From Rathayibacter tritici (GTDB taxonomy: Bacteria > Actinomycetota > Actinomycetes > Actinomycetales > Microbacteriaceae), in NCBI RefSeq assembly GCF_002932875.1, contig NZ_PSWS01000046.1, positions 1 through 53,162 of the forward strand: a stretch of DNA of 53,162 nt, in the 5' to 3' direction. This document shows positions 1-53,162 of the stretch, piece after piece. The notes beneath the pieces are model-generated. The model saw nothing but the letters and a program-made list of their open reading frames with translations, was not told where the DNA came from and made no database searches. Both the position numbers and the translations under genes were made by a program. Each line of letters starts with the position of its first letter. The first letter of the stretch is position 1.

Positions 1-197
1 GCAATCGCACTCAATATCCGACAAGAGAGAAAGCGATCCGCGACGTGACACGGTACATCGAACTGCGTTACAATCAACAACGACTTCACTCGGGGCTTGG
101 CTATCGGACCCCGAACGAAGCCGAGCAGGCATGGATCACCGAGAACCTCGCCGCGTAGACAACTATTCAACTGGTCCAGGAAACGTTGGGCAGCTCA
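1..197 (+). mobile_element. 3' end of an IS3-family insertion sequence
   Basis: The element runs off the left edge. It contains the C-terminus of an OrfB-type transposase and ends at about position 197 with a CA dinucleotide, so its outer end reads TGAGCTGCCCAACG on the minus strand. IS3-family termini normally begin with TG, which fits. The exact boundary is inferred, because the other inverted repeat and the target duplication lie outside the window. The neighbouring EsaA-like gene stops exactly at this boundary, which supports it as the insertion junction. Confidence 0.7.
3..158 (+). CDS. IS3-family transposase OrfB, C-terminal fragment (cut by window edge)
   Basis: Reading frame 3 is open from the edge and stops at a TAG at 156-158. 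The 51 visible residues include YIELRYNQQRLHSGLGYRTP followed by NEAEQAW, the typical C-terminal end of the rve/DDE integrase core of IS3 OrfB proteins. The catalytic Asp residues would lie upstream, outside the window. It would catalyse cut-and-paste or copy-out movement of the element. Only the tail is visible, so activity cannot be judged. Confidence 0.85.
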   Translation, partial: NRTQYPTREKAIRDVTRYIELRYNQQRLHSGLGYRTPNEAEQAWITENLAA

Positions 198-1265
198 GTT
201 CTGGATTCGCATGTTGAGATCGGCGAAGAGGTTGTCGATCGCGAGGGTGTGATCTGCTGTGTACTGCGCGATTGCCTGCTGAAGTTCGGCGATCCTGCCG
301 TCCAGAGGCGGCGCAGTGGTACCGTCCGGGCGCGTGCAGGGTGCGGGGAGATCTGCGGCGTCGAGCCCTGCCAGCTTGCACAGCGTGCTGGTTCTGAGCG
401 CGTCGAACTGGGAACCGTAGAAGCCTCGATCAGACGCGGCCTGATCCGCGATGCCCTTATTGCCATTAGTGGCGTTGATCTGAGCGATCTCTTGCTGCCT
501 GCGCGCGTACTCATCGATCTTCTGCAGCTGCCCGGAGAACGCCTCGGCGCTCGAGGTGAGCGAGTCCGCGACCGACTTCGTAAACGTATTCTGAGCTTCC
601 ACGGTCGCAGCGTTCACGTCCTTGAGACCTTGTGCGGTGGACACAAAGTTCTCGATATTCGGAATCGTGCCCGAAAATGGTTTTTGTACATCGGCGGTCA
701 GAGCGGCAACGAGTGCTTCCTGATTGCTGAGGGTCCCGTGCATGTGCCCGTCAGCCTCGGCGAGGTTATCCGCTAAGGAGGCGTAGTACATCTTGATGAC
801 GCTCTCGTTGAACCCATTCACGATCGCGACGATCCTGCCGTCCAGCAGCTGATCCGCTCGCTTGTCCGCTTGCGGTTTAAGCTTGTACTCGACTGTCGCT
901 TTCATGGGGGTCGTATCCTGAAGGGTCAGGATGTCGCGCGAGAACGACTGAGGAATGTACAAGATCGCATCCACAGAGCCATCGGTGTACGCCTTCTCAG
1001 CGACGGAGTGGGAAAGCACGATCCAGTTGTACTCGGAATCCTTCGAGATCCGGTCGACGAATGACGTGCCGAACGTATACTGATCGCCATTGAACTCGGA
1101 GGCCAGATCCTCATTGACCAGCCCCACGGTGGGCCTGACATCGTCGGCGCTCTGCGCGGCATCAGCATTCACAGCCACGAAACCTATGCACAGCGCGACC
1201 ACCAGCACGGCTGCCGAGGACAGCCGCGCAAGCCTCGATCGGGGTTTTGTCGACATGTTCGTCAT
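195..1265 (-). pseudogene. EsaA-like type VII secretion accessory protein, truncated by an IS element
   Basis: About 356 codons are read from ATG at 1265, chosen because GAAGGAG lies 7 bases upstream; in-frame starts further out lack this site. The protein has an N-terminal membrane segment (SSAAVLVVALCIGFVAV) followed by VGLVNEDLASEFNG, NWIVLSHSVAEKAYTDG and AILYIPQSFSRDILTL. That order is characteristic of the extracellular N-terminal region of EsaA/YueB and YhgE/Pip proteins, which are accessory membrane subunits of type VII secretion in Firmicutes and some actinobacteria. Family members are usually around 900-1000 residues and carry several C-terminal membrane helices, all missing here. 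The stop codon TGA (197-195) coincides with the inferred end of the IS3 element, so the gene appears disrupted. Its GC content looks lower than that of the flanking core genes. Confidence 0.65.
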
Positions 1266-1726
1266 ACACATACTCCTTCGACTGCCTTCACTACACTCGC
1301 AGACGCATCGCAATGCGCAGGGTGATCACGCACGGACTCACCGCTGATCGAACCACGGACGCGACGATTGCTGACCGATTACCGCCGTGCACAGGTTCAC
1401 GGCAACCGAGGCGACGGTGCACTCAAGCGGAAGGCAGTCACCGAAGCCGCGCGGTCCGCAGTACGAGATCGATGCGAACGAGAGGCACATTACTACGCTC
1501 GTCGAGGATGCTGGCGGACGTCATCGCGGCACGCCGAGAGACGACCGGCCGCTGCGTCAGCGTTGTCCAGGCGCGCGAGCGGCGCGAGCGTGGGACGACC
1601 TCCCGATCAGGGGCGACGCCGTAGCAGCTCGGCTCTCGACCGGGAGGCCCTCATCCCGTCTCGCCGACGACAGCGCGTCGTCACACGTCCCCCAACCTCC
1701 CCGGCCAGTACACCTAGAATTGCGCA
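1266..1726. other. Intergenic stretch without a recognisable gene
   Basis: Between the truncated EsaA-like gene and purN I find no frame with a convincing start, ribosome binding site and protein-like composition. Open frames here are Arg/Ser/Pro-rich shadows typical of high-GC DNA. The only feature I can support is the purN promoter at its right end. The stretch may be scar sequence from insertion of the lower-GC block to its left. Confidence 0.5.
1715..1720 (+). promoter_or_regulatory. -10 element of purN (leaderless)
   Basis: TAGAAT is followed by six bases and then the GTG start of purN, placing the expected transcription start on or next to the start codon. There is no Shine-Dalgarno sequence before the GTG. 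No clear -35 hexamer is visible. Confidence 0.55.
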
Positions 1727-2320
1727 GTGCTCAAGTTGGTCGTGCTCCTCTCCGGCGGCGGATCGAACCTCCGCGCCCTCCTGGATGCCACGGGCGAGGA
1801 GGACTTCCCGGCCCGCATCGTCGCCGTCGGAAGCGACACCGACGCGGCGGGCTTCCGGCACGCCGACGAGCGCGGCACGCCCTCCTTCATCGTGGCGCCG
1901 AGCGACTTCGCCTCGCGCGACGAGTGGGGCGCCGCCCTGCTCGAGCACATCCAGGAGTGGGAGCCCGACCTCGTCGTCTGCGCAGGTTTCATGCGGATCC
2001 TGCCCCCCGTGGTGGTCGACTCGCTCAGCCCGTGGATGATCAACACGCACCCCGCCCTCCTGCCGCTCTACCCCGGCGCCCACGCCGTCCGCGACGCACT
2101 CGCCGCCGGTGCGACCGAGACGGGCGTCACCGTGCACGTCATCGACACCGGAGTCGACACCGGCCCGATCATCGCCCAGGAGAGCCTCGCCGTGCTCCCC
2201 GGCGAGAGCGAGGCCGAGCTGCACGAGCGCATCAAGACCATCGAGCGACGCCTGCTGGTGCAGACGGTGCTCGACATCGCCCACGGAACCGTCGACCTCG
2301 AGGAACTCGCCCGCGCATGA
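1727..2320 (+). CDS. purN: Phosphoribosylglycinamide formyltransferase 1
   Basis: The 197-residue protein has the length usual for PurN. It transfers a formyl group from 10-formyltetrahydrofolate to GAR in the third step of purine synthesis, in the cytosol. It opens with [17 protein letters not shown] (phosphoribosyl binding). The formyl-transfer core [17 protein letters not shown] contains the Asn-x-His pair, and [17 protein letters not shown] carries the conserved Asp. The start is GTG at 1727, six bases after a TAGAAT box, so translation is probably leaderless. The stop overlaps the ATG of purH by four bases (ATGA), indicating a purN-purH operon with translational coupling. Confidence 0.95.
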
Positions 2321-3918
2321 GCATCACCGCCCACGACCCCAGCAGCTACGACGACCGCGACCTGGTTCCCGTCCGCCGGGCACTGATCTCGGTCAGCGAC
2401 AAAACCGGACTGCTCGAACTCGGAGCGGCCCTCGCCGCGGCCGGCGTCGAGCTCGTCTCCACGGGCTCGACGGCCGCTACCCTCCGCGACGCCGGACACA
2501 AGGTCACCGACGTCTCGGCCGTCACCGGGTTCCCGGAATCGCTCGACGGCCGCGTGAAGACGCTGCACCCGGCCGTGCACGCGGGCATCCTCGCCGACCT
2601 GCGCCTCGCCTCGCACCGGGAGCAGCTGCAGCAGCTGGACATCGCCGCCTTCGAGCTGGTCGTGGTCAACCTGTATCCGTTCCGCGAGACTGTCGCCGGT
2701 GGGGCCGACGCGGCGACCGTCGTCGAGAACATCGACATCGGCGGCCCCGCCCTTGTGCGCGCCTCCGCCAAGAACCACGCGAACGTCGCGATCGTCGTCA
2801 ACCCGGCCGACTACTCCGGCATCGTCGCCGCTCTCGCCGTGGGCGGCACGACCCTCGCCGCCCGCCGCACCCTCGCGGCCCGCGCCTTCGCGCACACCGC
2901 CTCCTACGACAGTGCCGTCGCCGCCTGGTTCGCCGGGCGGGAGGCGGACGAGGGTGTCGAGGGATCCGTCGAGATCCGCGGGACCCTCCAGCAGGTGCTC
3001 CGCTACGGCGAAAACTCGCACCAGACGGCGGCGCTCTACGTCTCACCCGACGGCACCGGCATCGCGCAGGCGACGCAGCTGCACGGCAAGGAGATGTCCT
3101 ACAACAACTACGTCGATGCCGACGCTGCCGTCCGCGCGGCCTACGACTTCGTGCTGCCCGCCGTCGCCATCATCAAGCACGCGAACCCCTGCGGCATCGC
3201 GATCGCGAGCGCGAAGGCCATCGACCCCATCGCCTCCGCCCACCGCCGCGCCCACGAGTGCGACCCGGTCTCGGCCTTCGGAGGCGTGATCGCCGCGAAC
3301 CGGCCCGTCACGCTCGCGATGGCCGAGACGGTGAGGGAGATCTTCACCGAGGTGCTCGTCGCCCCCGGATTCGAGCCGGAGGCACTCGAGGTGCTGAAGA
3401 CCAAGAAGAACCTGCGCCTACTGCAACTCCCCGACTTCTACGCCCCCGTCGAACGCGAGTTCAAGCAGATCTCGGGCGGCCTGCTGCTTCAGGAGCCGGA
3501 CCGTTTCGTCGGCGGGCCCGGCGAGGTTAGCTCCGGCTGGCAGCTCGTCGCCGGCGAGCCGGCCGACGCCGACACGATGCTCGACCTCGAATTCGCGTGG
3601 AAGGCCTGCCGCGCGGTCAAGTCGAACGCGATCCTGCTCGCCCATGCCGGCGCCTCCGTCGGCGTCGGCATGGGGCAGGTGAACCGCGTCGACTCCTGTC
3701 ACCTCGCCGTGACCCGTGCCGGCGAGCGCGCAGTCGGCTCCGTCGCCGCCTCCGACGCGTTCTTCCCCTTCGCCGACGGCCTCGACGTGCTCCTCGCCGC
3801 CGGTGTGAAAGCGGTCGTCCAGCCTGGAGGATCGGTCCGCGACGCCGAGGTCATCGACGCGGCCACCCGCGCAGGCATCACGATGTACACGACGGGGGAG
3901 CGGCACTTCTTTCACTGA
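2317..3918 (+). CDS. purH: Bifunctional AICAR formyltransferase/IMP cyclohydrolase
   Basis: The 533-residue protein is full length for PurH, which performs the last two steps of IMP synthesis: AICAR (ZMP) plus 10-formyl-THF to FAICAR, then ring closure to IMP. The N-terminal MGS-like cyclohydrolase domain begins [17 protein letters not shown] and includes [16 protein letters not shown] and [15 protein letters not shown]. The C-terminal transformylase carries [13 protein letters not shown] and the KHANPCG motif with the catalytic Lys-His, and ends in [14 protein letters not shown]. It is coupled to purN by a four-base overlap. Its substrate ZMP is the ligand class sensed by the riboswitch in front of glyA-folD further along the window. 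Confidence 0.96.
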
Positions 3919-3921
3919 GTG

Positions 3922-3939
3922 ACGGGCGGGCGCGCCCGT
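3922..3939 (+). terminator. Possible terminator hairpin after purH
   Basis: ACGGGC (3922-3927) pairs with GCCCGT (3934-3939) across a six-base loop, directly after the purH stop. There is no T-run, so this is a weak candidate. Confidence 0.3.
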
Positions 3940-4071
3940 TGGGGCTGGTCTTCCACGCCGCTCCTTGCGCGGCGTGGCGCAGTTCGGCTTGTGGGCGGGG
4001 GTAGAGAGGCGACCGGCCGGTCTCATAGGGGGATGCAAGGGGTTCGACAGGTGGGGTGCGGGCTGCGCGCG

Positions 4072-4077
4072 TAGGGT
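4072..4077 (+). promoter_or_regulatory. -10 element of the dimethylargininase-fusion gene (leaderless)
   Basis: TAGGGT is followed by exactly six bases and the GTG start at 4084, with no ribosome binding site in between. Confidence 0.55.
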
Positions 4078-4083
4078 CGGCGG

Positions 4084-5358
4084 GTGCATTCCGATTCGAC
4101 GCCCGACCGCCCGCCCGTGACCGCCGTGACCACTCGCGCCACCGACCGGACGCCCGCGACAGGGCGCCGCCTCCTCTTCGCGCTGCTCGCCGCCGCGGCC
4201 ACCGCCCTGGTCGCGCACCTCGCGAACCTGCTCGCCTACTTCATCGGCAATCAGCTCCAGCCGGGGTCGATCCCACAGGTGAACGCCTACTTCCTGCTCT
4301 CCAGCGTGCTCGGCTTCGTCGTCGTGCTCGCACTGGCGATCGCCGGAACCCTCGGCCGCGCCTGGCTCGCGGCCCTCACCGGGCTCGTCGCGGGCGTGGT
4401 CGGCGCCGTGTTCGGCACGCTCGTGCAGGCCAGCGCCACCGGTGACCCTGTCACCGGCGCGGTGTGGGTGTCGATCTTCCAGACCTTCGCCGGACTCAAC
4501 CTTGTCTTCCTCCTGGCCTTCATCGTCTCGGCGGCGACCGTTGGACGCGCTCTCTGGCTCCGCGTCCGCACCGACGAAGCCCCGGGTGCCGCCTCCGCTC
4601 GCCGCATCGCGCTGGTTCGCGCACCGGCCGCCGACCTCTCGGCCGGCGAACTCACGCACCTCGAGCGCGTCCCCGTCGATCAGCAGCGCGCGCAGCAGCA
4701 GTGGGAGGCGTACGTCGACCTGCTCGAGCGGGCGGGCTGGGAGAGCGTCGAAGCCGCGCCCGCGCCCGACCTCGCCGACTCCGTGTTCCTCGAGGACGCC
4801 GTCATCGCCTTCGGCGACCACGCCGTGATCGCTCGCTCCGGAGCGGAGTCCCGCCGCGGTGAGGCCGCCGGTGCGGAAGAGGCGGTCCGCGCCCTCGGCC
4901 TCACCGTCGACCGGATCGAGGAGCCGGGGACGCTCGACGGCGGCGACGTCCTCACAGTCGGCTCGACTGTCTACGTCGGCCGTGGACGCCGCACCGACGC
5001 GGCCGGAGTAGCCCAGCTGCGCGCGATCCTGCGCCCTCGCGGGTACGACGTCGTTGCGGTACCGCTCTCCACGGTGCTGCACCTCAAGAGCGCCGTGACC
5101 GCCCTGCCCGACGGCACCGTCATCGGCTGGGAGCCGGCCGTCGACGAGCCCCGCCTGTTCCCCTCCTTCCTGCCGATGCCGGAGGAGCCCGGCGCCCACG
5201 TGGTCGTCCTCGACGACGACACCCTGCTGATGGCTGCCTCCGCTCCGCGCAGTGCCGAGCTGCTGAGGAGCCTCGGCTACCGCGTGCTCACCGTCGACAT
5301 CTCGGAGTTCGAAAAGCTCGAGGGCTGCGTGACCTGCCTCTCGGTTCTCGTGCGCTGA
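4084..5358 (+). CDS. Four-helix membrane domain fused to dimethylarginine dimethylaminohydrolase (DDAH)-like domain
   Basis: This is a 424-residue protein of two parts. Residues about 29-151 form four hydrophobic segments (about 29-56, 68-88, 93-115 and 126-151). From about residue 173 to the end it matches the dimethylargininase/amidinotransferase fold: ADSVFLEDAVI, LDGGDVL (284-288), the catalytic His in VLHLKSAVT (H333), and a C-terminal GCVTCLSVL in which C418 aligns with the family nucleophile. DDAH enzymes hydrolyse methylated arginines to citrulline and amines and are normally soluble proteins of about 250-280 residues, so the membrane extension is unusual. The start is GTG six bases after TAGGGT. 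The soluble domain would probably face the cytosol. The exact substrate cannot be read from the sequence. Confidence 0.8.
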   Translation: MHSDSTPDRPPVTAVTTRATDRTPATGRRLLFALLAAAATALVAHLANLLAYFIGNQLQPGSIPQVNAYFLLSSVLGFVVVLALAIAGTLGRAWLAALTGLVAGVVGAVFGTLVQASATGDPVTGAVWVSIFQTFAGLNLVFLLAFIVSAATVGRALWLRVRTDEAPGAASARRIALVRAPAADLSAGELTHLERVPVDQQRAQQQWEAYVDLLERAGWESVEAAPAPDLADSVFLEDAVIAFGDHAVIARSGAESRRGEAAGAEEAVRALGLTVDRIEEPGTLDGGDVLTVGSTVYVGRGRRTDAAGVAQLRAILRPRGYDVVAVPLSTVLHLKSAVTALPDGTVIGWEPAVDEPRLFPSFLPMPEEPGAHVVVLDDDTLLMAASAPRSAELLRSLGYRVLTVDISEFEKLEGCVTCLSVLVR

Positions 5359-5412
5359 CGGCGGAGGCGAGCGGGCGCGAGTGCGCGACGGCCGCTGGAC
5401 GGGACACGTCGT

Positions 5413-5439
5413 CCGGGTATAGCCTTCAAGGCTGCCCGG
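5413..5439. other. Stem-loop upstream of the ABC exporter operon
   Basis: CCGGG and AGCC on the left pair with GGCT and CCCGG on the right around a TTCAA loop. It lies between the DDAH-fusion gene and the ABC exporter. It may be the terminator of the former or part of the leader of the latter; the box TATAGC at 5418-5423 overlaps it. Confidence 0.4.
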
Positions 5440-5521
5440 GCCCCCGTCCCGGTGGCATTCCTGTCTCCCCACTCCTCCCGGCTCGGGGAAGGCTCCGTCC
5501 TCGTCCCGAAAGCACTGCACC

Positions 5522-7402
5522 GTGTCCGCACCCGTCCTCCCGTCACCCGGCGCCGCCGAGCAGAAGCGCCCCAGCACCCGGCGGACGCTGCTGCGCCTCG
5601 TACCCTTCGTCGGTGATGCCCTGCCCCGCCTGGTGAGCGGCATCGGGGTCGCTCTCGTGGCGAGCCTGGTGTCGCTGGCCATCCCGCTCGTCCTGCAGCA
5701 GCTCGTCGACGGTCCGCTGGGCGACGGAGCGACGGCCGCCGGCTCCGGCGACCTCGGCCCGCTGATCGGCCCCGTCACCATCATCCTGGTGCTCGGCGTC
5801 GTCGAGGCCGGTGCTATCGCGCTGCGGCGCCGGATGGTCCTCACCCCCAGCACGCGCATCGAGGCGCGCCTGCGCTCGGCCCTCTACAGCCGCCTCCAAG
5901 ACCTGCCGGTGTCGTTCCACGATCGCTGGCAGAGCGGTCAGCTGCTCTCGCGGGCGATGAGCGATCTCAGCCTCATCCGCCGGTGGATCGCCTTCGGCTT
6001 CGTGCTGCTCGTGGTCAACGCGGTGACGATCGTCGTCGGCTTCGGCGTCCTCGTCTACTGGAACCCGATCCTCGGCGCGCTCTTCGTCGTGTGCTCGATC
6101 CCGGTCTGGATCTACGGATTCGCCTTCGAGAAGCGCTACTCGAGCATCGCGCGCCGCAGCCAGGACCAGGCCGGCGACCTGGCGACGACCGTCGAGCAGT
6201 CGGTGCACGGCATCCGTGTGTTGAAGGCGTTCGGGCGCCACCAGCACGCGCTCGAGAACTTCGCCGGGCAGGCCGAGAAGCTCCGCGGTACCGAGATCGA
6301 CAAGGCCCGCGCCATCGCCGGGATCTGGCTCGTCCTGCTGCTGGTGCCGGACATCGCCTTCGCACTCTGCCTGCTCGGCGGGGTCTGGCTCGCCGCGGAC
6401 GGCCAGCTGAGCGTCGGCGAGCTCTTCGCCTTCTTCGCCACCGCGACCGTACTGCGCTGGCCGGTCGAGTCGATCGGGTTCCTGCTCTCGATGACCTTCG
6501 ACACCCGCACTGCTGTCGACCGCTACTTCGAGGTCATGGACAGCCGGAACACGATTACCGACCCGGAGGAGCCCGAGACGATCGCCGACCCGCGCGGTCG
6601 CGTGCGCTTCCGCGACGTCCACTTCCGCTACCAGGACGCGCCCGAGCGCTACCGGGATCTGCTCGACGGGGTCGACCTCGAGGTGGAGCCCGGCGAGACG
6701 ATGGCGCTGGTCGGCATCACCGGCTCCGGGAAGACCACGCTCACCGCGCTGCTCCCGCGGCTCTACGACGTGACCGGCGGAGCGATCGAGCTCGACGGAG
6801 TAGACATCCGCCGGCTCCGGCGGGAGGAGCTGCGCACGCACATCGGCATGGCGTTCGAGGACGCGACGCTCTTCTCCACCAGCGTGCGCGAGAACGTCCT
6901 GCTCGGCCGCCCCGAGGCGAGCGAGGAGGAGCTGCTCGAGGCGCTCGAGATCGCGCAGGCGGACTTCGTGCACCGGCTCCCCGACGGCCTGGACACGACG
7001 GTCGGCGAGGAGGGGATGAGTCTCTCCGGCGGCCAGCGCCAGCGCCTGGCCCTCGCCCGGGCCGTCGCCGCCCGCCCGGCCGTGCTCGTGCTCGACGACC
7101 CGCTCTCGGCGCTCGACGTCGACACGGAGGCGCGGGTCGAGGCGGGCCTGCGCCGGGTGCTCGGCGACACCACCGCGATCATCGTCGCGCACCGTCCGTC
7201 GACGGTGGCGCTCGCCGACCGTGTGGCGCTGATCGAAGAGGGGCGCATCACCGCGGTCGGCACCCACAGCGAGCTGCTCGCGAGCAGCCCGCACTACCGC
7301 TTCGTCATTTCGAGCCTCGAGGAGGACGAGCTGACCCGGCCCGCGGGGATCGAGCGCATCGGCTCCCGCCCCGCGACGACCCGCCAGGAGACGCGATCAT
7401 GA
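5522..7402 (+). CDS. ABC exporter half-transporter, subunit with degenerate ATPase site
   Basis: This 626-residue protein has an N-terminal six-helix exporter membrane domain (about 25-330) and a C-terminal nucleotide-binding domain. Walker A is GITGSGKTT (398-406), the signature is LSGGQ (501-505), Walker B is VLVLDD, and the H-loop His is about 557. Two positions deviate. The residue after Walker B is Asp526 instead of catalytic Glu, and the Q-loop reads AFEDATLF, with Glu in place of Gln. These are hallmarks of the degenerate half of a heterodimeric exporter. The partner gene follows with a four-base ATGA overlap. The likely role is export of a drug, lipid or peptide; the substrate is unknown. 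The start is GTG at 5522, without a strong ribosome binding site. Confidence 0.9.
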
Positions 7403-9201
7403 GCACGCTCGGTTCCTCCGAGGAGCGCGACGACCTCTCGCGCGCGGAGTCGGCGTCGCTGCGCCGACGTTCGCTGCGGCTCCTCGGGTCGCTGCTGCGG
7501 CCGCTGCGGCTCAGACTGGTGCTGACGGCGGTCGTCGTGGTCGTCGCGACGGCGGCGCAGGTCGCGGGTCCAGCGCTGATCGCCGCGGGCATCGACAACG
7601 GCTTGCCCGCGGTGCTCGCGGGGAACGCCGTTCCGCTGGCCGTGACCGTCGGCGCCTACATCCTGACCGGGCTGATCGGCGCGCTCCTGGTCGCCTGGTA
7701 CACGGTGCTGTCGGCGCGGGTCAGCCAAGCGATCCTGATCGACCTGCGCAAGCGCGTCTTCCTGCACACGCAGAAGCTGAGCCTGGAGTTCCACGAGAAC
7801 TACACCTCCGGCCGAATCATCTCGCGGCAGACCAGCGACCTGGACTCCATCCGTGAGCTGCTCGACTCCGGAATCAACCAGTTGGTACAGGGCGCGCTCT
7901 ACATGGGCTTCGTCGCGATCGCGCTCGTCTCGCTCGACGGAGTGAGCGGCATCGTGCTCGCCTGCGCCCTCGTACCGCTCGCGCTGCTGACCCGCTGGTT
8001 CCAGAAGCGCTCGCAGGCGCTGTTCCGCGGCACCCGAGTCGCCTCGTCGCGGCTGATCGTGCAGTTCGTGGAGTCGATGACCGGCATCCGCGCGGTGCAG
8101 ACGTTCCGTACTCAGAAGCGCAACGAGACGGTGTTCGGGGGAGTCGTCGAGCAGTACCGGCTCGCATACAAGCGCGTCTTCGGCGTCTTCGGCACCTTCG
8201 ATCCCGGGCTCGTGCTGATCGGCAACATCACGGTCGCCGTGGTGTTGTTCATCGGCGGCGTCCGCGTGCTCGACGGCGGGCTCGAGATCGGCGCGCTGCT
8301 GGCGGTCCTGCTCTACACCCGGCGCTTCTTCGACCCGGTGCAGGAGATGGCGATGTTCTACAACTCCTACCAATCAGCGGCGGCCGCGCTCGAGAAGATC
8401 TCGGGCGTGCTGGCCGAGGAGCCGAGCGTCCCGGATCCGACCCGCCCGATCGATCTGCGCCAGGCGCGCGGCAGGCTCGGCTTCGAGGGCGTCCGCTTCG
8501 CCTACACCGCCGACCGCGAGGTGCTGCCGCGCTTCGATCTCGACATCCCCGCGGGGCAGACCATCGCGCTTGTCGGATCGACGGGTGCCGGCAAGACGAC
8601 GCTCGCCAAGCTGATCTCGCGCTTCTACGACCCGAGCGACGGCGTGGTGACCCTCGACGGCGTGGATCTGCGGCAGCTGCATCCGAAGGACCTGCGGCGC
8701 GCGATCGTGATGGTGACGCAGGAGGCGTACCTCTTCTCCGGGTCGGTCGCCGACAACATCGCGATCGGTCGGCCGACCGCGTCCTACGACGAGATCGTGC
8801 GCGCGGCGCAGGCTGTGGGCGCGCACGAGTTCATCCAGGCGCTACCGGACGGCTACGACACGGACGTGAACAAGCGAGGCGGCCGCGTCTCGGCGGGGCA
8901 GCGTCAGCTGATCTCGTTCGCGCGCGCGTTCTTGGCGGATCCCGCCGTGCTGATCCTCGACGAAGCGACCTCATCACTCGACATCCCGAGCGAGCGCCTG
9001 GTGCAGCAGGGGCTCCAGACGCTGCTGGCCGACCGCACCGCGGTCATCATCGCGCACCGCCTCTCGACGGTCGCGATCGCCGACCGCGTGCTGGTGATGG
9101 AGCACGGCCGCATCGTCGAGGACGGCGCTCCGGAGGCGCTCATCGCCGGCGACGGCCGCTTCGCCACCCTGCACGCGGCCTGGCGCGACTCCCTCGTGTG
9201 A
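7399..9201 (+). CDS. ABC exporter half-transporter, catalytic subunit
   Basis: The 600-residue protein has a membrane domain (about 35-310) followed by an ATPase domain with Walker [10 protein letters not shown] (393-401), an intact Q-loop (VTQEAYLFS), signature VSAGQ (Gly to Ala at 499), Walker B LILDE with catalytic E522, and H-loop AHRLST. The intact Walker motifs complement the degenerate partner encoded immediately upstream, while the altered SAGQ signature falls in the degenerate composite site. It overlaps the partner by four bases, so the two are almost certainly co-translated and heterodimerise. Confidence 0.92.
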
Positions 9202-9231
9202 GGCGCGGCGCGCTGACGTGCGTGCGTGCGA

Positions 9232-9280
9232 TGTGCAGGGACGCGTGCGGTGTGCAGGGACGCGTGCGGTGTGCAGGGGA
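9232..9280. repeat. 19-bp tandem repeat, array 1 (about 2.5 copies)
   Basis: The unit TGTGCAGGGACGCGTGCGG occurs at 9232-9250 and 9251-9269, then a partial copy starts at 9270. It lies in the non-coding region after the ABC exporter. Its TGTGCAGGG core is the reverse complement of the core of the second array. Confidence 0.85.
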
Positions 9281-9332
9281 TCCTCGTGAGGAGGGCGATC
9301 CTGCCGCGAGAATGAGCCGACGAGAGGCGGAT

Positions 9333-9467
9333 CCCCTGCGAATCGGACGGCCCCCTGCGAATCGGACGGTCCCCTGCGAATCGGACGGTTTCCTGCACAT
9401 CGGACGGTCCCCTGCACAGCGGACGACAGCGGACGACAGCGGACGACAGCGGACGACAGCGGACGGC
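9333..9467. repeat. 19-bp tandem repeat, array 2 (five copies), running into a 10-bp repeat (four copies)
   Basis: Units of 19 bp of the form CCCCTGCGAATCGGACGGT start at 9333, 9352, 9371, 9390 and 9409. Units four and five change CGAAT to CACAT and CACAG. From 9428 the 10-bp unit AGCGGACGAC repeats four times. The period is exact. No gene overlaps it on either strand. Confidence 0.9.
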
Positions 9468-9497
9468 GGCGGGCGGCGGCCCGGCGTGCCGGACGAG

Positions 9498-9818
9498 TCA
9501 GGGACGCCAGCGGCCGGCGCGCATGTCGACGCGGTAGCCGCCCGGAGTGACGACCAGAGGCGTGCCCTCGCGCTCGTACTCGTGGCGAGCCCGCTCCTCG
9601 TGTCCTCGTGGTGGCGCACCTCCCGAGCGCACGACACGCCACCATGCGACGTCCGAGCCGTAGTGCGCCATCACCATGCCGACGACCCGCGCCGCTCGAC
9701 TGCCGAGCACCGCGGCGATCTCGCCGTACGCCATCACGTGCCCGGGCGGGATCGACTCGACGACGCCCAGAACTGCCGCGATGAACTCCGGCCGATCTGC
9801 GTCGACCTGCTCACTCAG
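9498..9818 (-). CDS. MGMT-family (alkyltransferase-like) DNA-binding protein
   Basis: This small protein of about 106 residues resembles the C-terminal domain of O6-alkylguanine-DNA alkyltransferases. Motifs are FIAAVLGVVESIPPGHVMAY, GEIAAVLGSRAARVVG and WWRVVRSGGAPPRGHE. The reactive Pro-Cys-His-Arg of true MGMT is replaced by AWWRVV, so it cannot accept alkyl groups. It belongs with alkyltransferase-like proteins, which flag alkylated bases for excision repair. The recognisable fold begins about 27 residues before the first ATG/GTG. The frame reaches a CTG at 9818 that overlaps the stop of the upstream GNAT gene as CTGA, mimicking the usual ATGA coupling, so I place the start there. The conventional GTG at 9737 would cut the first helix. 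Confidence 0.75.
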   Translation of the reverse strand: MSEQVDADRPEFIAAVLGVVESIPPGHVMAYGEIAAVLGSRAARVVGMVMAHYGSDVAWWRVVRSGGAPPRGHEERARHEYEREGTPLVVTPGGYRVDMRAGRWRP

Positions 9819-10264
9819 AGCGTCAGCGCCCCGATGTTCTCGCCGTACTGCGTCTCGCCGACCACCTCGAAGCCGATCCAGCGGAAGAACTGCTCCGGGC
9901 CGTCCTCGCCCGACTCCCAGATCACGGTGAGGGTGCCGAAGCCGCGGGCGCGGGCCTCCTCGGCGGTGGCGCGGACGGCGAATGTGCCGACGCCGCGGCC
10001 CTGCTTCGCGGCGTCGATGTTGATGCGCCAGATGCAGCTGCGGAACTCCTCCGCCGCCTCCGGATCGAAGTGCGCGTGGATGAAGCCGACCAGCTCGTCG
10101 CCGTCCATCACGGCGCGTTGCCAGGAGGCGCCGGGGTCGATCACAGCGGCGGCGGCGGAGTAGGAGACCGGCGCGATGAACTGCTCCTGGCCGGGTTTGA
10201 GGCTCAGCCCGTTCACGGCGGAGATGTTCGAGGCGGACAGCTCTTCCAAGCGAAGGTCACTCAT
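9815..10264 (-). CDS. GNAT-family N-acetyltransferase
   Basis: The 149-residue protein fits a single GNAT domain: a central strand WQRAVMDGDELVGFIHAHF, then the acetyl-CoA loop QGRGVGTFAVRATAEEAR, then a C-terminal FFRWIGFEVVGE. It resembles the spermidine acetyltransferase (PaiA/BltD) type, but the substrate is not determinable. It starts with ATG six bases after TACAGT, so it is probably leaderless, and it overlaps the downstream MGMT-like gene by four bases. Confidence 0.85.
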   Translation of the reverse strand: MSDLRLEELSASNISAVNGLSLKPGQEQFIAPVSYSAAAAVIDPGASWQRAVMDGDELVGFIHAHFDPEAAEEFRSCIWRINIDAAKQGRGVGTFAVRATAEEARARGFGTLTVIWESGEDGPEQFFRWIGFEVVGETQYGENIGALTL

Positions 10265-10270
10265 GCCGTC

Positions 10271-10276
10271 ACTGTA
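10271..10276 (-). promoter_or_regulatory. -10 element of the GNAT-MGMT operon (leaderless)
   Basis: Minus-strand TACAGT is followed by six bases and the ATG at 10264. Confidence 0.5.
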
Positions 10277-10379
10277 GCGGCGGGCCGCATGGGGGGCATC
10301 CTCCTGGCGGGCGACGCATGTAGTTCCCTGAGCCGATAGCGGAGAAGTGTCTCGACATCGAGACAGTTGGAGCCTCGGG

Positions 10380-10385
10380 TAGGCT
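10380..10385 (+). promoter_or_regulatory. Probable -10 element of icd
   Basis: TAGGCT lies about 75 bases before the icd start. Unlike many neighbours, icd has a leader of about 70 bases and a GGGAG ribosome binding site. No clear -35 is visible. Confidence 0.4.
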
Positions 10386-10460
10386 GGCGGAGGCCATCCG
10401 GAGCGGTGCAGAGCCGCACGTCCCGCACAGGTGCGGGGTCATCGACATCATGGGAGAGCA

Positions 10461-11678
10461 ATGTCCAAGATCAAGGTTGAGGGAACAGTCGTCGAGCTCG
10501 ACGGCGACGAGATGACACGCATCATCTGGCAGAAGATCAAGGACACCCTCATCCACCCGTACCTCGATGTGAACCTCGAGTACTACGACCTCGGCATCGA
10601 GCACCGCGACGAGACGGACGACCAGGTCACGATCGACGCGGCGCACGCCATCCAGAAGCACGGGGTCGGCGTGAAGTGCGCGACCATCACGCCCGATGAG
10701 GCCCGCGTCGAGGAGTTCGGCCTGAAGAAGATGTGGAAGTCGCCCAACGGCACGATCCGCAACATTCTCGGCGGCGTGATCTTCCGCGAGCCGATCATCA
10801 TCTCGAACATTCCGCGCCTGGTTCCGGGCTGGAACAAGCCGATCATCATCGGGCGCCACGCATTCGGCGACCAGTACCGCGCCACCGACTTCGTCTTCAA
10901 GGGCAAGGGCACGCTCACCGTCGAGTTCACGCCCGAGGACGGCTCCGAGCCGATGAAGTTCGAGGTCTACAAGGCCCCCGACGACGGCATCGCGCAGGTC
11001 CAGTACAACCAGGACGCCTCGATCCGCGACTTCGCTCGCTCGTCCCTGAACTACGGCCTCTCGCGCAACTACCCGGTCTACCTCTCGACCAAGAACACGA
11101 TCCTCAAGGCCTACGACGGGCGCTTCAAGGACATCTTCGAGGAGATCTTCGAGACCGAGTTCAAGGAGCGCTTCGACGCCGCCGGTCTCACGTACGAGCA
11201 CCGCCTCATCGACGACATGGTCGCCTCGGCCATGAAGTGGGAGGGCGGCTACGTCTGGGCCTGCAAGAACTACGACGGCGACGTCCAGTCCGACACCGTC
11301 GCCCAGGGCTTCGGATCGCTCGGCCTGATGACCTCGGTGCTCTCCACTCCCGACGGAAGCGTCGTCGAGGCGGAGGCGGCGCACGGCACGGTCACGCGCC
11401 ACTATCGCCAGCACCAGGCGGGAAAGCCCACCTCGACCAACCCGATCGCCTCGATCTACGCCTGGACGCGCGGCCTCGCGCACCGCGGCACGCTGGACGG
11501 CAACCAGGAGCTCATCGACTTCTCGCTCACGCTCGAGGATGTGGTCATCACGACGGTCGAGTCCGGAAAGATGACGAAGGACCTCGCCCTGCTCGTCGGC
11601 CCCGAGCAGGGCTGGCAGACGACCGAGGAGTTCCTCGCGACCCTCGACGAGAACCTGAAGGTGCGCATGTCGGCCTGA
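10461..11678 (+). CDS. icd: NADP-dependent isocitrate dehydrogenase (homodimeric, eukaryote-type)
   Basis: The 405-residue enzyme oxidatively decarboxylates isocitrate to 2-oxoglutarate in the TCA cycle, producing NADPH. It begins [19 protein letters not shown]. Substrate-binding residues occur in [13 protein letters not shown] and REPI. The metal-binding region is [20 protein letters not shown], and the NADP-binding loop is [14 protein letters not shown]. Length and motifs match the subfamily II enzymes of mycobacteria and eukaryotes, not the E. coli type. The ATG at 10461 is preceded by GGGAGAGCA. A perfect hairpin terminator follows the stop. Confidence 0.96.
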
Positions 11679-11696
11679 CCGCCGGTTCTCACGAGA

Positions 11697-11731
11697 GTGC
11701 CCGGCTCGCACGGATCCAGTGAGCCGGGCAC
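11697..11731. terminator. Perfect 11-bp hairpin between convergent genes
   Basis: GTGCCCGGCTC (11697-11707) pairs without mismatch with GAGCCGGGCAC (11721-11731). It sits between icd and the convergent LLM gene and can serve both directions. Confidence 0.85.
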
Positions 11732-11764
11732 GTCGCCGCAGTCAGGTCTCGGGGCGCGGGCGCC

Positions 11765-12721
11765 TCAGAGTACTCGGGCGAGCTGCTGCATCGCGCGCAG
11801 CGGATCCGGACCGGACGGCATCAGCACCACGCTCGACGCTCCCGCATCGTGCAGCTGGGCGATGCGGCGCCGGGCGTCATCGGGGGCGCCCACGACGGCC
11901 AGCTGGTCCAGCCAGGCCTCGGGCAGGTCGCGGACAAAGGCGGCTCGATCGGTGCTTCTCGCGCGCAGCCGTGCGAACTCGTCGGCGAAGGGGAGCGGCT
12001 CGATGTGCGGAGCCCAGTCGGGCTCGCCGATCCACTCCAGTCCTGGCCGCACCGCGTCGCGGGCGGCGGCGGGGTCGTCATCCACGGCGGCGACGGAGTA
12101 GGCGACGATCCGACCGGCGGTGCCGAGGTGGTGGCGGGCCACCGCCAGATACTCCGGAGTGACGGGCTCGGCCAAGACGGCCCCGTCGGCGATCCGGCCC
12201 GCCAGCGCGAGCGACTTCGGCCCGCGGACGCCGGCGAGCAGCGGTGGCACCACAGCGGGCGGTGACTCCAGCGCGAGGTCGTCCACGTGGACGTAGCGAC
12301 CGGACCGAGTGGTCCGCTCGCCGCTGAGCAGCGAGCGGATCGCGTCGAACTGCTCCTCGAGCAGAGTGAGCGGGCTCTGCGGCCAGACGCCGATGCCGCG
12401 CATCCACTGCGGCATGCCGTGACCGATGCCGGCGTGGATCCGGCCGGGGAACAGTTCGGCGAGGGTGCCGAGCTCCATCGCGGTGAAGGCAGCGGTGCGG
12501 ACGGCTGCGGGCAGGATGCCGATGCCGACGACGATCCTCTCGGTCGCCGCGAGAACGGCGCCGGCCTGGGCGATACCGCCGCGGAAGCCGAGGTCCTCGA
12601 CGAGCCAGAGTTCGTCGAACCCGAGCTCCTCGGCGCGGCGGGCGTAGTCGAGCACCTCGGCGGCGGGCAGATCACGGGGGAGCAGGACACCGACAGCGGT
12701 GTCGAAGGATGGGGCGCGCAT
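11765..12721 (-). CDS. LLM-class flavin-dependent oxidoreductase
   Basis: The 318-residue protein has the luciferase-like (bacterial luciferase/F420) barrel: VGVLLPRDLPAAEVLDYARR and AEELGFDELWLVED at the first strand, IVVGIGILPAAVRTAAF, GRIHAGIGHGMPQWM, and SLALAGRIADGAVL near the C-terminal side. Such proteins reduce or monooxygenate substrates with FMN or coenzyme F420. Which cofactor and substrate apply cannot be read here. Translation starts at ATG 12721, exactly six bases after TACGCT, with no ribosome binding site. It is a single-gene transcript ending at the shared hairpin with icd. Confidence 0.85.
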   Translation of the reverse strand: MRAPSFDTAVGVLLPRDLPAAEVLDYARRAEELGFDELWLVEDLGFRGGIAQAGAVLAATERIVVGIGILPAAVRTAAFTAMELGTLAELFPGRIHAGIGHGMPQWMRGIGVWPQSPLTLLEEQFDAIRSLLSGERTTRSGRYVHVDDLALESPPAVVPPLLAGVRGPKSLALAGRIADGAVLAEPVTPEYLAVARHHLGTAGRIVAYSVAAVDDDPAAARDAVRPGLEWIGEPDWAPHIEPLPFADEFARLRARSTDRAAFVRDLPEAWLDQLAVVGAPDDARRRIAQLHDAGASSVVLMPSGPDPLRAMQQLARVL

Positions 12722-12727
12722 CCGGCC

Positions 12728-12733
12728 AGCGTA
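12728..12733 (-). promoter_or_regulatory. -10 element of the LLM oxidoreductase gene (leaderless)
   Basis: Minus-strand TACGCT is followed by six bases and the ATG at 12721. Confidence 0.5.
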
Positions 12734-12752
12734 GGGCCTGCGGGCACAAGGA

Positions 12753-12782
12753 GGGCCCGCGCACTCTGACGCGCACGGGCCC
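12753..12782 (-). terminator. Terminator of the small heat-shock gene
   Basis: GGGCCCG (12753-12759) pairs with CGGGCCC (12776-12782), with further partial pairing of GCGC/GCGC inside. It lies about 15 bases after the hsp20 stop. Confidence 0.75.
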
Positions 12783-12796
12783 CCGAATGATGTCTG

Positions 12797-13237
12797 CTAC
12801 TCGGCGCTCGCCTCGCCGATCCGCACCTGCTCGGGGCGGGCGCTCGAGACGACTTCGATGCGGCGCGGGCGCGCCTTCTCGCTGACGGGGATCGTCACCG
12901 AGAGCACGCCGTTGTCGTAGGACGCCGCGATGCGCTCGGTGTCGACGCCCTGGCCGAGGCTCAGCTGGCGGACGAACGTTGCCGATTGGCGCTCGCGGGT
13001 GATCCAGGTGACGTCGTCAGCGCTCGCGACGGTGCGCTGAGCGCGGATGGTCAGGAGCTGACCGTCGACGTCGACGTCGACCGAACCCGGGTCGATGCCG
13101 GGCAGGTCGGCGGTGAGGACGTAGTGGTCGCCGTCGCGGTAGAGGTCGATCGGCATCCGGCGGGGCCCCTGGCCGGAGCCGAAGAGCGCGCTGGCAAGGC
13201 GGTCGAGTTCGCGGGCGGGGTCGTAGGTGAGAGCCAT
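12797..13237 (-). CDS. Small heat-shock protein, Hsp20/alpha-crystallin family
   Basis: The 146-residue cytosolic chaperone binds unfolding proteins to prevent aggregation. The alpha-crystallin domain spans about residues 30-130: MPIDLYRDGDHYVLTADLPG, SVDVDVDGQLLTIRAQR, FVRQLSLGQGVDTERIAASY, then NGVLSVTIPVSE with the conserved GVL. A C-terminal RRIEV resembles the I-x-I/V tail motif. The ATG at 13237 has GGAG eight bases upstream; longer frames upstream lack a site. The promoter contains a CIRCE element, so the gene should be repressed by HrcA and induced by heat. It is a single-gene transcript. Confidence 0.93.
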   Translation of the reverse strand: MALTYDPARELDRLASALFGSGQGPRRMPIDLYRDGDHYVLTADLPGIDPGSVDVDVDGQLLTIRAQRTVASADDVTWITRERQSATFVRQLSLGQGVDTERIAASYDNGVLSVTIPVSEKARPRRIEVVSSARPEQVRIGEASAE

Positions 13238-13279
13238 TGAGATCACTCCATTCGGTCGTGCAACGAAGAGTTTCAAGAG

Positions 13280-13298
13280 TTGAGCCGATCCGGCTCAA
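13280..13298 (-). promoter_or_regulatory. Inverted repeat at the 5' end of the hsp20 leader
   Basis: TTGAGCCG and CGGCTCAA flank three bases, an 8-bp perfect stem. Given the predicted start near 13300, this hairpin would form at the very 5' end of the mRNA and may affect stability or temperature-dependent folding. It does not match the HAIR consensus. Confidence 0.5.
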
Positions 13299-13309
13299 CA
13301 CCACAAAAT

Positions 13310-13336
13310 TTAGCACTCCACCCGGGAGAGTGCCAA
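13310..13336 (-). promoter_or_regulatory. CIRCE operator (HrcA binding site) inside the hsp20 promoter
   Basis: TTGGCACTC, nine bases, GAGTGCTAA on the minus strand. This differs from the CIRCE consensus (TTAGCACTC-N9-GAGTGCTAA) at one base. It occupies the spacer of a promoter with -35 TTGGCA (13336-13331), an 18-base spacer and -10 TAAATT (13312-13307), so HrcA binding would block polymerase directly. Confidence 0.9.
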
Positions 13337-13364
13337 GTTGCTATGTCCCCGAATCGGTCACTTC

Positions 13365-13438
13365 GTTACCTACTCGTAACAAAGCTGGGCAATTGAGTTC
13401 GTAGGGTCGGTTCTGCGTGGAAACCGATCCGGTTTCCA
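13365..13438 (+). promoter_or_regulatory. Promoter and inverted repeats of the subtilase gene
   Basis: TAGGGT at 13402-13407 is a likely -10 box. GTTAC-N6-GTAAC lies upstream (13365-13380). An 8-bp perfect stem TGGAAACC-GATCC-GGTTTCCA (13418-13438) would form just after the predicted start, about 12 bases before the AAGGA ribosome binding site. These could be operator or leader structures. Confidence 0.4.
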
Positions 13439-13461
13439 GCGACTGTGAGTAAGGACATCGT

Positions 13462-16400
13462 TTGCCGATCCACCTGTCCCATCGTCCACCCGTCCGCCGC
13501 GCTGGAAGGCGCATCCTCGCGGGCTTCGCCGTCCTCGGAGTCGCCGCGACGGCGGCCTTCGCCAGCACCGGCGCCAGCGCCGCCCCTCTCGCCGGAACCG
13601 CATCACTCGTCGGCGGGCTCTCCACCGGCCAGAGCTTCGATGACGGCGATTACGTCGTCACCCTGGTCGAGCCCTCCGCGGCTACCTACCAGGGCACGGA
13701 CGCCCGCTTCGCCCGCACCGCGCCCGCGGAGGGCGCGCAGCTGCAGGCCACCTCCGCACCAGTGGAGGACTACTCCGCTCACCTCGAGCAACGCCAGCAG
13801 GATGTGGCCTCCGCGGTCGACGCCGCCATCGGCTACCACTACACCGTCGCCCTCAACGGCTTCTCGGCGAGCCTCTCCGGCGAGCAGGCGGGCGAGCTCG
13901 CGAGCCGCCGCGACGTCGCCCAGGTCCGCAAGGCCGAGAATCTGAAGCTCGATCGTGCCGCGCAGACGGCGCCGCCCGCCGAGACCGCCGCCGGCATCCC
14001 GGTGCCCGACACCGGACAGCAGCGCTCGACCGATTTCCTCGGCCTCGAGGGCGAGAACGGCGTCTGGCAGAAGCTGGGCGGCGTCGACAAGGCGGGCGCA
14101 GGCGTCGTCGTCGGCGTCATCGACTCCGGCATCGCACCCGAGAACCCCTCCTTCGCGGGCCCGCCCCTGGCGACCTCGCCCGGAGCGGCCCCCTCGACGG
14201 ACGGCACCACCACCTCCTTCGTGAAGTCGGACGGCGGAACCTTCGTCGGCTCCTGCTCGCCGGGGCTTCCCGCCTCCGAGCAGTGGAACGGCGACGAGTG
14301 CAACCAGAAGCTGATCAGCGCCCGCTGGTTCCTCGGGGACGAGAAGGTCGGCTCGAAGGACCACCCCGAGTATCGCTCCCCGCGCGACGGCGGCGGACAC
14401 GGCTCGCACACTGCGAGCACTGCCGCCGGCAACAACGGCGTCGAGGCCAGCGTCGACGGCTACGACTACGGGCGGATTTCCGGCGTCGCGCCGGCCGCGA
14501 AGGTCGCCGCCTACAAGGTCTGCTGGAACGGACCCAACGACGACGACTTCTGCTCCGGGTCGGGCATCCTCGCCGCCATCGACGCCGCGACCAAGGACGG
14601 CGTCGATGTCATCAACTTCTCGATCGGCGGCGGCGCGGCCATCTCGACCCTGACCACGATCGACGAGGCGTTCCTCAACGCCGCCGCCGCGGGTGTGTTC
14701 GTCGCGGCCTCGGCCGGCAATGCCGGTGCGGGCGCCTCCACCCTCGACCACGCGTCGCCCTGGTACACCACGGTCGCCGCATCCTCCATCCCGACCTACA
14801 CCGCGACCGCCACCCTCGGTGACGGCCAGAAGTTCGTCGGAGGATCCATCTCGGTCCACGACGACGTCACCGGACCGCTGGTCACCAGCGCCGATGTCGT
14901 CCGGCCCGGCACCGAGAACCCCACTCTTTGCGAGAGCGGCACGCTCGACCCCGACAAAGTGAAGGGCAAGGTAGTCGCCTGCACGGCGGGTGTCACCGCG
15001 CGCCTGTCGAAGTCGGTCGAGGTCGAGCGGGCCGGCGGCATCGGCATGCTGCTGCTCAACCCGACCCCGAACGCTCTGCACGTCGATGACCACTCGGTCC
15101 CGAGCATCCAGATCGACTCGCAGGCCTACCAGGCCATCACCGCCTACGCCGGCACCGCCGGTGCGACGGTGAACCTCTCCGAGGGCAACGCGTCCGGCGC
15201 TGTCATCCCCGTCCCTCAGGTCGCCGGCTTCTCGTCGCGCGGACCGGCGGAGGCGGACGGCTCCGACGTGCTCAAGCCCGACCTCACGGCGCCCGGCGTC
15301 GGGATCCTGGCCGACAGCTTGAACGCCCAGGGCGATGACCCCGCCTTCGCGTTCGAGTCGGGCACATCGATGTCGTCGCCGCACGTCGCCGGACTCGGCG
15401 CGCTGATCCTCGGAGCGACACCCAAGGCCTCGCCGTCCGCGGTGAAGTCGGCGATGATGACCTCCGCGTATGACAGCGTCGACCAGTCCGGAGCTGTGTC
15501 CAAGGACGTCTTCGCGCAGGGTGCCGGACACGTCGACCCGGCCGCATTCCTGGACCCCGGCCTGATCTACGACAGCGGGACGGCGGACTGGATCGCGTAC
15601 CTCAAGGGCGCGGGCTACTCCTTCACGCCGAACGACGCGATCAACGGCATCACGGCGATCGACCCGTCCGACCTCAACCAGGCCTCGATCGCGATCGGTT
15701 CCCTGGCGGGCGCGCAGACCGTCACTCGCACGGTGACCTCGACCGGCGCGGGCACGTACACCGCCTCGGTCGACGGCCTCGCCGGGGTCGACGCCGTCGT
15801 CTCGCCCTCGACCCTCTCCTTCACGGGTGCGGGCCAGACGGCGCAGTACACGGTGTCCTTCACCACCGGGTCGGCACCGCTCAATCAGTTCGCCACCGGC
15901 TATCTGACCTGGGCGAGCGCGGAGCACGACGTCCGTAGCCCGATCGCGGTGCGCCCGGTCCTGCTGGACGCGCCGTACGAGGTGTCCGGCACCGGCTCCA
16001 CCGGCACCGGCTCGGTGACGATCGCGCCCGGCATCACGGGTCCGCTGCCGCTGGCTGCGAGCGGCCTCACGCAGGGCGTCCTCGCCGAGGATGCGACAGC
16101 CACCGACGGGCACTCGGCGTCCCTCCCCAAGGGGAAGTCGCTGACGACCACCGTGGTGGTGCCCGAGGGCGCCGAATTCGCCCGCTTCGACCTCGACTCG
16201 GTCGACGACACGGCCGACCTCGACCTGACCGTCACGAGCCTGAGCACGAAGAAGGTCTTCACCTCGGCGACCGGTACGGCCGACGAGCGCGTCGACATCG
16301 CCGACCCCGCCCCGGGCGAGTACACGGTCCAGGCCGATGTCTACTCGACCGCTCCCGGGTCCTCGACCTCGACGTTCGATTTCCGCAGCTTCGTCATCAC

Positions 16401-16848
16401 TCCGGAGAACGGACTCGGATCGCTCAGCACCGACCCGGCCGTGATCGATGCGGTGCAGGGCGAGCCGACGGCCTACGCCGTCTCGTGGTCGAACCTGGCC
16501 GGCCCGGCCCGCTACCTCGGCCGCGTCGTGTATGCCGGATCGGGACTCTCGACGCTCGTGAGCGTCGACGTCGCCGAGGCGGTCTCGCCCACTCCGACGC
16601 CGACCGCCGCTCCGGAGCCCGAGGGCCCCTCGGAGCCGACGATGCCACCGGCGGTCGGCCCGATCGTCGCTCCGGGGGAGCCCACCGAACCGGGCGCGCC
16701 CGAACACGGTGGTGGCGGCCTTGCATCGACGGGCTTCGACGGCGGTCTCCTCGGAGCCGTTGCTCTCGCCCTCGTCGGTGCGGGTGCTGTGCTCATCGGC
16801 CTCCGACGCCGTGCCCTGGCGCGGCATGAGGTGGCCGCCGCGGAGTAG
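13462..16848 (+). CDS. Secreted, probably wall-anchored subtilisin-like serine protease (S8)
   Basis: This 1128-residue exoenzyme begins at TTG 13462, with AAGGA seven bases upstream. In order it has a signal peptide ending near ASA-A (1-41); an I9-type inhibitor propeptide (about 60-165); an S8 catalytic domain with Asp221 in VVVGVIDSGI, His313 in GGGHGSHTAS and Ser636 in ESGTSMSSPHVAG; an inserted protease-associated (PA) domain at about 460-580; a fibronectin-like domain; and beta-rich domains up to a Pro/Glu/Thr stalk (about 1040-1080). The C-terminus LASTG (1087-1091), a hydrophobic helix and RRRALARHE form a sorting signal of the LPXTG type with Ala at position 2. It probably degrades extracellular proteins at the cell wall. 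Some plant-associated relatives use such proteases as virulence factors, but nothing here proves that. Confidence 0.92.
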   Translation: MPIHLSHRPPVRRAGRRILAGFAVLGVAATAAFASTGASAAPLAGTASLVGGLSTGQSFDDGDYVVTLVEPSAATYQGTDARFARTAPAEGAQLQATSAPVEDYSAHLEQRQQDVASAVDAAIGYHYTVALNGFSASLSGEQAGELASRRDVAQVRKAENLKLDRAAQTAPPAETAAGIPVPDTGQQRSTDFLGLEGENGVWQKLGGVDKAGAGVVVGVIDSGIAPENPSFAGPPLATSPGAAPSTDGTTTSFVKSDGGTFVGSCSPGLPASEQWNGDECNQKLISARWFLGDEKVGSKDHPEYRSPRDGGGHGSHTASTAAGNNGVEASVDGYDYGRISGVAPAAKVAAYKVCWNGPNDDDFCSGSGILAAIDAATKDGVDVINFSIGGGAAISTLTTIDEAFLNAAAAGVFVAASAGNAGAGASTLDHASPWYTTVAASSIPTYTATATLGDGQKFVGGSISVHDDVTGPLVTSADVVRPGTENPTLCESGTLDPDKVKGKVVACTAGVTARLSKSVEVERAGGIGMLLLNPTPNALHVDDHSVPSIQIDSQAYQAITAYAGTAGATVNLSEGNASGAVIPVPQVAGFSSRGPAEADGSDVLKPDLTAPGVGILADSLNAQGDDPAFAFESGTSMSSPHVAGLGALILGATPKASPSAVKSAMMTSAYDSVDQSGAVSKDVFAQGAGHVDPAAFLDPGLIYDSGTADWIAYLKGAGYSFTPNDAINGITAIDPSDLNQASIAIGSLAGAQTVTRTVTSTGAGTYTASVDGLAGVDAVVSPSTLSFTGAGQTAQYTVSFTTGSAPLNQFATGYLTWASAEHDVRSPIAVRPVLLDAPYEVSGTGSTGTGSVTIAPGITGPLPLAASGLTQGVLAEDATATDGHSASLPKGKSLTTTVVVPEGAEFARFDLDSVDDTADLDLTVTSLSTKKVFTSATGTADERVDIADPAPGEYTVQADVYSTAPGSSTSTFDFRSFVITPENGLGSLSTDPAVIDAVQGEPTAYAVSWSNLAGPARYLGRVVYAGSGLSTLVSVDVAEAVSPTPTPTAAPEPEGPSEPTMPPAVGPIVAPGEPTEPGAPEHGGGGLASTGFDGGLLGAVALALVGAGAVLIGLRRRALARHEVAAAE

Positions 16849-16863
16849 CCCTCCGCGATTGCC

Positions 16864-16914
16864 GCGAACGGCCGTCCCCCTGCTCCTCCCGGAGCGGTGG
16901 GGGCGGCCGTTCGC
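16864..16914 (+). terminator. Strong terminator after the subtilase gene
   Basis: GCGAACGGCCG (16864-16874) pairs perfectly with CGGCCGTTCGC (16904-16914), and the inner CCCCC pairs with GGGGG. It starts about 15 bases after the stop. Confidence 0.85.
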
Positions 16915-17028
16915 TGTGCGTCGTGGGTCCTGTATCGGGTGTCGGGCGTCGTGCGGGGGCGAGGGCGGAGCGGCGGCGCGAGCGAGAGCCCGAGCCGGCC
17001 CCTGCTCCCGACCAGGGCTGCGCGGTCC

Positions 17029-17385
17029 TCAGAGGGAGCGGCGCCCCGCGATGACACCGGAGACGACCGCCGCACTGCCGAACGCGATCGCGACGACCGG
17101 GTGCCCGAGGTCCAGCCACGCCACCGCGGCGGCCCCCATCACCAGCAGCTCGATCAGCGAACGGCCGTAGACGTCGATCGCGAGGACCGCACGCGGCGAC
17201 AGGAAGAGCGCCCAGATCAGTGCGGCGAGCACGGGTGCGCCGAGGCCGACGACGATGCTCCACGGCAGGTCCCACGAGGAGAAGCCCCAGATGGCGAAGG
17301 TCACCAGGGCGACGAGCTCCAGAAGGAAGCGGAGGATCGCGTTCGGCCCGACCCTGGTCTCGGCGTCCGCTCCTGCTCGATTCAC
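17029..17385 (-). CDS. YrdB/DUF2568-like small membrane protein
   Basis: This protein of about 118 residues has four hydrophobic segments and the family-type pattern LRFLLELVALVTFAIWGF, GAPVLAALIWALFLSPRA, LIELLVMGAAAVAWLDLGHP. YrdB-like proteins have no established function. An ATG at 17394 is possible. However, TAGCAT (17398-17393) is followed by seven bases and the in-frame GTG at 17385, matching the leaderless arrangement of many neighbours, and it overlaps the ATG. I therefore prefer the GTG. Confidence 0.75.
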   Translation of the reverse strand: MNRAGADAETRVGPNAILRFLLELVALVTFAIWGFSSWDLPWSIVVGLGAPVLAALIWALFLSPRAVLAIDVYGRSLIELLVMGAAAVAWLDLGHPVVAIAFGSAAVVSGVIAGRRSL

Positions 17386-17392
17386 GCCGACC

Positions 17393-17398
17393 ATGCTA
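17393..17398 (-). promoter_or_regulatory. -10 element of the YrdB-like gene (leaderless)
   Basis: Minus-strand TAGCAT lies seven bases before GTG 17385 and contains the alternative ATG, which would then not be transcribed. Confidence 0.4.
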
Positions 17399-17409
17399 AC
17401 GGCCGGAGG

Positions 17410-18354
17410 TCAGCGGAAGATGATCGTGCGGGCGCCGTCGAGCAGCACCCGATCCTCCGTGAACCACTTGACCGCCTGCGTGAGCGTGCGGCTCTCCTCG
17501 TCCTGGCCGATCGCGACGAGCTGCGCCACCGAGTGCGAGTGGTCCACGCGCACCACGTTCTGCTCGATGATCGGCCCTTCGTCGAGGTCGCTGGTGACGA
17601 AGTGGGCCGTCGCACCGATCAGCTTGACTCCGCGGGCGTGCGCCTGCTTGTAAGGATTGGCGCCCTTGAAGCCCGGCAGGAACGAGTGATGGATGTTGAT
17701 GGCCCGCCCGGCGAGGCTGGCGCAGAGCTCGGGCGAGAGGATCTGCATGTAGCGCGCCAGGACCACGAGCTCGACGTCGTGCTCCTCGACGACCGCGAGC
17801 ACGCGCGCCTCGAACTCGCGCTTGGTCTGCGGCGAGACGACGGGGCGGGACTCGAACGGCACGCCATAGAACTCGGCGAGGTCGCGCAGGCTCCCGTGAT
17901 TGGACAGGATCAGCGGGATGTCCACCGCGAGCTGCCCGGCGCGCTGACGAAAGAGCAGGTCGTTGACGCAGTGCGCGGCGGTGGAGGCAAGCACGAGGGT
18001 GCGCAGCGGCCGACCGACGACGTCGAGGCGCCAGGTCATCCCGTAGTGCTCGGTGATCGGCAGCAGTGCAGCGGCGAACTCCTCGCGGGTGATCGGCGAC
18101 TCCACCTGCAGGCGCATGAAGAAGCGGCCGGTGTCGGCACTCGAGAACTGCTGGCTCTCGGTGATGTTGCCGCGGGCCTGGACGACGGCTCCGGACACGG
18201 CGTGCACGATGCCGGGCTGGTCCGGGCACGCGAAGGTGAGGGTCCAGTGGTTACCCGCGGACCGGTCGCCGGCCCAGGCGGCGTCGCTGCCCGTCGACGG
18301 GGTGCCCGCTGGGGCGGGCAGGGGGGTCGCGGGCGCGGCGGGTTCGGGCTGCAT
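17410..18354 (-). CDS. purU: Formyltetrahydrofolate deformylase
   Basis: The 314-residue protein hydrolyses 10-formyl-THF to formate and THF, balancing the one-carbon pool. After a disordered Pro/Ala-rich N-terminus of about 35 residues, an ACT domain follows (WTLTFACPDQPGIVHAVSG to about residue 115). The C-terminal formyl-transferase-type domain has LSNHGSLRDLAEFYGVPF, INIHHSFLPGFKGANPY with the Asn-x-His pair, and ATAHFVTSDLDEGPIIEQ with the catalytic Asp. The start is ATG 18354, six bases after TATCCT (leaderless). It lies in the same region as purN, purH, glyA and folD, all users of folate one-carbon units. Confidence 0.93.
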   Translation of the reverse strand: MQPEPAAPATPLPAPAGTPSTGSDAAWAGDRSAGNHWTLTFACPDQPGIVHAVSGAVVQARGNITESQQFSSADTGRFFMRLQVESPITREEFAAALLPITEHYGMTWRLDVVGRPLRTLVLASTAAHCVNDLLFRQRAGQLAVDIPLILSNHGSLRDLAEFYGVPFESRPVVSPQTKREFEARVLAVVEEHDVELVVLARYMQILSPELCASLAGRAINIHHSFLPGFKGANPYKQAHARGVKLIGATAHFVTSDLDEGPIIEQNVVRVDHSHSVAQLVAIGQDEESRTLTQAVKWFTEDRVLLDGARTIIFR

Positions 18355-18360
18355 CCGCCC

Positions 18361-18366
18361 AGGATA
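18361..18366 (-). promoter_or_regulatory. -10 element of purU (leaderless)
   Basis: Minus-strand TATCCT is followed by six bases and ATG 18354. It sits in the 42-base gap after the sigma-fusion gene. Confidence 0.55.
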
Positions 18367-18395
18367 ACGGGGGCGGGTGGGCCGGTCCGCGCCGC

Positions 18396-20657
18396 TCACT
18401 CGACCGTCACGGCGCTGGTGGCGATGGCTCCGACGCGGCCGCCCGGAGCGGAGTATCGGACGCCCGCCACGTGCGTCCCTGCGGGTAGGTCGATGGTCGT
18501 GGTGAGGACGGGGGCTCCGGGAGCGAGGGCCTGCACCGGCTCGCCGTCGACCAGGAGCTCCAGTCCGTCGGCGTCCGAGTCGGCGAGGACGAGCACGCGG
18601 ACGTCGCCGGCGCTCGCCGAGTCCGGAGCGATGAGCGTCGGTGCGCGCAGATCGACGCTCGCCGGTGCGCTCGCTCCGGACGCGGAGCGGGCGAGTACGG
18701 TCGTCCTGCCGAGGGGGAGGGGTAGGGCGGTGGCGGTCCAGCGGCCGGTGGCGTCGGCCGTGGCCGCACCGTAGCGGCGGTCGTCGGCTGCATCGACGAG
18801 GAGGACCGTGGCTCCGGGCTCAGCGGTTCCCGCGGCGTCGGGGAGGAGCCGGCCGTCGGTGTCGAGCACGAGAGTGGGCGCGGCGGCGGTCGGCGCATCA
18901 GCAGCCGGAGTCGGAGCCGGCGGCGCGGGGGTCGTCGCCGGCTCGGGCGCAGGAGTCGCCGTCTCGGGTGCGGGTGCGGGTGCGGGTGCGGGTGCGGGTG
19001 CGGGTGCGGGGTCCGGCTCCGGTGCTGGTGCTGGGTCCGGTGCCGGTGCCGGTGCCGGTTCCGGTGCTGGTTCGGGCGTCGGAGTCGGGTCCGGCGCAGG
19101 TGCCGGTTCGGGTGCCGGTGCAGGTGCCGGTTCGGGTTCGGGTGCAGGTGCCGGTGCCGGTGCAGGTGCAGGTGCGGGTGCGGGTGCTGGGGTCGGGTCC
19201 GGCGCAGGTGCGGGTGCGGGTGCGGGCGCCGGTATCGATCCCGGTGCGGGCGTCGCTGTCGACGTCGCAGTGCCGTTCCGCTCGGAGGCGACGGGTGCCG
19301 GCGCCGGTCCGCCGGAGGGAGCGGGGACGGCCGTGGTCTCCTCCTGCGGTGCGCGATCGCCGGTGCGCGGAGCCGAAACAGCTGCGAAAGAGCTGCTGTT
19401 CGGCGTCGCCTCGGCGTCCGCTGGCGGAGCGGTGCCGGGCCGGTCGGCCTCAACTGCTCTGCTCCGGTTCTGCGTGCTGTCCGTCCCTCCGGCTGCATCG
19501 GACGATGCGACCCGCTCGGGCTCCTGCCCGTCGGTGCTCGCGCTGGGTGCGGTGGCCGCCTCGAGGGTCGATTCCGGATTCGGGGTGCGTCCCGTCTCGT
19601 GGTCCTCCTTGTGGGGGAGCGCCTCCTGGGGAAGCGCCTCCTGCGGGAGCGCCTCCTCCGACGCAACGACCGACTGGACCGTCCCTGCGGACAGCAGCAC
19701 TGCGCCCCCGCCGACTCCTGCGATCGCGAGCCCCGCCACGACGGCCACGGTGACAACCACGCCCGCTCCACTCCCGGCCCGCGACGCCTGGACGCCGCTC
19801 CGCAGCGCACTGGCGCCGGACGCCGAGGCTCCGCTTGACGCCGACGCGCCGCCCGCAGCACCCCACGCCGCGGCCCCGCTCAACCCCGCGACGAGCGGCA
19901 GCAGCACCGTCGCGAGTCGTCGGCTTGCGTGCTCGGCTTCGGCCAGTGCCTCGCGGCAGGAAAGGCACTCGGTCAGGTGGCCGTTCAGGCGCAGCCTGTC
20001 CCGAGCGGGCAGCCTGCCGCGAGCGTGCGCCCCCGCTCGCTCCAGTACCCACTCGCATTCGCCGGTTGCGGAGGAGTCGAGGACGTGCTCTCGGATCCAG
20101 GCCGCCCGCAGGCCCTCCCGCGCGCGCATCCCGAGCGCCGCGACCGCGTTGGGACGGAGACCGAGCAGCGGCGCGGCGTCGGCGGGAGCCAGGCCCTCGA
20201 CCTCCGTGTACCAGAGCACCTCCTGCCAGCGCGCCGGCAGCGCCCGGAATGCGCGGGCGCCGAGATCGCGCTCCAGCGCCGCGAGTGCGCGCTCCTCCGG
20301 GTCCGGGCCGGCAGCGAGGAGGGAATGGTCGTCCTCGTCGAACGGTCGCTCCCGCCGGCTCCGGCGCGCCCAGGAGCCGGCGACGTTGCGGATCGCGGTG
20401 AAGAAGTAGGGGCGGAAGGCGCCCTCGGGGCCGCCTCCGCCCTCGACCACCCGCAGCACGCGAAGGAACGCCTCCGAGACCAGGTCATCGGGGTCCGAGC
20501 TGCTCGACCAGGCACGGGCGACCGTACGTCCGGCGCCGGAATGACGGCGCCACAGCTCGGAGACGGCGTCGGTGCGTCCGCTGCGCACGAGCGCGAGCAG
20601 TTCGGGATCGCCCAGACCATCGACGCTCTCGGAGCCGCGTCGAAGACCCACAGCCAC
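18396..20657 (-). CDS. ECF sigma factor fused to ZAS-type anti-sigma domain, membrane anchor, Pro-Ala stalk and Ig-like domain
   Basis: One 753-residue frame reads, in order: sigma-2 (about 17-105, with DPDDLVSEAFLRVLRVV and FRPYFFTAIRNVAGSWARR); sigma-4 (about 125-192, with a helix-turn-helix at VEGLAPADAAPLLGLRPNAV); a zinc-binding anti-sigma motif His-x3-Cys-x2-Cys (H227, C231, C234 in GHLTECLSC); a membrane segment (about 298-323); a triple EALPQ repeat (335-348); a Ser/Thr-rich linker; a Pro-Ala tract (about 470-585); and a C-terminal beta-rich Ig-like domain (about 591-753). Separate sigma and anti-sigma proteins are the norm. Here both would be tethered to the membrane with a sensor-like extracellular arm. 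Release of the sigma part would need proteolysis or a conformational switch; this is inference. GTG 20657 follows GAGGGGG closely, and GTG at codon 3 is an alternative start. It is transcribed divergently from glyA. Confidence 0.85.
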   Translation of the reverse strand: MAVGLRRGSESVDGLGDPELLALVRSGRTDAVSELWRRHSGAGRTVARAWSSSSDPDDLVSEAFLRVLRVVEGGGGPEGAFRPYFFTAIRNVAGSWARRSRRERPFDEDDHSLLAAGPDPEERALAALERDLGARAFRALPARWQEVLWYTEVEGLAPADAAPLLGLRPNAVAALGMRAREGLRAAWIREHVLDSSATGECEWVLERAGAHARGRLPARDRLRLNGHLTECLSCREALAEAEHASRRLATVLLPLVAGLSGAAAWGAAGGASASSGASASGASALRSGVQASRAGSGAGVVVTVAVVAGLAIAGVGGGAVLLSAGTVQSVVASEEALPQEALPQEALPHKEDHETGRTPNPESTLEAATAPSASTDGQEPERVASSDAAGGTDSTQNRSRAVEADRPGTAPPADAEATPNSSSFAAVSAPRTGDRAPQEETTAVPAPSGGPAPAPVASERNGTATSTATPAPGSIPAPAPAPAPAPDPTPAPAPAPAPAPAPAPAPEPEPAPAPAPEPAPAPDPTPTPEPAPEPAPAPAPDPAPAPEPDPAPAPAPAPAPAPAPETATPAPEPATTPAPPAPTPAADAPTAAAPTLVLDTDGRLLPDAAGTAEPGATVLLVDAADDRRYGAATADATGRWTATALPLPLGRTTVLARSASGASAPASVDLRAPTLIAPDSASAGDVRVLVLADSDADGLELLVDGEPVQALAPGAPVLTTTIDLPAGTHVAGVRYSAPGGRVGAIATSAVTVE
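18903..19250 (-). repeat. Coding low-complexity Pro-Ala tract within the sigma-fusion gene
   Basis: About 115 codons alternate mostly Pro-Ala, with spaced Pro-Glu, Pro-Asp and Pro-Thr pairs. The DNA shows GGTGCG/GGTGCC hexamer periodicity on the plus strand. It probably forms an extended stalk that spans the cell wall, and it is prone to length variation by slippage. Confidence 0.9.
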
Positions 20658-20760
20658 GCCCCCTCACCAGCCCCGCGCCGGAGCTGCCCGAGCGATCGTC
20701 GCACGGCGGCGACGTGCCGTCGCTGGGTGGCACGGCTCCCGCGCCACCCGTCCCGCTTGC

Positions 20761-20766
20761 TAGAGT
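20761..20766 (+). promoter_or_regulatory. Probable -10 element of glyA-folD
   Basis: TAGAGT places transcription start near 20773, just at the 5' end of the riboswitch aptamer. The leader is about 185 bases. Confidence 0.5.
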
Positions 20767-20771
20767 GGGCG

Positions 20772-20865
20772 CGCCGCGACTGGCGTTTGGATGGGTGACC
20801 ATCAGGGAGCGGCACCTCCTCCGGGGCAGCGTCCCGGACACTTTTCCCGCCGCACGCCTGGGCTG
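20772..20865 (+). ncRNA. ZTP riboswitch (pfl motif) upstream of glyA
   Basis: Both conserved aptamer halves are present in order. The first is GCCGCGACTGGCG, then a hairpin GATGG-GTGA-CCATC, then AGGGAGCGGC. After a variable linker, CCGCACGCCTGGGC closes the pseudoknot side. This matches the published ZTP/pfl consensus (GACUGGCG, a hairpin, GGGAGC, then CCGCCUGGGC). These riboswitches bind ZMP/ZTP, which accumulate when 10-formyl-THF is scarce, and turn on one-carbon genes such as glyA and folD, the very genes downstream here. The expression platform (about 20866-20945) lies before an AAGGAG ribosome binding site; whether control is by translation or termination is unclear. Confidence 0.92.
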
Positions 20866-20957
20866 GAACGGATACCGTAGATCGGGTCGCCCGAACGAGC
20901 CGTGTCGCGCCGCCGCGACCTGCCGGGCCCCTTCCGTTTCCCAGCCAAGGAGCGTCC

Positions 20958-22253
20958 GTGTCCTCATCCCCCGCCTCCGCGCGCCCCGGCGTCGCCGCCT
21001 CGTTCGACGAGCCCGTCTCGGTGGTCGACCCCGAGATCGCCGCCGTGCTTCAGCAGGAGCTCGATCGCCAGCGCAGCTACCTCGAGATGATCGCGAGCGA
21101 GAACTTCGTGCCGCGCGCGGTCCTCGAATCCCAGGGCTCCGTCCTGACGAACAAGTACGCGGAGGGCTACCCCGGCCGCCGTTACTACGGCGGCTGCGAG
21201 TACGTCGACGTCGCCGAGCAGCTCGCGATCGACCGGGCCAAGGCGCTTTTCGGCGCCGAGTTCGCCAACGTCCAGCCCCACTCCGGCGCGTCCGCCAACG
21301 CGGCGGCACTCGCCGCTCTGGTTCAGCCCGGCGACACCATCCTCGGCCTCGAGCTGGCGCACGGCGGGCATCTGACTCACGGCATGAAGCTCAACTTCTC
21401 GGGCAAGCTCTACAACGCGACCGCGTACGGCGTCGATCCGACGACCTTCCGGATCGACATGGACGCGGTGCGCGAGAAGGCCCTGGAGGTCCGCCCGCAG
21501 GTGCTCATCGCCGGCTGGTCCGCCTACCCCCGCCAGCTCGACTTCGAGGCGTTCCGCGCCATCGCGGACGAGGTCGGCGCGAAGCTCTGGGTCGACATGG
21601 CCCACTTCGCCGGTCTGGTGGCCGCAGGCCTGCATCCCTCCCCGGTGCCCCACGCCGACGTCGTGACGACCACCGTCCACAAGACGCTGGCCGGCCCGCG
21701 CTCGGGCCTCATCCTCGCCAAGCAGGAGTACGCCAAGAAGCTGAACTCGGCCGTCTTCCCCGGTCAGCAGGGCGGACCGCTGATGCACGTGATCGCCGCG
21801 AAGGCGACAGCATTCAAGCTCGCAGGCGAGCCGGAGTTCGCCGACCGCCAGGCGCGCACCATCCGCGGCGCGCAGATCCTCGCCGAGCGCCTCACGGCGG
21901 CCGACTCGAAGGCCGAGGGCATCGACGTTCTCACCGGGGGCACTGACGTGCACCTCGTCCTCGCGGACCTGCGCGATTCGCCGCTGGACGGCAAGCAGGC
22001 CGAGGACCGCCTCCACGAGGTCGGTATCACCGTCAACCGCAATGCCGTGCCGTTCGACCCCCGCCCGCCGATGGTGACCTCGGGTCTGCGCATCGGCACC
22101 CCGGCGCTCGCCACCCGCGGCTTCGGCGACACGGAGTTCGCCGAGGTCGCCGACGTCATCGCCGAGGCGCTCAAGCCTTCGGCCGACCTCGAGGCGCTGC
22201 GCGGCCGCGTCGCCCGCCTCACCGACGACTTCCCGCTCTACCCCGGGCTGTAG
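20958..22253 (+). CDS. glyA: Serine hydroxymethyltransferase
   Basis: The 431-residue PLP enzyme converts serine and THF to glycine and 5,10-methylene-THF, the main one-carbon source. It has [55 protein letters not shown], and the PLP lysine in [16 protein letters not shown]. The start is GTG 20958, with AAGGAG seven bases upstream. It lies downstream of the ZTP riboswitch and 77 bases before folD; the pair very likely forms one transcript. Confidence 0.97.
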
Positions 22254-22330
22254 TCGACCCGCTACACCACTCGCACGGCGGAGGCGGGGCGTCGCCCCCT
22301 CTCCGCCGCGCCCCGAACGAGGAGTCCGAG

Positions 22331-23212
22331 ATGACGGCACAGGTACTCGACGGCGTCGCGACGGCGACGGCGGTCAAAACGGAGATCGCCGAGCGGGTCG
22401 CCGCTCTGCGCGAGCGGGGTGTCGTGCCCGGGCTGGGCACGCTCCTGGTGGGGGACGACCCGGCCTCGCGCTCGTACGTCGCCGGCAAGCACCGCGATTG
22501 CGCGGAGGTGGGGATCGAGTCGATCCGCGTGGACCTGCCCGCGACCGCGTCGGCGGAGGATATCCGCGCCGCCATCCGGCGGCTGAACGAGTCGGCGGCC
22601 GTGACCGGGTACATCATCCAGCTGCCGCTGCCCAGGGGCATCGACGAGAACTCGATGCTCGAGCTGATGGATCCGGACAAAGATGCCGACGGCCTGCATC
22701 CCACCAACCTCGGGCGGCTTGTTCTCGGCGTCGAGGGCGAACTGGACAGTCCGCTGCCCTGCACGCCGAACGGGATCGTGGAGATGCTGCAGCGCCACGG
22801 CATCCCTACCTCGGGCAAGCACGTCGTCGTCGTCGGCCGCGGCCTCACCGTCGGCCGTCCGCTCGGCCTTTTGCTCACACGGAAGGGTGTGGACGCCACG
22901 GTGACCCTGACCCACTCCCGCACCGCCGACCTCGCCGCGGAGGTACGCCGCGCCGATATCGTCGTGGCTGCCGTCGGTGTGCCCGGATTGATCCAGGCCG
23001 ACTGGGTGAAGCCCGGTGCCGCGGTCCTGGATGTGGGCATCACCCGGGTCGAGAACCCGGAGACGGGGCGCGCGAAGCTGACCGGCGACGTCGCTCCGTC
23101 GGTGGCGGAGGTCGCGGGCTGGCTCTCGCCCGTTCCCGGCGGTGTCGGCCCGATGACCCGCGCGATGCTCATCCACAACGTGGTGACTGCCGCGGAGCGA
23201 GCCCTGCGCTGA
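22331..23212 (+). CDS. folD: Bifunctional methylene-THF dehydrogenase/methenyl-THF cyclohydrolase
   Basis: The 293-residue protein has the length usual for FolD, which oxidises 5,10-methylene-THF and hydrolyses the product to 10-formyl-THF, the co-substrate of PurN and PurH and the substrate of PurU. The catalytic Tyr-x3-Lys lies in [29 protein letters not shown] precedes [11 protein letters not shown], and the NADP-binding [17 protein letters not shown] and [14 protein letters not shown] follow. The ATG at 22331 has GAGGAG six bases upstream. Co-transcribed with glyA, so probably under the same riboswitch. Confidence 0.97.
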
Positions 23213-23261
23213 GCGCCCTGCGCCGACCCGCGTTTGGGGGAGATGCCCAGTCGCCTCCCGG

Positions 23262-23267
23262 TAGCGT
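23262..23267 (+). promoter_or_regulatory. Probable -10 element of the alcohol dehydrogenase gene
   Basis: TAGCGT lies about 75 bases before the ATG at 23341. This gene has a leader and a GAGGAG ribosome binding site. Confidence 0.4.
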
Positions 23268-23340
23268 AGGTCGGCGCTCTCGCGTCCCCCACCCCGTCGG
23301 ACACGTCCTCGGAGCGCGCCCCGCCCCACGAGGAGAATCC

Positions 23341-24387
23341 ATGCTCACCGTCACCGCTTACGCCGCCCCCTCTGCGACCGAGCCGCTCGTCCCCACGACC
23401 ATCGAGCGCCGCGACGTCGGACCGAATGACGTGCTGATCGAGATCGCCTACTCCGGTATCTGCCACTCCGACATCCACACTGTCCGAGGCGACTGGGGAC
23501 AGGTCCAGTACCCACTGACCGTCGGTCACGAGATCGTCGGCGTCGTCGCCGAGGTCGGCTCCGAGGTCACCAAGCACTCGGTGGGCGACCGCGTCGGTGT
23601 CGGCTGCATGGTGAACTCCTGCCGCGAGTGCGAGAACTGCCTCGCCGGCGAGGAGCAGTACTGCCTCAGGGGCAACACCGGCACCTACGCCTCCGTCGAC
23701 CGCGACGGAACCGTCACGCAGGGCGGGTACTCGACCCACGTCGTGGTCGTCGAAGACTTCGTGCTCCGCGTGCCGGAGTCGATTCCCTACGAGGCCGCCG
23801 CGCCTCTGCTGTGCGCGGGCATCACCACCTACTCGCCGCTCTCGCACTGGGGGGCGGGCCCGGGCAAGCGCGTCGCCGTGGTCGGACTCGGTGGCCTCGG
23901 CCATATGGCCGTGAAGTTCGCTCACGCAATGGGCGCCGAGGTCACCGTGCTCTCGCAGACCCTCAGCAAGAAGGAGGACGGCCTGCGCCTGGGCGCCGAC
24001 CACTACTACGCGACAAAGGACGAGGCGACCTTCACCGACCTCGCGAACACCTTCGACCTGATCATCAACACGGTCAGCGCCCCGCTGGATCTCGACGCCT
24101 ACCTGGGACTCCTCCGCCGCAACGGGACGATGGTCAACGTCGGCGCCCCGGCAGAGGCGCTCCCTCTGCACGTCTTCACCCTGTTCGGCGCCCGTCGCTC
24201 CTTCGCGGGCTCCGGCATCGGAGGCATTCGCGAGACCCAGGAGATGCTCGATTTCTGCGCGGAAAAGGGCATCGCGAGCGACGTCGAGGTTGTATCGGCC
24301 TCGCAGATCAACGAGGCCTACGAGCGCGTGCTCGCCTCGGACGTGCGGTATCGCTTCGTGATCGACGCCGCCACGTTCGAGAAGTGA
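23341..24387 (+). CDS. Zinc-dependent NAD(P) alcohol dehydrogenase (YahK/cinnamyl-alcohol type)
   Basis: The 348-residue medium-chain dehydrogenase has catalytic zinc ligands in [11 protein letters not shown] and [17 protein letters not shown]. The structural zinc cluster with four Cys is [15 protein letters not shown], and the Rossmann loop is [17 protein letters not shown]. Overall layout and length match the YahK/AdhC subgroup that reduces aldehydes with NADPH. The physiological substrate is unknown. GAGGAGAATCC precedes the ATG. It stands alone between folD and ybaK. Confidence 0.9.
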
Positions 24388-24402
24388 GTGCGGTCCTGGG
24401 GC

Positions 24403-24408
24403 TAGCCT
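24403..24408 (+). promoter_or_regulatory. -10 element of the YbaK-like gene (leaderless)
   Basis: TAGCCT is followed by seven bases and ATG 24416. Confidence 0.45.
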
Positions 24409-24415
24409 CAGCGGC

Positions 24416-24907
24416 ATGAGCGGTCGGAGCCACCCGGCCGTCGACCGCGTCCTCGCCGATCTCGACCGGCGCGGCGTGCAGCTGTGCGTGCGCTGGCTCG
24501 ACGAGGCCGCGTCGACGGCCGCGCTGGCAGCCGCGGCGCTGGACGTCGAGGTCGGTCAGATCGCGAACTCGCTCGTGTTCCTGCTCGACGGTGCGCCGTC
24601 GCTGGTGCTGACCAGCGGCGGCCACCGCGTCGAGACCGAGTGGCTGGGCGAGCAGCTGGGCGGAGTGATCGGTCGTGCCTCTGCCAGTGACGTGAGAGCG
24701 GCGACCGGTCAGGTCATCGGGGGAGTCGCGCCGGTCGGTCATCCTGCGCCGCTCCGGACGGTGGTCGACACGGCGTTGGCCTCCTCTCCGGCGGTCTGGG
24801 CGGCGGCCGGGCACCCGCAGACGGTCTACCCGACGAGCTTCGACGAGTTCGTGCGGGTCACCGGGGGCGAGGCGCGCGCGGTCGTCCCGCCGGATGCGCG
24901 GCAGTAG
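24416..24907 (+). CDS. YbaK/EbsC-family aminoacyl-tRNA deacylase
   Basis: The 163-residue single-domain protein belongs to the Cys-tRNA(Pro)/prolyl-tRNA editing family, which hydrolyses mischarged aminoacyl-tRNA in trans. Visible features are the Ala/Val-rich segment VEVGQIANSLVFLLDG, the strand PSLVLTSGGHRVETEWLGEQ, ASASDVRAATGQVIGGVAPVGHP with the conserved GGVxPxGH-type loop, and the C-terminal strand around VYPTSFDEFVRVTGG. The start is ATG 24416, without a ribosome binding site, seven bases after TAGCCT. It converges on galK. Confidence 0.85.
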   Translation: MSGRSHPAVDRVLADLDRRGVQLCVRWLDEAASTAALAAAALDVEVGQIANSLVFLLDGAPSLVLTSGGHRVETEWLGEQLGGVIGRASASDVRAATGQVIGGVAPVGHPAPLRTVVDTALASSPAVWAAAGHPQTVYPTSFDEFVRVTGGEARAVVPPDARQ

Positions 24908-24924
24908 CGCCCTCAGGAGGAGAG

Positions 24925-24957
24925 ACGCCCTGTGTGATGCTCGGCCACGGAGGGCGT
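24925..24957. terminator. Hairpin between convergent ybaK-like and galK genes
   Basis: ACGCCCT (24925-24931) pairs with AGGGCGT (24951-24957), followed by TTTCC. The position between two convergent stops supports a shared terminator. Confidence 0.5.
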
Positions 24958-24971
24958 TTCCGGATCATCCG

Positions 24972-26153
24972 TCAGAGCACCCGGCCCGCGCCGTCGGCGG
25001 CCGTGACCAGGAACAGTTCAGGCGTCGCGAAGCCCTTCTGGGCGAAGGCGGCGAGGACGGCGCCGCGGACCTGCTCCTCCTTCTCGACCGGAGTAAGCGC
25101 GATGGCCGAGCCGCCGAAGCCGCCGCCGGTCATCCGCGCACCGATCGCTCCGGCGCCGCGGGCGGCCTCGACGGCGGTGTCGAGCTCGGGAACCGAGATC
25201 TCGAAGTCGTCGCGGAGGGAGACGTGGCCGGCGTCGAGCAGGTCGCCGATCGCCCTCGGGCCGTGCTCGCGCAGCGTGCGGACGGTCTCGAGGACGCGAG
25301 TGTCCTCGGTCACCACGTGCCTCACGCGACGGAAGGTGACATCGTCGAGGAGTTCCTCGGCACGCGGCAGATCGTGGATCGACAGCTCGCGCAGCGACGG
25401 CACCCCGAGCGCCGCAGCGCCGAGCTCGCAGGAGGCGCGCCGCTCGGCGTAGCCGCCGGTGGCATGCGCATGCTCGACGCGGGTGTCGACGACGAGCAGG
25501 ACGAGTCCCGCCTCCTCGAAACCCAGCGGGATGACCTCGGTGTCGAGGCTGCGGCAGTCCAGGAACACCGCGGCGTCGCGCTTCCCGAAGAGGGACGCCG
25601 ACTCGTCCATGATCCCGGTGGGAGCGCCGACCGCGACGTTTTCGGCTCGGCGGCCGACGCGAGCCATCGTGGCGAGGTCGAAGCCGAGACCCCAGAGTTC
25701 GTCGAGGGCGACGGCCATGGCGCACATCAGCGCGGCCGAGCTCGAGAGCCCCGCGCCGACCGGCACGTCGGAGTCGACGTACGCGTCGAAGCCCGCGTGG
25801 GAACCGAGGTCGACGCCGTACTCGGTGAGCGCCCAGACCACGCCGAGCGGGTACGCCGACCAGCCGGTGACGGCGCCGGGGCCGAGCTCGTCGAGAGCGA
25901 CCTCGACGATCCCGGGGGAGAAGGCACTGCTGATCCGGATCCTGCGGTCCTCCCGCGGGGCGACGGCCACCGCCGTGGCGCGGTCGATCGCGAAGGGGAA
26001 CACGAAGCCGTCGTTGTAGTCGGTGTGCTCGCCGATCAGGTTGACGCGGCCGGGGCCTGCCCAGACGCCCGCGGCGACGCGCCCGTAGCTGCGCTCGAAC
26101 GCGGCGGCCGCGCTCTCGGCGACGGCGGTGAGGGACGCGGGAGCGGCGGTCAT
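24972..26153 (-). CDS. galK: Galactokinase
   Basis: The 393-residue GHMP kinase phosphorylates galactose at C1 with ATP, the first committed Leloir step. It has the galactose signature GRVNLIGEHTDYNDGFVFP, the ATP-binding loop VPVGAGLSSSAAL and the C-terminal GARMTGGGFGGSAIAL. The start is ATG 26153, overlapping the galT stop by four bases (ATGA). It is the second gene of a galT-galK operon controlled from the intergenic region with the DeoR regulator. Confidence 0.95.
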   Translation of the reverse strand: MTAAPASLTAVAESAAAAFERSYGRVAAGVWAGPGRVNLIGEHTDYNDGFVFPFAIDRATAVAVAPREDRRIRISSAFSPGIVEVALDELGPGAVTGWSAYPLGVVWALTEYGVDLGSHAGFDAYVDSDVPVGAGLSSSAALMCAMAVALDELWGLGFDLATMARVGRRAENVAVGAPTGIMDESASLFGKRDAAVFLDCRSLDTEVIPLGFEEAGLVLLVVDTRVEHAHATGGYAERRASCELGAAALGVPSLRELSIHDLPRAEELLDDVTFRRVRHVVTEDTRVLETVRTLREHGPRAIGDLLDAGHVSLRDDFEISVPELDTAVEAARGAGAIGARMTGGGFGGSAIALTPVEKEEQVRGAVLAAFAQKGFATPELFLVTAADGAGRVL

Positions 26154-27424
26154 CGGTTTTCCTCGGCGACGGTGCCGGCAATGGCCGCGGCGGTGGTGGC
26201 GGGAGTGGTGGCGCCATCGGGTAGGGAGCCGTCTGCGTGCGCGGCGGTCGGCAGAGCGGCGTCGGGGTACCGGGCGAGCCCGGCCTCGAGAACGGCGGCG
26301 TCGGCCCGCTCGATGGCTGCGCGGAGGTTTGCGGCGCTCGTCTCGGGGGGGATGTCGCCGATCCAGGCGCCCATCGCCGCTTCGCTGCCCGCGAGGTACT
26401 TGAGCTTCGTCTCCGCCCGGCGGGGCGAGGTGATCTGGAGCATCAAGCGAACCTCGTCGCGGCGCTCGTGTACCGGCGCCTGGTGCCAGGCGGCGATGTA
26501 GGGAGTCGGGGTGTCGTAGAGCGCGTCGATGCCGCGGAGCAGGCGCTGATAGATCGTCGCGAGCTCGTCGCGCTCCTCCGCGGTCGTCGCGGCCAGGTCG
26601 GGAACGTGGCGGTGCGGCAGCAGGTGGATCTCGACGGGCCAGCGCGCGGCGAACGGCACGAACGCAGTGACATGCTCGCCGCGGATCAGGACCCGCTCCC
26701 CGGCCTGCTCGAAGGCGAGGACGTCGGCGAACATCGAAGGGCCGTAGCTGTCGAGCGAGGCGAGCAGGCGGGTCGTGCGGGGGGTGACGTAGGGGTAGGA
26801 GTAGATCTGGCCGTGAGGGTGGTGCAGCGTGACTCCGATCGCCTCGCCGCGATTCTCGAACGGGAAGACCTGCTGCACGCCGGGCAGGGCCGAGAGGGCA
26901 CCCACGCGGTCGGCCCAGGCCTCGACGACGGTTCGGGCGCGGGAGGCGCTCAGCGTGGCGAATGAGCCCTCGTGCTCGGGGCTGAAGCAGACGACCTCGC
27001 AGCGACCGACGCTGGTCAAAGTCCGACCGAGCCCCAGGGCGCGGAGGTCCTCGAGCGAGGCGGGCGCGTTCGCGTCCTCGACGAGCGGGCCGAAGGAGGG
27101 GGAGCGGTTCTCGAACACGGCCACGTCGTAGTGGCTGGGCACCTCGGACGGGTTCGTCGGTGAGGCGGGGGCGAGCGGGTCGAGTTCGGCAGGGGGGAGA
27201 AACACGCGGTTCTGGCGCGAGGCGGCGATCGACACCCACTCGCCGGTCAGCACGTCCTGGCGCATCTTCGCGGTGGCGGGGCGCGGGTCGAGGTGGCGGG
27301 CGTCGGCGGCGCGCTCCGGGGGGAGCGTCGTGTCGGCGTCGTCGAAGTAGAGGAGTTCGCGGCCGTCGGCCAGCGTGTGCGGGCGCTTGACGACGCCGCC
27401 GGAGAGAGTGATCGCTTCGTTCAT
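26150..27424 (-). CDS. galT: Galactose-1-phosphate uridylyltransferase
   Basis: The 424-residue enzyme swaps UMP between UDP-glucose and galactose-1-phosphate. Key segments are DVLTGEWVSIAASRQNR, a PSHYDVAVFENRSPSF domain, and the active-site GVTLHHPHGQIYSYPY with the His-Pro-His nucleophile. VEIHLLPHRHVPDL and YIAAWHQAPVH carry further conserved His. A C-terminal Ala/Thr-rich tail of about 40 residues extends beyond the core. The ATG at 27424 lies ten bases after TAGTGT with no ribosome binding site, so the leader is only a few bases. It is first in the galT-galK operon. Confidence 0.94.
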   Translation of the reverse strand: MNEAITLSGGVVKRPHTLADGRELLYFDDADTTLPPERAADARHLDPRPATAKMRQDVLTGEWVSIAASRQNRVFLPPAELDPLAPASPTNPSEVPSHYDVAVFENRSPSFGPLVEDANAPASLEDLRALGLGRTLTSVGRCEVVCFSPEHEGSFATLSASRARTVVEAWADRVGALSALPGVQQVFPFENRGEAIGVTLHHPHGQIYSYPYVTPRTTRLLASLDSYGPSMFADVLAFEQAGERVLIRGEHVTAFVPFAARWPVEIHLLPHRHVPDLAATTAEERDELATIYQRLLRGIDALYDTPTPYIAAWHQAPVHERRDEVRLMLQITSPRRAETKLKYLAGSEAAMGAWIGDIPPETSAANLRAAIERADAAVLEAGLARYPDAALPTAAHADGSLPDGATTPATTAAAIAGTVAEENR

Positions 27425-27454
27425 GACAGGAGCCACACTAGGGCCGAACCTTCG

Positions 27455-27480
27455 AAAAAGAAAGGTGATTTTCTCTTTGA
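27455..27480. promoter_or_regulatory. Candidate operator between galTK and the DeoR gene
   Basis: An A/T-rich imperfect inverted repeat, AAAGAAA-GGTGA-TTTTCTCTTT, is unusual in this GC-rich DNA. It lies between the galT -10 (27440-27435) and overlaps the -35 of the DeoR gene. It is well placed for the DeoR protein to repress both directions. Confidence 0.5.
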
Positions 27481-27505
27481 CAAGTCCTCCCGGTCGCGGC
27501 ACGAT
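27477..27505 (+). promoter_or_regulatory. Promoter of the DeoR-family regulator gene (leaderless)
   Basis: A perfect -35 TTGACA (27477-27482), a 17-base spacer and -10 CACGAT (27500-27505) are followed by six bases and ATG 27512. This is the best-formed promoter of the window. Confidence 0.75.
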
Positions 27506-27511
27506 GAGCGG

Positions 27512-28339
27512 ATGAGGAGAGACGGCGAGCAGGAGTCGACGTCGGCGATCGAGCGCCGGCTGCGGTTGCGGCTGACCGCCGAGAACTCGGGCTTCGTCGC
27601 GGTCGCTCAGATGGCCGATCTGCTGGGCGTCTCTGTCGTCACCGTCCGCTCCGATCTCGCGGTGCTCGCGGGCCAGGGCGTCCTGCAGCGCGTGCGCGGA
27701 GGAGCGATCCCGGTACCCGCTCGCTCCGGCGAGCGCTCGCTCGAGGAGGGCTTGAGCGCCGCGTCCGACGAAAAGGCCGCAATCGGGCGCGAGGCCGCCG
27801 CCTCCGTCTCCTCCGGGCAGAGCATCGTGCTCGACGTGGGCACGACTCCGCTCGCCATTGCGCGCGCGCTGGTGGAGCGGGATGACCTGCGCGACGTCAC
27901 CGTGATCACCAACGGGCTCTCCACCGCGCTGGCGCTCGAACCGGCCATCCCCCGCTTCACTGTCGTCGTCACCGGGGGCACCCTGCGCCCGCTTCAGCAC
28001 TCGCTGGTCGAACCGCTCGCCTCCGAGATGCTCGAGCGCATCCGCGCCGATGTTGCCTTCATCGGCTGCACCGGTGTTCACCCCGAGGCCGGCGTCACCA
28101 ACGTCAACCTGCCCGAGGCCGCTCTGAAGCGCCGGATGCTGCACGCGGCGACCCGGCGGATCGTGGTTGCCGACTCCTCCAAGCTCGGCGTCGTCGATCT
28201 CGGCCGGGTCGCGTCCGCCGACGAGTTCGACCGCCTGCTCACCGGAGCCGCCGCCGCCGACGGGCTTGTCGCCGCCCTGGAGGAGGCGGGGCTCGCAGTC
28301 ACCCGCTGCCGCGCGCTCGGGCAGCGCGTCAGTCCGTAG
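27512..28339 (+). CDS. DeoR-family transcriptional regulator, probably of galactose genes
   Basis: The 275-residue protein has an N-terminal DeoR helix-turn-helix (about 14-70: SAIERRLRLRLTAENSGFVA, MADLLGVSVVTVRSDLAVLA, GVLQRVRGGA) and a C-terminal sugar-phosphate sensor domain with SIVLDVGTTPLAIARAL, VITNGLSTALAL, VVVTGGTLRP, IGCTGVHPEAGVT, and VADSSKLGVVDLGRV (effector-binding Lys). It is divergent from galT-galK and followed nine bases later by galM. Repression of this locus with a galactose-derived inducer is the simplest reading. Confidence 0.9.
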   Translation: MRRDGEQESTSAIERRLRLRLTAENSGFVAVAQMADLLGVSVVTVRSDLAVLAGQGVLQRVRGGAIPVPARSGERSLEEGLSAASDEKAAIGREAAASVSSGQSIVLDVGTTPLAIARALVERDDLRDVTVITNGLSTALALEPAIPRFTVVVTGGTLRPLQHSLVEPLASEMLERIRADVAFIGCTGVHPEAGVTNVNLPEAALKRRMLHAATRRIVVADSSKLGVVDLGRVASADEFDRLLTGAAAADGLVAALEEAGLAVTRCRALGQRVSP

Positions 28340-28342
28340 GAT
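28337..28342 (+). promoter_or_regulatory. -10 element of the aldose epimerase gene (leaderless)
   Basis: TAGGAT overlaps the stop codon of the DeoR gene and is followed by six bases and ATG 28349, allowing separate expression of the epimerase. Confidence 0.5.
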
Positions 28343-28348
28343 CGAGGA

Positions 28349-29302
28349 ATGGCCGACTTCACCCCCGCTCCCGCCACCGGGCGCCAGTTCTCGCTCGACC
28401 TCACTGCCGAGGGACGCACCCTGCACGCCGTCGTGACGGAGGTGGCCGCGGCGTTGCGCCACCTCTCCGTCGACGCAGTGGAGATCACCGCCTCCTACCC
28501 GGAGAGCACTGTTCCGCCGTTCGGCTCGGGCACTGTGCTGGTGCCCTGGCCCAATCGGGTGAAGGACGGGCGCTGGCACCACCGCGGCGAGACGCTCCAG
28601 CTCGCCATCACCGAGCCGAAGTATCACAACGCCATCCACGGCCTGCTGGTCAGCGTTCCCTACCGCCTGGTCGATCAGGGGCCCTCCTTCGTCGAGCTGG
28701 CCGCGCCGGTCGTGCCGCAGGCGGGCTACCCGTTCCACCTCGAGACGTCGGTCCGCTACGAGCTGCAGGCCGATGGCTTGAAGGTCGTCCACCGTGTCAT
28801 CAACGTCGGAGCCGACGAGGCGCCGGTCGCGATCGGCACGCACCCCTTCCTCGCCATCGGCGACGTCCCCACCGACGAGCTCGAGATCACCGTCGACGCG
28901 GCGGTACACATCGAGGTCGACGAGCGCCTCATCCCCACCGGCCAGAGCCCGGTCGAGGGCACCGAGTGGGATCTCCGCTCGGGCCGTCGCATCGGCGACC
29001 TCGAGCTCGACGACGCCTGGGCCGATGTCCGCGTGGTCGACGGCGAGAGCGTGCACGGGCTGCGCGCCGCCGACGGGCGCCGCGTGCTCCTCTGGGCCGA
29101 CGCCGCGCACAACTTCATCCAGGTCTTCATCACCCGGATCTTCCCGGACGGCGACGACGTGAAGACAGCGATCGCGGTCGAGCCGATGACCGCTCCTGCC
29201 GAGGCGTTCACCAGCGGGCAAGGCCTGCGCTGGCTCGAGCCGGGCGAGGAGTGGACGCTCGCGTGGGGCATCCGCCACGAGGGGTTCCCCACCGCATCAT
29301 GA
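28349..29302 (+). CDS. Aldose 1-epimerase family protein
   Basis: The 317-residue galactose-mutarotase fold protein would interconvert alpha and beta anomers to feed galactokinase. Landmarks are VLVPWPNRVKDGRW, the substrate-binding HNAIHGLL with conserved His, the second His in IGTHPFLAIG, and the catalytic Glu in IAVEPMTAPAEAF. It is leaderless (TAGGAT, six bases, ATG), nine bases after the DeoR gene, and its stop overlaps the next gene by four bases. Confidence 0.9.
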   Translation: MADFTPAPATGRQFSLDLTAEGRTLHAVVTEVAAALRHLSVDAVEITASYPESTVPPFGSGTVLVPWPNRVKDGRWHHRGETLQLAITEPKYHNAIHGLLVSVPYRLVDQGPSFVELAAPVVPQAGYPFHLETSVRYELQADGLKVVHRVINVGADEAPVAIGTHPFLAIGDVPTDELEITVDAAVHIEVDERLIPTGQSPVEGTEWDLRSGRRIGDLELDDAWADVRVVDGESVHGLRAADGRRVLLWADAAHNFIQVFITRIFPDGDDVKTAIAVEPMTAPAEAFTSGQGLRWLEPGEEWTLAWGIRHEGFPTAS

Positions 29303-30567
29303 CCACCCTCGCGGCGGTCGGGCGCGACGACGAGGCCAAGCGCGTCGCCCTGGTCCGGATGAAACGGCTCGCTACGGGCCTGCTCGTGGTGATGGCTGTC
29401 GTGTTCGCCGTCTCGTTCGCCCTTCAGGACCGGTATCCGTGGCTGCAGTGGGTGCGGGCCGCGAGCGAGGGCGGAATGGTCGGCGCGCTCGCCGACTGGT
29501 TTGCCGTGACGGCGCTGTTCCGCCGTCCGCTCGGACTACCGATTCCGCACACCGCGATCATCCCGACCAAGAAGGATGAGATCGGCGCGAGCCTCGCGCA
29601 GTTCGTCGAGGAGAACTTCCTCCGCGGCGCCATCGTGCGCGAGAAGCTCGACTCCTTCGGGGTCGCCCGACGGGCGGGGCTCTGGCTTGCCGAGCCCGAG
29701 AACGCGCAGCGGGTCGGTGGCGAGAGCGCGGCCGCCGTCCGGTCCGCGATCGCGCTGCTGGACGACTCCGACGTGCAGCGCGTGATCGAAGCGCTCGCGC
29801 GACGCCACCTTCTCGACCCGCAGTGGGGGCCGCCGCTGGGCTCGCTGGTGGGCAGTGTGGTCGAGGCCGGGCACCACCGGCGCCTTGTCGACACGCTGGT
29901 CGAGCAAGCGGAGGCCTGGCTCGCCGCGAACCCGCAGAGCTTCACCCGGATGGTCAGCGGACGCCTGCCGAGCTGGTTGCCGTCCGCGGTCAGTCGAGCG
30001 GTGGACGAGCGGCTGTATCACGAGGCCCTCGTCTTCATCGCAGCGGTACGCGACGAGCAGGGCCACCCGTTGCGGATCGCCATCGACGGCTACCTCGCCA
30101 CGCTGGCGGAGGATCTGGGCACCGATCCCGATCTGATCGCCCGTGTCGAGGAGATCAAGAACCGCGCGTTCGACAGCCCGCGCGTGCGCGAACTCGCCGG
30201 CGACGCCTGGGAGGCGACGAAGGCCTCTCTCCTCGGTGCGATGGACGACCCGGCGAGCCCGCTCCGCGGCAGCATCGAGTCCATCGTGGTCGACCTCGGC
30301 CGGCGTCTCTCGACCGATGCCGGCCTCGCCGCAACCGTCGATGCCTGGATCGGATCCGTCGCGGCGAACCTCGTCGACCGCTACCGCACCGACATCGCCA
30401 GCATCATCGGCGACACGATCCACCGCTGGGACCCGCGCGAGACGTCCGAGAAGCTCGAGCTGCAGGTTGGCAAGGACCTCCAGTTCATTCGAATCAACGG
30501 CACCGTTGTCGGCTCCCTGGCCGGCCTGGTCATCTTCACCCTCGCGCACGCGCTGCTCGTCGCGTGA
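29299..30567 (+). CDS. DUF445 family membrane protein
   Basis: The 422-residue protein has one or two N-terminal membrane segments (LATGLLVVMAVVFAVSFAL), the family block GGMVGALADWFAVTALFRRP followed by GLPIPHTAIIPTKKDEIG, a long amphipathic alpha-helical middle, and a C-terminal membrane helix (TVVGSLAGLVIFTLAHALL). DUF445/YheB-like proteins have no firm function; envelope association is likely. The start is ATG 29299, overlapping the epimerase stop as ATGA, so it is translationally coupled to the galactose genes, although a direct role in sugar use is not implied. Confidence 0.88.
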   Translation: MTTLAAVGRDDEAKRVALVRMKRLATGLLVVMAVVFAVSFALQDRYPWLQWVRAASEGGMVGALADWFAVTALFRRPLGLPIPHTAIIPTKKDEIGASLAQFVEENFLRGAIVREKLDSFGVARRAGLWLAEPENAQRVGGESAAAVRSAIALLDDSDVQRVIEALARRHLLDPQWGPPLGSLVGSVVEAGHHRRLVDTLVEQAEAWLAANPQSFTRMVSGRLPSWLPSAVSRAVDERLYHEALVFIAAVRDEQGHPLRIAIDGYLATLAEDLGTDPDLIARVEEIKNRAFDSPRVRELAGDAWEATKASLLGAMDDPASPLRGSIESIVVDLGRRLSTDAGLAATVDAWIGSVAANLVDRYRTDIASIIGDTIHRWDPRETSEKLELQVGKDLQFIRINGTVVGSLAGLVIFTLAHALLVA

Positions 30568-30621
30568 ACCGGAGTGCAGGGGGCCGCTCCGCAAGCCCTC
30601 GTCGGTGTCGGTGGTCGGGCG

Positions 30622-30627
30622 TACCGT
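30622..30627 (+). promoter_or_regulatory. -10 element of the DUF3072 gene (leaderless)
   Basis: TACCGT is followed by six bases and ATG 30634. Confidence 0.45.
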
Positions 30628-30633
30628 CGCAGC

Positions 30634-30915
30634 ATGAGCGATGACAACACCACCGACCCCGATGTCAAAACCGAGGGCGATGTCCTCGGCGCACGTGCCG
30701 ACGACGGCAGCGACACCAGCGCCAGCAAAGACCCGTCCGACTGGGTGACCGGCGATGAGCCGATGACCGGCCCGCAGCGCAGCTACCTCGACACCCTTGC
30801 GCGCGAAGCGGGCGAGACCCTCCCCGCCGATCTCACCAAGGCCCAGGCCTCCGAGCACATCGATCGTCTGCAGTCCGCCACGGGCCGCGGCGACGGCAGC
30901 AATGGTCACGACTGA
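30634..30915 (+). CDS. DUF3072 domain protein
   Basis: This acidic protein of 93 residues has a disordered N-terminal half rich in Asp, Thr and Ser and the C-terminal block PMTGPQRSYLDTLAREAGE then LPADLTKAQASEHIDRLQ. That block is the DUF3072 signature, also found at the end of some DNA-associated proteins as a small helical module. Function unknown. The start at 30634 is chosen over the frame-extending upstream codon because TACCGT stands six bases before it. Confidence 0.8.
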   Translation: MSDDNTTDPDVKTEGDVLGARADDGSDTSASKDPSDWVTGDEPMTGPQRSYLDTLAREAGETLPADLTKAQASEHIDRLQSATGRGDGSNGHD

Positions 30916-30943
30916 TTCCCTGGGAGTTTCCGGTGAGTGAGTA

Positions 30944-30987
30944 ATGGTCCGGTGACGCGTCCTAGAGAGGACGCGCCACCAGACCAT
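30944..30987. terminator. Long hairpin between convergent genes
   Basis: Three stacked helices: ATGGTC/GACCAT, GGTG/CACC and CGCGTCCT/AGGACGCG around an AGAG tetraloop, separated by single mismatches. It lies between the DUF3072 gene and the convergent secreted-protein pair, so it probably terminates both. Confidence 0.75.
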
Positions 30988-31041
30988 CGTTCTCAGTCGC
31001 GCGTGGTCATTGCCACGGACGACGTGCAGCCCACCGCGGCC

Positions 31042-31626
31042 TTAGCACTTAGCCGGTGTCTGCTCACTGCGGAAGTCCCAGCCCTGGCCGGCGACTTGCC
31101 CCGTGACAGAACCGTTGACATACCGGATGTAGTGGCCTTGATAGCGGTAGCCGAAGTGAATTTCCCACGTACCGGTCACTCGGGTGGATTCCTTCGAGGC
31201 CCAGATTCTCACAGCCGAGTGCGGTCCGACATCCTGTCTGACCTCGTCGCCGGTGCCGTCGCTCCACAACCATTGATGTTGGATCGAGCCCGATAATCCT
31301 GCCTCGAACGCTGCGCCGAGTTTTGTTCCGGCATTCACGTCGACGCCCCAGCTGTTGGTTGTTCCGCTGACGGCGTCGAAACGAATCACTCGAGTCGATT
31401 CGAAGGCGGTGCAATTCGTGTCCGACCCGGCCACGCGTGGCTCGTCATCGACGGTCTCAAGGCGGCTCGAGTGGAAGACGCAGGAATCAGGTACGCCCCT
31501 ATTGCAGAGCTCGAGGAGCTCCGCGCTGGACGGCCCGCCGTCTGCGCTCGCCGATGGGGCGACCACGAGGGTCGCCGGCACGGCGAGAACGATGACCAGG
31601 AATGTTCGTAGAAGTCGTTTCATCAT
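31042..31626 (-). CDS. Secreted protein with aerolysin-like beta-pore features
   Basis: The 194-residue protein has a signal peptide (MMKRLLRTFLVIVLAVPATL, cleavage near ASA-D28). The mature part has Cys 41, 49, 72 and 194, then TNSWGVDVNAGTKLGAAFEA and GLSGSIQHQWLWSD, alternating Ser/Gly/Val stretches followed by TRVTGTWEIHFGYRYQGHYI. This NSWGV / amphipathic hairpin / RVTGT order recalls secreted actinobacterial proteins with the aerolysin/ETX-MTX2-type fold, which insert a beta-hairpin into membranes. The match is by eye only. Its ATG overlaps the stop of the upstream secreted gene by one base. GC is lower than in flanking genes, suggesting acquisition. It could also be a non-toxic adhesin. 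Confidence 0.6.
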   Translation of the reverse strand: MMKRLLRTFLVIVLAVPATLVVAPSASADGGPSSAELLELCNRGVPDSCVFHSSRLETVDDEPRVAGSDTNCTAFESTRVIRFDAVSGTTNSWGVDVNAGTKLGAAFEAGLSGSIQHQWLWSDGTGDEVRQDVGPHSAVRIWASKESTRVTGTWEIHFGYRYQGHYIRYVNGSVTGQVAGQGWDFRSEQTPAKC

Positions 31627-32072
31627 CAGCTCAGCCCGACCCGGACGGCCTGGTCGCCTCCATCTTGGGACACATCAGGGACGTCGGAGCGGAACGGGCC
31701 TTCGCGTGACCCGTCTCTGCGGTACAACCAGACCCAGCAGTCCGCCCAGCCCTGAACGGAACCGACGTGCATCTTCAGCTCGTCACCCAGGACCAGGAAC
31801 CAGTTCACCCGATTGTCCTTGGGGCACTGTGTCGGCACCCAGATCGTCAGTTCTCTGCCCTGAAAACCCTCCCCACTGAAGATCCGCGCCCCGATGACGT
31901 CCGTCGGCTTTCGTACCGCGGAGCTGCCTGAGCAGGAGTACTTGGATGTGGACATCGAAAAGTCGCAGACGGGCTCGTCCGCTTGGGCCGCCGTCGCGGG
32001 AGAAAGCACGGTCGTCAGAAGGCAACAGCCTACGACGCCAAGAGCTACACGAGCTCTCGCACTGATTCTCAA
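31626..32072 (-). CDS. Secreted small protein, possibly beta/gamma-crystallin-like
   Basis: The 148-residue protein starts at TTG 32072, with AGGAG seven bases upstream. A signal peptide (RVALGVVGCCLLTTVLSPAT, cleavage near AQA-D32) precedes a mature domain of about 117 residues with four Cys (36, 47, 83, 112), suggesting two disulfides. The motif GEGFQGRELTIWV followed by VNWFLVLGDELKMHVGSVQG is reminiscent of one crystallin-type Greek-key unit, as in peptidase inhibitor I36-like or lectin-like secreted proteins. I do not recognise the family with certainty. It is translationally coupled to the downstream aerolysin-like gene, so the two proteins probably act together outside the cell. Confidence 0.55.
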   Translation of the reverse strand: MRISARARVALGVVGCCLLTTVLSPATAAQADEPVCDFSMSTSKYSCSGSSAVRKPTDVIGARIFSGEGFQGRELTIWVPTQCPKDNRVNWFLVLGDELKMHVGSVQGWADCWVWLYRRDGSREGPFRSDVPDVSQDGGDQAVRVGLS

Positions 32073-32735
32073 ATTACTTCTCCTATCATTGTTGAGCGGG
32101 GTTCAGTATCGCTGTGTCGCCCTTCTTGATGGCGATGGTTAATCTCCCACGGCCGAGGCCGCAATTCGTTAGTTTCAAGAGAATTTCAGGTCGTCTCGGA
32201 CAATTCAAAGATCGCCGGACGCGCCTCCTGCCCGCCGATACCTGTGTTACTGGTGCGGGGGCAAGGGCGGCGAGTCGGTCATCACTCCGGGTGGAGCCGG
32301 CAGCGCCCCGTAGCACGCGCTCGGAGGCTGAGTACCAGTCCTCCATCGCGCCCCGTCCGGGGCACAGGGTCGGCGGGTGAGTCTGTTCTTCCAACGGCTC
32401 AGTGACTCCGGCACCGTCGGCCCGCGCGAACGACTGCGCCGGAGTCACGGGAGGTGCCTCCGCTCCCGCCGGCGCGCCACGACCGCATCCCGCTCGACCC
32501 GCTGCTGCGTCGATGGGCGAGCCGCTTGCCGACCACCCGTCCGCTGTGACCACCGCCGGGACAGACAGTGTCCGCGCGGTCGTCGAGAGTTCCTGGCATC
32601 CGGTAGGCCGGATGCCCGCCGCACTCCGGGCCGGTCGGCAATGACAGTCGCTCCGGTTCGGATCACCACCCGTTCGATGCTCGAACGTCTCGCCGCGACC
32701 CGGCCCTCCCTGCCTCCTCGAGAAGGGACCCCGCG
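32073..32735. other. Intergenic region without a supported gene
   Basis: The first 130 bases are comparatively A/T-rich and should hold the promoter of the secreted pair. The rest is GC-rich with only shadow frames. Small inverted repeats are visible: CATCCGG-TAGG-CCGGATG (32597-32614) and CGTTCGA-TGC-TCGAACG (32671-32687). I see no RNA gene. Confidence 0.5.
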
Positions 32736-32924
32736 ATGACGACTCGCGTCTCGCACACCGCCACGACCGTCCGCCTGGTCCGCTGGTACCGACTCGACTC
32801 CGACTGGCTCTCGGAGGTGGTCACCGGTCGCCTGCTCGAGCATCAGGAGGGCCGCTGGCGCCTCCTCGTCGGTGAGAAGGTCCGCGACTACCCGGACGTC
32901 GTGTGGTCGCTCTGCCACGAATGA
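32736..32924 (+). CDS. Small hypothetical protein (62 residues)
   Basis: ATG 32736 is preceded by GAAGGGA at a spacing of seven. The product is basic and Trp-rich (VRLVRWYRLDSDWLSEVVTG, RWRLLVGEKVRDYPDVVW), with no signal peptide or membrane helix. It looks like a compact cytosolic domain, but I do not recognise a family. Isolated between non-coding DNA and tRNA-Lys. Confidence 0.55.
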   Translation: MTTRVSHTATTVRLVRWYRLDSDWLSEVVTGRLLEHQEGRWRLLVGEKVRDYPDVVWSLCHE

Positions 32925-33157
32925 CCAACGAGCGCACAGAGCGCGTCAGAGGTAGAGGTAGTAGGTCCTCGCGCAGTCCGTCGAGCAGAACGGGTCGCGA
33001 AGACGAGCGGGCCGAAGACGGCACGCCTCGCACAGCCGCGGCCGCCGCAGGAGACCGCGGAGAAAAGTCAGCACTCCTCCCAAGGTACTGGCTCGGCCTG
33101 GCTGAGCCTTAGCACGGTCTGGAACGCGCGTCCGGAATGCGCGACCACATCATCGGG

Positions 33158-33233
33158 TGGTGGGCCCCGTCGGGCTCGAACCGACGACCCGCGGATTAAA
33201 AGTCCGCTGCTCTGCCAACTGAGCTAGAGGCCC
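33158..33233 (-). tRNA. tRNA-Lys (anticodon TTT), CCA encoded
   Basis: The cloverleaf reads from 33233: acceptor GGGCCTC pairs with GGGGCCC (one G-T wobble), D-arm GCTC-AGTTGGCA-GAGC, anticodon arm GCGGA-CTTTTAA-TCCGC with anticodon TTT, and T-arm GTCGG-TTCGAGC-CCGAC. The 3' CCA is encoded (33160-33158). A TACCCT box at 33248-33243 lies about ten bases upstream of the 5' end. Confidence 0.97.
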
Positions 33234-33368
33234 GCGTGCTCCAGGGTAGCGGCCCGAGGACCTCCCCGGAGCGGGCATACCCGCCCAGGCGCGGACGTTA
33301 CCCTCCTCGGACCCCATCGAAGCGCGAGCCTGAGAGCACGTGCGCCCACGACCGCGGAAGGCGGCGCC

Positions 33369-33998
33369 ATGACAGACGGCTTCCACAAGCCGACGAAGTT
33401 CCCCTCCCACGTCTTCGAGGCGTTCCAGGGAGGAGAGGACCCGGCGCAGATCAGCCGCGTCGCCCACGAGACCGCTGTCGCGCTGCTGAGCCGCGTCCGC
33501 AACGACCCCGACCCGGTGATCATCGACCGCCTGGTCGAGTACACCGACCACAACGGCATCGACGCGCTCGCCGAACTCTGGGCGCGATCGAGTGCTGTGA
33601 GTCTTCCGGGTGCGCTCTGGCGGCTGTACCTGCTCCGGCTGGTGATCCGGCAGGACCCGGAGAGCACAAGCTTCCTCTATCAGCGCGGAGTCGAGCTCTC
33701 GGCCACCATCGACCCGGTCGTCGCGGGAGCGAGCACCCCCACAGGGCCGGCCGAGATCACCGAGCTGGCCGACCGCATTCTTCGCGGCGTCTTCGACGGC
33801 GACTTCGCGGTGGCGCTGGACCGCGCTGCTGCGTTCTGCCGGGTGAGCGCCTCCGGAGCCGTCTCCGTCGCCGATGACCTGGAGCCCGTGAACGCAGTCC
33901 GCGCGAGCGAGCTGACCACGCGGGCTCTACGTCTCTCGACCACGGCGTCCGAACTCGTGAGCTGCGCGCGGCTGTGGCGCAGCGACTCCCTGGAGTGA
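33369..33998 (+). CDS. Conserved actinobacterial protein of unknown function
   Basis: The 209-residue, mostly helical cytosolic protein begins FHKPTKFPSHVFEAFQGGED, then AQISRVAHETAVALLSRVR, IDRLVEYTDHNGIDALAELW and SLPGALWRLYLLRLVIRQDP. I recall close relatives as conserved in actinobacteria, and some annotations label them RNA polymerase beta subunit, for which nothing in the sequence argues. ATG 33369 follows GGAAGG. A structured RNA and the sigK operon lie downstream. Confidence 0.75.
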   Translation: MTDGFHKPTKFPSHVFEAFQGGEDPAQISRVAHETAVALLSRVRNDPDPVIIDRLVEYTDHNGIDALAELWARSSAVSLPGALWRLYLLRLVIRQDPESTSFLYQRGVELSATIDPVVAGASTPTGPAEITELADRILRGVFDGDFAVALDRAAAFCRVSASGAVSVADDLEPVNAVRASELTTRALRLSTTASELVSCARLWRSDSLE

Positions 33999-34057
33999 CG
34001 CGCACCCGGCGTTCCTCCGCTGCGACCGCGGTTCGCCGGCTCCGCGGAGGCCTTTGA

Positions 34058-34063
34058 TAGACT
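34058..34063 (+). promoter_or_regulatory. -10 element in front of the structured leader RNA
   Basis: TAGACT places the transcription start at about 34070, the first base of the closing stem of the RNA element. Confidence 0.45.
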
Positions 34064-34069
34064 CAGCAT

Positions 34070-34150
34070 GGCCGGATCGCAGTAACCCCGGGCTCCACTT
34101 ATAGCCGCTTCGAGCGGCCTCGCGCCGAGAGGCGTTTCTGCGGTCCGGCC
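34070..34150 (+). ncRNA. Candidate structured leader RNA upstream of the membrane protein-sigK-rskA operon
   Basis: GGCCGGATCGCAG (34070-34082) pairs over 13 positions with CTGCGGTCCGGCC (34138-34150), the single non-Watson-Crick pair being a U-G wobble. Inside, GCCGC-TTCGA-GCGGC (34104-34118) forms a second helix. The element starts at the predicted transcription start and lies in a 178-base gap without a gene. Its identity is unknown to me; it could be a cis-regulatory leader or a small RNA. Confidence 0.5.
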
Positions 34151-34176
34151 CCTCTTCTGCTCGCATCGCGGCCGCG

Positions 34177-34704
34177 GTGCGCGAGGTGAGGGCCCAGGAG
34201 GAGACATCCTCGACCGAGTCCCCACAGACAGGCGTCAGCGGAATGACACAGACAGGCGCCAGCGGAATGACGAACAGCAGGGCTCTCCGGATCGGCGCGC
34301 GCGTCTGGGCGGGGGCCGGCCTGCTCGTGGTCGCCGCGCTCTACTTCCTCGCGGCCCCGAGCGTCGATGCTGCCGAGGGGGCGCAGTTCGCCGCCGGAGT
34401 CTCCCTCTCGCAGGGCACCGTGATGCGCGTCCTTGCGGGTCTCGACGTGCTCGCGGGGCTCTGGGTCCTCATCCGCCCGCGGAGCTACCCGGGCATCACC
34501 GCGGCGGCCGTCGCCGTCATCTCCCTCTGGCTGGCGCCTCGGCTGGGTGATCCGGCCCTGGTGCCGGTGGGCACCGTGGCGCTGGATGTCCGATTCGTGA
34601 CGCATCCGATCGAGGTGTCGGTCGTCGTAGCAGGTCTCGCCGTGACAGCCTTCTGGATGACGCGGAATCTTTCTGCCCGGGCGCGGGCGAGGCGGGGCTT
34701 ATGA
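34177..34704 (+). CDS. Integral membrane protein, first gene of the sigK operon
   Basis: Up to 175 residues are encoded, with a disordered N-terminus and four hydrophobic segments: VWAGAGLLVVAALYFLA, VMRVLAGLDVLAGLWVLI, GITAAAVAVISLWLAPRL and VSVVVAGLAVTAFWM. The start is uncertain. GTG 34177, ATG 34243 and ATG 34267 are all in frame, none with a good ribosome binding site, and the two ATGs lie in a 24-bp duplication. The stop overlaps sigK by four bases, so it is co-translated with sigK. No family recognised. Confidence 0.6.
   Translation: MREVRAQEETSSTESPQTGVSGMTQTGASGMTNSRALRIGARVWAGAGLLVVAALYFLAAPSVDAAEGAQFAAGVSLSQGTVMRVLAGLDVLAGLWVLIRPRSYPGITAAAVAVISLWLAPRLGDPALVPVGTVALDVRFVTHPIEVSVVVAGLAVTAFWMTRNLSARARARRGL
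34224..34271 (+). repeat. 24-bp tandem duplication carrying two candidate start codons
   Basis: Two copies (34224-34247 and 34248-34271) differ at a single base. Each encodes QTG(V/A)SGMT, so the duplication leaves the frame intact and gives two ATG codons. Confidence 0.85.
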
Positions 34705-35261
34705 CGGATGACACCACAGCGGAGGCGGCTGTCCTTCTCGAGCGCATCGCCGGAGGAGAGCAGGTCGCCTTCTCCGAGCTCTACGACCAGATGGCCGGCC
34801 GGGTCCTCGGACTGATCACCCGCGTCCTCGTCGACCGCTCCCAGTCCGAGGAGGTGGCCCAGGAGGTCTTCCTCGAGATCTGGCAAACCGCTGCACGTTT
34901 CGCTCCGAATAAAGGAAGCGCAACGACCTGGATCCTCACGATGGCACACCGCAGGGCCATCGATCGGGTTCGCGCGGCCCAGGCGGGCCGCGACCGGGAC
35001 ATGCGCATCGGAATCCGAGACCTGGGACGCGACTACGACCAGGTCTCCGAGCAGGCGGAGGTGTCCCTCGAGCACGAGAAGGTCGCGGCCGCCTTGGGCC
35101 GCCTGACGGAGCTTCAGCGGCAGGCGCTGCAGCTCGCTTACTACGGCGGTTACTCGCACAGCGAGATCGCGGGGATCCTGCAGTGCCCCGTGGGAACCGT
35201 CAAGACACGCCTGCGCGACGGAATGATCAGACTTCGAGAAGAAATGGGGGTGGCCCTGTGA
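34701..35261 (+). CDS. sigK: ECF RNA polymerase sigma factor SigK
   Basis: The 186-residue protein has a sigma-2 region (FSELYDQMAGRVLGLITRVL, SQSEEVAQEVFLEIWQTAAR, WILTMAHRRAIDRVRAAQAG) and a sigma-4 helix-turn-helix (LGRLTELQRQALQLAYYGGY, SHSEIAGILQCPVGTVKTRL). Length and sequence fit SigK, a group IV factor held at the membrane by RskA until the latter is cleaved. ATG 34701 overlaps the upstream stop as ATGA, and the sigK stop overlaps the rskA GTG as GTGA, giving a tightly coupled three-gene operon. Confidence 0.92.
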   Translation: MTDDTTAEAAVLLERIAGGEQVAFSELYDQMAGRVLGLITRVLVDRSQSEEVAQEVFLEIWQTAARFAPNKGSATTWILTMAHRRAIDRVRAAQAGRDRDMRIGIRDLGRDYDQVSEQAEVSLEHEKVAAALGRLTELQRQALQLAYYGGYSHSEIAGILQCPVGTVKTRLRDGMIRLREEMGVAL

Positions 35262-36112
35262 ACGATGTGCGACTCCCTGAGGGGACGGATGACCCGCGTG
35301 ATCTCGCGGCGGGTCACGCACTGGGCATCCTGACGCCCGAGGAGCAGGAGCGCTACGGGCGCTTCCTGTCCGAGCACCCGGAGGCGCGCGGCGAGGCCGA
35401 CGCGTTCGCCGAGGTGGCGGAGGCGCTCGTCGCCAACGCACCCGCCGTGGAGCCCTCGCCGGGCTTCAAGGCCGACCTGATGGCGCTCATCGCCGTGACC
35501 CCGCAACTGCCCCTCCAGGAGCCGGACGACGACCACGAGGTGCCCGCCACGCCGCGCGCGATCCCGGTCGCCGGCGGTGACGAGCGGAGTACTCCGACGG
35601 CTCGCGGGGAGAGCGGCGGCAGCGCCTCGAATCGGGCCCAGAGCCGCTGGTTCGGTCGGCCCGCGATCTACCTCTCGGCGGCAGCAGCTGCCGCGGTGCT
35701 TGTGGTCGGCGGGGTGACCCTCCCGCCCCTGCTCTCCTCCGGCCCCGGCCAGACCCAGCAGCTGTCGGCTCTCGAGCAGATCCGCAGGGCCCCCGACGCG
35801 CAGGAGACGACGGGAACGGTCGCCACCGGTGAGCGGGCCACGGTGGTCTGGTCGAGTTCGCTCGGCCGTTCCGCCCTCGTGGTGGACGATTTGGCTCCGC
35901 TGCCGAAGGACAAGACGTACGAGCTCTGGTACATCGGCTCATCCGGTCCGGTCGCTGCGGGCACATTCGACGGGGGAGCGGGGAGCACGGTCGCCCCGCT
36001 CGAGGGCAGCCTCACCGAGTCTGGAGTGGTCGCGGTGACAGTCGAGGACGTCGGCGGATCGCCGACTCCGACCACCGACCCGATATTGGCGATCGATATC
36101 GACATCGCCTGA
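35258..36112 (+). CDS. rskA: Anti-sigma-K factor RskA
   Basis: The 284-residue protein has a cytosolic N-terminal anti-sigma domain (DLAAGHALGILTPEEQERYG, RFLSEHPEARGEADAFAE), a linker, one membrane helix (AIYLSAAAAAAVLVVGGVTL) and an extracytoplasmic RskA domain (LVVDDLAPLPKDKTYELWYI, GPVAAGTFDG, VAVTVEDVGGSPTPT). In mycobacteria RskA holds SigK and is degraded by regulated intramembrane proteolysis. The GTG start overlaps the sigK stop. A perfect 12-bp hairpin terminator follows. Confidence 0.92.
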   Translation: MNDVRLPEGTDDPRDLAAGHALGILTPEEQERYGRFLSEHPEARGEADAFAEVAEALVANAPAVEPSPGFKADLMALIAVTPQLPLQEPDDDHEVPATPRAIPVAGGDERSTPTARGESGGSASNRAQSRWFGRPAIYLSAAAAAAVLVVGGVTLPPLLSSGPGQTQQLSALEQIRRAPDAQETTGTVATGERATVVWSSSLGRSALVVDDLAPLPKDKTYELWYIGSSGPVAAGTFDGGAGSTVAPLEGSLTESGVVAVTVEDVGGSPTPTTDPILAIDIDIA

Positions 36113-36124
36113 CGATCAGGACGA

Positions 36125-36159
36125 GAAGAGCCGCACTCCTTCGCGGGGTGCGGCTCTTC
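36125..36159 (+). terminator. Terminator of the sigK-rskA operon
   Basis: GAAGAGCCGCAC (36125-36136) pairs perfectly with GTGCGGCTCTTC (36148-36159), followed by GTGTTCC. It lies 12 bases after the rskA stop. Confidence 0.9.
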
Positions 36160-36216
36160 GTGTTCCTGGGGGCGAGCCGCACCCGGAGGGATCCGGCTCG
36201 TCGGCGGTGCGGCGGA

Positions 36217-36996
36217 TCAGCCGAAGCGCCCCGAGACGTAGTCCTCCGTCGCCTGGACGGAGGGGCGGGAGAACATCGTCGCCGTGTCGTCGTACTCGAT
36301 CAGCTTGCCCGGCTTGCCGGTGCCCGCAATGGTGAAGAACGCGGTGCGGTCGGAGACGCGCGAAGCCTGCTGCATGTTGTGGGTCACGATCACGATCGTG
36401 TAGTCGTTCTTGAGCTCCTCGATCAGGTCCTCGATCGCAAGCGTCGAGATCGGGTCCAGGGCGGAGCAGGGCTCGTCCATCAGCAGGACATCAGGGGAGA
36501 CGGCAATCGCGCGAGCGATGCACAGGCGCTGCTGCTGCCCGCCGGAGAGACCGGAGCCGGGCTTGTCCAATCGATCCTTCACCTCGTTCCAGAGGTTCGC
36601 GCCCTGAAGCGAGCGCTCGACGAGCGCATCCGCGTCCGACTTCGAGATGCGGCGGTTGTTGAGCTTGACGCCGGCCAGCACGTTGTCGCGGATGGACATC
36701 GTCGGGAACGGGTTCGGGCGCTGGAAGACCATGCCGACCTGGCGGCGGACCTGCACCGGGTCCACACCCGGGCCGTAGAGGTTGTTGCCGTCGATCAGCA
36801 CCTCGCCCTCGACGTGCGCGCCGGGGACGACCTCGTGCATCCGGTTGAGCGTGCGCAGGAAGGTGGATTTGCCGCAGCCGGAGGGGCCGATGAAGGCCGT
36901 CACCGTGCGGGGCTCGATGGCGAGCGAGACGCCCTCCACCGCGAGGAACTGGCTGTAGTAGACGTTGAGGTCGTTGACCTCGATGCGCTTGGACAT
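36217..36996 (-). CDS. pstB: Phosphate ABC transporter ATP-binding protein
   Basis: The 259-residue ATPase powers high-affinity phosphate uptake on the inner face of the membrane. It has Walker [13 protein letters not shown], the Pst-specific Q-loop [16 protein letters not shown], signature [14 protein letters not shown], Walker [13 protein letters not shown] and the H-loop [15 protein letters not shown] 36996 follows GAAGGAA. It is the last gene of pstS-C-A-B. Confidence 0.97.
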
Positions 36997-37037
36997 TGCT
37001 TCCTTCGGGGATTCCGGCCGGAGCCGAGTGGTGGGTG

Positions 37038-38114
37038 TCAGCGGCCGAGCTTGGGGGCGAAAATCTTCGCGATCAGGCGGGCGATCAGGTTCAGTGCCAT
37101 GACGATCAGGATGAGAGCGAGCGCGCCGGTCCAGGCGCGGTTGAGGAACGCCTCGGCGTCGGGGCCCTGGTTCGCGTACTGCGTGTAGACGAAGACCGGG
37201 AGGGTCATCATCCGCTCGCTGAAGAGGTCGTAGTTCATCGAGGCGGTGAAGCCGGCGACGATCAGCAGCGGCGCGGTCTCGCCGATCACGCGGGCGATCG
37301 CCAGGGTGATGCCCGTCGTGATGCCGGCGATGGAGGTCGGCAGCACGATCTTGACGATGGTCAGCCACTTCGGCACGCCGAGCGCGTAGGAGGCCTCGCG
37401 CAGCTCATTCGGAACCAGCTTCAGCATCTCCTCCGACGAGCGGACGACCACGGGGATCATCAGTACGGCGAGGGCGATCGAGCCGGCGAAGCCCATCCGC
37501 ACGCCGGGGCCGAGGACGAGCGCGAAGAGCGCGTAGGCGAACAGGCCCGCGACGATGGAGGGGATGCCCGTCATGACGTCGACGAAGAAGGTGATCGCGC
37601 GGGCGAGGTGACCGCGCCCGTACTCGACGAGATAGATCGAGGTGAGCAGGCCGATCGGCACCGAGATCAGGGCGGCCATCGCCGTGATCTCGAGTGTGCC
37701 GATGATCGCATGCAGGGCGCCGCCGCCTGCGTCGATCACGTTGCGCATCGAGGAGGAGAAGAACAGTGGGTCGAAGCGCGCGACTCCGTTGGAGACGACC
37801 GTGTACAGCAGAGAGATCAGCGGGAGCAGCGCGATGATGAAGGCCGTCGCGACCAGTGAGGTCACCAGGCGGTCGATCGCCTTGCGGCCGCCCTCGACGA
37901 GACGCGAGACCACGTAGATGGCGATGTCGAAGAGGACGGTGCCCCAGAAGATCGCGCCGACGAGACTGAAATCGTTCATCGTCCCCGCGGCCTGGAGGAC
38001 CAGGAAGACGGCGGCGAAGACGACCCAGCTGCCGACAAGCAGCATCCAGGGGGTGCCCTTGGGCAGCTTGCCCGCCTGCAGCGAGAAGGGCATCGAGGTG
38101 GTGGCGGCGGACAT
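37038..38114 (-). CDS. pstA: Phosphate ABC transporter permease PstA
   Basis: The 358-residue permease has about seven or eight membrane segments. The EAA-type loop contacting PstB lies around [20 protein letters not shown], and there is a typical [20 protein letters not shown] block. The N-terminal region of about 100 residues carries two extra helices before the conserved core, longer than E. coli PstA. The start ATG 38114 overlaps the pstC stop by one base (TGATG). Confidence 0.94.
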
Positions 38115-39055
38115 CAGTTGGCTCCCGAGAAGGCCTTGCGGCGGTTGACGATGAACCGCGCGACCGAGTTCACGACGAGGGTGATGACGAAGAGGATCAG
38201 GCCGGAGGCGACGAGCACGTTCACGCCGACTCCGCTCGCCTCCGGGAACTGCAGCGCGATGTTCGCGGCGATGGTGTTGGAGTTCTGCGAGGTGAGCAGG
38301 AGGAAGGAGACGACCGTCGCGGGCGAGAGCACCATCGCGACGGCGAGCGTCTCGCCCAGGGCCCGGCCGAGGCCGAGCATGGCCGCCGAGACGATGCCCG
38401 GGGCGCCGAAGGGGAGGACGGCCATCCGGATCATCTCCCAGCGAGTCGCGCCGAGCGCGAGCGCCGCTTCTTCGTGCAGGCGGGGGGCCTGGAGGAAGAT
38501 CTCGCGGCACACCGCCGTGATAATCGGGATGACCATCACGGCCAGCACGACGGAGGCGGTGAGGATCGTCTTGCCGGTGCCCGAGGCCTGGCCACCGAAG
38601 AGCGGGAACCAGCCGATGTTCACGTTCAGGAAGAGGTAGAACGGCTGCACCATCGGAGCCAGCACGGTCGCGCCCCAGAGGCCGAAGACCACCGAGGGGA
38701 CGGCGGCGAGGAGGTCGACCACGTAGCCGAGGGCCATCGCCACGCGGCGCGGTGCGTAGTGCGAGATGAACAGGGCGATCGCGATCGAGAGCGGCAGAGC
38801 GATCACCAGGGCGATCACCGCCGACCACACTGTGCCGAAGACCAGGGGACCGACATAGGCCCAGAAGCTCGTCGCGTCGCCCGGGAGGCTGTCGGCAGGC
38901 GCAGTGAACGCGGGGATCGACTGCGCGATGAGGAAGATCGCGACGGCTGCGAGGACGAGGAGGATGAGGGAGCCGGCGGCGACGGTCGAGATCGAGAAGA
39001 TCCGATCTCCGACACGCACCTTCGCCTTCGGGCGGACGACGGTCTCAGTTGCCAT
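38114..39055 (-). CDS. pstC: Phosphate ABC transporter permease PstC
   Basis: The 313-residue permease has about six membrane helices (first SISTVAAGSLILLVLAAVAI). Conserved blocks are YVVDLLAAVPSVVFGLWGAT, LTASVVLAVMVIPIITAVCR and the EAA loop EEAALALGATRWEMIRMAVL, with GLGRALGETLAVAMVL near the end. It pairs with PstA to form the channel. The ribosome binding site is weak (CTGGA). Separated from pstS by a hairpin terminator, as is usual where pstS is made in excess. Confidence 0.95.
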   Translation of the reverse strand: MATETVVRPKAKVRVGDRIFSISTVAAGSLILLVLAAVAIFLIAQSIPAFTAPADSLPGDATSFWAYVGPLVFGTVWSAVIALVIALPLSIAIALFISHYAPRRVAMALGYVVDLLAAVPSVVFGLWGATVLAPMVQPFYLFLNVNIGWFPLFGGQASGTGKTILTASVVLAVMVIPIITAVCREIFLQAPRLHEEAALALGATRWEMIRMAVLPFGAPGIVSAAMLGLGRALGETLAVAMVLSPATVVSFLLLTSQNSNTIAANIALQFPEASGVGVNVLVASGLILFVITLVVNSVARFIVNRRKAFSGAN

Positions 39056-39155
39056 TCCAGGGGACTCTCTTCAGACGAGGTGATTCGGCGGGGCGCACAG
39101 GGAGATGCTAAGGCGCGAAGGGGAGCGTCCGGGTGGGTCGAGCCCGGCACAGGCG

Positions 39156-39191
39156 GGGCCCGTCCCGCGGATCGTGCTGCGAGACGGGCCC
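39156..39191 (-). terminator. Partial terminator between pstS and pstC
   Basis: GGGCCCGTC (39156-39164) pairs perfectly with GACGGGCCC (39183-39191) just after the pstS stop. It probably attenuates transcription into pstCAB so that PstS is made in excess. Confidence 0.75.
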
Positions 39192-39202
39192 TGCCAGTGG
39201 AA

Positions 39203-40309
39203 TTACTTGATCGACTCGATCGCGGTGGCGACCGTGCCGGCGAGCTCCGAACTCAGAGGAGCGGAACCGGCCTGAGTGGCGGCGGCCTTCTGGCCGTCCT
39301 CACTCGCGACGTAGGCGGCGTAGGCCTTGACGACCTCGCCCTTGTCGGCGTCCGCGTACTCCTGGCAGACGAGGAGGTAGCTGACCAGAACCAGCGGCCA
39401 GGCGTCTGCCTCGGTGCCGGTGCGGTCGATCGTGATCGCGAGGTCGTTGTCCTCGCGGCCCTCCGCGATGGGGGAGGCGGCGACGACTGCCGCGGCGCCG
39501 TCGGCCGAGATGGTCGAGAACGCGTTGCCCACCTTCAGCTGTGCCATGTCCATGCCCTTGGCGCCGGACTCGTCGGCGTAGCCGATCGTGTTGGTCCCGT
39601 TCTTGACCGCGTCGACGACACCTGAGGTGCCCTTGGCGCCGTCACCGCTGGAGTACGGGAAGGTCTGGGCGGCAGGAGCGTCCCAGACGTCCTTCGCGGT
39701 GGCCGCGAGGTAGTCGGTGAAGTTCTGTGTTGTGCCCGAGTCGTCCGAGCGGTGCACGGAGGTGATGGTCGCCGACGGGAGGGTCGCGTCGGGGTTCAGG
39801 GCCTTGATCTCCGGGGCGTCCCAGGACGTGATGGTGCCCTTGAAAATTCCTGCGATGGTGGCCGCGTCGAGCTTGAGCTCGTCGACACCCTCCACGTTGA
39901 AGATGACCGCAATCGGCGAGATGTATACCGGGAGGTCGATTCCCTTGGTGTCGGGGGCGCAGGCGGCGAAGGTGCCCGCGAGCTCCTCGTCCTTGAGCGC
40001 GGAGTCGGAGCCGGCGTAGTCAGCGGCGCCGTTGATGAAGTTGGTCCGGCCGGCGCCTGAACCCTGCGGGTCGTAGTTGACAGTCACGTCGGGGTTCGCG
40101 GTCTGGAACGCGGCGGCCCAGGTGGTCTGCGCGGTGCCCTGAGCGGACGAGCCGATGCCGGTGATAGTGCCTGAGAGCGTGGAGGTTGTGGCGGAGCCGG
40201 AGCCGGAGCCGCCGCCTGCGGCCGGTGCCTCGTTGGCAGCGCAGGAGGTCAGCGTGATCGCTGCGACGGCGGCGACGACGGCCGCCTGGCCGAGACGCGA
40301 GAATCTCAC
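39203..40309 (-). CDS. pstS: Phosphate-binding lipoprotein PstS
   Basis: The 368-residue lipoprotein captures phosphate outside the membrane. It has a signal with lipobox LTSC (Cys23), a Ser/Gly linker, then ITGIGSSAQGTAQTTWAAAF and VNYDPQGSGAGRTNFINGA, the phosphate-binding Ser/Gly loop, followed by DYAGSDSALKDEEL, VHRSDDSGTTQNFTDYLAA and SGVVDAVKNGTNTIGYADES. GTG 40309 is chosen because AAAGGG lies seven bases upstream and the lipobox then falls at the normal distance. A PHO box lies about 100 bases upstream. Confidence 0.95.
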   Translation of the reverse strand: MRFSRLGQAAVVAAVAAITLTSCAANEAPAAGGGSGSGSATTSTLSGTITGIGSSAQGTAQTTWAAAFQTANPDVTVNYDPQGSGAGRTNFINGAADYAGSDSALKDEELAGTFAACAPDTKGIDLPVYISPIAVIFNVEGVDELKLDAATIAGIFKGTITSWDAPEIKALNPDATLPSATITSVHRSDDSGTTQNFTDYLAATAKDVWDAPAAQTFPYSSGDGAKGTSGVVDAVKNGTNTIGYADESGAKGMDMAQLKVGNAFSTISADGAAAVVAASPIAEGREDNDLAITIDRTGTEADAWPLVLVSYLLVCQEYADADKGEVVKAYAAYVASEDGQKAAATQAGSAPLSSELAGTVATAIESIK

Positions 40310-40391
40310 AAGTATCCCTTTCGGGGTAGGAAAGCGTGGACAACAGAACAGGGCCTGGTGCAGCCCGCGAGCGAGAGTACGGAGACGTCGT

Positions 40392-40428
40392 GTCTTAGCA
40401 CCGTCCGCTCGGTGAACGCGCGGTGAAC
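40392..40428 (-). promoter_or_regulatory. PHO box and promoter of pstS
   Basis: Two direct 11-base repeats, GTTCACCGCGC and GTTCACCGAGC, occupy 40428-40407 and match the actinobacterial PhoP/RegX3 box at nearly every position. Nine bases downstream an extended -10, TGCTAAGAC (TAAGAC 40397-40392), follows, so the box covers the -35 region. Activation by phosphorylated RegX3 under phosphate limitation is expected. Confidence 0.88.
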
Positions 40429-40505
40429 GGGGCTGCGTCACGCAGCGCGGAGTGACGGGACGGCGGCTCCGGTGCGGAGCGTCGAGCGCGGCCCGGCCGA
40501 GCGAG

Positions 40506-41441
40506 TCAGCCCAGCGGCGTGTGCATCTCGATCGCGATGATGCCGGAGCCGGGGTGGCTGGTCGCGAGGTGCACGACGGCGAAGCCGCCCGTGGGCAGCG
40601 CGGCCGCCTCGTCGAGGTAGGCGCCGAGCGGAGTCGCCGTGGCGAGGGCGATCTCGCGCAGGATCTCGGGAAGGACGGGCCGATGGCTGCACAGCACGGC
40701 GGTGCGGCGCGCGCGGACCCGTTTGCCGACAAGGGCCCGGAGATCGGCGGTGCCGTGCTCGTGCGACTCCTGGCTCAGGTCGTCGCGCAATGTGACCGGT
40801 TTCTTCACGAGAGCGGAGAGAGGGGCGATGGTCGACCGGCAGCGTTTGGCGGTGCTGGAGACGAGTCGGCGCGGCCGCCAGGCGGCGAGGGCCCGGGCGA
40901 CCGCAGCCGCCTCGATCCGGCCGCGCCCGGTGAGGCGGCGAGTGGAGTCGCGCCCGTCCCACGATGAGGCGGGCACGGCCTTCGCGTGCCGCAGCACCAG
41001 GATCGCGAAGGTCTCGAGTGCTCCGCTCGCGGCGATCCGGGCGAACTCGTCGACGATCGTGACGTCGTGGGGATAGGTGAGGTAGGTCCGCGCCCGCTTG
41101 AGGGTGACCCACTCGAGCGCCTCGACCTCGTCATTGGGGAGGAAGTCCGAGGCGAGGACCGCCTTCTCGGTCACCTGCGCGGCCCAGTAGTAGACCACCT
41201 TCGGGCGCCCGCTCGGCAGCGTGTACTCGGTGCAGCCGAGCGGTACTCCGAGCGCCACGGTGAGGCCGGTCTCTTCGCGGATCTCGCGCACCGCCGTCTC
41301 GGGGAGGGACTCGCCCGCGTCGACCTTGCCCTTGGGAAGACTCACGTCCCGGCGGTGCGGCCGGTGGATCACGAGGACGTGCGGCCGACCCTCGATGATC
41401 CGCCAGCACACCGCTCCTGCTGCGTAGACGGTTGCCGTCAC
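40506..41441 (-). CDS. Nudix hydrolase fused to histidine phosphatase (MutT1-like)
   Basis: The 311-residue protein has an N-terminal Nudix domain (about 5-140) with the Nudix box GKVDAGESLPETAVREIREE followed by TG, and a C-terminal phosphoglycerate-mutase-type domain starting at LVLRHAKAVPASSWDG with the phospho-acceptor His in LRHA and the later LCSHRPVLPEI. This layout matches mycobacterial MutT1, which degrades 8-oxo-GTP/dGTP and diadenosine polyphosphates. The start is taken as GTG 41441, five bases beyond the ppk stop; upstream starts would overlap ppk. It is co-transcribed with ppk. Confidence 0.9.
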   Translation of the reverse strand: MTATVYAAGAVCWRIIEGRPHVLVIHRPHRRDVSLPKGKVDAGESLPETAVREIREETGLTVALGVPLGCTEYTLPSGRPKVVYYWAAQVTEKAVLASDFLPNDEVEALEWVTLKRARTYLTYPHDVTIVDEFARIAASGALETFAILVLRHAKAVPASSWDGRDSTRRLTGRGRIEAAAVARALAAWRPRRLVSSTAKRCRSTIAPLSALVKKPVTLRDDLSQESHEHGTADLRALVGKRVRARRTAVLCSHRPVLPEILREIALATATPLGAYLDEAAALPTGGFAVVHLATSHPGSGIIAIEMHTPLG

Positions 41442-41445
41442 GGTG

Positions 41446-43650
41446 TCAGCGGCTGGAGGCCCGGTTGGCGGAGCGTGTCGCCGCACGCTTGCGATGGCTG
41501 ATGTGCTGCATCAGCTGGTTCTGCAGGTCGGCGAGCGGAGCGCCGTCCGCGTCCAGGTGGTGCCGCGTCCAGTCGCCGTCCGAGCCGAGCCACCAGGAGG
41601 CGGTCCGCTCGTCCATCGCCCGCTCGAACATGTCGTCGATCTCGCTGAGGTGCGCCGGCTCGACGATCCGCACCAGCGCCTCGACGCGGCGGTCGAGGTT
41701 GCGGTGCATCATGTCGGCGCTGCCGATGAAGACATCGGGCTCGCCGCCGTTGACGAAGCTGAAGATCCGGGAGTGCTCCAGATAGCGGCCGAGGATCGAG
41801 CGCACACGGATGGTCTCGGAGAGCCCCTCCTGCCCAGGCTTGAGGCCACAGATGCCGCGGACCCAGACGTCGACCGGCACGCCGGCCTGGCTGGCGCGGT
41901 AGAGCGCGTCGATCACTGCCTCGTCGACGATCGAGTTCACCTTGATTCGGATGCCCGAGGGCCGCCCGGCGCGCGCGTGCTCGGTCTCGACCGCGATCCG
42001 CTTCAGCAGCCCCTTGCGCAGGTGCCGCGGCGCGACGAGCAGACGCTTGAACTTCTTCTCGATCGCGTAGCCCGAGAGCTCGTTGAACAGGCGGGTGAGG
42101 TCCTTGCCGACCTCCGGGTCGGCGGTGAGCAGGCCGAGGTCCTCGTAGATGCGCGAGGTCTTCGGGTTGTAGTTGCCGGTGCCGATGTGGGAGTAGTGGC
42201 GGAGCACCCCGCCCTTCTCCTGGCGGATGACGAGCGCGAGCTTGCAGTGCGTCTTCAGCCCGACGAGCCCGTAGACCACGTGCACGCCCGCCTTCTCGAG
42301 CTTGCGCGCCCACGAAATGTTGGCCTGCTCGTCGAAGCGCGCCTTGATCTCGACCAGCGCGAGCACCTGCTTGCCGGACTCGGCCGCGTCGATCAGCGCC
42401 TCCACGATGGGGGAGTCGCCCGAGGTGCGGTACAGCGTCTGCTTGATCGCGAGGACGTCCGGATCCGCGGCCGCTTGCTCGAGGAAGGACTGCACGCTGG
42501 TCGCGAAGGACTCATAGGGGTGGTGCAGCAGCACGTCACCGCGCGACACGGCCTTGAAGACGTCCTGGCGCTGGTTCGGCTCACTCGGCGAGAGCTGCAC
42601 CGCCGTCGTCGGAACGTGGTTGGGGTACTTCAGATCGGGCCGATCGATCTTCTGCAGGCTGAAGAGCCCGCTGAGATCGAGAGGAGCCGGGAGCTTGTAG
42701 ACCTCCTGGGTCGTGATGTCGAGCTCGCGCACCAGCAGGCCCAGCGTCTCGTCGTCCATGTCGTCGGTCACCTCGAGGCGGATGGGCGGGCCGAACCGGC
42801 GACGCAGCAGCTCTTTCTCGAGGGCCTTGATGAGGTTCTCGGTCTCGTCCTCGTCGACCTCGACGTCCTCGTTGCGGGTCACCCGGAACACGTGGTGGTC
42901 GAGGATCTCCATGCCGGGGAACAGGTCGTCCAGCTGGTTGGCGATCAGGTCCTCGAGGGAGATGAACCGCATCGGCTCGCCCGGCGCCGCGACCCCCGCG
43001 ATCCGCACGAAGCGCGGGAGCATCTGCGGAACCTTGAGGCGTGCGAACTCGACCTTCTGCGTCTTGGGATTGCGAACACGCACCGAGAGGTTGAGCGACA
43101 GGCCGGAGATGTAGGGGAACGGGTGAGCCGGGTCGACCGCGAGGGGCATCAACACCGGGAACACCTGCGCCGAGAAGTAGTCGTCGAGCACCGTCCGCTC
43201 GGCATCGCTCAGCTCGTCCCAGCGGACGAGGTCGATGCCGCCCTCGCGCAGCGCGGGCTCGACGAGTTCCTTGAACGCCCGGGAATGGCGCTGCTGAAGC
43301 AGATGCGCCTTCTCGGAGATGTCGGTCAGTACGTCGACGGGGACGCGGCCGATGTTGGTCGGCAGGGCCAGACCCGTCAGGATGCGGCGCTTGAGGCCGG
43401 CGACGCGGACCATGAAGAACTCGTCGAGGTTCGACGAGAAGATCGCGAGGAAGTTGGCCCGCTCGAGCGCCGGCACCAGCGGGTCCTCGGCCAGCTCGAG
43501 CACACGCTGGTTGAACGCGAGCCAGCTCAGCTCGCGGTCGAGGTAGCGATTGTCGGGAAGGAGCGGGTCCGAGTGCTCCTCCTCGTCGTCGAAGTCGTCG
43601 TCGAGGTCATCGCTCAGGCCGTCTTCGAGAAGCAGGTTGTCGCCGTCCAT
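41446..43650 (-). CDS. ppk: Polyphosphate kinase 1
   Basis: The 734-residue enzyme reversibly polymerises ATP gamma-phosphate into polyphosphate. After an acidic N-terminal tail of about 30 residues it has [33 protein letters not shown], a HHPYESF region, [20 protein letters not shown], and the autophosphorylated His in [17 protein letters not shown] followed by [11 protein letters not shown]. The C-terminal domain contains [20 protein letters not shown] and [17 protein letters not shown]. The ATG at 43650 lies six bases after CAGGAT with no ribosome binding site. A PHO-like box lies further upstream, tying polyphosphate storage to phosphate control. Confidence 0.96.
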
Positions 43651-43656
43651 GCGACC

Positions 43657-43662
43657 ATCCTG
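43657..43662 (-). promoter_or_regulatory. Probable -10 element of ppk (leaderless)
   Basis: Minus-strand CAGGAT (one change from TANNNT) is followed by six bases and ATG 43650. Confidence 0.4.
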
Positions 43663-43689
43663 GCATCGCGTCCGCCCACTGCGCGCCGC

Positions 43690-43711
43690 GGGCCGTGAAT
43701 GCCGGATGAAC
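43690..43711 (-). promoter_or_regulatory. PHO-box-like repeat upstream of ppk
   Basis: GTTCATCCGGC and ATTCACGGCCC are adjacent 11-base units. The first fits the PHO-box consensus almost fully; the second has A for the leading G. The pair would lie roughly 41-62 bases upstream of the predicted start, suitable for an activator. Confidence 0.5.
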
Positions 43712-43758
43712 GACGGCCGGGGAGGGCCTGTGGAGGAGTGTTTGCTCCGCACACCGGT

Positions 43759-44640
43759 TCAGCGCACGGGCGCGGCCCGCTGCAGGTACTGCACGTCGAC
43801 GGAGGCATCCGTGAACCCGAGCGAGCGGTAGAGCGCCACCGCCGAGCGGTTCTCGGCCTCGACGTAGAGGTCTGCCGTTGTGCAGCCCCGTTCCAGCATC
43901 CGCGCGAGTCCCGCGGAGAGCAGCGTGCGACCGAGTCCACGGCCGGCCGCCTCCGGAGCGACTCCCAGCACGTAGATCTCGCCGGTCGTGGACCCGGGCT
44001 CGATCTTGAGCCAGTCGTAGCCGATCAGCGACCCGTCCGCATCGCGCAGCAGCAGGAAGTCGCCCTCGTCGAACCAGGGCTCCGCGCGCCGGGCCGCCAG
44101 GTCCTGCTCCGTCAGCCGCCCCTGCTCAGGGTGGGCGGCGAAGACCCGCGCGTTCAGAGCGACCCACTCGGCCGGATCGAGGTCGCGCGCGTCGGCGAGG
44201 ACGACGCCCTCGGGGACCCGGACCTTTGGTGCAGCGAGCGGCTCGAGTTCAAGGTGCAGGAGAGTGCGCACCGCAGCGAATCCGTGCGAGGCCGCCAGCG
44301 CGCGGGCGACCGGATGGTCGCCGTGCGCCCACGCGAGCAGGCCGGTGCGGCCGCTCGCGAGCACCTGCTCGAGGGTCGCGGTACCGAAGCCCACCCCGCG
44401 CCACTCCGGATCGACGACGAACTCCAGCTCGCCTTGCCCGAGGATCGCGGCCGCCACCACCACGTCGGCGCGCAGGCCCACGAGCAGAGTGCGCGAGCCG
44501 GTCCGGGCATCGACGAGGGTCTGATCGCTGAACGGGGGCTGGTGGTCGAACCAGGCGGCGCGGCCGATCAGGTGCTGCAGGCCGGCCGAGACGGCGGGAT
44601 CGGCCAGGTCCTCAACGGACAGGTTGAGCGACTCGCTCAT
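43759..44640 (-). CDS. mshD: Mycothiol synthase
   Basis: The 293-residue protein consists of two GNAT domains in tandem. The first covers about 1-135 ([20 protein letters not shown]-type acetyl-CoA loop). The second is about 145-293, with [20 protein letters not shown] as the functional acetyl-CoA site and [20 protein letters not shown]. MshD acetylates Cys-GlcN-Ins, the last step in making mycothiol, the main actinobacterial thiol. The start at ATG 44640 overlaps the upstream glnR-like gene by 29 bases and follows GAGGAC. The glnR-mshD order matches that in mycobacteria. Confidence 0.92.
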
Positions 44641-45301
44641 TGTCCTCTTCGTACACGTTGAAGCGGTATCCGACGTTGCGGACCGTGCCGATCAGCGACT
44701 CCAGATCGCCGAGCTTCGCGCGCAGTCGGCGCACGTGCACGTCGACCGTGCGGGTGCCACCGAAGTAGTCGTAGCCCCAGACCTCGCTCAGCAGCTGCTC
44801 GCGGGTGAAGACGCGCGAGGGGTGCGTGGCGAAGAAGCGGAGGAGCTCGAACTCCTTGAAGGTGAGGTCGAGCGGGCGCCCGTGCACTTTGGCGGAGTAG
44901 CTGGCCTCGTCGATCACGACGCCGGAGGCCTGGATGCGCGAGGTCGACTGCTCCTGCGCCAGGCGGCCGATCACCAGGCGGATGCGGGCGTCGACCTCGG
45001 CGGGGCCGGCCGAGTCAAGGATGACGTCGTTGACGCCCCAGTCGGCCGAGACCGCGGTAAGACCGCCCTCGGTGAGGATCAGGATGAGGGGGACGGTGAT
45101 GCCCGTCGTGGTGAGGATCTTGCAGAGCGACTTCGCGCTGGCGAGGTCCTGCCGCGCGTCGACCAGGATCAGATCGCAGCTCGGAGCATTCACGAGCTGG
45201 GCTGGTTCCGCGGGGATCTGCCGGGTCCGGTGGCTGAGGAGCCCCAGCGCGGGGAGCACCTCGGCGCCTCCCGCCGAGGTCAGTATCAACAACTGCGCCA
45301 C
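44612..45301 (-). CDS. glnR: GlnR-type orphan OmpR-family response regulator
   Basis: The 229-residue protein has an atypical receiver domain (about 1-120: [60 protein letters not shown]) and a winged-helix OmpR/PhoB domain (about 130-222: [58 protein letters not shown]). Receiver sequence and the mshD neighbour fit actinobacterial GlnR, which controls nitrogen assimilation without a partner kinase. GTG 45301 follows GGAGGA. A promoter with an inverted repeat over its -10 box precedes it. Confidence 0.85.
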
Positions 45302-45321
45302 TGATCCTCCAGAACTGGTCT

Positions 45322-45343
45322 GCCCGCCATACTAGCGGCGGGC
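45322..45343 (-). promoter_or_regulatory. Promoter of the glnR-like gene with inverted repeat across -10
   Basis: GCCCGCC (45322-45328) and GGCGGGC (45337-45343) flank the minus-strand -10 box TAGTAT (45334-45329). An operator or a 5' stem here would affect expression directly. The leader is about 20 bases and contains GGAGGA. Confidence 0.5.
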
Positions 45344-45365
45344 TGGAAGAGGCGGCCCCCTGGGG

Positions 45366-45371
45366 CACAAT
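45366..45371 (+). promoter_or_regulatory. -10 element of the 86-residue membrane protein gene (leaderless)
   Basis: CACAAT is followed by six bases and ATG 45378. Confidence 0.4.
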
Positions 45372-45377
45372 TGAGGG

Positions 45378-45638
45378 ATGGGCAGGGATCGGGTGGGCAT
45401 CGGGGTCGTCTGGGTGCTCGCGCTCCTGGGCTCCGCGGTCACGTTGACCGTCTCCGCTGCGGAGTCCCGTCAGCTCTGGCTCGCGCTGACCTTCGGTGGC
45501 TGTGTGCTCGCGACCTTCGCCGTGCAGCTGGCCGTGGCCCGCGCCGAGGGGTACCTGCTGCGCGCGATGACGAGCATCGTCGGGGCGATGGCCCTCATCG
45601 CGGTTGCGAGCGGGATCGCTCTCCTCCTGCCCGCCTGA
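45378..45638 (+). CDS. Small membrane protein (86 residues)
   Basis: Three hydrophobic segments (IGVVWVLALLGSAVTLTVSA, WLALTFGGCVLATFAVQLAV, IVGAMALIAVASGIALLL) are separated by short loops. It looks like a conserved small actinobacterial inner-membrane protein of unknown function. It starts without a ribosome binding site six bases after CACAAT. A 19-bp duplication spans its stop codon. Confidence 0.65.
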   Translation: MGRDRVGIGVVWVLALLGSAVTLTVSAAESRQLWLALTFGGCVLATFAVQLAVARAEGYLLRAMTSIVGAMALIAVASGIALLLPA

Positions 45639-45660
45639 ACACCTCCTGCCCGCCTGAGCA
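45623..45660 (+). repeat. 19-bp tandem duplication across a stop codon
   Basis: CCTCCTGCCCGCCTGAACA (45623-45641) is followed directly by the same 19 bases with one change (45642-45660). The gene stops in the first copy. Confidence 0.85.
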
Positions 45661-45696
45661 CTCGCTCTCTCCCGCCCCGGTGTCGGACCCGGCGGG

Positions 45697-45702
45697 TAGG
45701 GT
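45697..45702 (+). promoter_or_regulatory. -10 element of the 36-residue membrane peptide gene (leaderless)
   Basis: TAGGGT is followed by six bases and ATG 45709. Confidence 0.5.
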
Positions 45703-45708
45703 GGAGTC

Positions 45709-45819
45709 ATGCTTCTCGCCCTGGAACTCTTCTATCTCGGTCTGCTCGGGCTCGCCTCCCTCGCCATCGCGTGGGTCTCCGGCGTAATCGTGTACAAGCT
45801 CTACCGCGGCCAGAGCTAG
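45709..45819 (+). CDS. Very small single-helix membrane protein (36 residues)
   Basis: The frame runs from ATG to TAG and encodes MLLALELFYLGLLGLASLAI, then AWVSGVIVYKLYRGQS: one long hydrophobic helix with a basic C-terminus (KLYRGQ), predicted to sit in the cytoplasmic membrane with its tail inside. The composition is plainly membrane-like, and a leaderless TAGGGT promoter is placed exactly as at larger neighbours. It is followed 16 bases later by the nitrobindin-like gene. Function unknown. Confidence 0.6.
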   Translation: MLLALELFYLGLLGLASLAIAWVSGVIVYKLYRGQS

Positions 45820-45835
45820 CCGCCCCGGAGCCGGA

Positions 45836-46444
45836 GTGATCTCGCTTCCATCGGGCCTCCCGCCCGAGCTCGTCCCGCTCTCCTGGCTGCTCGGTGTCTG
45901 GGAGGGCTCCGGCGTCCTCGATTACGCCGTCGGCGGCGACTCCGTGCAGGCCGAATTCGGCCACCGCATCAGCTTCAGCTACGACGGGCTGCCCTACCTC
46001 AACTACAGCTCGTACACCTGGCTGATCGAGGACGGCGCCGACGAGGCGCCTCGTCCTCTGGTCAGCGAGATGGGCTACTGGCGCCTCAGCCGCGCGCTCA
46101 CCGACGCGGACGCCGGCCCGGCGATGCTGCCCGGCCGCGGCGCTCCCGCCTTCCCGGACGCGGAGTCGGTCGAGACGCTGCGCAACGCCGCCGGCGGCTT
46201 CGACATCGAGGTCTCGCTCGTGCACCCGGACGGAGTGAGCGAGCTCTACCTCGGCCAGGTCAAGGGGCCGCGGATCGACCTGGCGACCGATGCGGTAATG
46301 CGCACGGCCGCCGCGAAGGACTACGCCGCGGCGACCCGGCTCTACGGCCTGGTCGATGATCACCTGCTCTGGGCGTGGGACATCGCCGCCCTCGGGCAGG
46401 GTCTGCGGACCCACTCCTCCGGACGGCTCGCCCGTGTCGACTGA
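45836..46444 (+). CDS. Nitrobindin-like heme-binding beta-barrel (FABP/THAP4 family)
   Basis: The 202-residue protein has the family motif LLGVWEGSG near the N-terminus (Gly-x-Trp-x-Gly-x-Gly), then FGHRISFSYDGLPYLNYSSY, SEMGYWRLS, IEVSLVHPDGVSELYLGQVK and a C-terminal LVDDHLLWAWDIAALGQGL. Family members form a 10-stranded barrel and bind ferric heme through a C-terminal His, reacting with nitric oxide or peroxynitrite. The final segment ends THSSGRLARVD, so a candidate His is present. The start is GTG 45836. The end overlaps the ygfZ-like gene. Confidence 0.88.
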   Translation: MISLPSGLPPELVPLSWLLGVWEGSGVLDYAVGGDSVQAEFGHRISFSYDGLPYLNYSSYTWLIEDGADEAPRPLVSEMGYWRLSRALTDADAGPAMLPGRGAPAFPDAESVETLRNAAGGFDIEVSLVHPDGVSELYLGQVKGPRIDLATDAVMRTAAAKDYAAATRLYGLVDDHLLWAWDIAALGQGLRTHSSGRLARVD

Positions 46445-47570
46445 CGCCTTCTCCCCGCTCCTCGCGGCCGCGGGCGCCGTGGCCACGACCAGCGCCGCCG
46501 AACCCGGGGTCGCCGCCCACTACGGCGAGCCCTTCCGGGAACAGCGGGCTTTCGCGGCCGGCACCGCCCTCGTCGATCTCTCCGGCCGCGGAGTCGTGAC
46601 GGTCACCGGCCCGGACCGTTTGACCTGGATCGACTCGCTCACCAGCCAAGCCGTCTCCCGCCTGGCCCCCCGCGCCAGCGCCGAAACCCTTCTGCTCGAT
46701 CCGACGGGCCGAATCGAGCACGTCATCCGCCTCGTCGACGACGGGGAGACCGCCTGGCTTCTGCTCGACCGCGACGAGACCGCGGGCCTGGCAGCCTGGC
46801 TCGACCGGATGCGCTTCATGCTGCGCGTCGAGGTCGCCGATCGCACCGCGGAGTACGCGACACTCGCGGCGCTCGGCGACGGCACGGCTCTCGCGCTCGC
46901 GCTGTCCCTGGCCGAGACTCCCCTCGTCTGGAGCGACCCGTGGTCGCAGGTCCAGCCGGGAGGGTGGCAGTACGCGCTCACCGCCGAGCACCCGGGAGCG
47001 GCGTGGACGCTCCGTGAGGTGCTGGTGCCGAGGGCGTCACTCGACCAACTCGGCGCGGCCGCCGACACCGGGGTCTCACTCGCCGGAGTGGACGCCCTCG
47101 AGGCCCTGCGCATCGCCGCCTGGCGTCCGCGCCACGCGACCGAGGTCGACGAGCGGTCCATCCCGCACGAGCTCGACCTCCTCCGTTCCAGCGTGCACCT
47201 CGCCAAGGGCTGCTACCGGGGCCAGGAGACGGTGGCGAAGGTGCACAACCTCGGCCACCCGCCTCGCCGCCTGGTGCTGCTGCAGCTCGACGGCTCCGAT
47301 TCGGTGTTGCCTGCGCACGGAGACGTCGTCACGGCCGTGAAGGGCGGTGAGCCGGTCGAGGTCGGCACCGTCACCTCCAGCGCCTGGCATTACGAGGACG
47401 GGCCCATCGCCCTCGCCCTCGTCAAGCGGAGCGTCCCCGTCGACCTCGAGCTGACGGTGCTCGTGGGGGAGACCCGGGTCGCCGCGGCTCAGGAGGTCGT
47501 GGTCCCACCCGGCGCCGGAGCGGAGGCCGGCGTGCCCCGTCTGCCCCGCCTCGGGGCGACGACCAGGTAG
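46434..47570 (+). CDS. YgfZ/GcvT-domain folate-binding protein
   Basis: The 378-residue protein has the GcvT-like fold. It has an N-terminal block VDLSGRGVVTVTGPDRLTWI, LLLDPTGRIEHVIRLVDDGE, and the YgfZ signature KGCYRGQETVAKVHNLGHPP with its conserved Cys. YgfZ binds tetrahydrofolate and helps repair or assemble certain Fe-S clusters. GTG 46434 lies inside the end of the preceding nitrobindin-like gene, so the two are coupled. Confidence 0.9.
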   Translation: MSTDAFSPLLAAAGAVATTSAAEPGVAAHYGEPFREQRAFAAGTALVDLSGRGVVTVTGPDRLTWIDSLTSQAVSRLAPRASAETLLLDPTGRIEHVIRLVDDGETAWLLLDRDETAGLAAWLDRMRFMLRVEVADRTAEYATLAALGDGTALALALSLAETPLVWSDPWSQVQPGGWQYALTAEHPGAAWTLREVLVPRASLDQLGAAADTGVSLAGVDALEALRIAAWRPRHATEVDERSIPHELDLLRSSVHLAKGCYRGQETVAKVHNLGHPPRRLVLLQLDGSDSVLPAHGDVVTAVKGGEPVEVGTVTSSAWHYEDGPIALALVKRSVPVDLELTVLVGETRVAAAQEVVVPPGAGAEAGVPRLPRLGATTR

Positions 47571-47578
47571 GTCGCGGC

Positions 47579-48709
47579 ATGGTGGCCGCAGGACCCGCCG
47601 AGCGGGGCCGAGCGGCCGGCCGGCTTCGCGCGCTCCTCCGCACCCCCGGGTTGAATCCGGCCCGGGCTCTCGCCCGCGCGGGTGCCTCGCTGCCCGCGGT
47701 GCTGCAGATCGTGGTCGCGGCGACCCTCGCCTACTCCGTCGCGCACGTTCTGCTCGGGCATCCCTCGCCCGTCCTGGCGCTGACCGTCACGATCTCGAGC
47801 CTGGGCATGGCCCGCGACACGAGGCCCAAGCAGGTGGCCGAGACCGCGACGGGGATGGTGATCGGTATTACCGCGAGCGAGGTCCTGCTGCTCGTATGGG
47901 GGAGCGGGATCTGGCAGCTCGCGGTGGTGCTCGCCATTGTCTTTACCCTCGGACGCGCGCTCTCGCCCTCGCCGGGGTTCGCGGTCGCCGCCGGCACCCA
48001 GGCGATGCTGGTGATGATCCTCCCCGAGCCGGATGGCGGAGTGTTCACCCGCAGTGTCGACGGCCTGATCGGCGGGCTCGCAGCGCTGCTCTGCACGGCG
48101 ATCGTGCCCCGCCCGCCCCTGCGCACGGCGCGGGCGGAGGCGCACCGGTTGATGAGCGCACTCAGCCGCACCGTCGAGGAGCTGGCCGACGCGCTCCGAC
48201 GGGGCGACTCCTCCGCCTCCGCCGTCGCCCTGGACCGGGTCCGAGGGACGCAGCCCCTGATCGACGGCTGGGCCGCAGCACTCGACTCGGCGATCGGGGT
48301 CGCGCGGATCTCGCCGTTCGTTCGCCGGCACCGCGGCGAGCTCGCCCGGCAGGCCACCATGCTCGCCGCGCTCGATCTGGCGACCCGGAATCTGCGCATC
48401 GTCGCGCGCCGCACCGACTTCCTCGTCGGCGATACCGCCCCGCGGCCGGCGCTTGCCGGAGCGGTCGCCGCGTGTGCACCGGGCATCGCCCTGCTCGGCC
48501 GAGCAATCGCTGATCCGTCACTGCTCGCCCTCGCACGTCAAGACCTCGTGCTGCTCGCGACCACGCTCGACCCTCAACGGTTGATCCCGGAGGCGCGGCT
48601 CGCCGAGAAGACGGTGCTGGTCCTGCTCCGCCCGCTCGTCGTCGACCTGCTCATAGCGTCGGGCACCGATCCGGCCGAGGCCCGCGCTGCACTGCCGCCG
48701 CTCGCCTAG
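47579..48709 (+). CDS. FUSC-family membrane protein
   Basis: The 376-residue protein has five or six hydrophobic segments in its N-terminal half (VLQIVVAATLAYSVAHVLLG, LALTVTISSLGMA, VLLLVWGSGIWQLAVVLAIV, GFAVAAGTQAMLVMILP, GLIGGLAALLCTAIV), then a long helical cytosolic part. This resembles one half of aromatic-acid efflux/FUSC proteins (YccS, AaeB). The substrate is unknown. It begins nine bases after the ygfZ-like stop and converges with the methyltransferase gene, only three bases apart. Confidence 0.82.
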   Translation: MVAAGPAERGRAAGRLRALLRTPGLNPARALARAGASLPAVLQIVVAATLAYSVAHVLLGHPSPVLALTVTISSLGMARDTRPKQVAETATGMVIGITASEVLLLVWGSGIWQLAVVLAIVFTLGRALSPSPGFAVAAGTQAMLVMILPEPDGGVFTRSVDGLIGGLAALLCTAIVPRPPLRTARAEAHRLMSALSRTVEELADALRRGDSSASAVALDRVRGTQPLIDGWAAALDSAIGVARISPFVRRHRGELARQATMLAALDLATRNLRIVARRTDFLVGDTAPRPALAGAVAACAPGIALLGRAIADPSLLALARQDLVLLATTLDPQRLIPEARLAEKTVLVLLRPLVVDLLIASGTDPAEARAALPPLA

Positions 48710-48712
48710 CGT

Positions 48713-49522
48713 TCAGGAGGAGGGGGCGACCGCCTCCCAGGCGACCGTCACTTCACCCAGACGCCAGCGCCGCGGACCGTCGAGGATCGGCCAGTCTCGG
48801 CGCAGATCGCGGATCGCCGCGATCCAACGCTGACTCGGACCGTAGACACCGAGCGGCGCGTGGAGGGTCCACGCGCGCTCGAGAGCCGAGAGGAAGGCGT
48901 GCACCCCCTCGCCGGCGACGTTGCGGTGGATGAGCGCCTTGGGCAGACGCTCGGCTGCCGTCATCGGCGAGGGGATTGCTGCGAGCCGGAGTGACAGCGT
49001 CAGCGAGCGAGGACCCTCCCGGCCGATCTCGATCCAGGTGCAGATGCGCCCGATCTCGTCGCAGGTGCCCTCGACCAGCACGCCGTCCGGCTGCAGCCTG
49101 ACGGTCATCGTTTCCCAGGCGGCGGCCACCGCGTCCTCGTCATACTGACGCAGCACGTTGAAGGCGCGGATGATGCTCGCGCGCCGGCCCGCGGGCAGGG
49201 GGACCTCGAACCCGCCGCGCTCGAAGTGCACCCGCGCGTCGGCGGGGAAGGCCGTGCCTCCCTCCCGGACCCGGGCGAGCTGCTTTCTGGCGGTGTCGAC
49301 GCGGGCCGGCTCGATCTCGAGGCCGAGCACCTCCACGTCCGGCACCGTGCTGACCAGGCGTCGGTGCAGCTCGAGGGTGGTGACCGCGCTGGCACCAAAG
49401 CCGAGGTCGACGACGAGCGGCGTGGGGGAGCTCTGCAGGACGGGGAGTTCGGCGAGTCGGCGGTCGACTCGGCGGAGGCGGTTCGTGCCCGTCGTTCCGC
49501 GGGTGACGGCTCCGATGGGCAT
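48713..49522 (-). CDS. SAM-dependent methyltransferase-like protein
   Basis: The 269-residue protein has a Rossmann-type motif I, LVVDLGFGASAVTTLELHRR, then VEVLGLEIEPARVDTARKQL (acidic loop that contacts SAM), ADARVHFERGGFEVPL and a motif around ASIIRAFNVLRQYDE. It resembles actinobacterial class I methyltransferases of unknown substrate. ATG 49522 lies seven bases after TACGCT. Transcribed divergently from gpmA, the two starts being only 48 bases apart. Confidence 0.78.
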   Translation of the reverse strand: MPIGAVTRGTTGTNRLRRVDRRLAELPVLQSSPTPLVVDLGFGASAVTTLELHRRLVSTVPDVEVLGLEIEPARVDTARKQLARVREGGTAFPADARVHFERGGFEVPLPAGRRASIIRAFNVLRQYDEDAVAAAWETMTVRLQPDGVLVEGTCDEIGRICTWIEIGREGPRSLTLSLRLAAIPSPMTAAERLPKALIHRNVAGEGVHAFLSALERAWTLHAPLGVYGPSQRWIAAIRDLRRDWPILDGPRRWRLGEVTVAWEAVAPSS

Positions 49523-49529
49523 GCCCTTC

Positions 49530-49564
49530 AGCGTATTCGCCGGCGAGGGGGCCGCCTCTAAGCT
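49530..49564. promoter_or_regulatory. Overlapping divergent promoters of the methyltransferase gene and gpmA
   Basis: On the minus strand TACGCT (49535-49530) stands seven bases before ATG 49522. On the plus strand TAAGCT (49559-49564) stands six bases before ATG 49571. Only 23 bases separate the two boxes, so the -35 region of each would overlap the other promoter. Confidence 0.55.
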
Positions 49565-49570
49565 GGACGC

Positions 49571-50323
49571 ATGTCCGAGACCTACACCCTCATCCTCGTG
49601 CGCCACGGCAACAGCGAGTGGAATCAGAAAAACCTGTTCACCGGCTGGGTCGACGTACGGCTGACCGAGCAGGGAGTCGCGGAGGCGACCCGTGCCGGCG
49701 AGCTGCTGATCGAGGCGGGTCTGCACCCCGATATCGTCTACACCTCGCGTCAGACCCGTGCGATCCAGACCGCGAACATTGCCCTCGAGGTCGCCGACCG
49801 TCTGTGGATCGATGTCAAGCGTTCCTGGCGCCTCAACGAGCGCCACTACGGTGCGCTGCAGGGCAAGGACAAGGCGCAGACCCTCGCCGAGTACGGCGCC
49901 GAGCAGTTCCAGACCTGGCGCCGCTCCTTCGACGTCCCGCCGCCGCCGATCGCCGACGACGACCAGTACTCGCAGGCGCACGATGAGCGCTACGCCGAGC
50001 TCGGTGACGCCCTGCCGCGCACCGAGTCGCTCAAGCTCGTGATCGAGCGGATGCTGCCCTACTGGGAGTCCGAGATCAAGCCGGACCTCGCCTCGGGCAA
50101 GACCGTCATGATCACCGCGCACGGCAACTCGCTCCGCGCCCTGGTGAAGACTCTCGACGGCATTTCGGACTCGGACATCGCCCAGCTCAACATCCCGACG
50201 GGGATCCCGCTCGTCTACACGCTCGACGAGAACTTCGAGCCGGTCGGCGAAGCGCGCTACCTCGACCCCGAGGCCGCCGCCGCCGGTGCTGCCGCCGTCG
50301 CCGCCCAGGGCGCCACGAAGTAG
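49571..50323 (+). CDS. gpmA: 2,3-bisphosphoglycerate-dependent phosphoglycerate mutase
   Basis: The 250-residue glycolytic enzyme interconverts 3- and 2-phosphoglycerate. It has the phosphohistidine motif [56 protein letters not shown] and the second His in [15 protein letters not shown]. Length fits the dPGM type. The C-terminus is Ala-rich. It is leaderless (TAAGCT, six bases, ATG). In mycobacteria too, gpm1 lies next to senX3-regX3. Confidence 0.95.
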
Positions 50324-50366
50324 CCGTCCCCGTCCGCGTCCCCCGATCTCCGGCTCGCAAAAACAC

Positions 50367-50405
50367 CTTCGGCTCGCAGGATCAGATGATTCCTGCGAGC
50401 CGAAG
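50367..50405. terminator. Perfect 15-bp bidirectional terminator
   Basis: CTTCGGCTCGCAGGA (50367-50381) pairs without mismatch with TCCTGCGAGCCGAAG (50391-50405). CCCTTTT follows on the plus strand, and AAAAACAC precedes it, giving a T-run on the minus strand. It separates gpmA from convergent phoU. Confidence 0.95.
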
Positions 50406-50439
50406 CCCTTTTCACGAGCCGAAGTTCAGGCAGGCGAAC

Positions 50440-51081
50440 TCAGCCCCAGTCGCCCGAGATCAGGTACTGGACCTTCTTCGCGATCGACACGGCGTGGTCG
50501 GCGAAGCGTTCGTGGTAGCGGCTGGCGAGAGTCGCGTCCACGGTGTCGGCGGCCTGGCCCTTCCATGCCTCGCTGAGCACCTTGTCGAAGACGCTGACGT
50601 GTAGTTCGTCGATCTTGTCGTCCTCGTCGCGGATCTCCTCCGCGATGCGGGGGTCCTGCGAGCGCAGCAGCTCCGTCAGCTTGTGCGCAACGACCACGTC
50701 GAGCCGGCCCATCTCGACGAAGGTCGGGCGCAGGCTTTTCGGGACCACCTTGTCCGGGAAGCGGTAGCGCGAGAGCTGAGCGATGTGCTCGGCGATGTCG
50801 CCCATCCTCTCGAGCGACGCGCTGATCCGCAGCGCCGAGACGACGATCCGCAGGTCGCGTGCGACCGGATTCTGCCGGGCGAGGATGTCGATGGCGAGCT
50901 CGTCCAGGCTGATGGCCAGCTCGTCGATGCGCGCGTCGCTCGCGATGACCTCCTCGGCGAGGGTCACATCGGAGTGGTTGAACGCCTGCGTCGCCTTCTC
51001 GATGGCGATCTCGACGAGCCCGGAGATCTCGACGAGTCGTTCCTGGACCTCGGCCAGCTCCTGCTGGAAAACTTCGCGCAT
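50440..51081 (-). CDS. phoU: Phosphate signalling regulator PhoU
   Basis: The 213-residue protein consists of two three-helix bundles with PhoU motifs (ASDARIDELAISLDELAIDI, LRIVVSALRISASLERMGDI, AEHIAQLS; second repeat DEDDKIDELHVSVFDKVLSE then RYHERFADHAVSIAKKVQYL). The acidic metal-binding clusters E/D-x3-D are visible. PhoU links the Pst transporter to the SenX3 kinase and keeps the system off in phosphate excess. ATG 51081 is the first codon in frame with family homology. It is divergent from senX3. Confidence 0.93.
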   Translation of the reverse strand: MREVFQQELAEVQERLVEISGLVEIAIEKATQAFNHSDVTLAEEVIASDARIDELAISLDELAIDILARQNPVARDLRIVVSALRISASLERMGDIAEHIAQLSRYRFPDKVVPKSLRPTFVEMGRLDVVVAHKLTELLRSQDPRIAEEIRDEDDKIDELHVSVFDKVLSEAWKGQAADTVDATLASRYHERFADHAVSIAKKVQYLISGDWG

Positions 51082-51285
51082 CTGTGTTCGACCCTCTCTA
51101 CGGCGACGAGGACGACGGCGCCGGATCTGCGGCGAGCACCTCGCACGCCGCTGCGACTGCACTCGGTAGGCGCAGGCGCAGTCATGATGACCACGGCAGG
51201 TTAACGGACGGTGCCGGGCGCTTGAACAGTACTCGACCCCCGGAGGATCGGCAGGTGCCCGGTAAGGGGACGGCCGGTGGATGGT

Positions 51286-51291
51286 TAGCCT
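51286..51291 (+). promoter_or_regulatory. -10 element of senX3-regX3 (leaderless)
   Basis: TAGCCT is followed by six bases and GTG 51298. No convincing PHO box was found in the phoU-senX3 gap. Confidence 0.5.
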
Positions 51292-51297
51292 GGGTCC

Positions 51298-52467
51298 GTG
51301 GATTCGGGCTTGATCGTGGTTCTGTCGCTCGTTCTCGGTGTCGCGATCGGGATTCTTCTGACGACCGTGCTCACCCTCGCCGCCCGTCAAGGCCGCATCG
51401 CGCAGGACGTGATCACGGTCGGGCTCCCCGAGGGGATCGAGGCGATCATCGACGCCGTCGGCTCGCCCGCATTCGTGACGGATCCGTCGCACAACGTGCT
51501 CAAAGCCTCAACCCGGGCGCTCGCCCTCGGCCTCGTCTCGCAGGACACTCTGCTGCACCCGGACCTCGTCGCTATCGTCGACCGCGTCCGTCGCTTCGGC
51601 GACGACATCGTCCAGGACCTGGAGCTCGTCACCAGCCCCCTGTCCGACGCCGCCGTGACCCTCGTCGTGCACGCGACCCGCCTCGGCTCCCGCTACGTCC
51701 TCGTCATCGCCGAGGACCACACTGAGGCACGCCGACTCGAGGCCGTTCGACGCGACTTCGTCGCCAACATCTCCCACGAGCTGAAAACCCCGATCGGCGC
51801 GGTCGGCCTGCTCGCCGAAGCCCTCGACTCCGCCGCCGACGACCCCCAGCAGGTGCGCCGCTTCGCCCACCGGCTGACCCAGGAGTCGCACCGCCTCGCG
51901 AAGATCACCCGGGAGATCATCGAGCTCTCCCGCCTCCAGGCCGCCGACGTGGCCGGTTCGGCCGACGTCCTCCGCGTCGACGACATCGTGACCGCGGCGC
52001 TCGAGACCACCCATGTGCTGGCGGAGTCGCACAACGTCACCCTGGTCAAGGGCGGAATGAAGAAGGCATACGTCGTCGGTCAGGAGAAGATGCTCGTCTC
52101 GGCGCTGCACAACCTCCTCGCGAACGCCATTCAGTACTCGCCCGCCGGCTCCCGGGTGGGAATCGGCGTGCGTTCAACCGGCGGCGTCGTCGAGATCGCC
52201 GTCACCGACCAGGGCATAGGCATTCCTGAGGAGGACCTCGACCGCGTCTTCGAGCGCTTCTACCGCGTCGACCAGGCCCGCTCTCGCCACACGGGCGGCA
52301 CCGGCCTGGGGCTCAGCATCGTCAAGCACGCTGTGCAGAACCACGGAGGAGATGTCCGCGTCTGGTCCAAGCCCGGACGCGGCTCCACCTTCACTATCCG
52401 ACTCCCCGAAACAGACCCGACCAGAACGCCCCTCGCGGCGGCCGCCCCGATAGGAGAACACGCGTGA
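51298..52467 (+). CDS. senX3: Phosphate-responsive sensor histidine kinase SenX3
   Basis: The 389-residue protein has an N-terminal membrane helix (LIVVLSLVLGVAIGILLTTV), a degenerate PAS domain (about 45-145, including GSPAFVTDPSHNVLKASTRA), and a dimerisation helix with the phospho-acceptor His in FVANISHELKTPIGAV. The ATPase domain follows with N-box NLLANAIQYSP, G1 VTDQGIGIPEEDL and G2 GGTGLGLSIVKHAV. It phosphorylates RegX3 when phosphate is scarce. GTG 51298 is leaderless, and its stop overlaps the regX3 GTG by four bases. Confidence 0.95.
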   Translation: MDSGLIVVLSLVLGVAIGILLTTVLTLAARQGRIAQDVITVGLPEGIEAIIDAVGSPAFVTDPSHNVLKASTRALALGLVSQDTLLHPDLVAIVDRVRRFGDDIVQDLELVTSPLSDAAVTLVVHATRLGSRYVLVIAEDHTEARRLEAVRRDFVANISHELKTPIGAVGLLAEALDSAADDPQQVRRFAHRLTQESHRLAKITREIIELSRLQAADVAGSADVLRVDDIVTAALETTHVLAESHNVTLVKGGMKKAYVVGQEKMLVSALHNLLANAIQYSPAGSRVGIGVRSTGGVVEIAVTDQGIGIPEEDLDRVFERFYRVDQARSRHTGGTGLGLSIVKHAVQNHGGDVRVWSKPGRGSTFTIRLPETDPTRTPLAAAAPIGEHA

Positions 52468-53141
52468 CCAGCATCCTGCTCGTCGAGGACGAGAGCGCCC
52501 TCAGCGAGCCCCTCAGCTACCTGCTCGAACGCGAGGGCTACGACGTCACGGTCGCCGAGGACGGCAACCGCGCCGTCGCGGCCTTCGACGACGGCGACTA
52601 CGACCTGATCCTCCTCGACCTCATGCTGCCCGGCATGCCCGGCACGGAGGTCTGCCGCGAGATCCGCACCCGCTCCTCCGTCCCGATCATCATGGTCACC
52701 GCGAAGGACTCCGAAGTGGACATCGTCGTCGGCCTCGAACTCGGCGCGGACGACTACGTCACCAAGCCCTACTCGACCCGCGAGCTGCTCGCCCGCATCC
52801 GCGCCGTCCTCCGCCGCCGCACGGAAGAACCCGGAGAGGAACGGATCGTCGTCGCCGGCCCCGTCCGCATGGACATCGAACGCCACACGGTTGAAGTCGA
52901 CGGCACCGAAACCCCGATGCCGCTCAAGGAGTTCGAGCTCCTCGAAATGCTGCTCCGCAACGCCGGCCGTGTCCTCACCCGCGGCCAACTCATCGACCGG
53001 GTCTGGGGCAGCGACTACTTCGGCGACACGAAGACGCTCGACGTCCACGTGAAACGCATCCGCTCCAAAATCGAGAAGACACCGAAGGAGCCGGTGCTTT
53101 TGGTTACTGTCCGCGGCCTCGGCTACCGCTTCGACGCATGA
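52464..53141 (+). CDS. regX3: Phosphate response regulator RegX3
   Basis: The 225-residue OmpR-family regulator has a receiver domain with Glu9-Asp10, the phospho-acceptor Asp in DYDLILLDLMLPGMPG, switch Thr in IIMVTAKDSEVDI and the conserved Lys in DDYVTKPYSTRELLARI. The winged helix follows (PLKEFELLEMLLRNAGRVLT, GQLIDRVWGSDYFGDTKTLD, VHVKRIRSKIEKTP). It probably binds the PHO boxes at pstS and ppk in this window. GTG 52464 overlaps the senX3 stop; the pair is one operon. Confidence 0.96.
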   Translation: MTSILLVEDESALSEPLSYLLEREGYDVTVAEDGNRAVAAFDDGDYDLILLDLMLPGMPGTEVCREIRTRSSVPIIMVTAKDSEVDIVVGLELGADDYVTKPYSTRELLARIRAVLRRRTEEPGEERIVVAGPVRMDIERHTVEVDGTETPMPLKEFELLEMLLRNAGRVLTRGQLIDRVWGSDYFGDTKTLDVHVKRIRSKIEKTPKEPVLLVTVRGLGYRFDA

Positions 53142-53162
53142 TCGCGGGCCCTGGCGGGGTGA

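What the first reader, a model, noticed from the sequence alone, without database searches (positions are those of the whole stretch)
18396..20657. One-protein sigma factor, anti-sigma domain, membrane anchor and extracellular arm
A single 753-residue frame joins sigma-2, sigma-4, a His-x3-Cys-x2-Cys zinc motif typical of ZAS anti-sigma factors, a membrane helix, a triple EALPQ repeat, a Pro-Ala stalk of about 115 residues and an Ig-like C-terminal domain. ECF sigma factors with C-terminal extensions are known, but this combination with a wall-spanning stalk suggests a self-contained transmembrane transcription switch: the Ig-like head senses or binds something at the surface, and cleavage or pulling frees the sigma part. 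No separate anti-sigma gene is nearby.
Basis: partly seen in the sequence, partly recalled or inferred. Interest (0 to 1): 0.78.

Follow-up and report, generated by a model that had tools for sequence, protein, structure and literature searches.

The report
Membrane-anchored one-protein sigma switch
This gene encodes a transcription-starting protein fused to its own likely inhibitor, a membrane anchor and an outer immunoglobulin-like head; the design is already known from Streptomyces and common in this bacterial family, so the new part is mainly that the outer head differs from relative to relative.

Summary
The 753-residue frame is real. It lies on the minus strand, window 20657..18396. The sigma-zinc-membrane core is conserved: 159 of 398 sampled family genomes match its first 260 residues, and the sigma-zinc part is under strong purifying selection (dN/dS 0.08 against the closest relative). 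It is not a chimera. It is also not a new kind of switch: ECF sigma factors with a fused zinc anti-sigma-like domain, membrane helix, Pro-rich arm and extracellular domain are published as groups ECF52/53/48, with SCO4117 of Streptomyces coelicolor as the studied case. A tree puts the window's clade beside an ECF52-like clade whose members end in an NPCBM carbohydrate-binding domain. The window protein ends instead in two Ig-like domains (AlphaFold pLDDT 95.9), so a defining ECF52 feature is not met: a sister variant with another head. Most likely working: the sigma part is held at the membrane by its own zinc domain and freed by proteolysis; inhibition and release are inferred, not shown. The head as ligand sensor is doubtful: it evolves faster than the core, is interrupted in the closest relative, and is lacking in L052, L073 and L074. 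Neighbouring amino-sugar genes proved shared background, not regulon evidence.

The parts
18396..20657 (-). whole gene: fused ECF sigma / zinc anti-sigma-like / membrane / stalk / Ig-like head protein, 753 aa, GTG start
20352..20552 (-). sigma-70 region 2, residues 36-102
   Evidence: Pfam PF04542 27.8 bits, above cut-off; predicted fold resembles sigmaE region 2, 4lup_A TMt 0.87
20115..20255 (-). sigma-70 region 4, residues 135-181
   Evidence: Pfam PF08281 below cut-off; NCBIfam TIGR02937 covers 30-185; W144, L148, E154, R178-A179-R180 invariant in 42 of 42; 3hug_A sigma-4 TMt 0.87
19953..20057 (-). ZAS-like zinc domain zf-HC2, residues 201-235, C201 / H227-x3-C231-x2-C234
   Evidence: Pfam PF13490 above cut-off; invariant residues; weak PDB matches to RslA and RsiW, E 0.084 and 0.81, with an unrelated third at 0.92
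19860..19916 (-). conserved hydrophobic segment 1, residues 248-266; probably the last helix of the anti-sigma-like domain rather than a full membrane crossing (inference)
   Evidence: helix 232-258 in the model, pLDDT falling from about 75 to 55 there; charge pattern
19713..19769 (-). membrane helix (segment 2), residues 297-315, predicted N-in C-out; not resolved in the AlphaFold model
   Evidence: 15 residues before: 19 positive, 2 negative; after: 14 positive, 36 negative, summed over 42 sequences; in the window itself 2 positive before and no charge after
19611..19655 (-). EALPQ-EALPQ-EALPH triple repeat, residues 335-349; not in the closest relative L051
18888..19247 (-). Pro-Ala stalk, about residues 471-590
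   Evidence: Pro-rich but unalike stalks in homologues
18399..18893 (-). head, two Ig-like domains, residues 589-753
   Evidence: Big_6 at E 5.1e-5, 23.9 bits, below its cut-off of 27.6; AlphaFold pLDDT 95.9, pTM 0.84; PDB relatives SiiE and Bap

Best explanation
It is a self-contained transmembrane sigma-factor switch of the ECF52-like kind. Shown by sequence: sigma-2/sigma-4, a ZAS-like zinc domain, a conserved hydrophobic helix, a membrane helix whose flanking charges fit N-inside/C-outside, a low-complexity stalk and two Ig-like domains on one chain. Inferred: the zinc domain folds back on sigma-2/sigma-4 and keeps the protein off RNA polymerase while it sits at the membrane; a signal at the wall or outer face leads to cleavage on the outer side and then in the membrane, the zinc part is removed or loosened, and the sigma part is set free. 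Positive feedback on its own gene is possible in relatives (conserved promoter-like element), but that element was not found in the window.
For: Domain matches. Invariant zinc residues and conserved order in homologues. 32 of the 36 loci not cut at the 3' contig end carry the core in a frame of 449 aa or more (one of the 32, L078, is cut at its 5' side and one, L010, holds unknown bases). Sigma-zinc dN/dS 0.08 against L051. Tree: the window's clade lies beside the NPCBM-headed clade under a midpoint root, whose member L013 has NPCBM and a TetR-type gene upstream, as SCO4117 has atrA. Charge pattern. Proteolysis model for ECF48/52/53 in print, with IutY of Pseudomonas putida as the experimentally characterised precedent.
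Against: No experiment bears on this protein. The AlphaFold core has pTM 0.49 and does not settle how the zinc domain packs on the sigma domains; among the 50 Foldseek rows shown, high TM-scores (TMt 0.74-0.87) are to single sigma domains, whole sigma chains reach at most 0.48. The head is interrupted in L051, not seen in L052 and absent in L073 and L074, so release need not depend on it. The sigma-4 Pfam match is sub-threshold in this protein. One relative (L100) is a stand-alone sigma; by eye, no zinc or membrane part follows it in the stretch read. L076 stops before the membrane helix and L075 changes frame.
Confidence: 0.66

Rival explanations
1. Same anchored sigma/anti-sigma fusion, but activation is by loosening of the zinc domain (redox, metal or force) without cleavage; the stalk only tethers it.
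For: ZAS domains such as RsrA respond to redox (recalled; a title in the reference list seen). The zinc residues are invariant in 42 of 42. Headless homologues exist (L073, L074).
Against: A membrane-anchored sigma would have to reach promoters while tethered; the published model and the IutY precedent favour cleavage.
Confidence: 0.17
2. The head and stalk are a passive wall tether or decoy with little sensing role; the signal is read at the membrane-proximal part or by protease abundance. This is not exclusive of release by proteolysis, so its odds overlap with the best explanation.
For: Head interrupted in the closest relative L051, not seen in L052, absent in L073 and L074; head dN/dS 0.37-0.65 in 10 pairs against 0.08-0.37 for the core in 21 pairs.
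Against: 17 of 42 C-termini examined match Big_6 and head dN/dS is below 1 in all 10 pairs, so the head is retained in many lineages; the Streptomyces-type branch keeps NPCBM.
Confidence: 0.3
3. Segments 1 and 2 both cross the membrane, so the stalk and head are cytoplasmic.
For: Segment 1 has mean hydropathy 1.85 over 42 sequences and exceeds 1.6 in 39 of 42. A review passage speaks of one to two transmembrane helices in ECF48/52/53.
Against: Summed charges around segment 2, though many rows have none before it; NPCBM and adhesin-like Ig heads are typically extracellular (family knowledge); segment 1 continues the zinc-domain helix in the model.
Confidence: 0.06
4. A chimera or frameshift artefact joined two genes.
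For: None found in the window gene; some relatives do have interrupted frames (L051, L075, L076).
Against: Same order in homologues of many genomes; purifying selection.
Confidence: 0.01

Closest known systems
ECF52 group, SCO4117 of Streptomyces coelicolor (PMC5826349)
   Same: ECF sigma + zinc finger + transmembrane region + Pro-rich arm + extracellular domain on one chain; SCO4117-like proteins form the neighbouring clade
   Different: ECF52 as described ends in a carbohydrate-binding module (smart00776/NPCBM); the window protein ends in two Ig-like domains. The window gene lies between glyA and purU, not by atrA. SCO4117 itself was not in my data.
ECF53 and ECF48 groups (passages of PMC8999054, PMC10766802)
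   Same: C-terminally fused ZAS-like domain and one or two membrane helices, as described there
   Different: Not compared with classified members here; more distant relatives found (L099, L102-L107; zf-HC2 above cut-off in L103 and L105) fall outside the window's 46-row group.
IutY of Pseudomonas putida, ECF243 (passage of PMC8999054)
   Same: sigma and membrane anti-sigma on one chain, described there as released by Prc and RseP
   Different: Gram-negative iron-starvation cell-surface signalling; alike in mode of action only, kinship not tested.
Big_6-type adhesin domains, SiiE (2yn3) and Bap (7dm0)
   Same: head profile matches them (E 1.3e-7 and 6.6e-13, mainly over the first Ig domain); SiiE is the top and Bap the seventh Foldseek row
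   Different: Adhesin domains, not linked to sigma factors; Foldseek TMq is at most 0.43 over the two domains, and many other Ig/FN3 proteins match.

Membership tests
ECF sigma factor (sigma-70 group IV) | sigma region 2 and region 4 in the ECF arrangement | tested here: met
   TIGR02937 56 vs 42.9 bits over 30-185; Sigma70_r2 above cut-off, r4_2 below it; PDB profile matches to SigE, SigH, SigW and others, 18 sequences
ZAS anti-sigma domain | H-x3-C-x2-C zinc site in a small helical domain | tested here: met
   zf-HC2 23.4 vs 22.2 bits; H227, C231, C234 invariant in 42 of 42; RslA and RsiW are the best, weak, PDB matches
ZAS anti-sigma domain | binds and inhibits its sigma factor | not testable with these tools
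   needs biochemistry; the model's domain packing is not reliable (pTM 0.49)
ECF52 | sigma, zinc finger, transmembrane region, Pro-rich extension on one chain | tested here: met
ECF52 | C-terminal carbohydrate-binding module (smart00776/NPCBM) | tested here: not met
   No NPCBM in the window protein at E <= 1 nor among the families matched by 42 C-termini at E <= 0.01; present in L013, L086, L087, L092, L096
ECF52 | placement with classified ECF52 members by the published group profiles | not tested
   The ECF classification paper was not held; the tree used L013, SCO4117-like by synteny and NPCBM, as stand-in
Regulated proteolysis of the sigma part (IutY-like) | release by site-1 and intramembrane proteases | not testable with these tools
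   inference from the published model

The most novel reading that the evidence does not exclude
The sigma-zinc-membrane core is a conserved chassis in Actinomycetota on which the extracellular head has been exchanged (NPCBM, paired Ig, fibronectin III, other, none), so that new input signals were acquired by swapping one domain of a single-protein transcription switch; the Ig pair in this clade would read cell-wall state or surface contact. The different heads are shown; that they carry different signals is not.
Probability: 0.35. Interest if true: 0.6.

Novelty: new variant of a known kind. Interest (0 to 1): 0.36.

Why it matters
It extends the published one-component sigma switches beyond SCO4117: a large Microbacteriaceae branch keeps the same intracellular core but not the carbohydrate-binding head. 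Natural headless, interrupted and different-head forms make it possible to ask whether the head carries the signal or only tethers the protein, a question that the SCO4117 paper's discussion leaves to further work.

Tried and rejected
Rejected: (1) Sequencing or assembly chimera: excluded by homologues and selection. (2) A link to amino-sugar metabolism from gene neighbours. Amino-sugar genes (nagA-like, GH20, glucosamine-6-phosphate isomerase type, ROK, SIS, aldolase) lie in 14 of 29 homologue loci examined and not near the window gene (nagA is named from recall, Pfam calls it an amidohydrolase). But in 13 genomes without a detected homologue (all those of 2.8 Mb or more among the 20 no-match genomes listed; 219 more were not listed; 'no match' means E > 1e-10 with at most 6 candidates scored) nagA lies within 4 kb of purU in 7. 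So this is shared chromosomal background. (3) Autoregulation in the window itself: a promoter-like element GCGTCAT-N16-CGTCTC was seen upstream of relatives; a leave-one-out matrix beat all 100 shuffles in 19 of 39 upstream regions, 8 of them the sites it was built from, each left out in turn, and rows are related. It did not do so in the other 20, among them the window, L001, L026 and L051-L054. (4) A regulon from that pattern: in 10 genomes it gave 24 places, 7 at the gene itself and 1 beside it; the backward control gave 0, so the other 16 are an excess that I did not explain; looked at by eye with a crude gene finder they showed no shared function. (5) A protease partner: the S8 subtilase at 13462..16848 keeps synteny in L001 and L051-L056, as do purU, DUF2568, glyA and folD there, so nothing follows. 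(6) The + strand frame 18808..20409 (Gly-Ala rich) is taken as the shadow of the Pro-Ala frame, since homology and selection lie on the minus strand.

Led nowhere: the window's own genome is not held; the ECF classification paper and the Actinobacteria survey are not held; literature searches listed no paper on an Ig-headed or Microbacteriaceae fused sigma factor that I recognised from title and abstract start, in an open-access library only. L134 and L135 were fetched but not read; the 305-aa frame at G614 C1:2804277 was not examined.

Full report
WHAT IS THERE. The frame lies on the minus strand, 20657 down to 18396, 753 residues with a GTG start. From the N-terminus: sigma region 2 (36-102) and region 4 (135-181), with NCBIfam's ECF model above its cut-off and Pfam's region 4 model below it; a zf-HC2 zinc domain (201-235, above cut-off); a hydrophobic segment 248-266; a stronger one at 297-315; EALPQ-EALPQ-EALPH at 335-349; a charged and then Pro-Ala-rich stretch to about 590; and an Ig-like end.

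IS IT MORE THAN CHANCE. One scan of the genome collection gave 15 loci: a Rathayibacter with 68% identity, eleven Microbacterium or Microbacteriaceae, and three Streptomyces, of which L013 matters here and L014 and L015 are weak. In the family of the Rathayibacter genome, 159 of 398 sampled genomes matched residues 1-260 at E <= 1e-10. Of 42 loci whose proteins I extracted, 6 are cut by the contig at the 3' side; of the other 36, 32 carry the core in a frame of 449 aa or more (one, L078, is cut at its 5' side; one, L010, holds unknown bases) and 4 end early: L073 and L074 just after the membrane helix with an unrelated gene following, L075 by a change of frame, L076 before the membrane helix. 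The sigma-zinc part has dN/dS 0.08 between the window and its closest relative L051. So the fusion is old and kept.

CORE AND TOPOLOGY. AlphaFold gives mostly confident helices for sigma-2, sigma-4 and the zinc domain up to about residue 240 (10-residue means above 80 except 1-10, 101-120 and 191-200), but pTM is only 0.49 and the membrane part is unresolved. Single domains match sigmaE region 2 (4lup_A) and the sigma-4 of SigL from its complex with the anti-sigma RslA (3hug_A), both TMt 0.87; whole sigma chains reach at most 0.48 among the rows shown. By sequence the zinc stretch is closest, weakly, to RslA (E 0.084) and RsiW (E 0.81) in the PDB, with an unrelated protein at 0.92. Segment 1 continues the last zinc-domain helix and is highly conserved (LALVLLPL..G). 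Around segment 2, summed over 42 related sequences, the 15 residues before hold 19 positive and 2 negative charges and the 15 after 14 positive and 36 negative; many rows have none before it, and the whole loop between the segments holds 42 positive and 26 negative. This favours N-inside, C-outside, with segment 1 more likely part of the anti-sigma-like domain than a membrane crossing.

HEAD. The window's last 165 residues model as two beta-sandwiches with pLDDT 95.9 and pTM 0.84. In the set of 20 that I chose because their ends aligned as Ig-like, 17 match Big_6 at E <= 0.1; among 42 C-termini, 17 match it at E <= 0.01. The 42 come mostly from the best-scoring loci, not a random sample, and leave out L003, L008, L010, L011, L013, L029, L050, L051, L071, L072 and L075-L079 (cut, interrupted, Streptomyces, or not put in). 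PDB relatives are adhesin domains of SiiE and Bap. Other members end in fibronectin III (L084, 26.2 vs 25 bits), in Pro-Glu or Pro-Thr tails, or otherwise. Streptomyces-type members end in NPCBM: by Pfam in L013, L086, L087, L092 and L096, by eye in L089, L090, L091, L093 and L094. dN/dS of heads is 0.37-0.65 in 10 pairs, 1.6 to 4 times that of the core in the same pairs; cores span 0.08-0.37 in 21 pairs (a simple counting method, with synonymous change near saturation in some pairs). The closest relative, L051, has its head frame interrupted near the 3' end and was left out of the head pairs; L052 shows no Ig head by eye.

KINSHIP. In a tree of 53 cores (rooted at the midpoint, with long-branch warnings) the 33-row clade with the window (92/91, not starred) stands beside a 13-row clade (91/77) that holds the ten NPCBM-headed rows (100/99 for these plus L098, 94/84 for the ten alone). 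Both lie inside a 46-row group (99/91, starred), apart from L099 and, further out, L102-L107. One of the 33 rows, L101, comes from the phylum-wide search and has an unsure place. L013, in the NPCBM clade, has a TetR-type gene just upstream, as SCO4117 has atrA (PMC5826349, section 15), so I take it as SCO4117-like; SCO4117 itself was not in my data. In the phylum-wide search 78 of 396 genomes matched the core profile at E <= 1e-15, many over the sigma part only.

WHAT IS KNOWN. PMC5826349 (abstract, sections 15 and 21 read) describes ECF52 as sigma, zinc finger, transmembrane, Pro-rich extension and carbohydrate-binding domain, exclusive to Actinobacteria, with a suggested release of the sigma domain by an unknown protease. 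PMC8999054 (passages; [quoted passage not shown] PMC10766802 (passages) notes predicted glycosyl hydrolase and carbohydrate-binding domains on some ECF52/53 proteins. In the open-access searches I ran I recognised no paper on an Ig-headed or Microbacteriaceae member; the main classification papers were not available, so such members may be in print there.

HOW IT MOST LIKELY WORKS. The zinc domain holds the sigma part inactive at the membrane, and cleavage outside and then inside the membrane frees it. The inhibition, the trigger and the proteases are inferred. That headless and head-broken forms exist suggests the head is not indispensable; it may tune or tether. A promoter-like element upstream of 19 of 39 relatives would fit positive feedback, but it was not found in the window or the other Rathayibacter-like loci.

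NEIGHBOURHOOD. The gene lies between purU (same strand, downstream) and glyA-folD (divergent), an order shared in L001, L051-L060 and L064. A ZTP riboswitch precedes glyA. Amino-sugar genes near 14 of 29 homologues are also next to purU in 7 of 13 genomes without a detected homologue, so I draw nothing from them.

VERDICT. Observation confirmed; interpretation partly supported; a new variant of a known kind.

Noticed in passing
window 20766-20870 +: ZMP/ZTP riboswitch (RF01750, 47.3 bits) between the sigma gene and glyA, upstream of glyA.
   Followed up: partly
L051 7379-7903 -: In the closest relative (95% core identity) the frame of the Ig head is shortened and interrupted near its end.
   Followed up: partly
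L073 4720-5745 +, L074 4808-5815 +: Headless homologues of about 350 aa that end just after the membrane helix, each followed on the same strand by a gene that reads like a UDP-GlcNAc 2-epimerase (named from recall, not by a family search).
   Followed up: partly
L100 1495-2016 -: A stand-alone sigma relative (E 6e-60 to the core profile) with, by eye, no zinc or membrane part in the stretch that follows.
   Followed up: partly
upstream of the genes in L002, L027, L028, L030, L044, L045, L049, L050: Conserved promoter-like element GCGTCAT-N16-CGTCTC (CGTCTG in L044), about 85-180 bp before the aligned start; in G094 a second copy faces the other way about 60 bp off.
   Followed up: partly
10 genomes, 16 places away from the gene: The same pattern occurs 16 more times against 0 for its backward control; no shared function was seen.
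   Followed up: partly
window 13462-16848 +: S8 subtilase with inhibitor, PA and fn3_6 domains and a hydrophobic C-terminal anchor seen in the translation, syntenic in L001 and L051-L056.
   Followed up: no
window 9198-10160 +, 10269-11711 -, 29536-30987 -: Open frames of 321, 480 and 483 aa without a Pfam match at E 1e-4; they may not all be genes.
   Followed up: no
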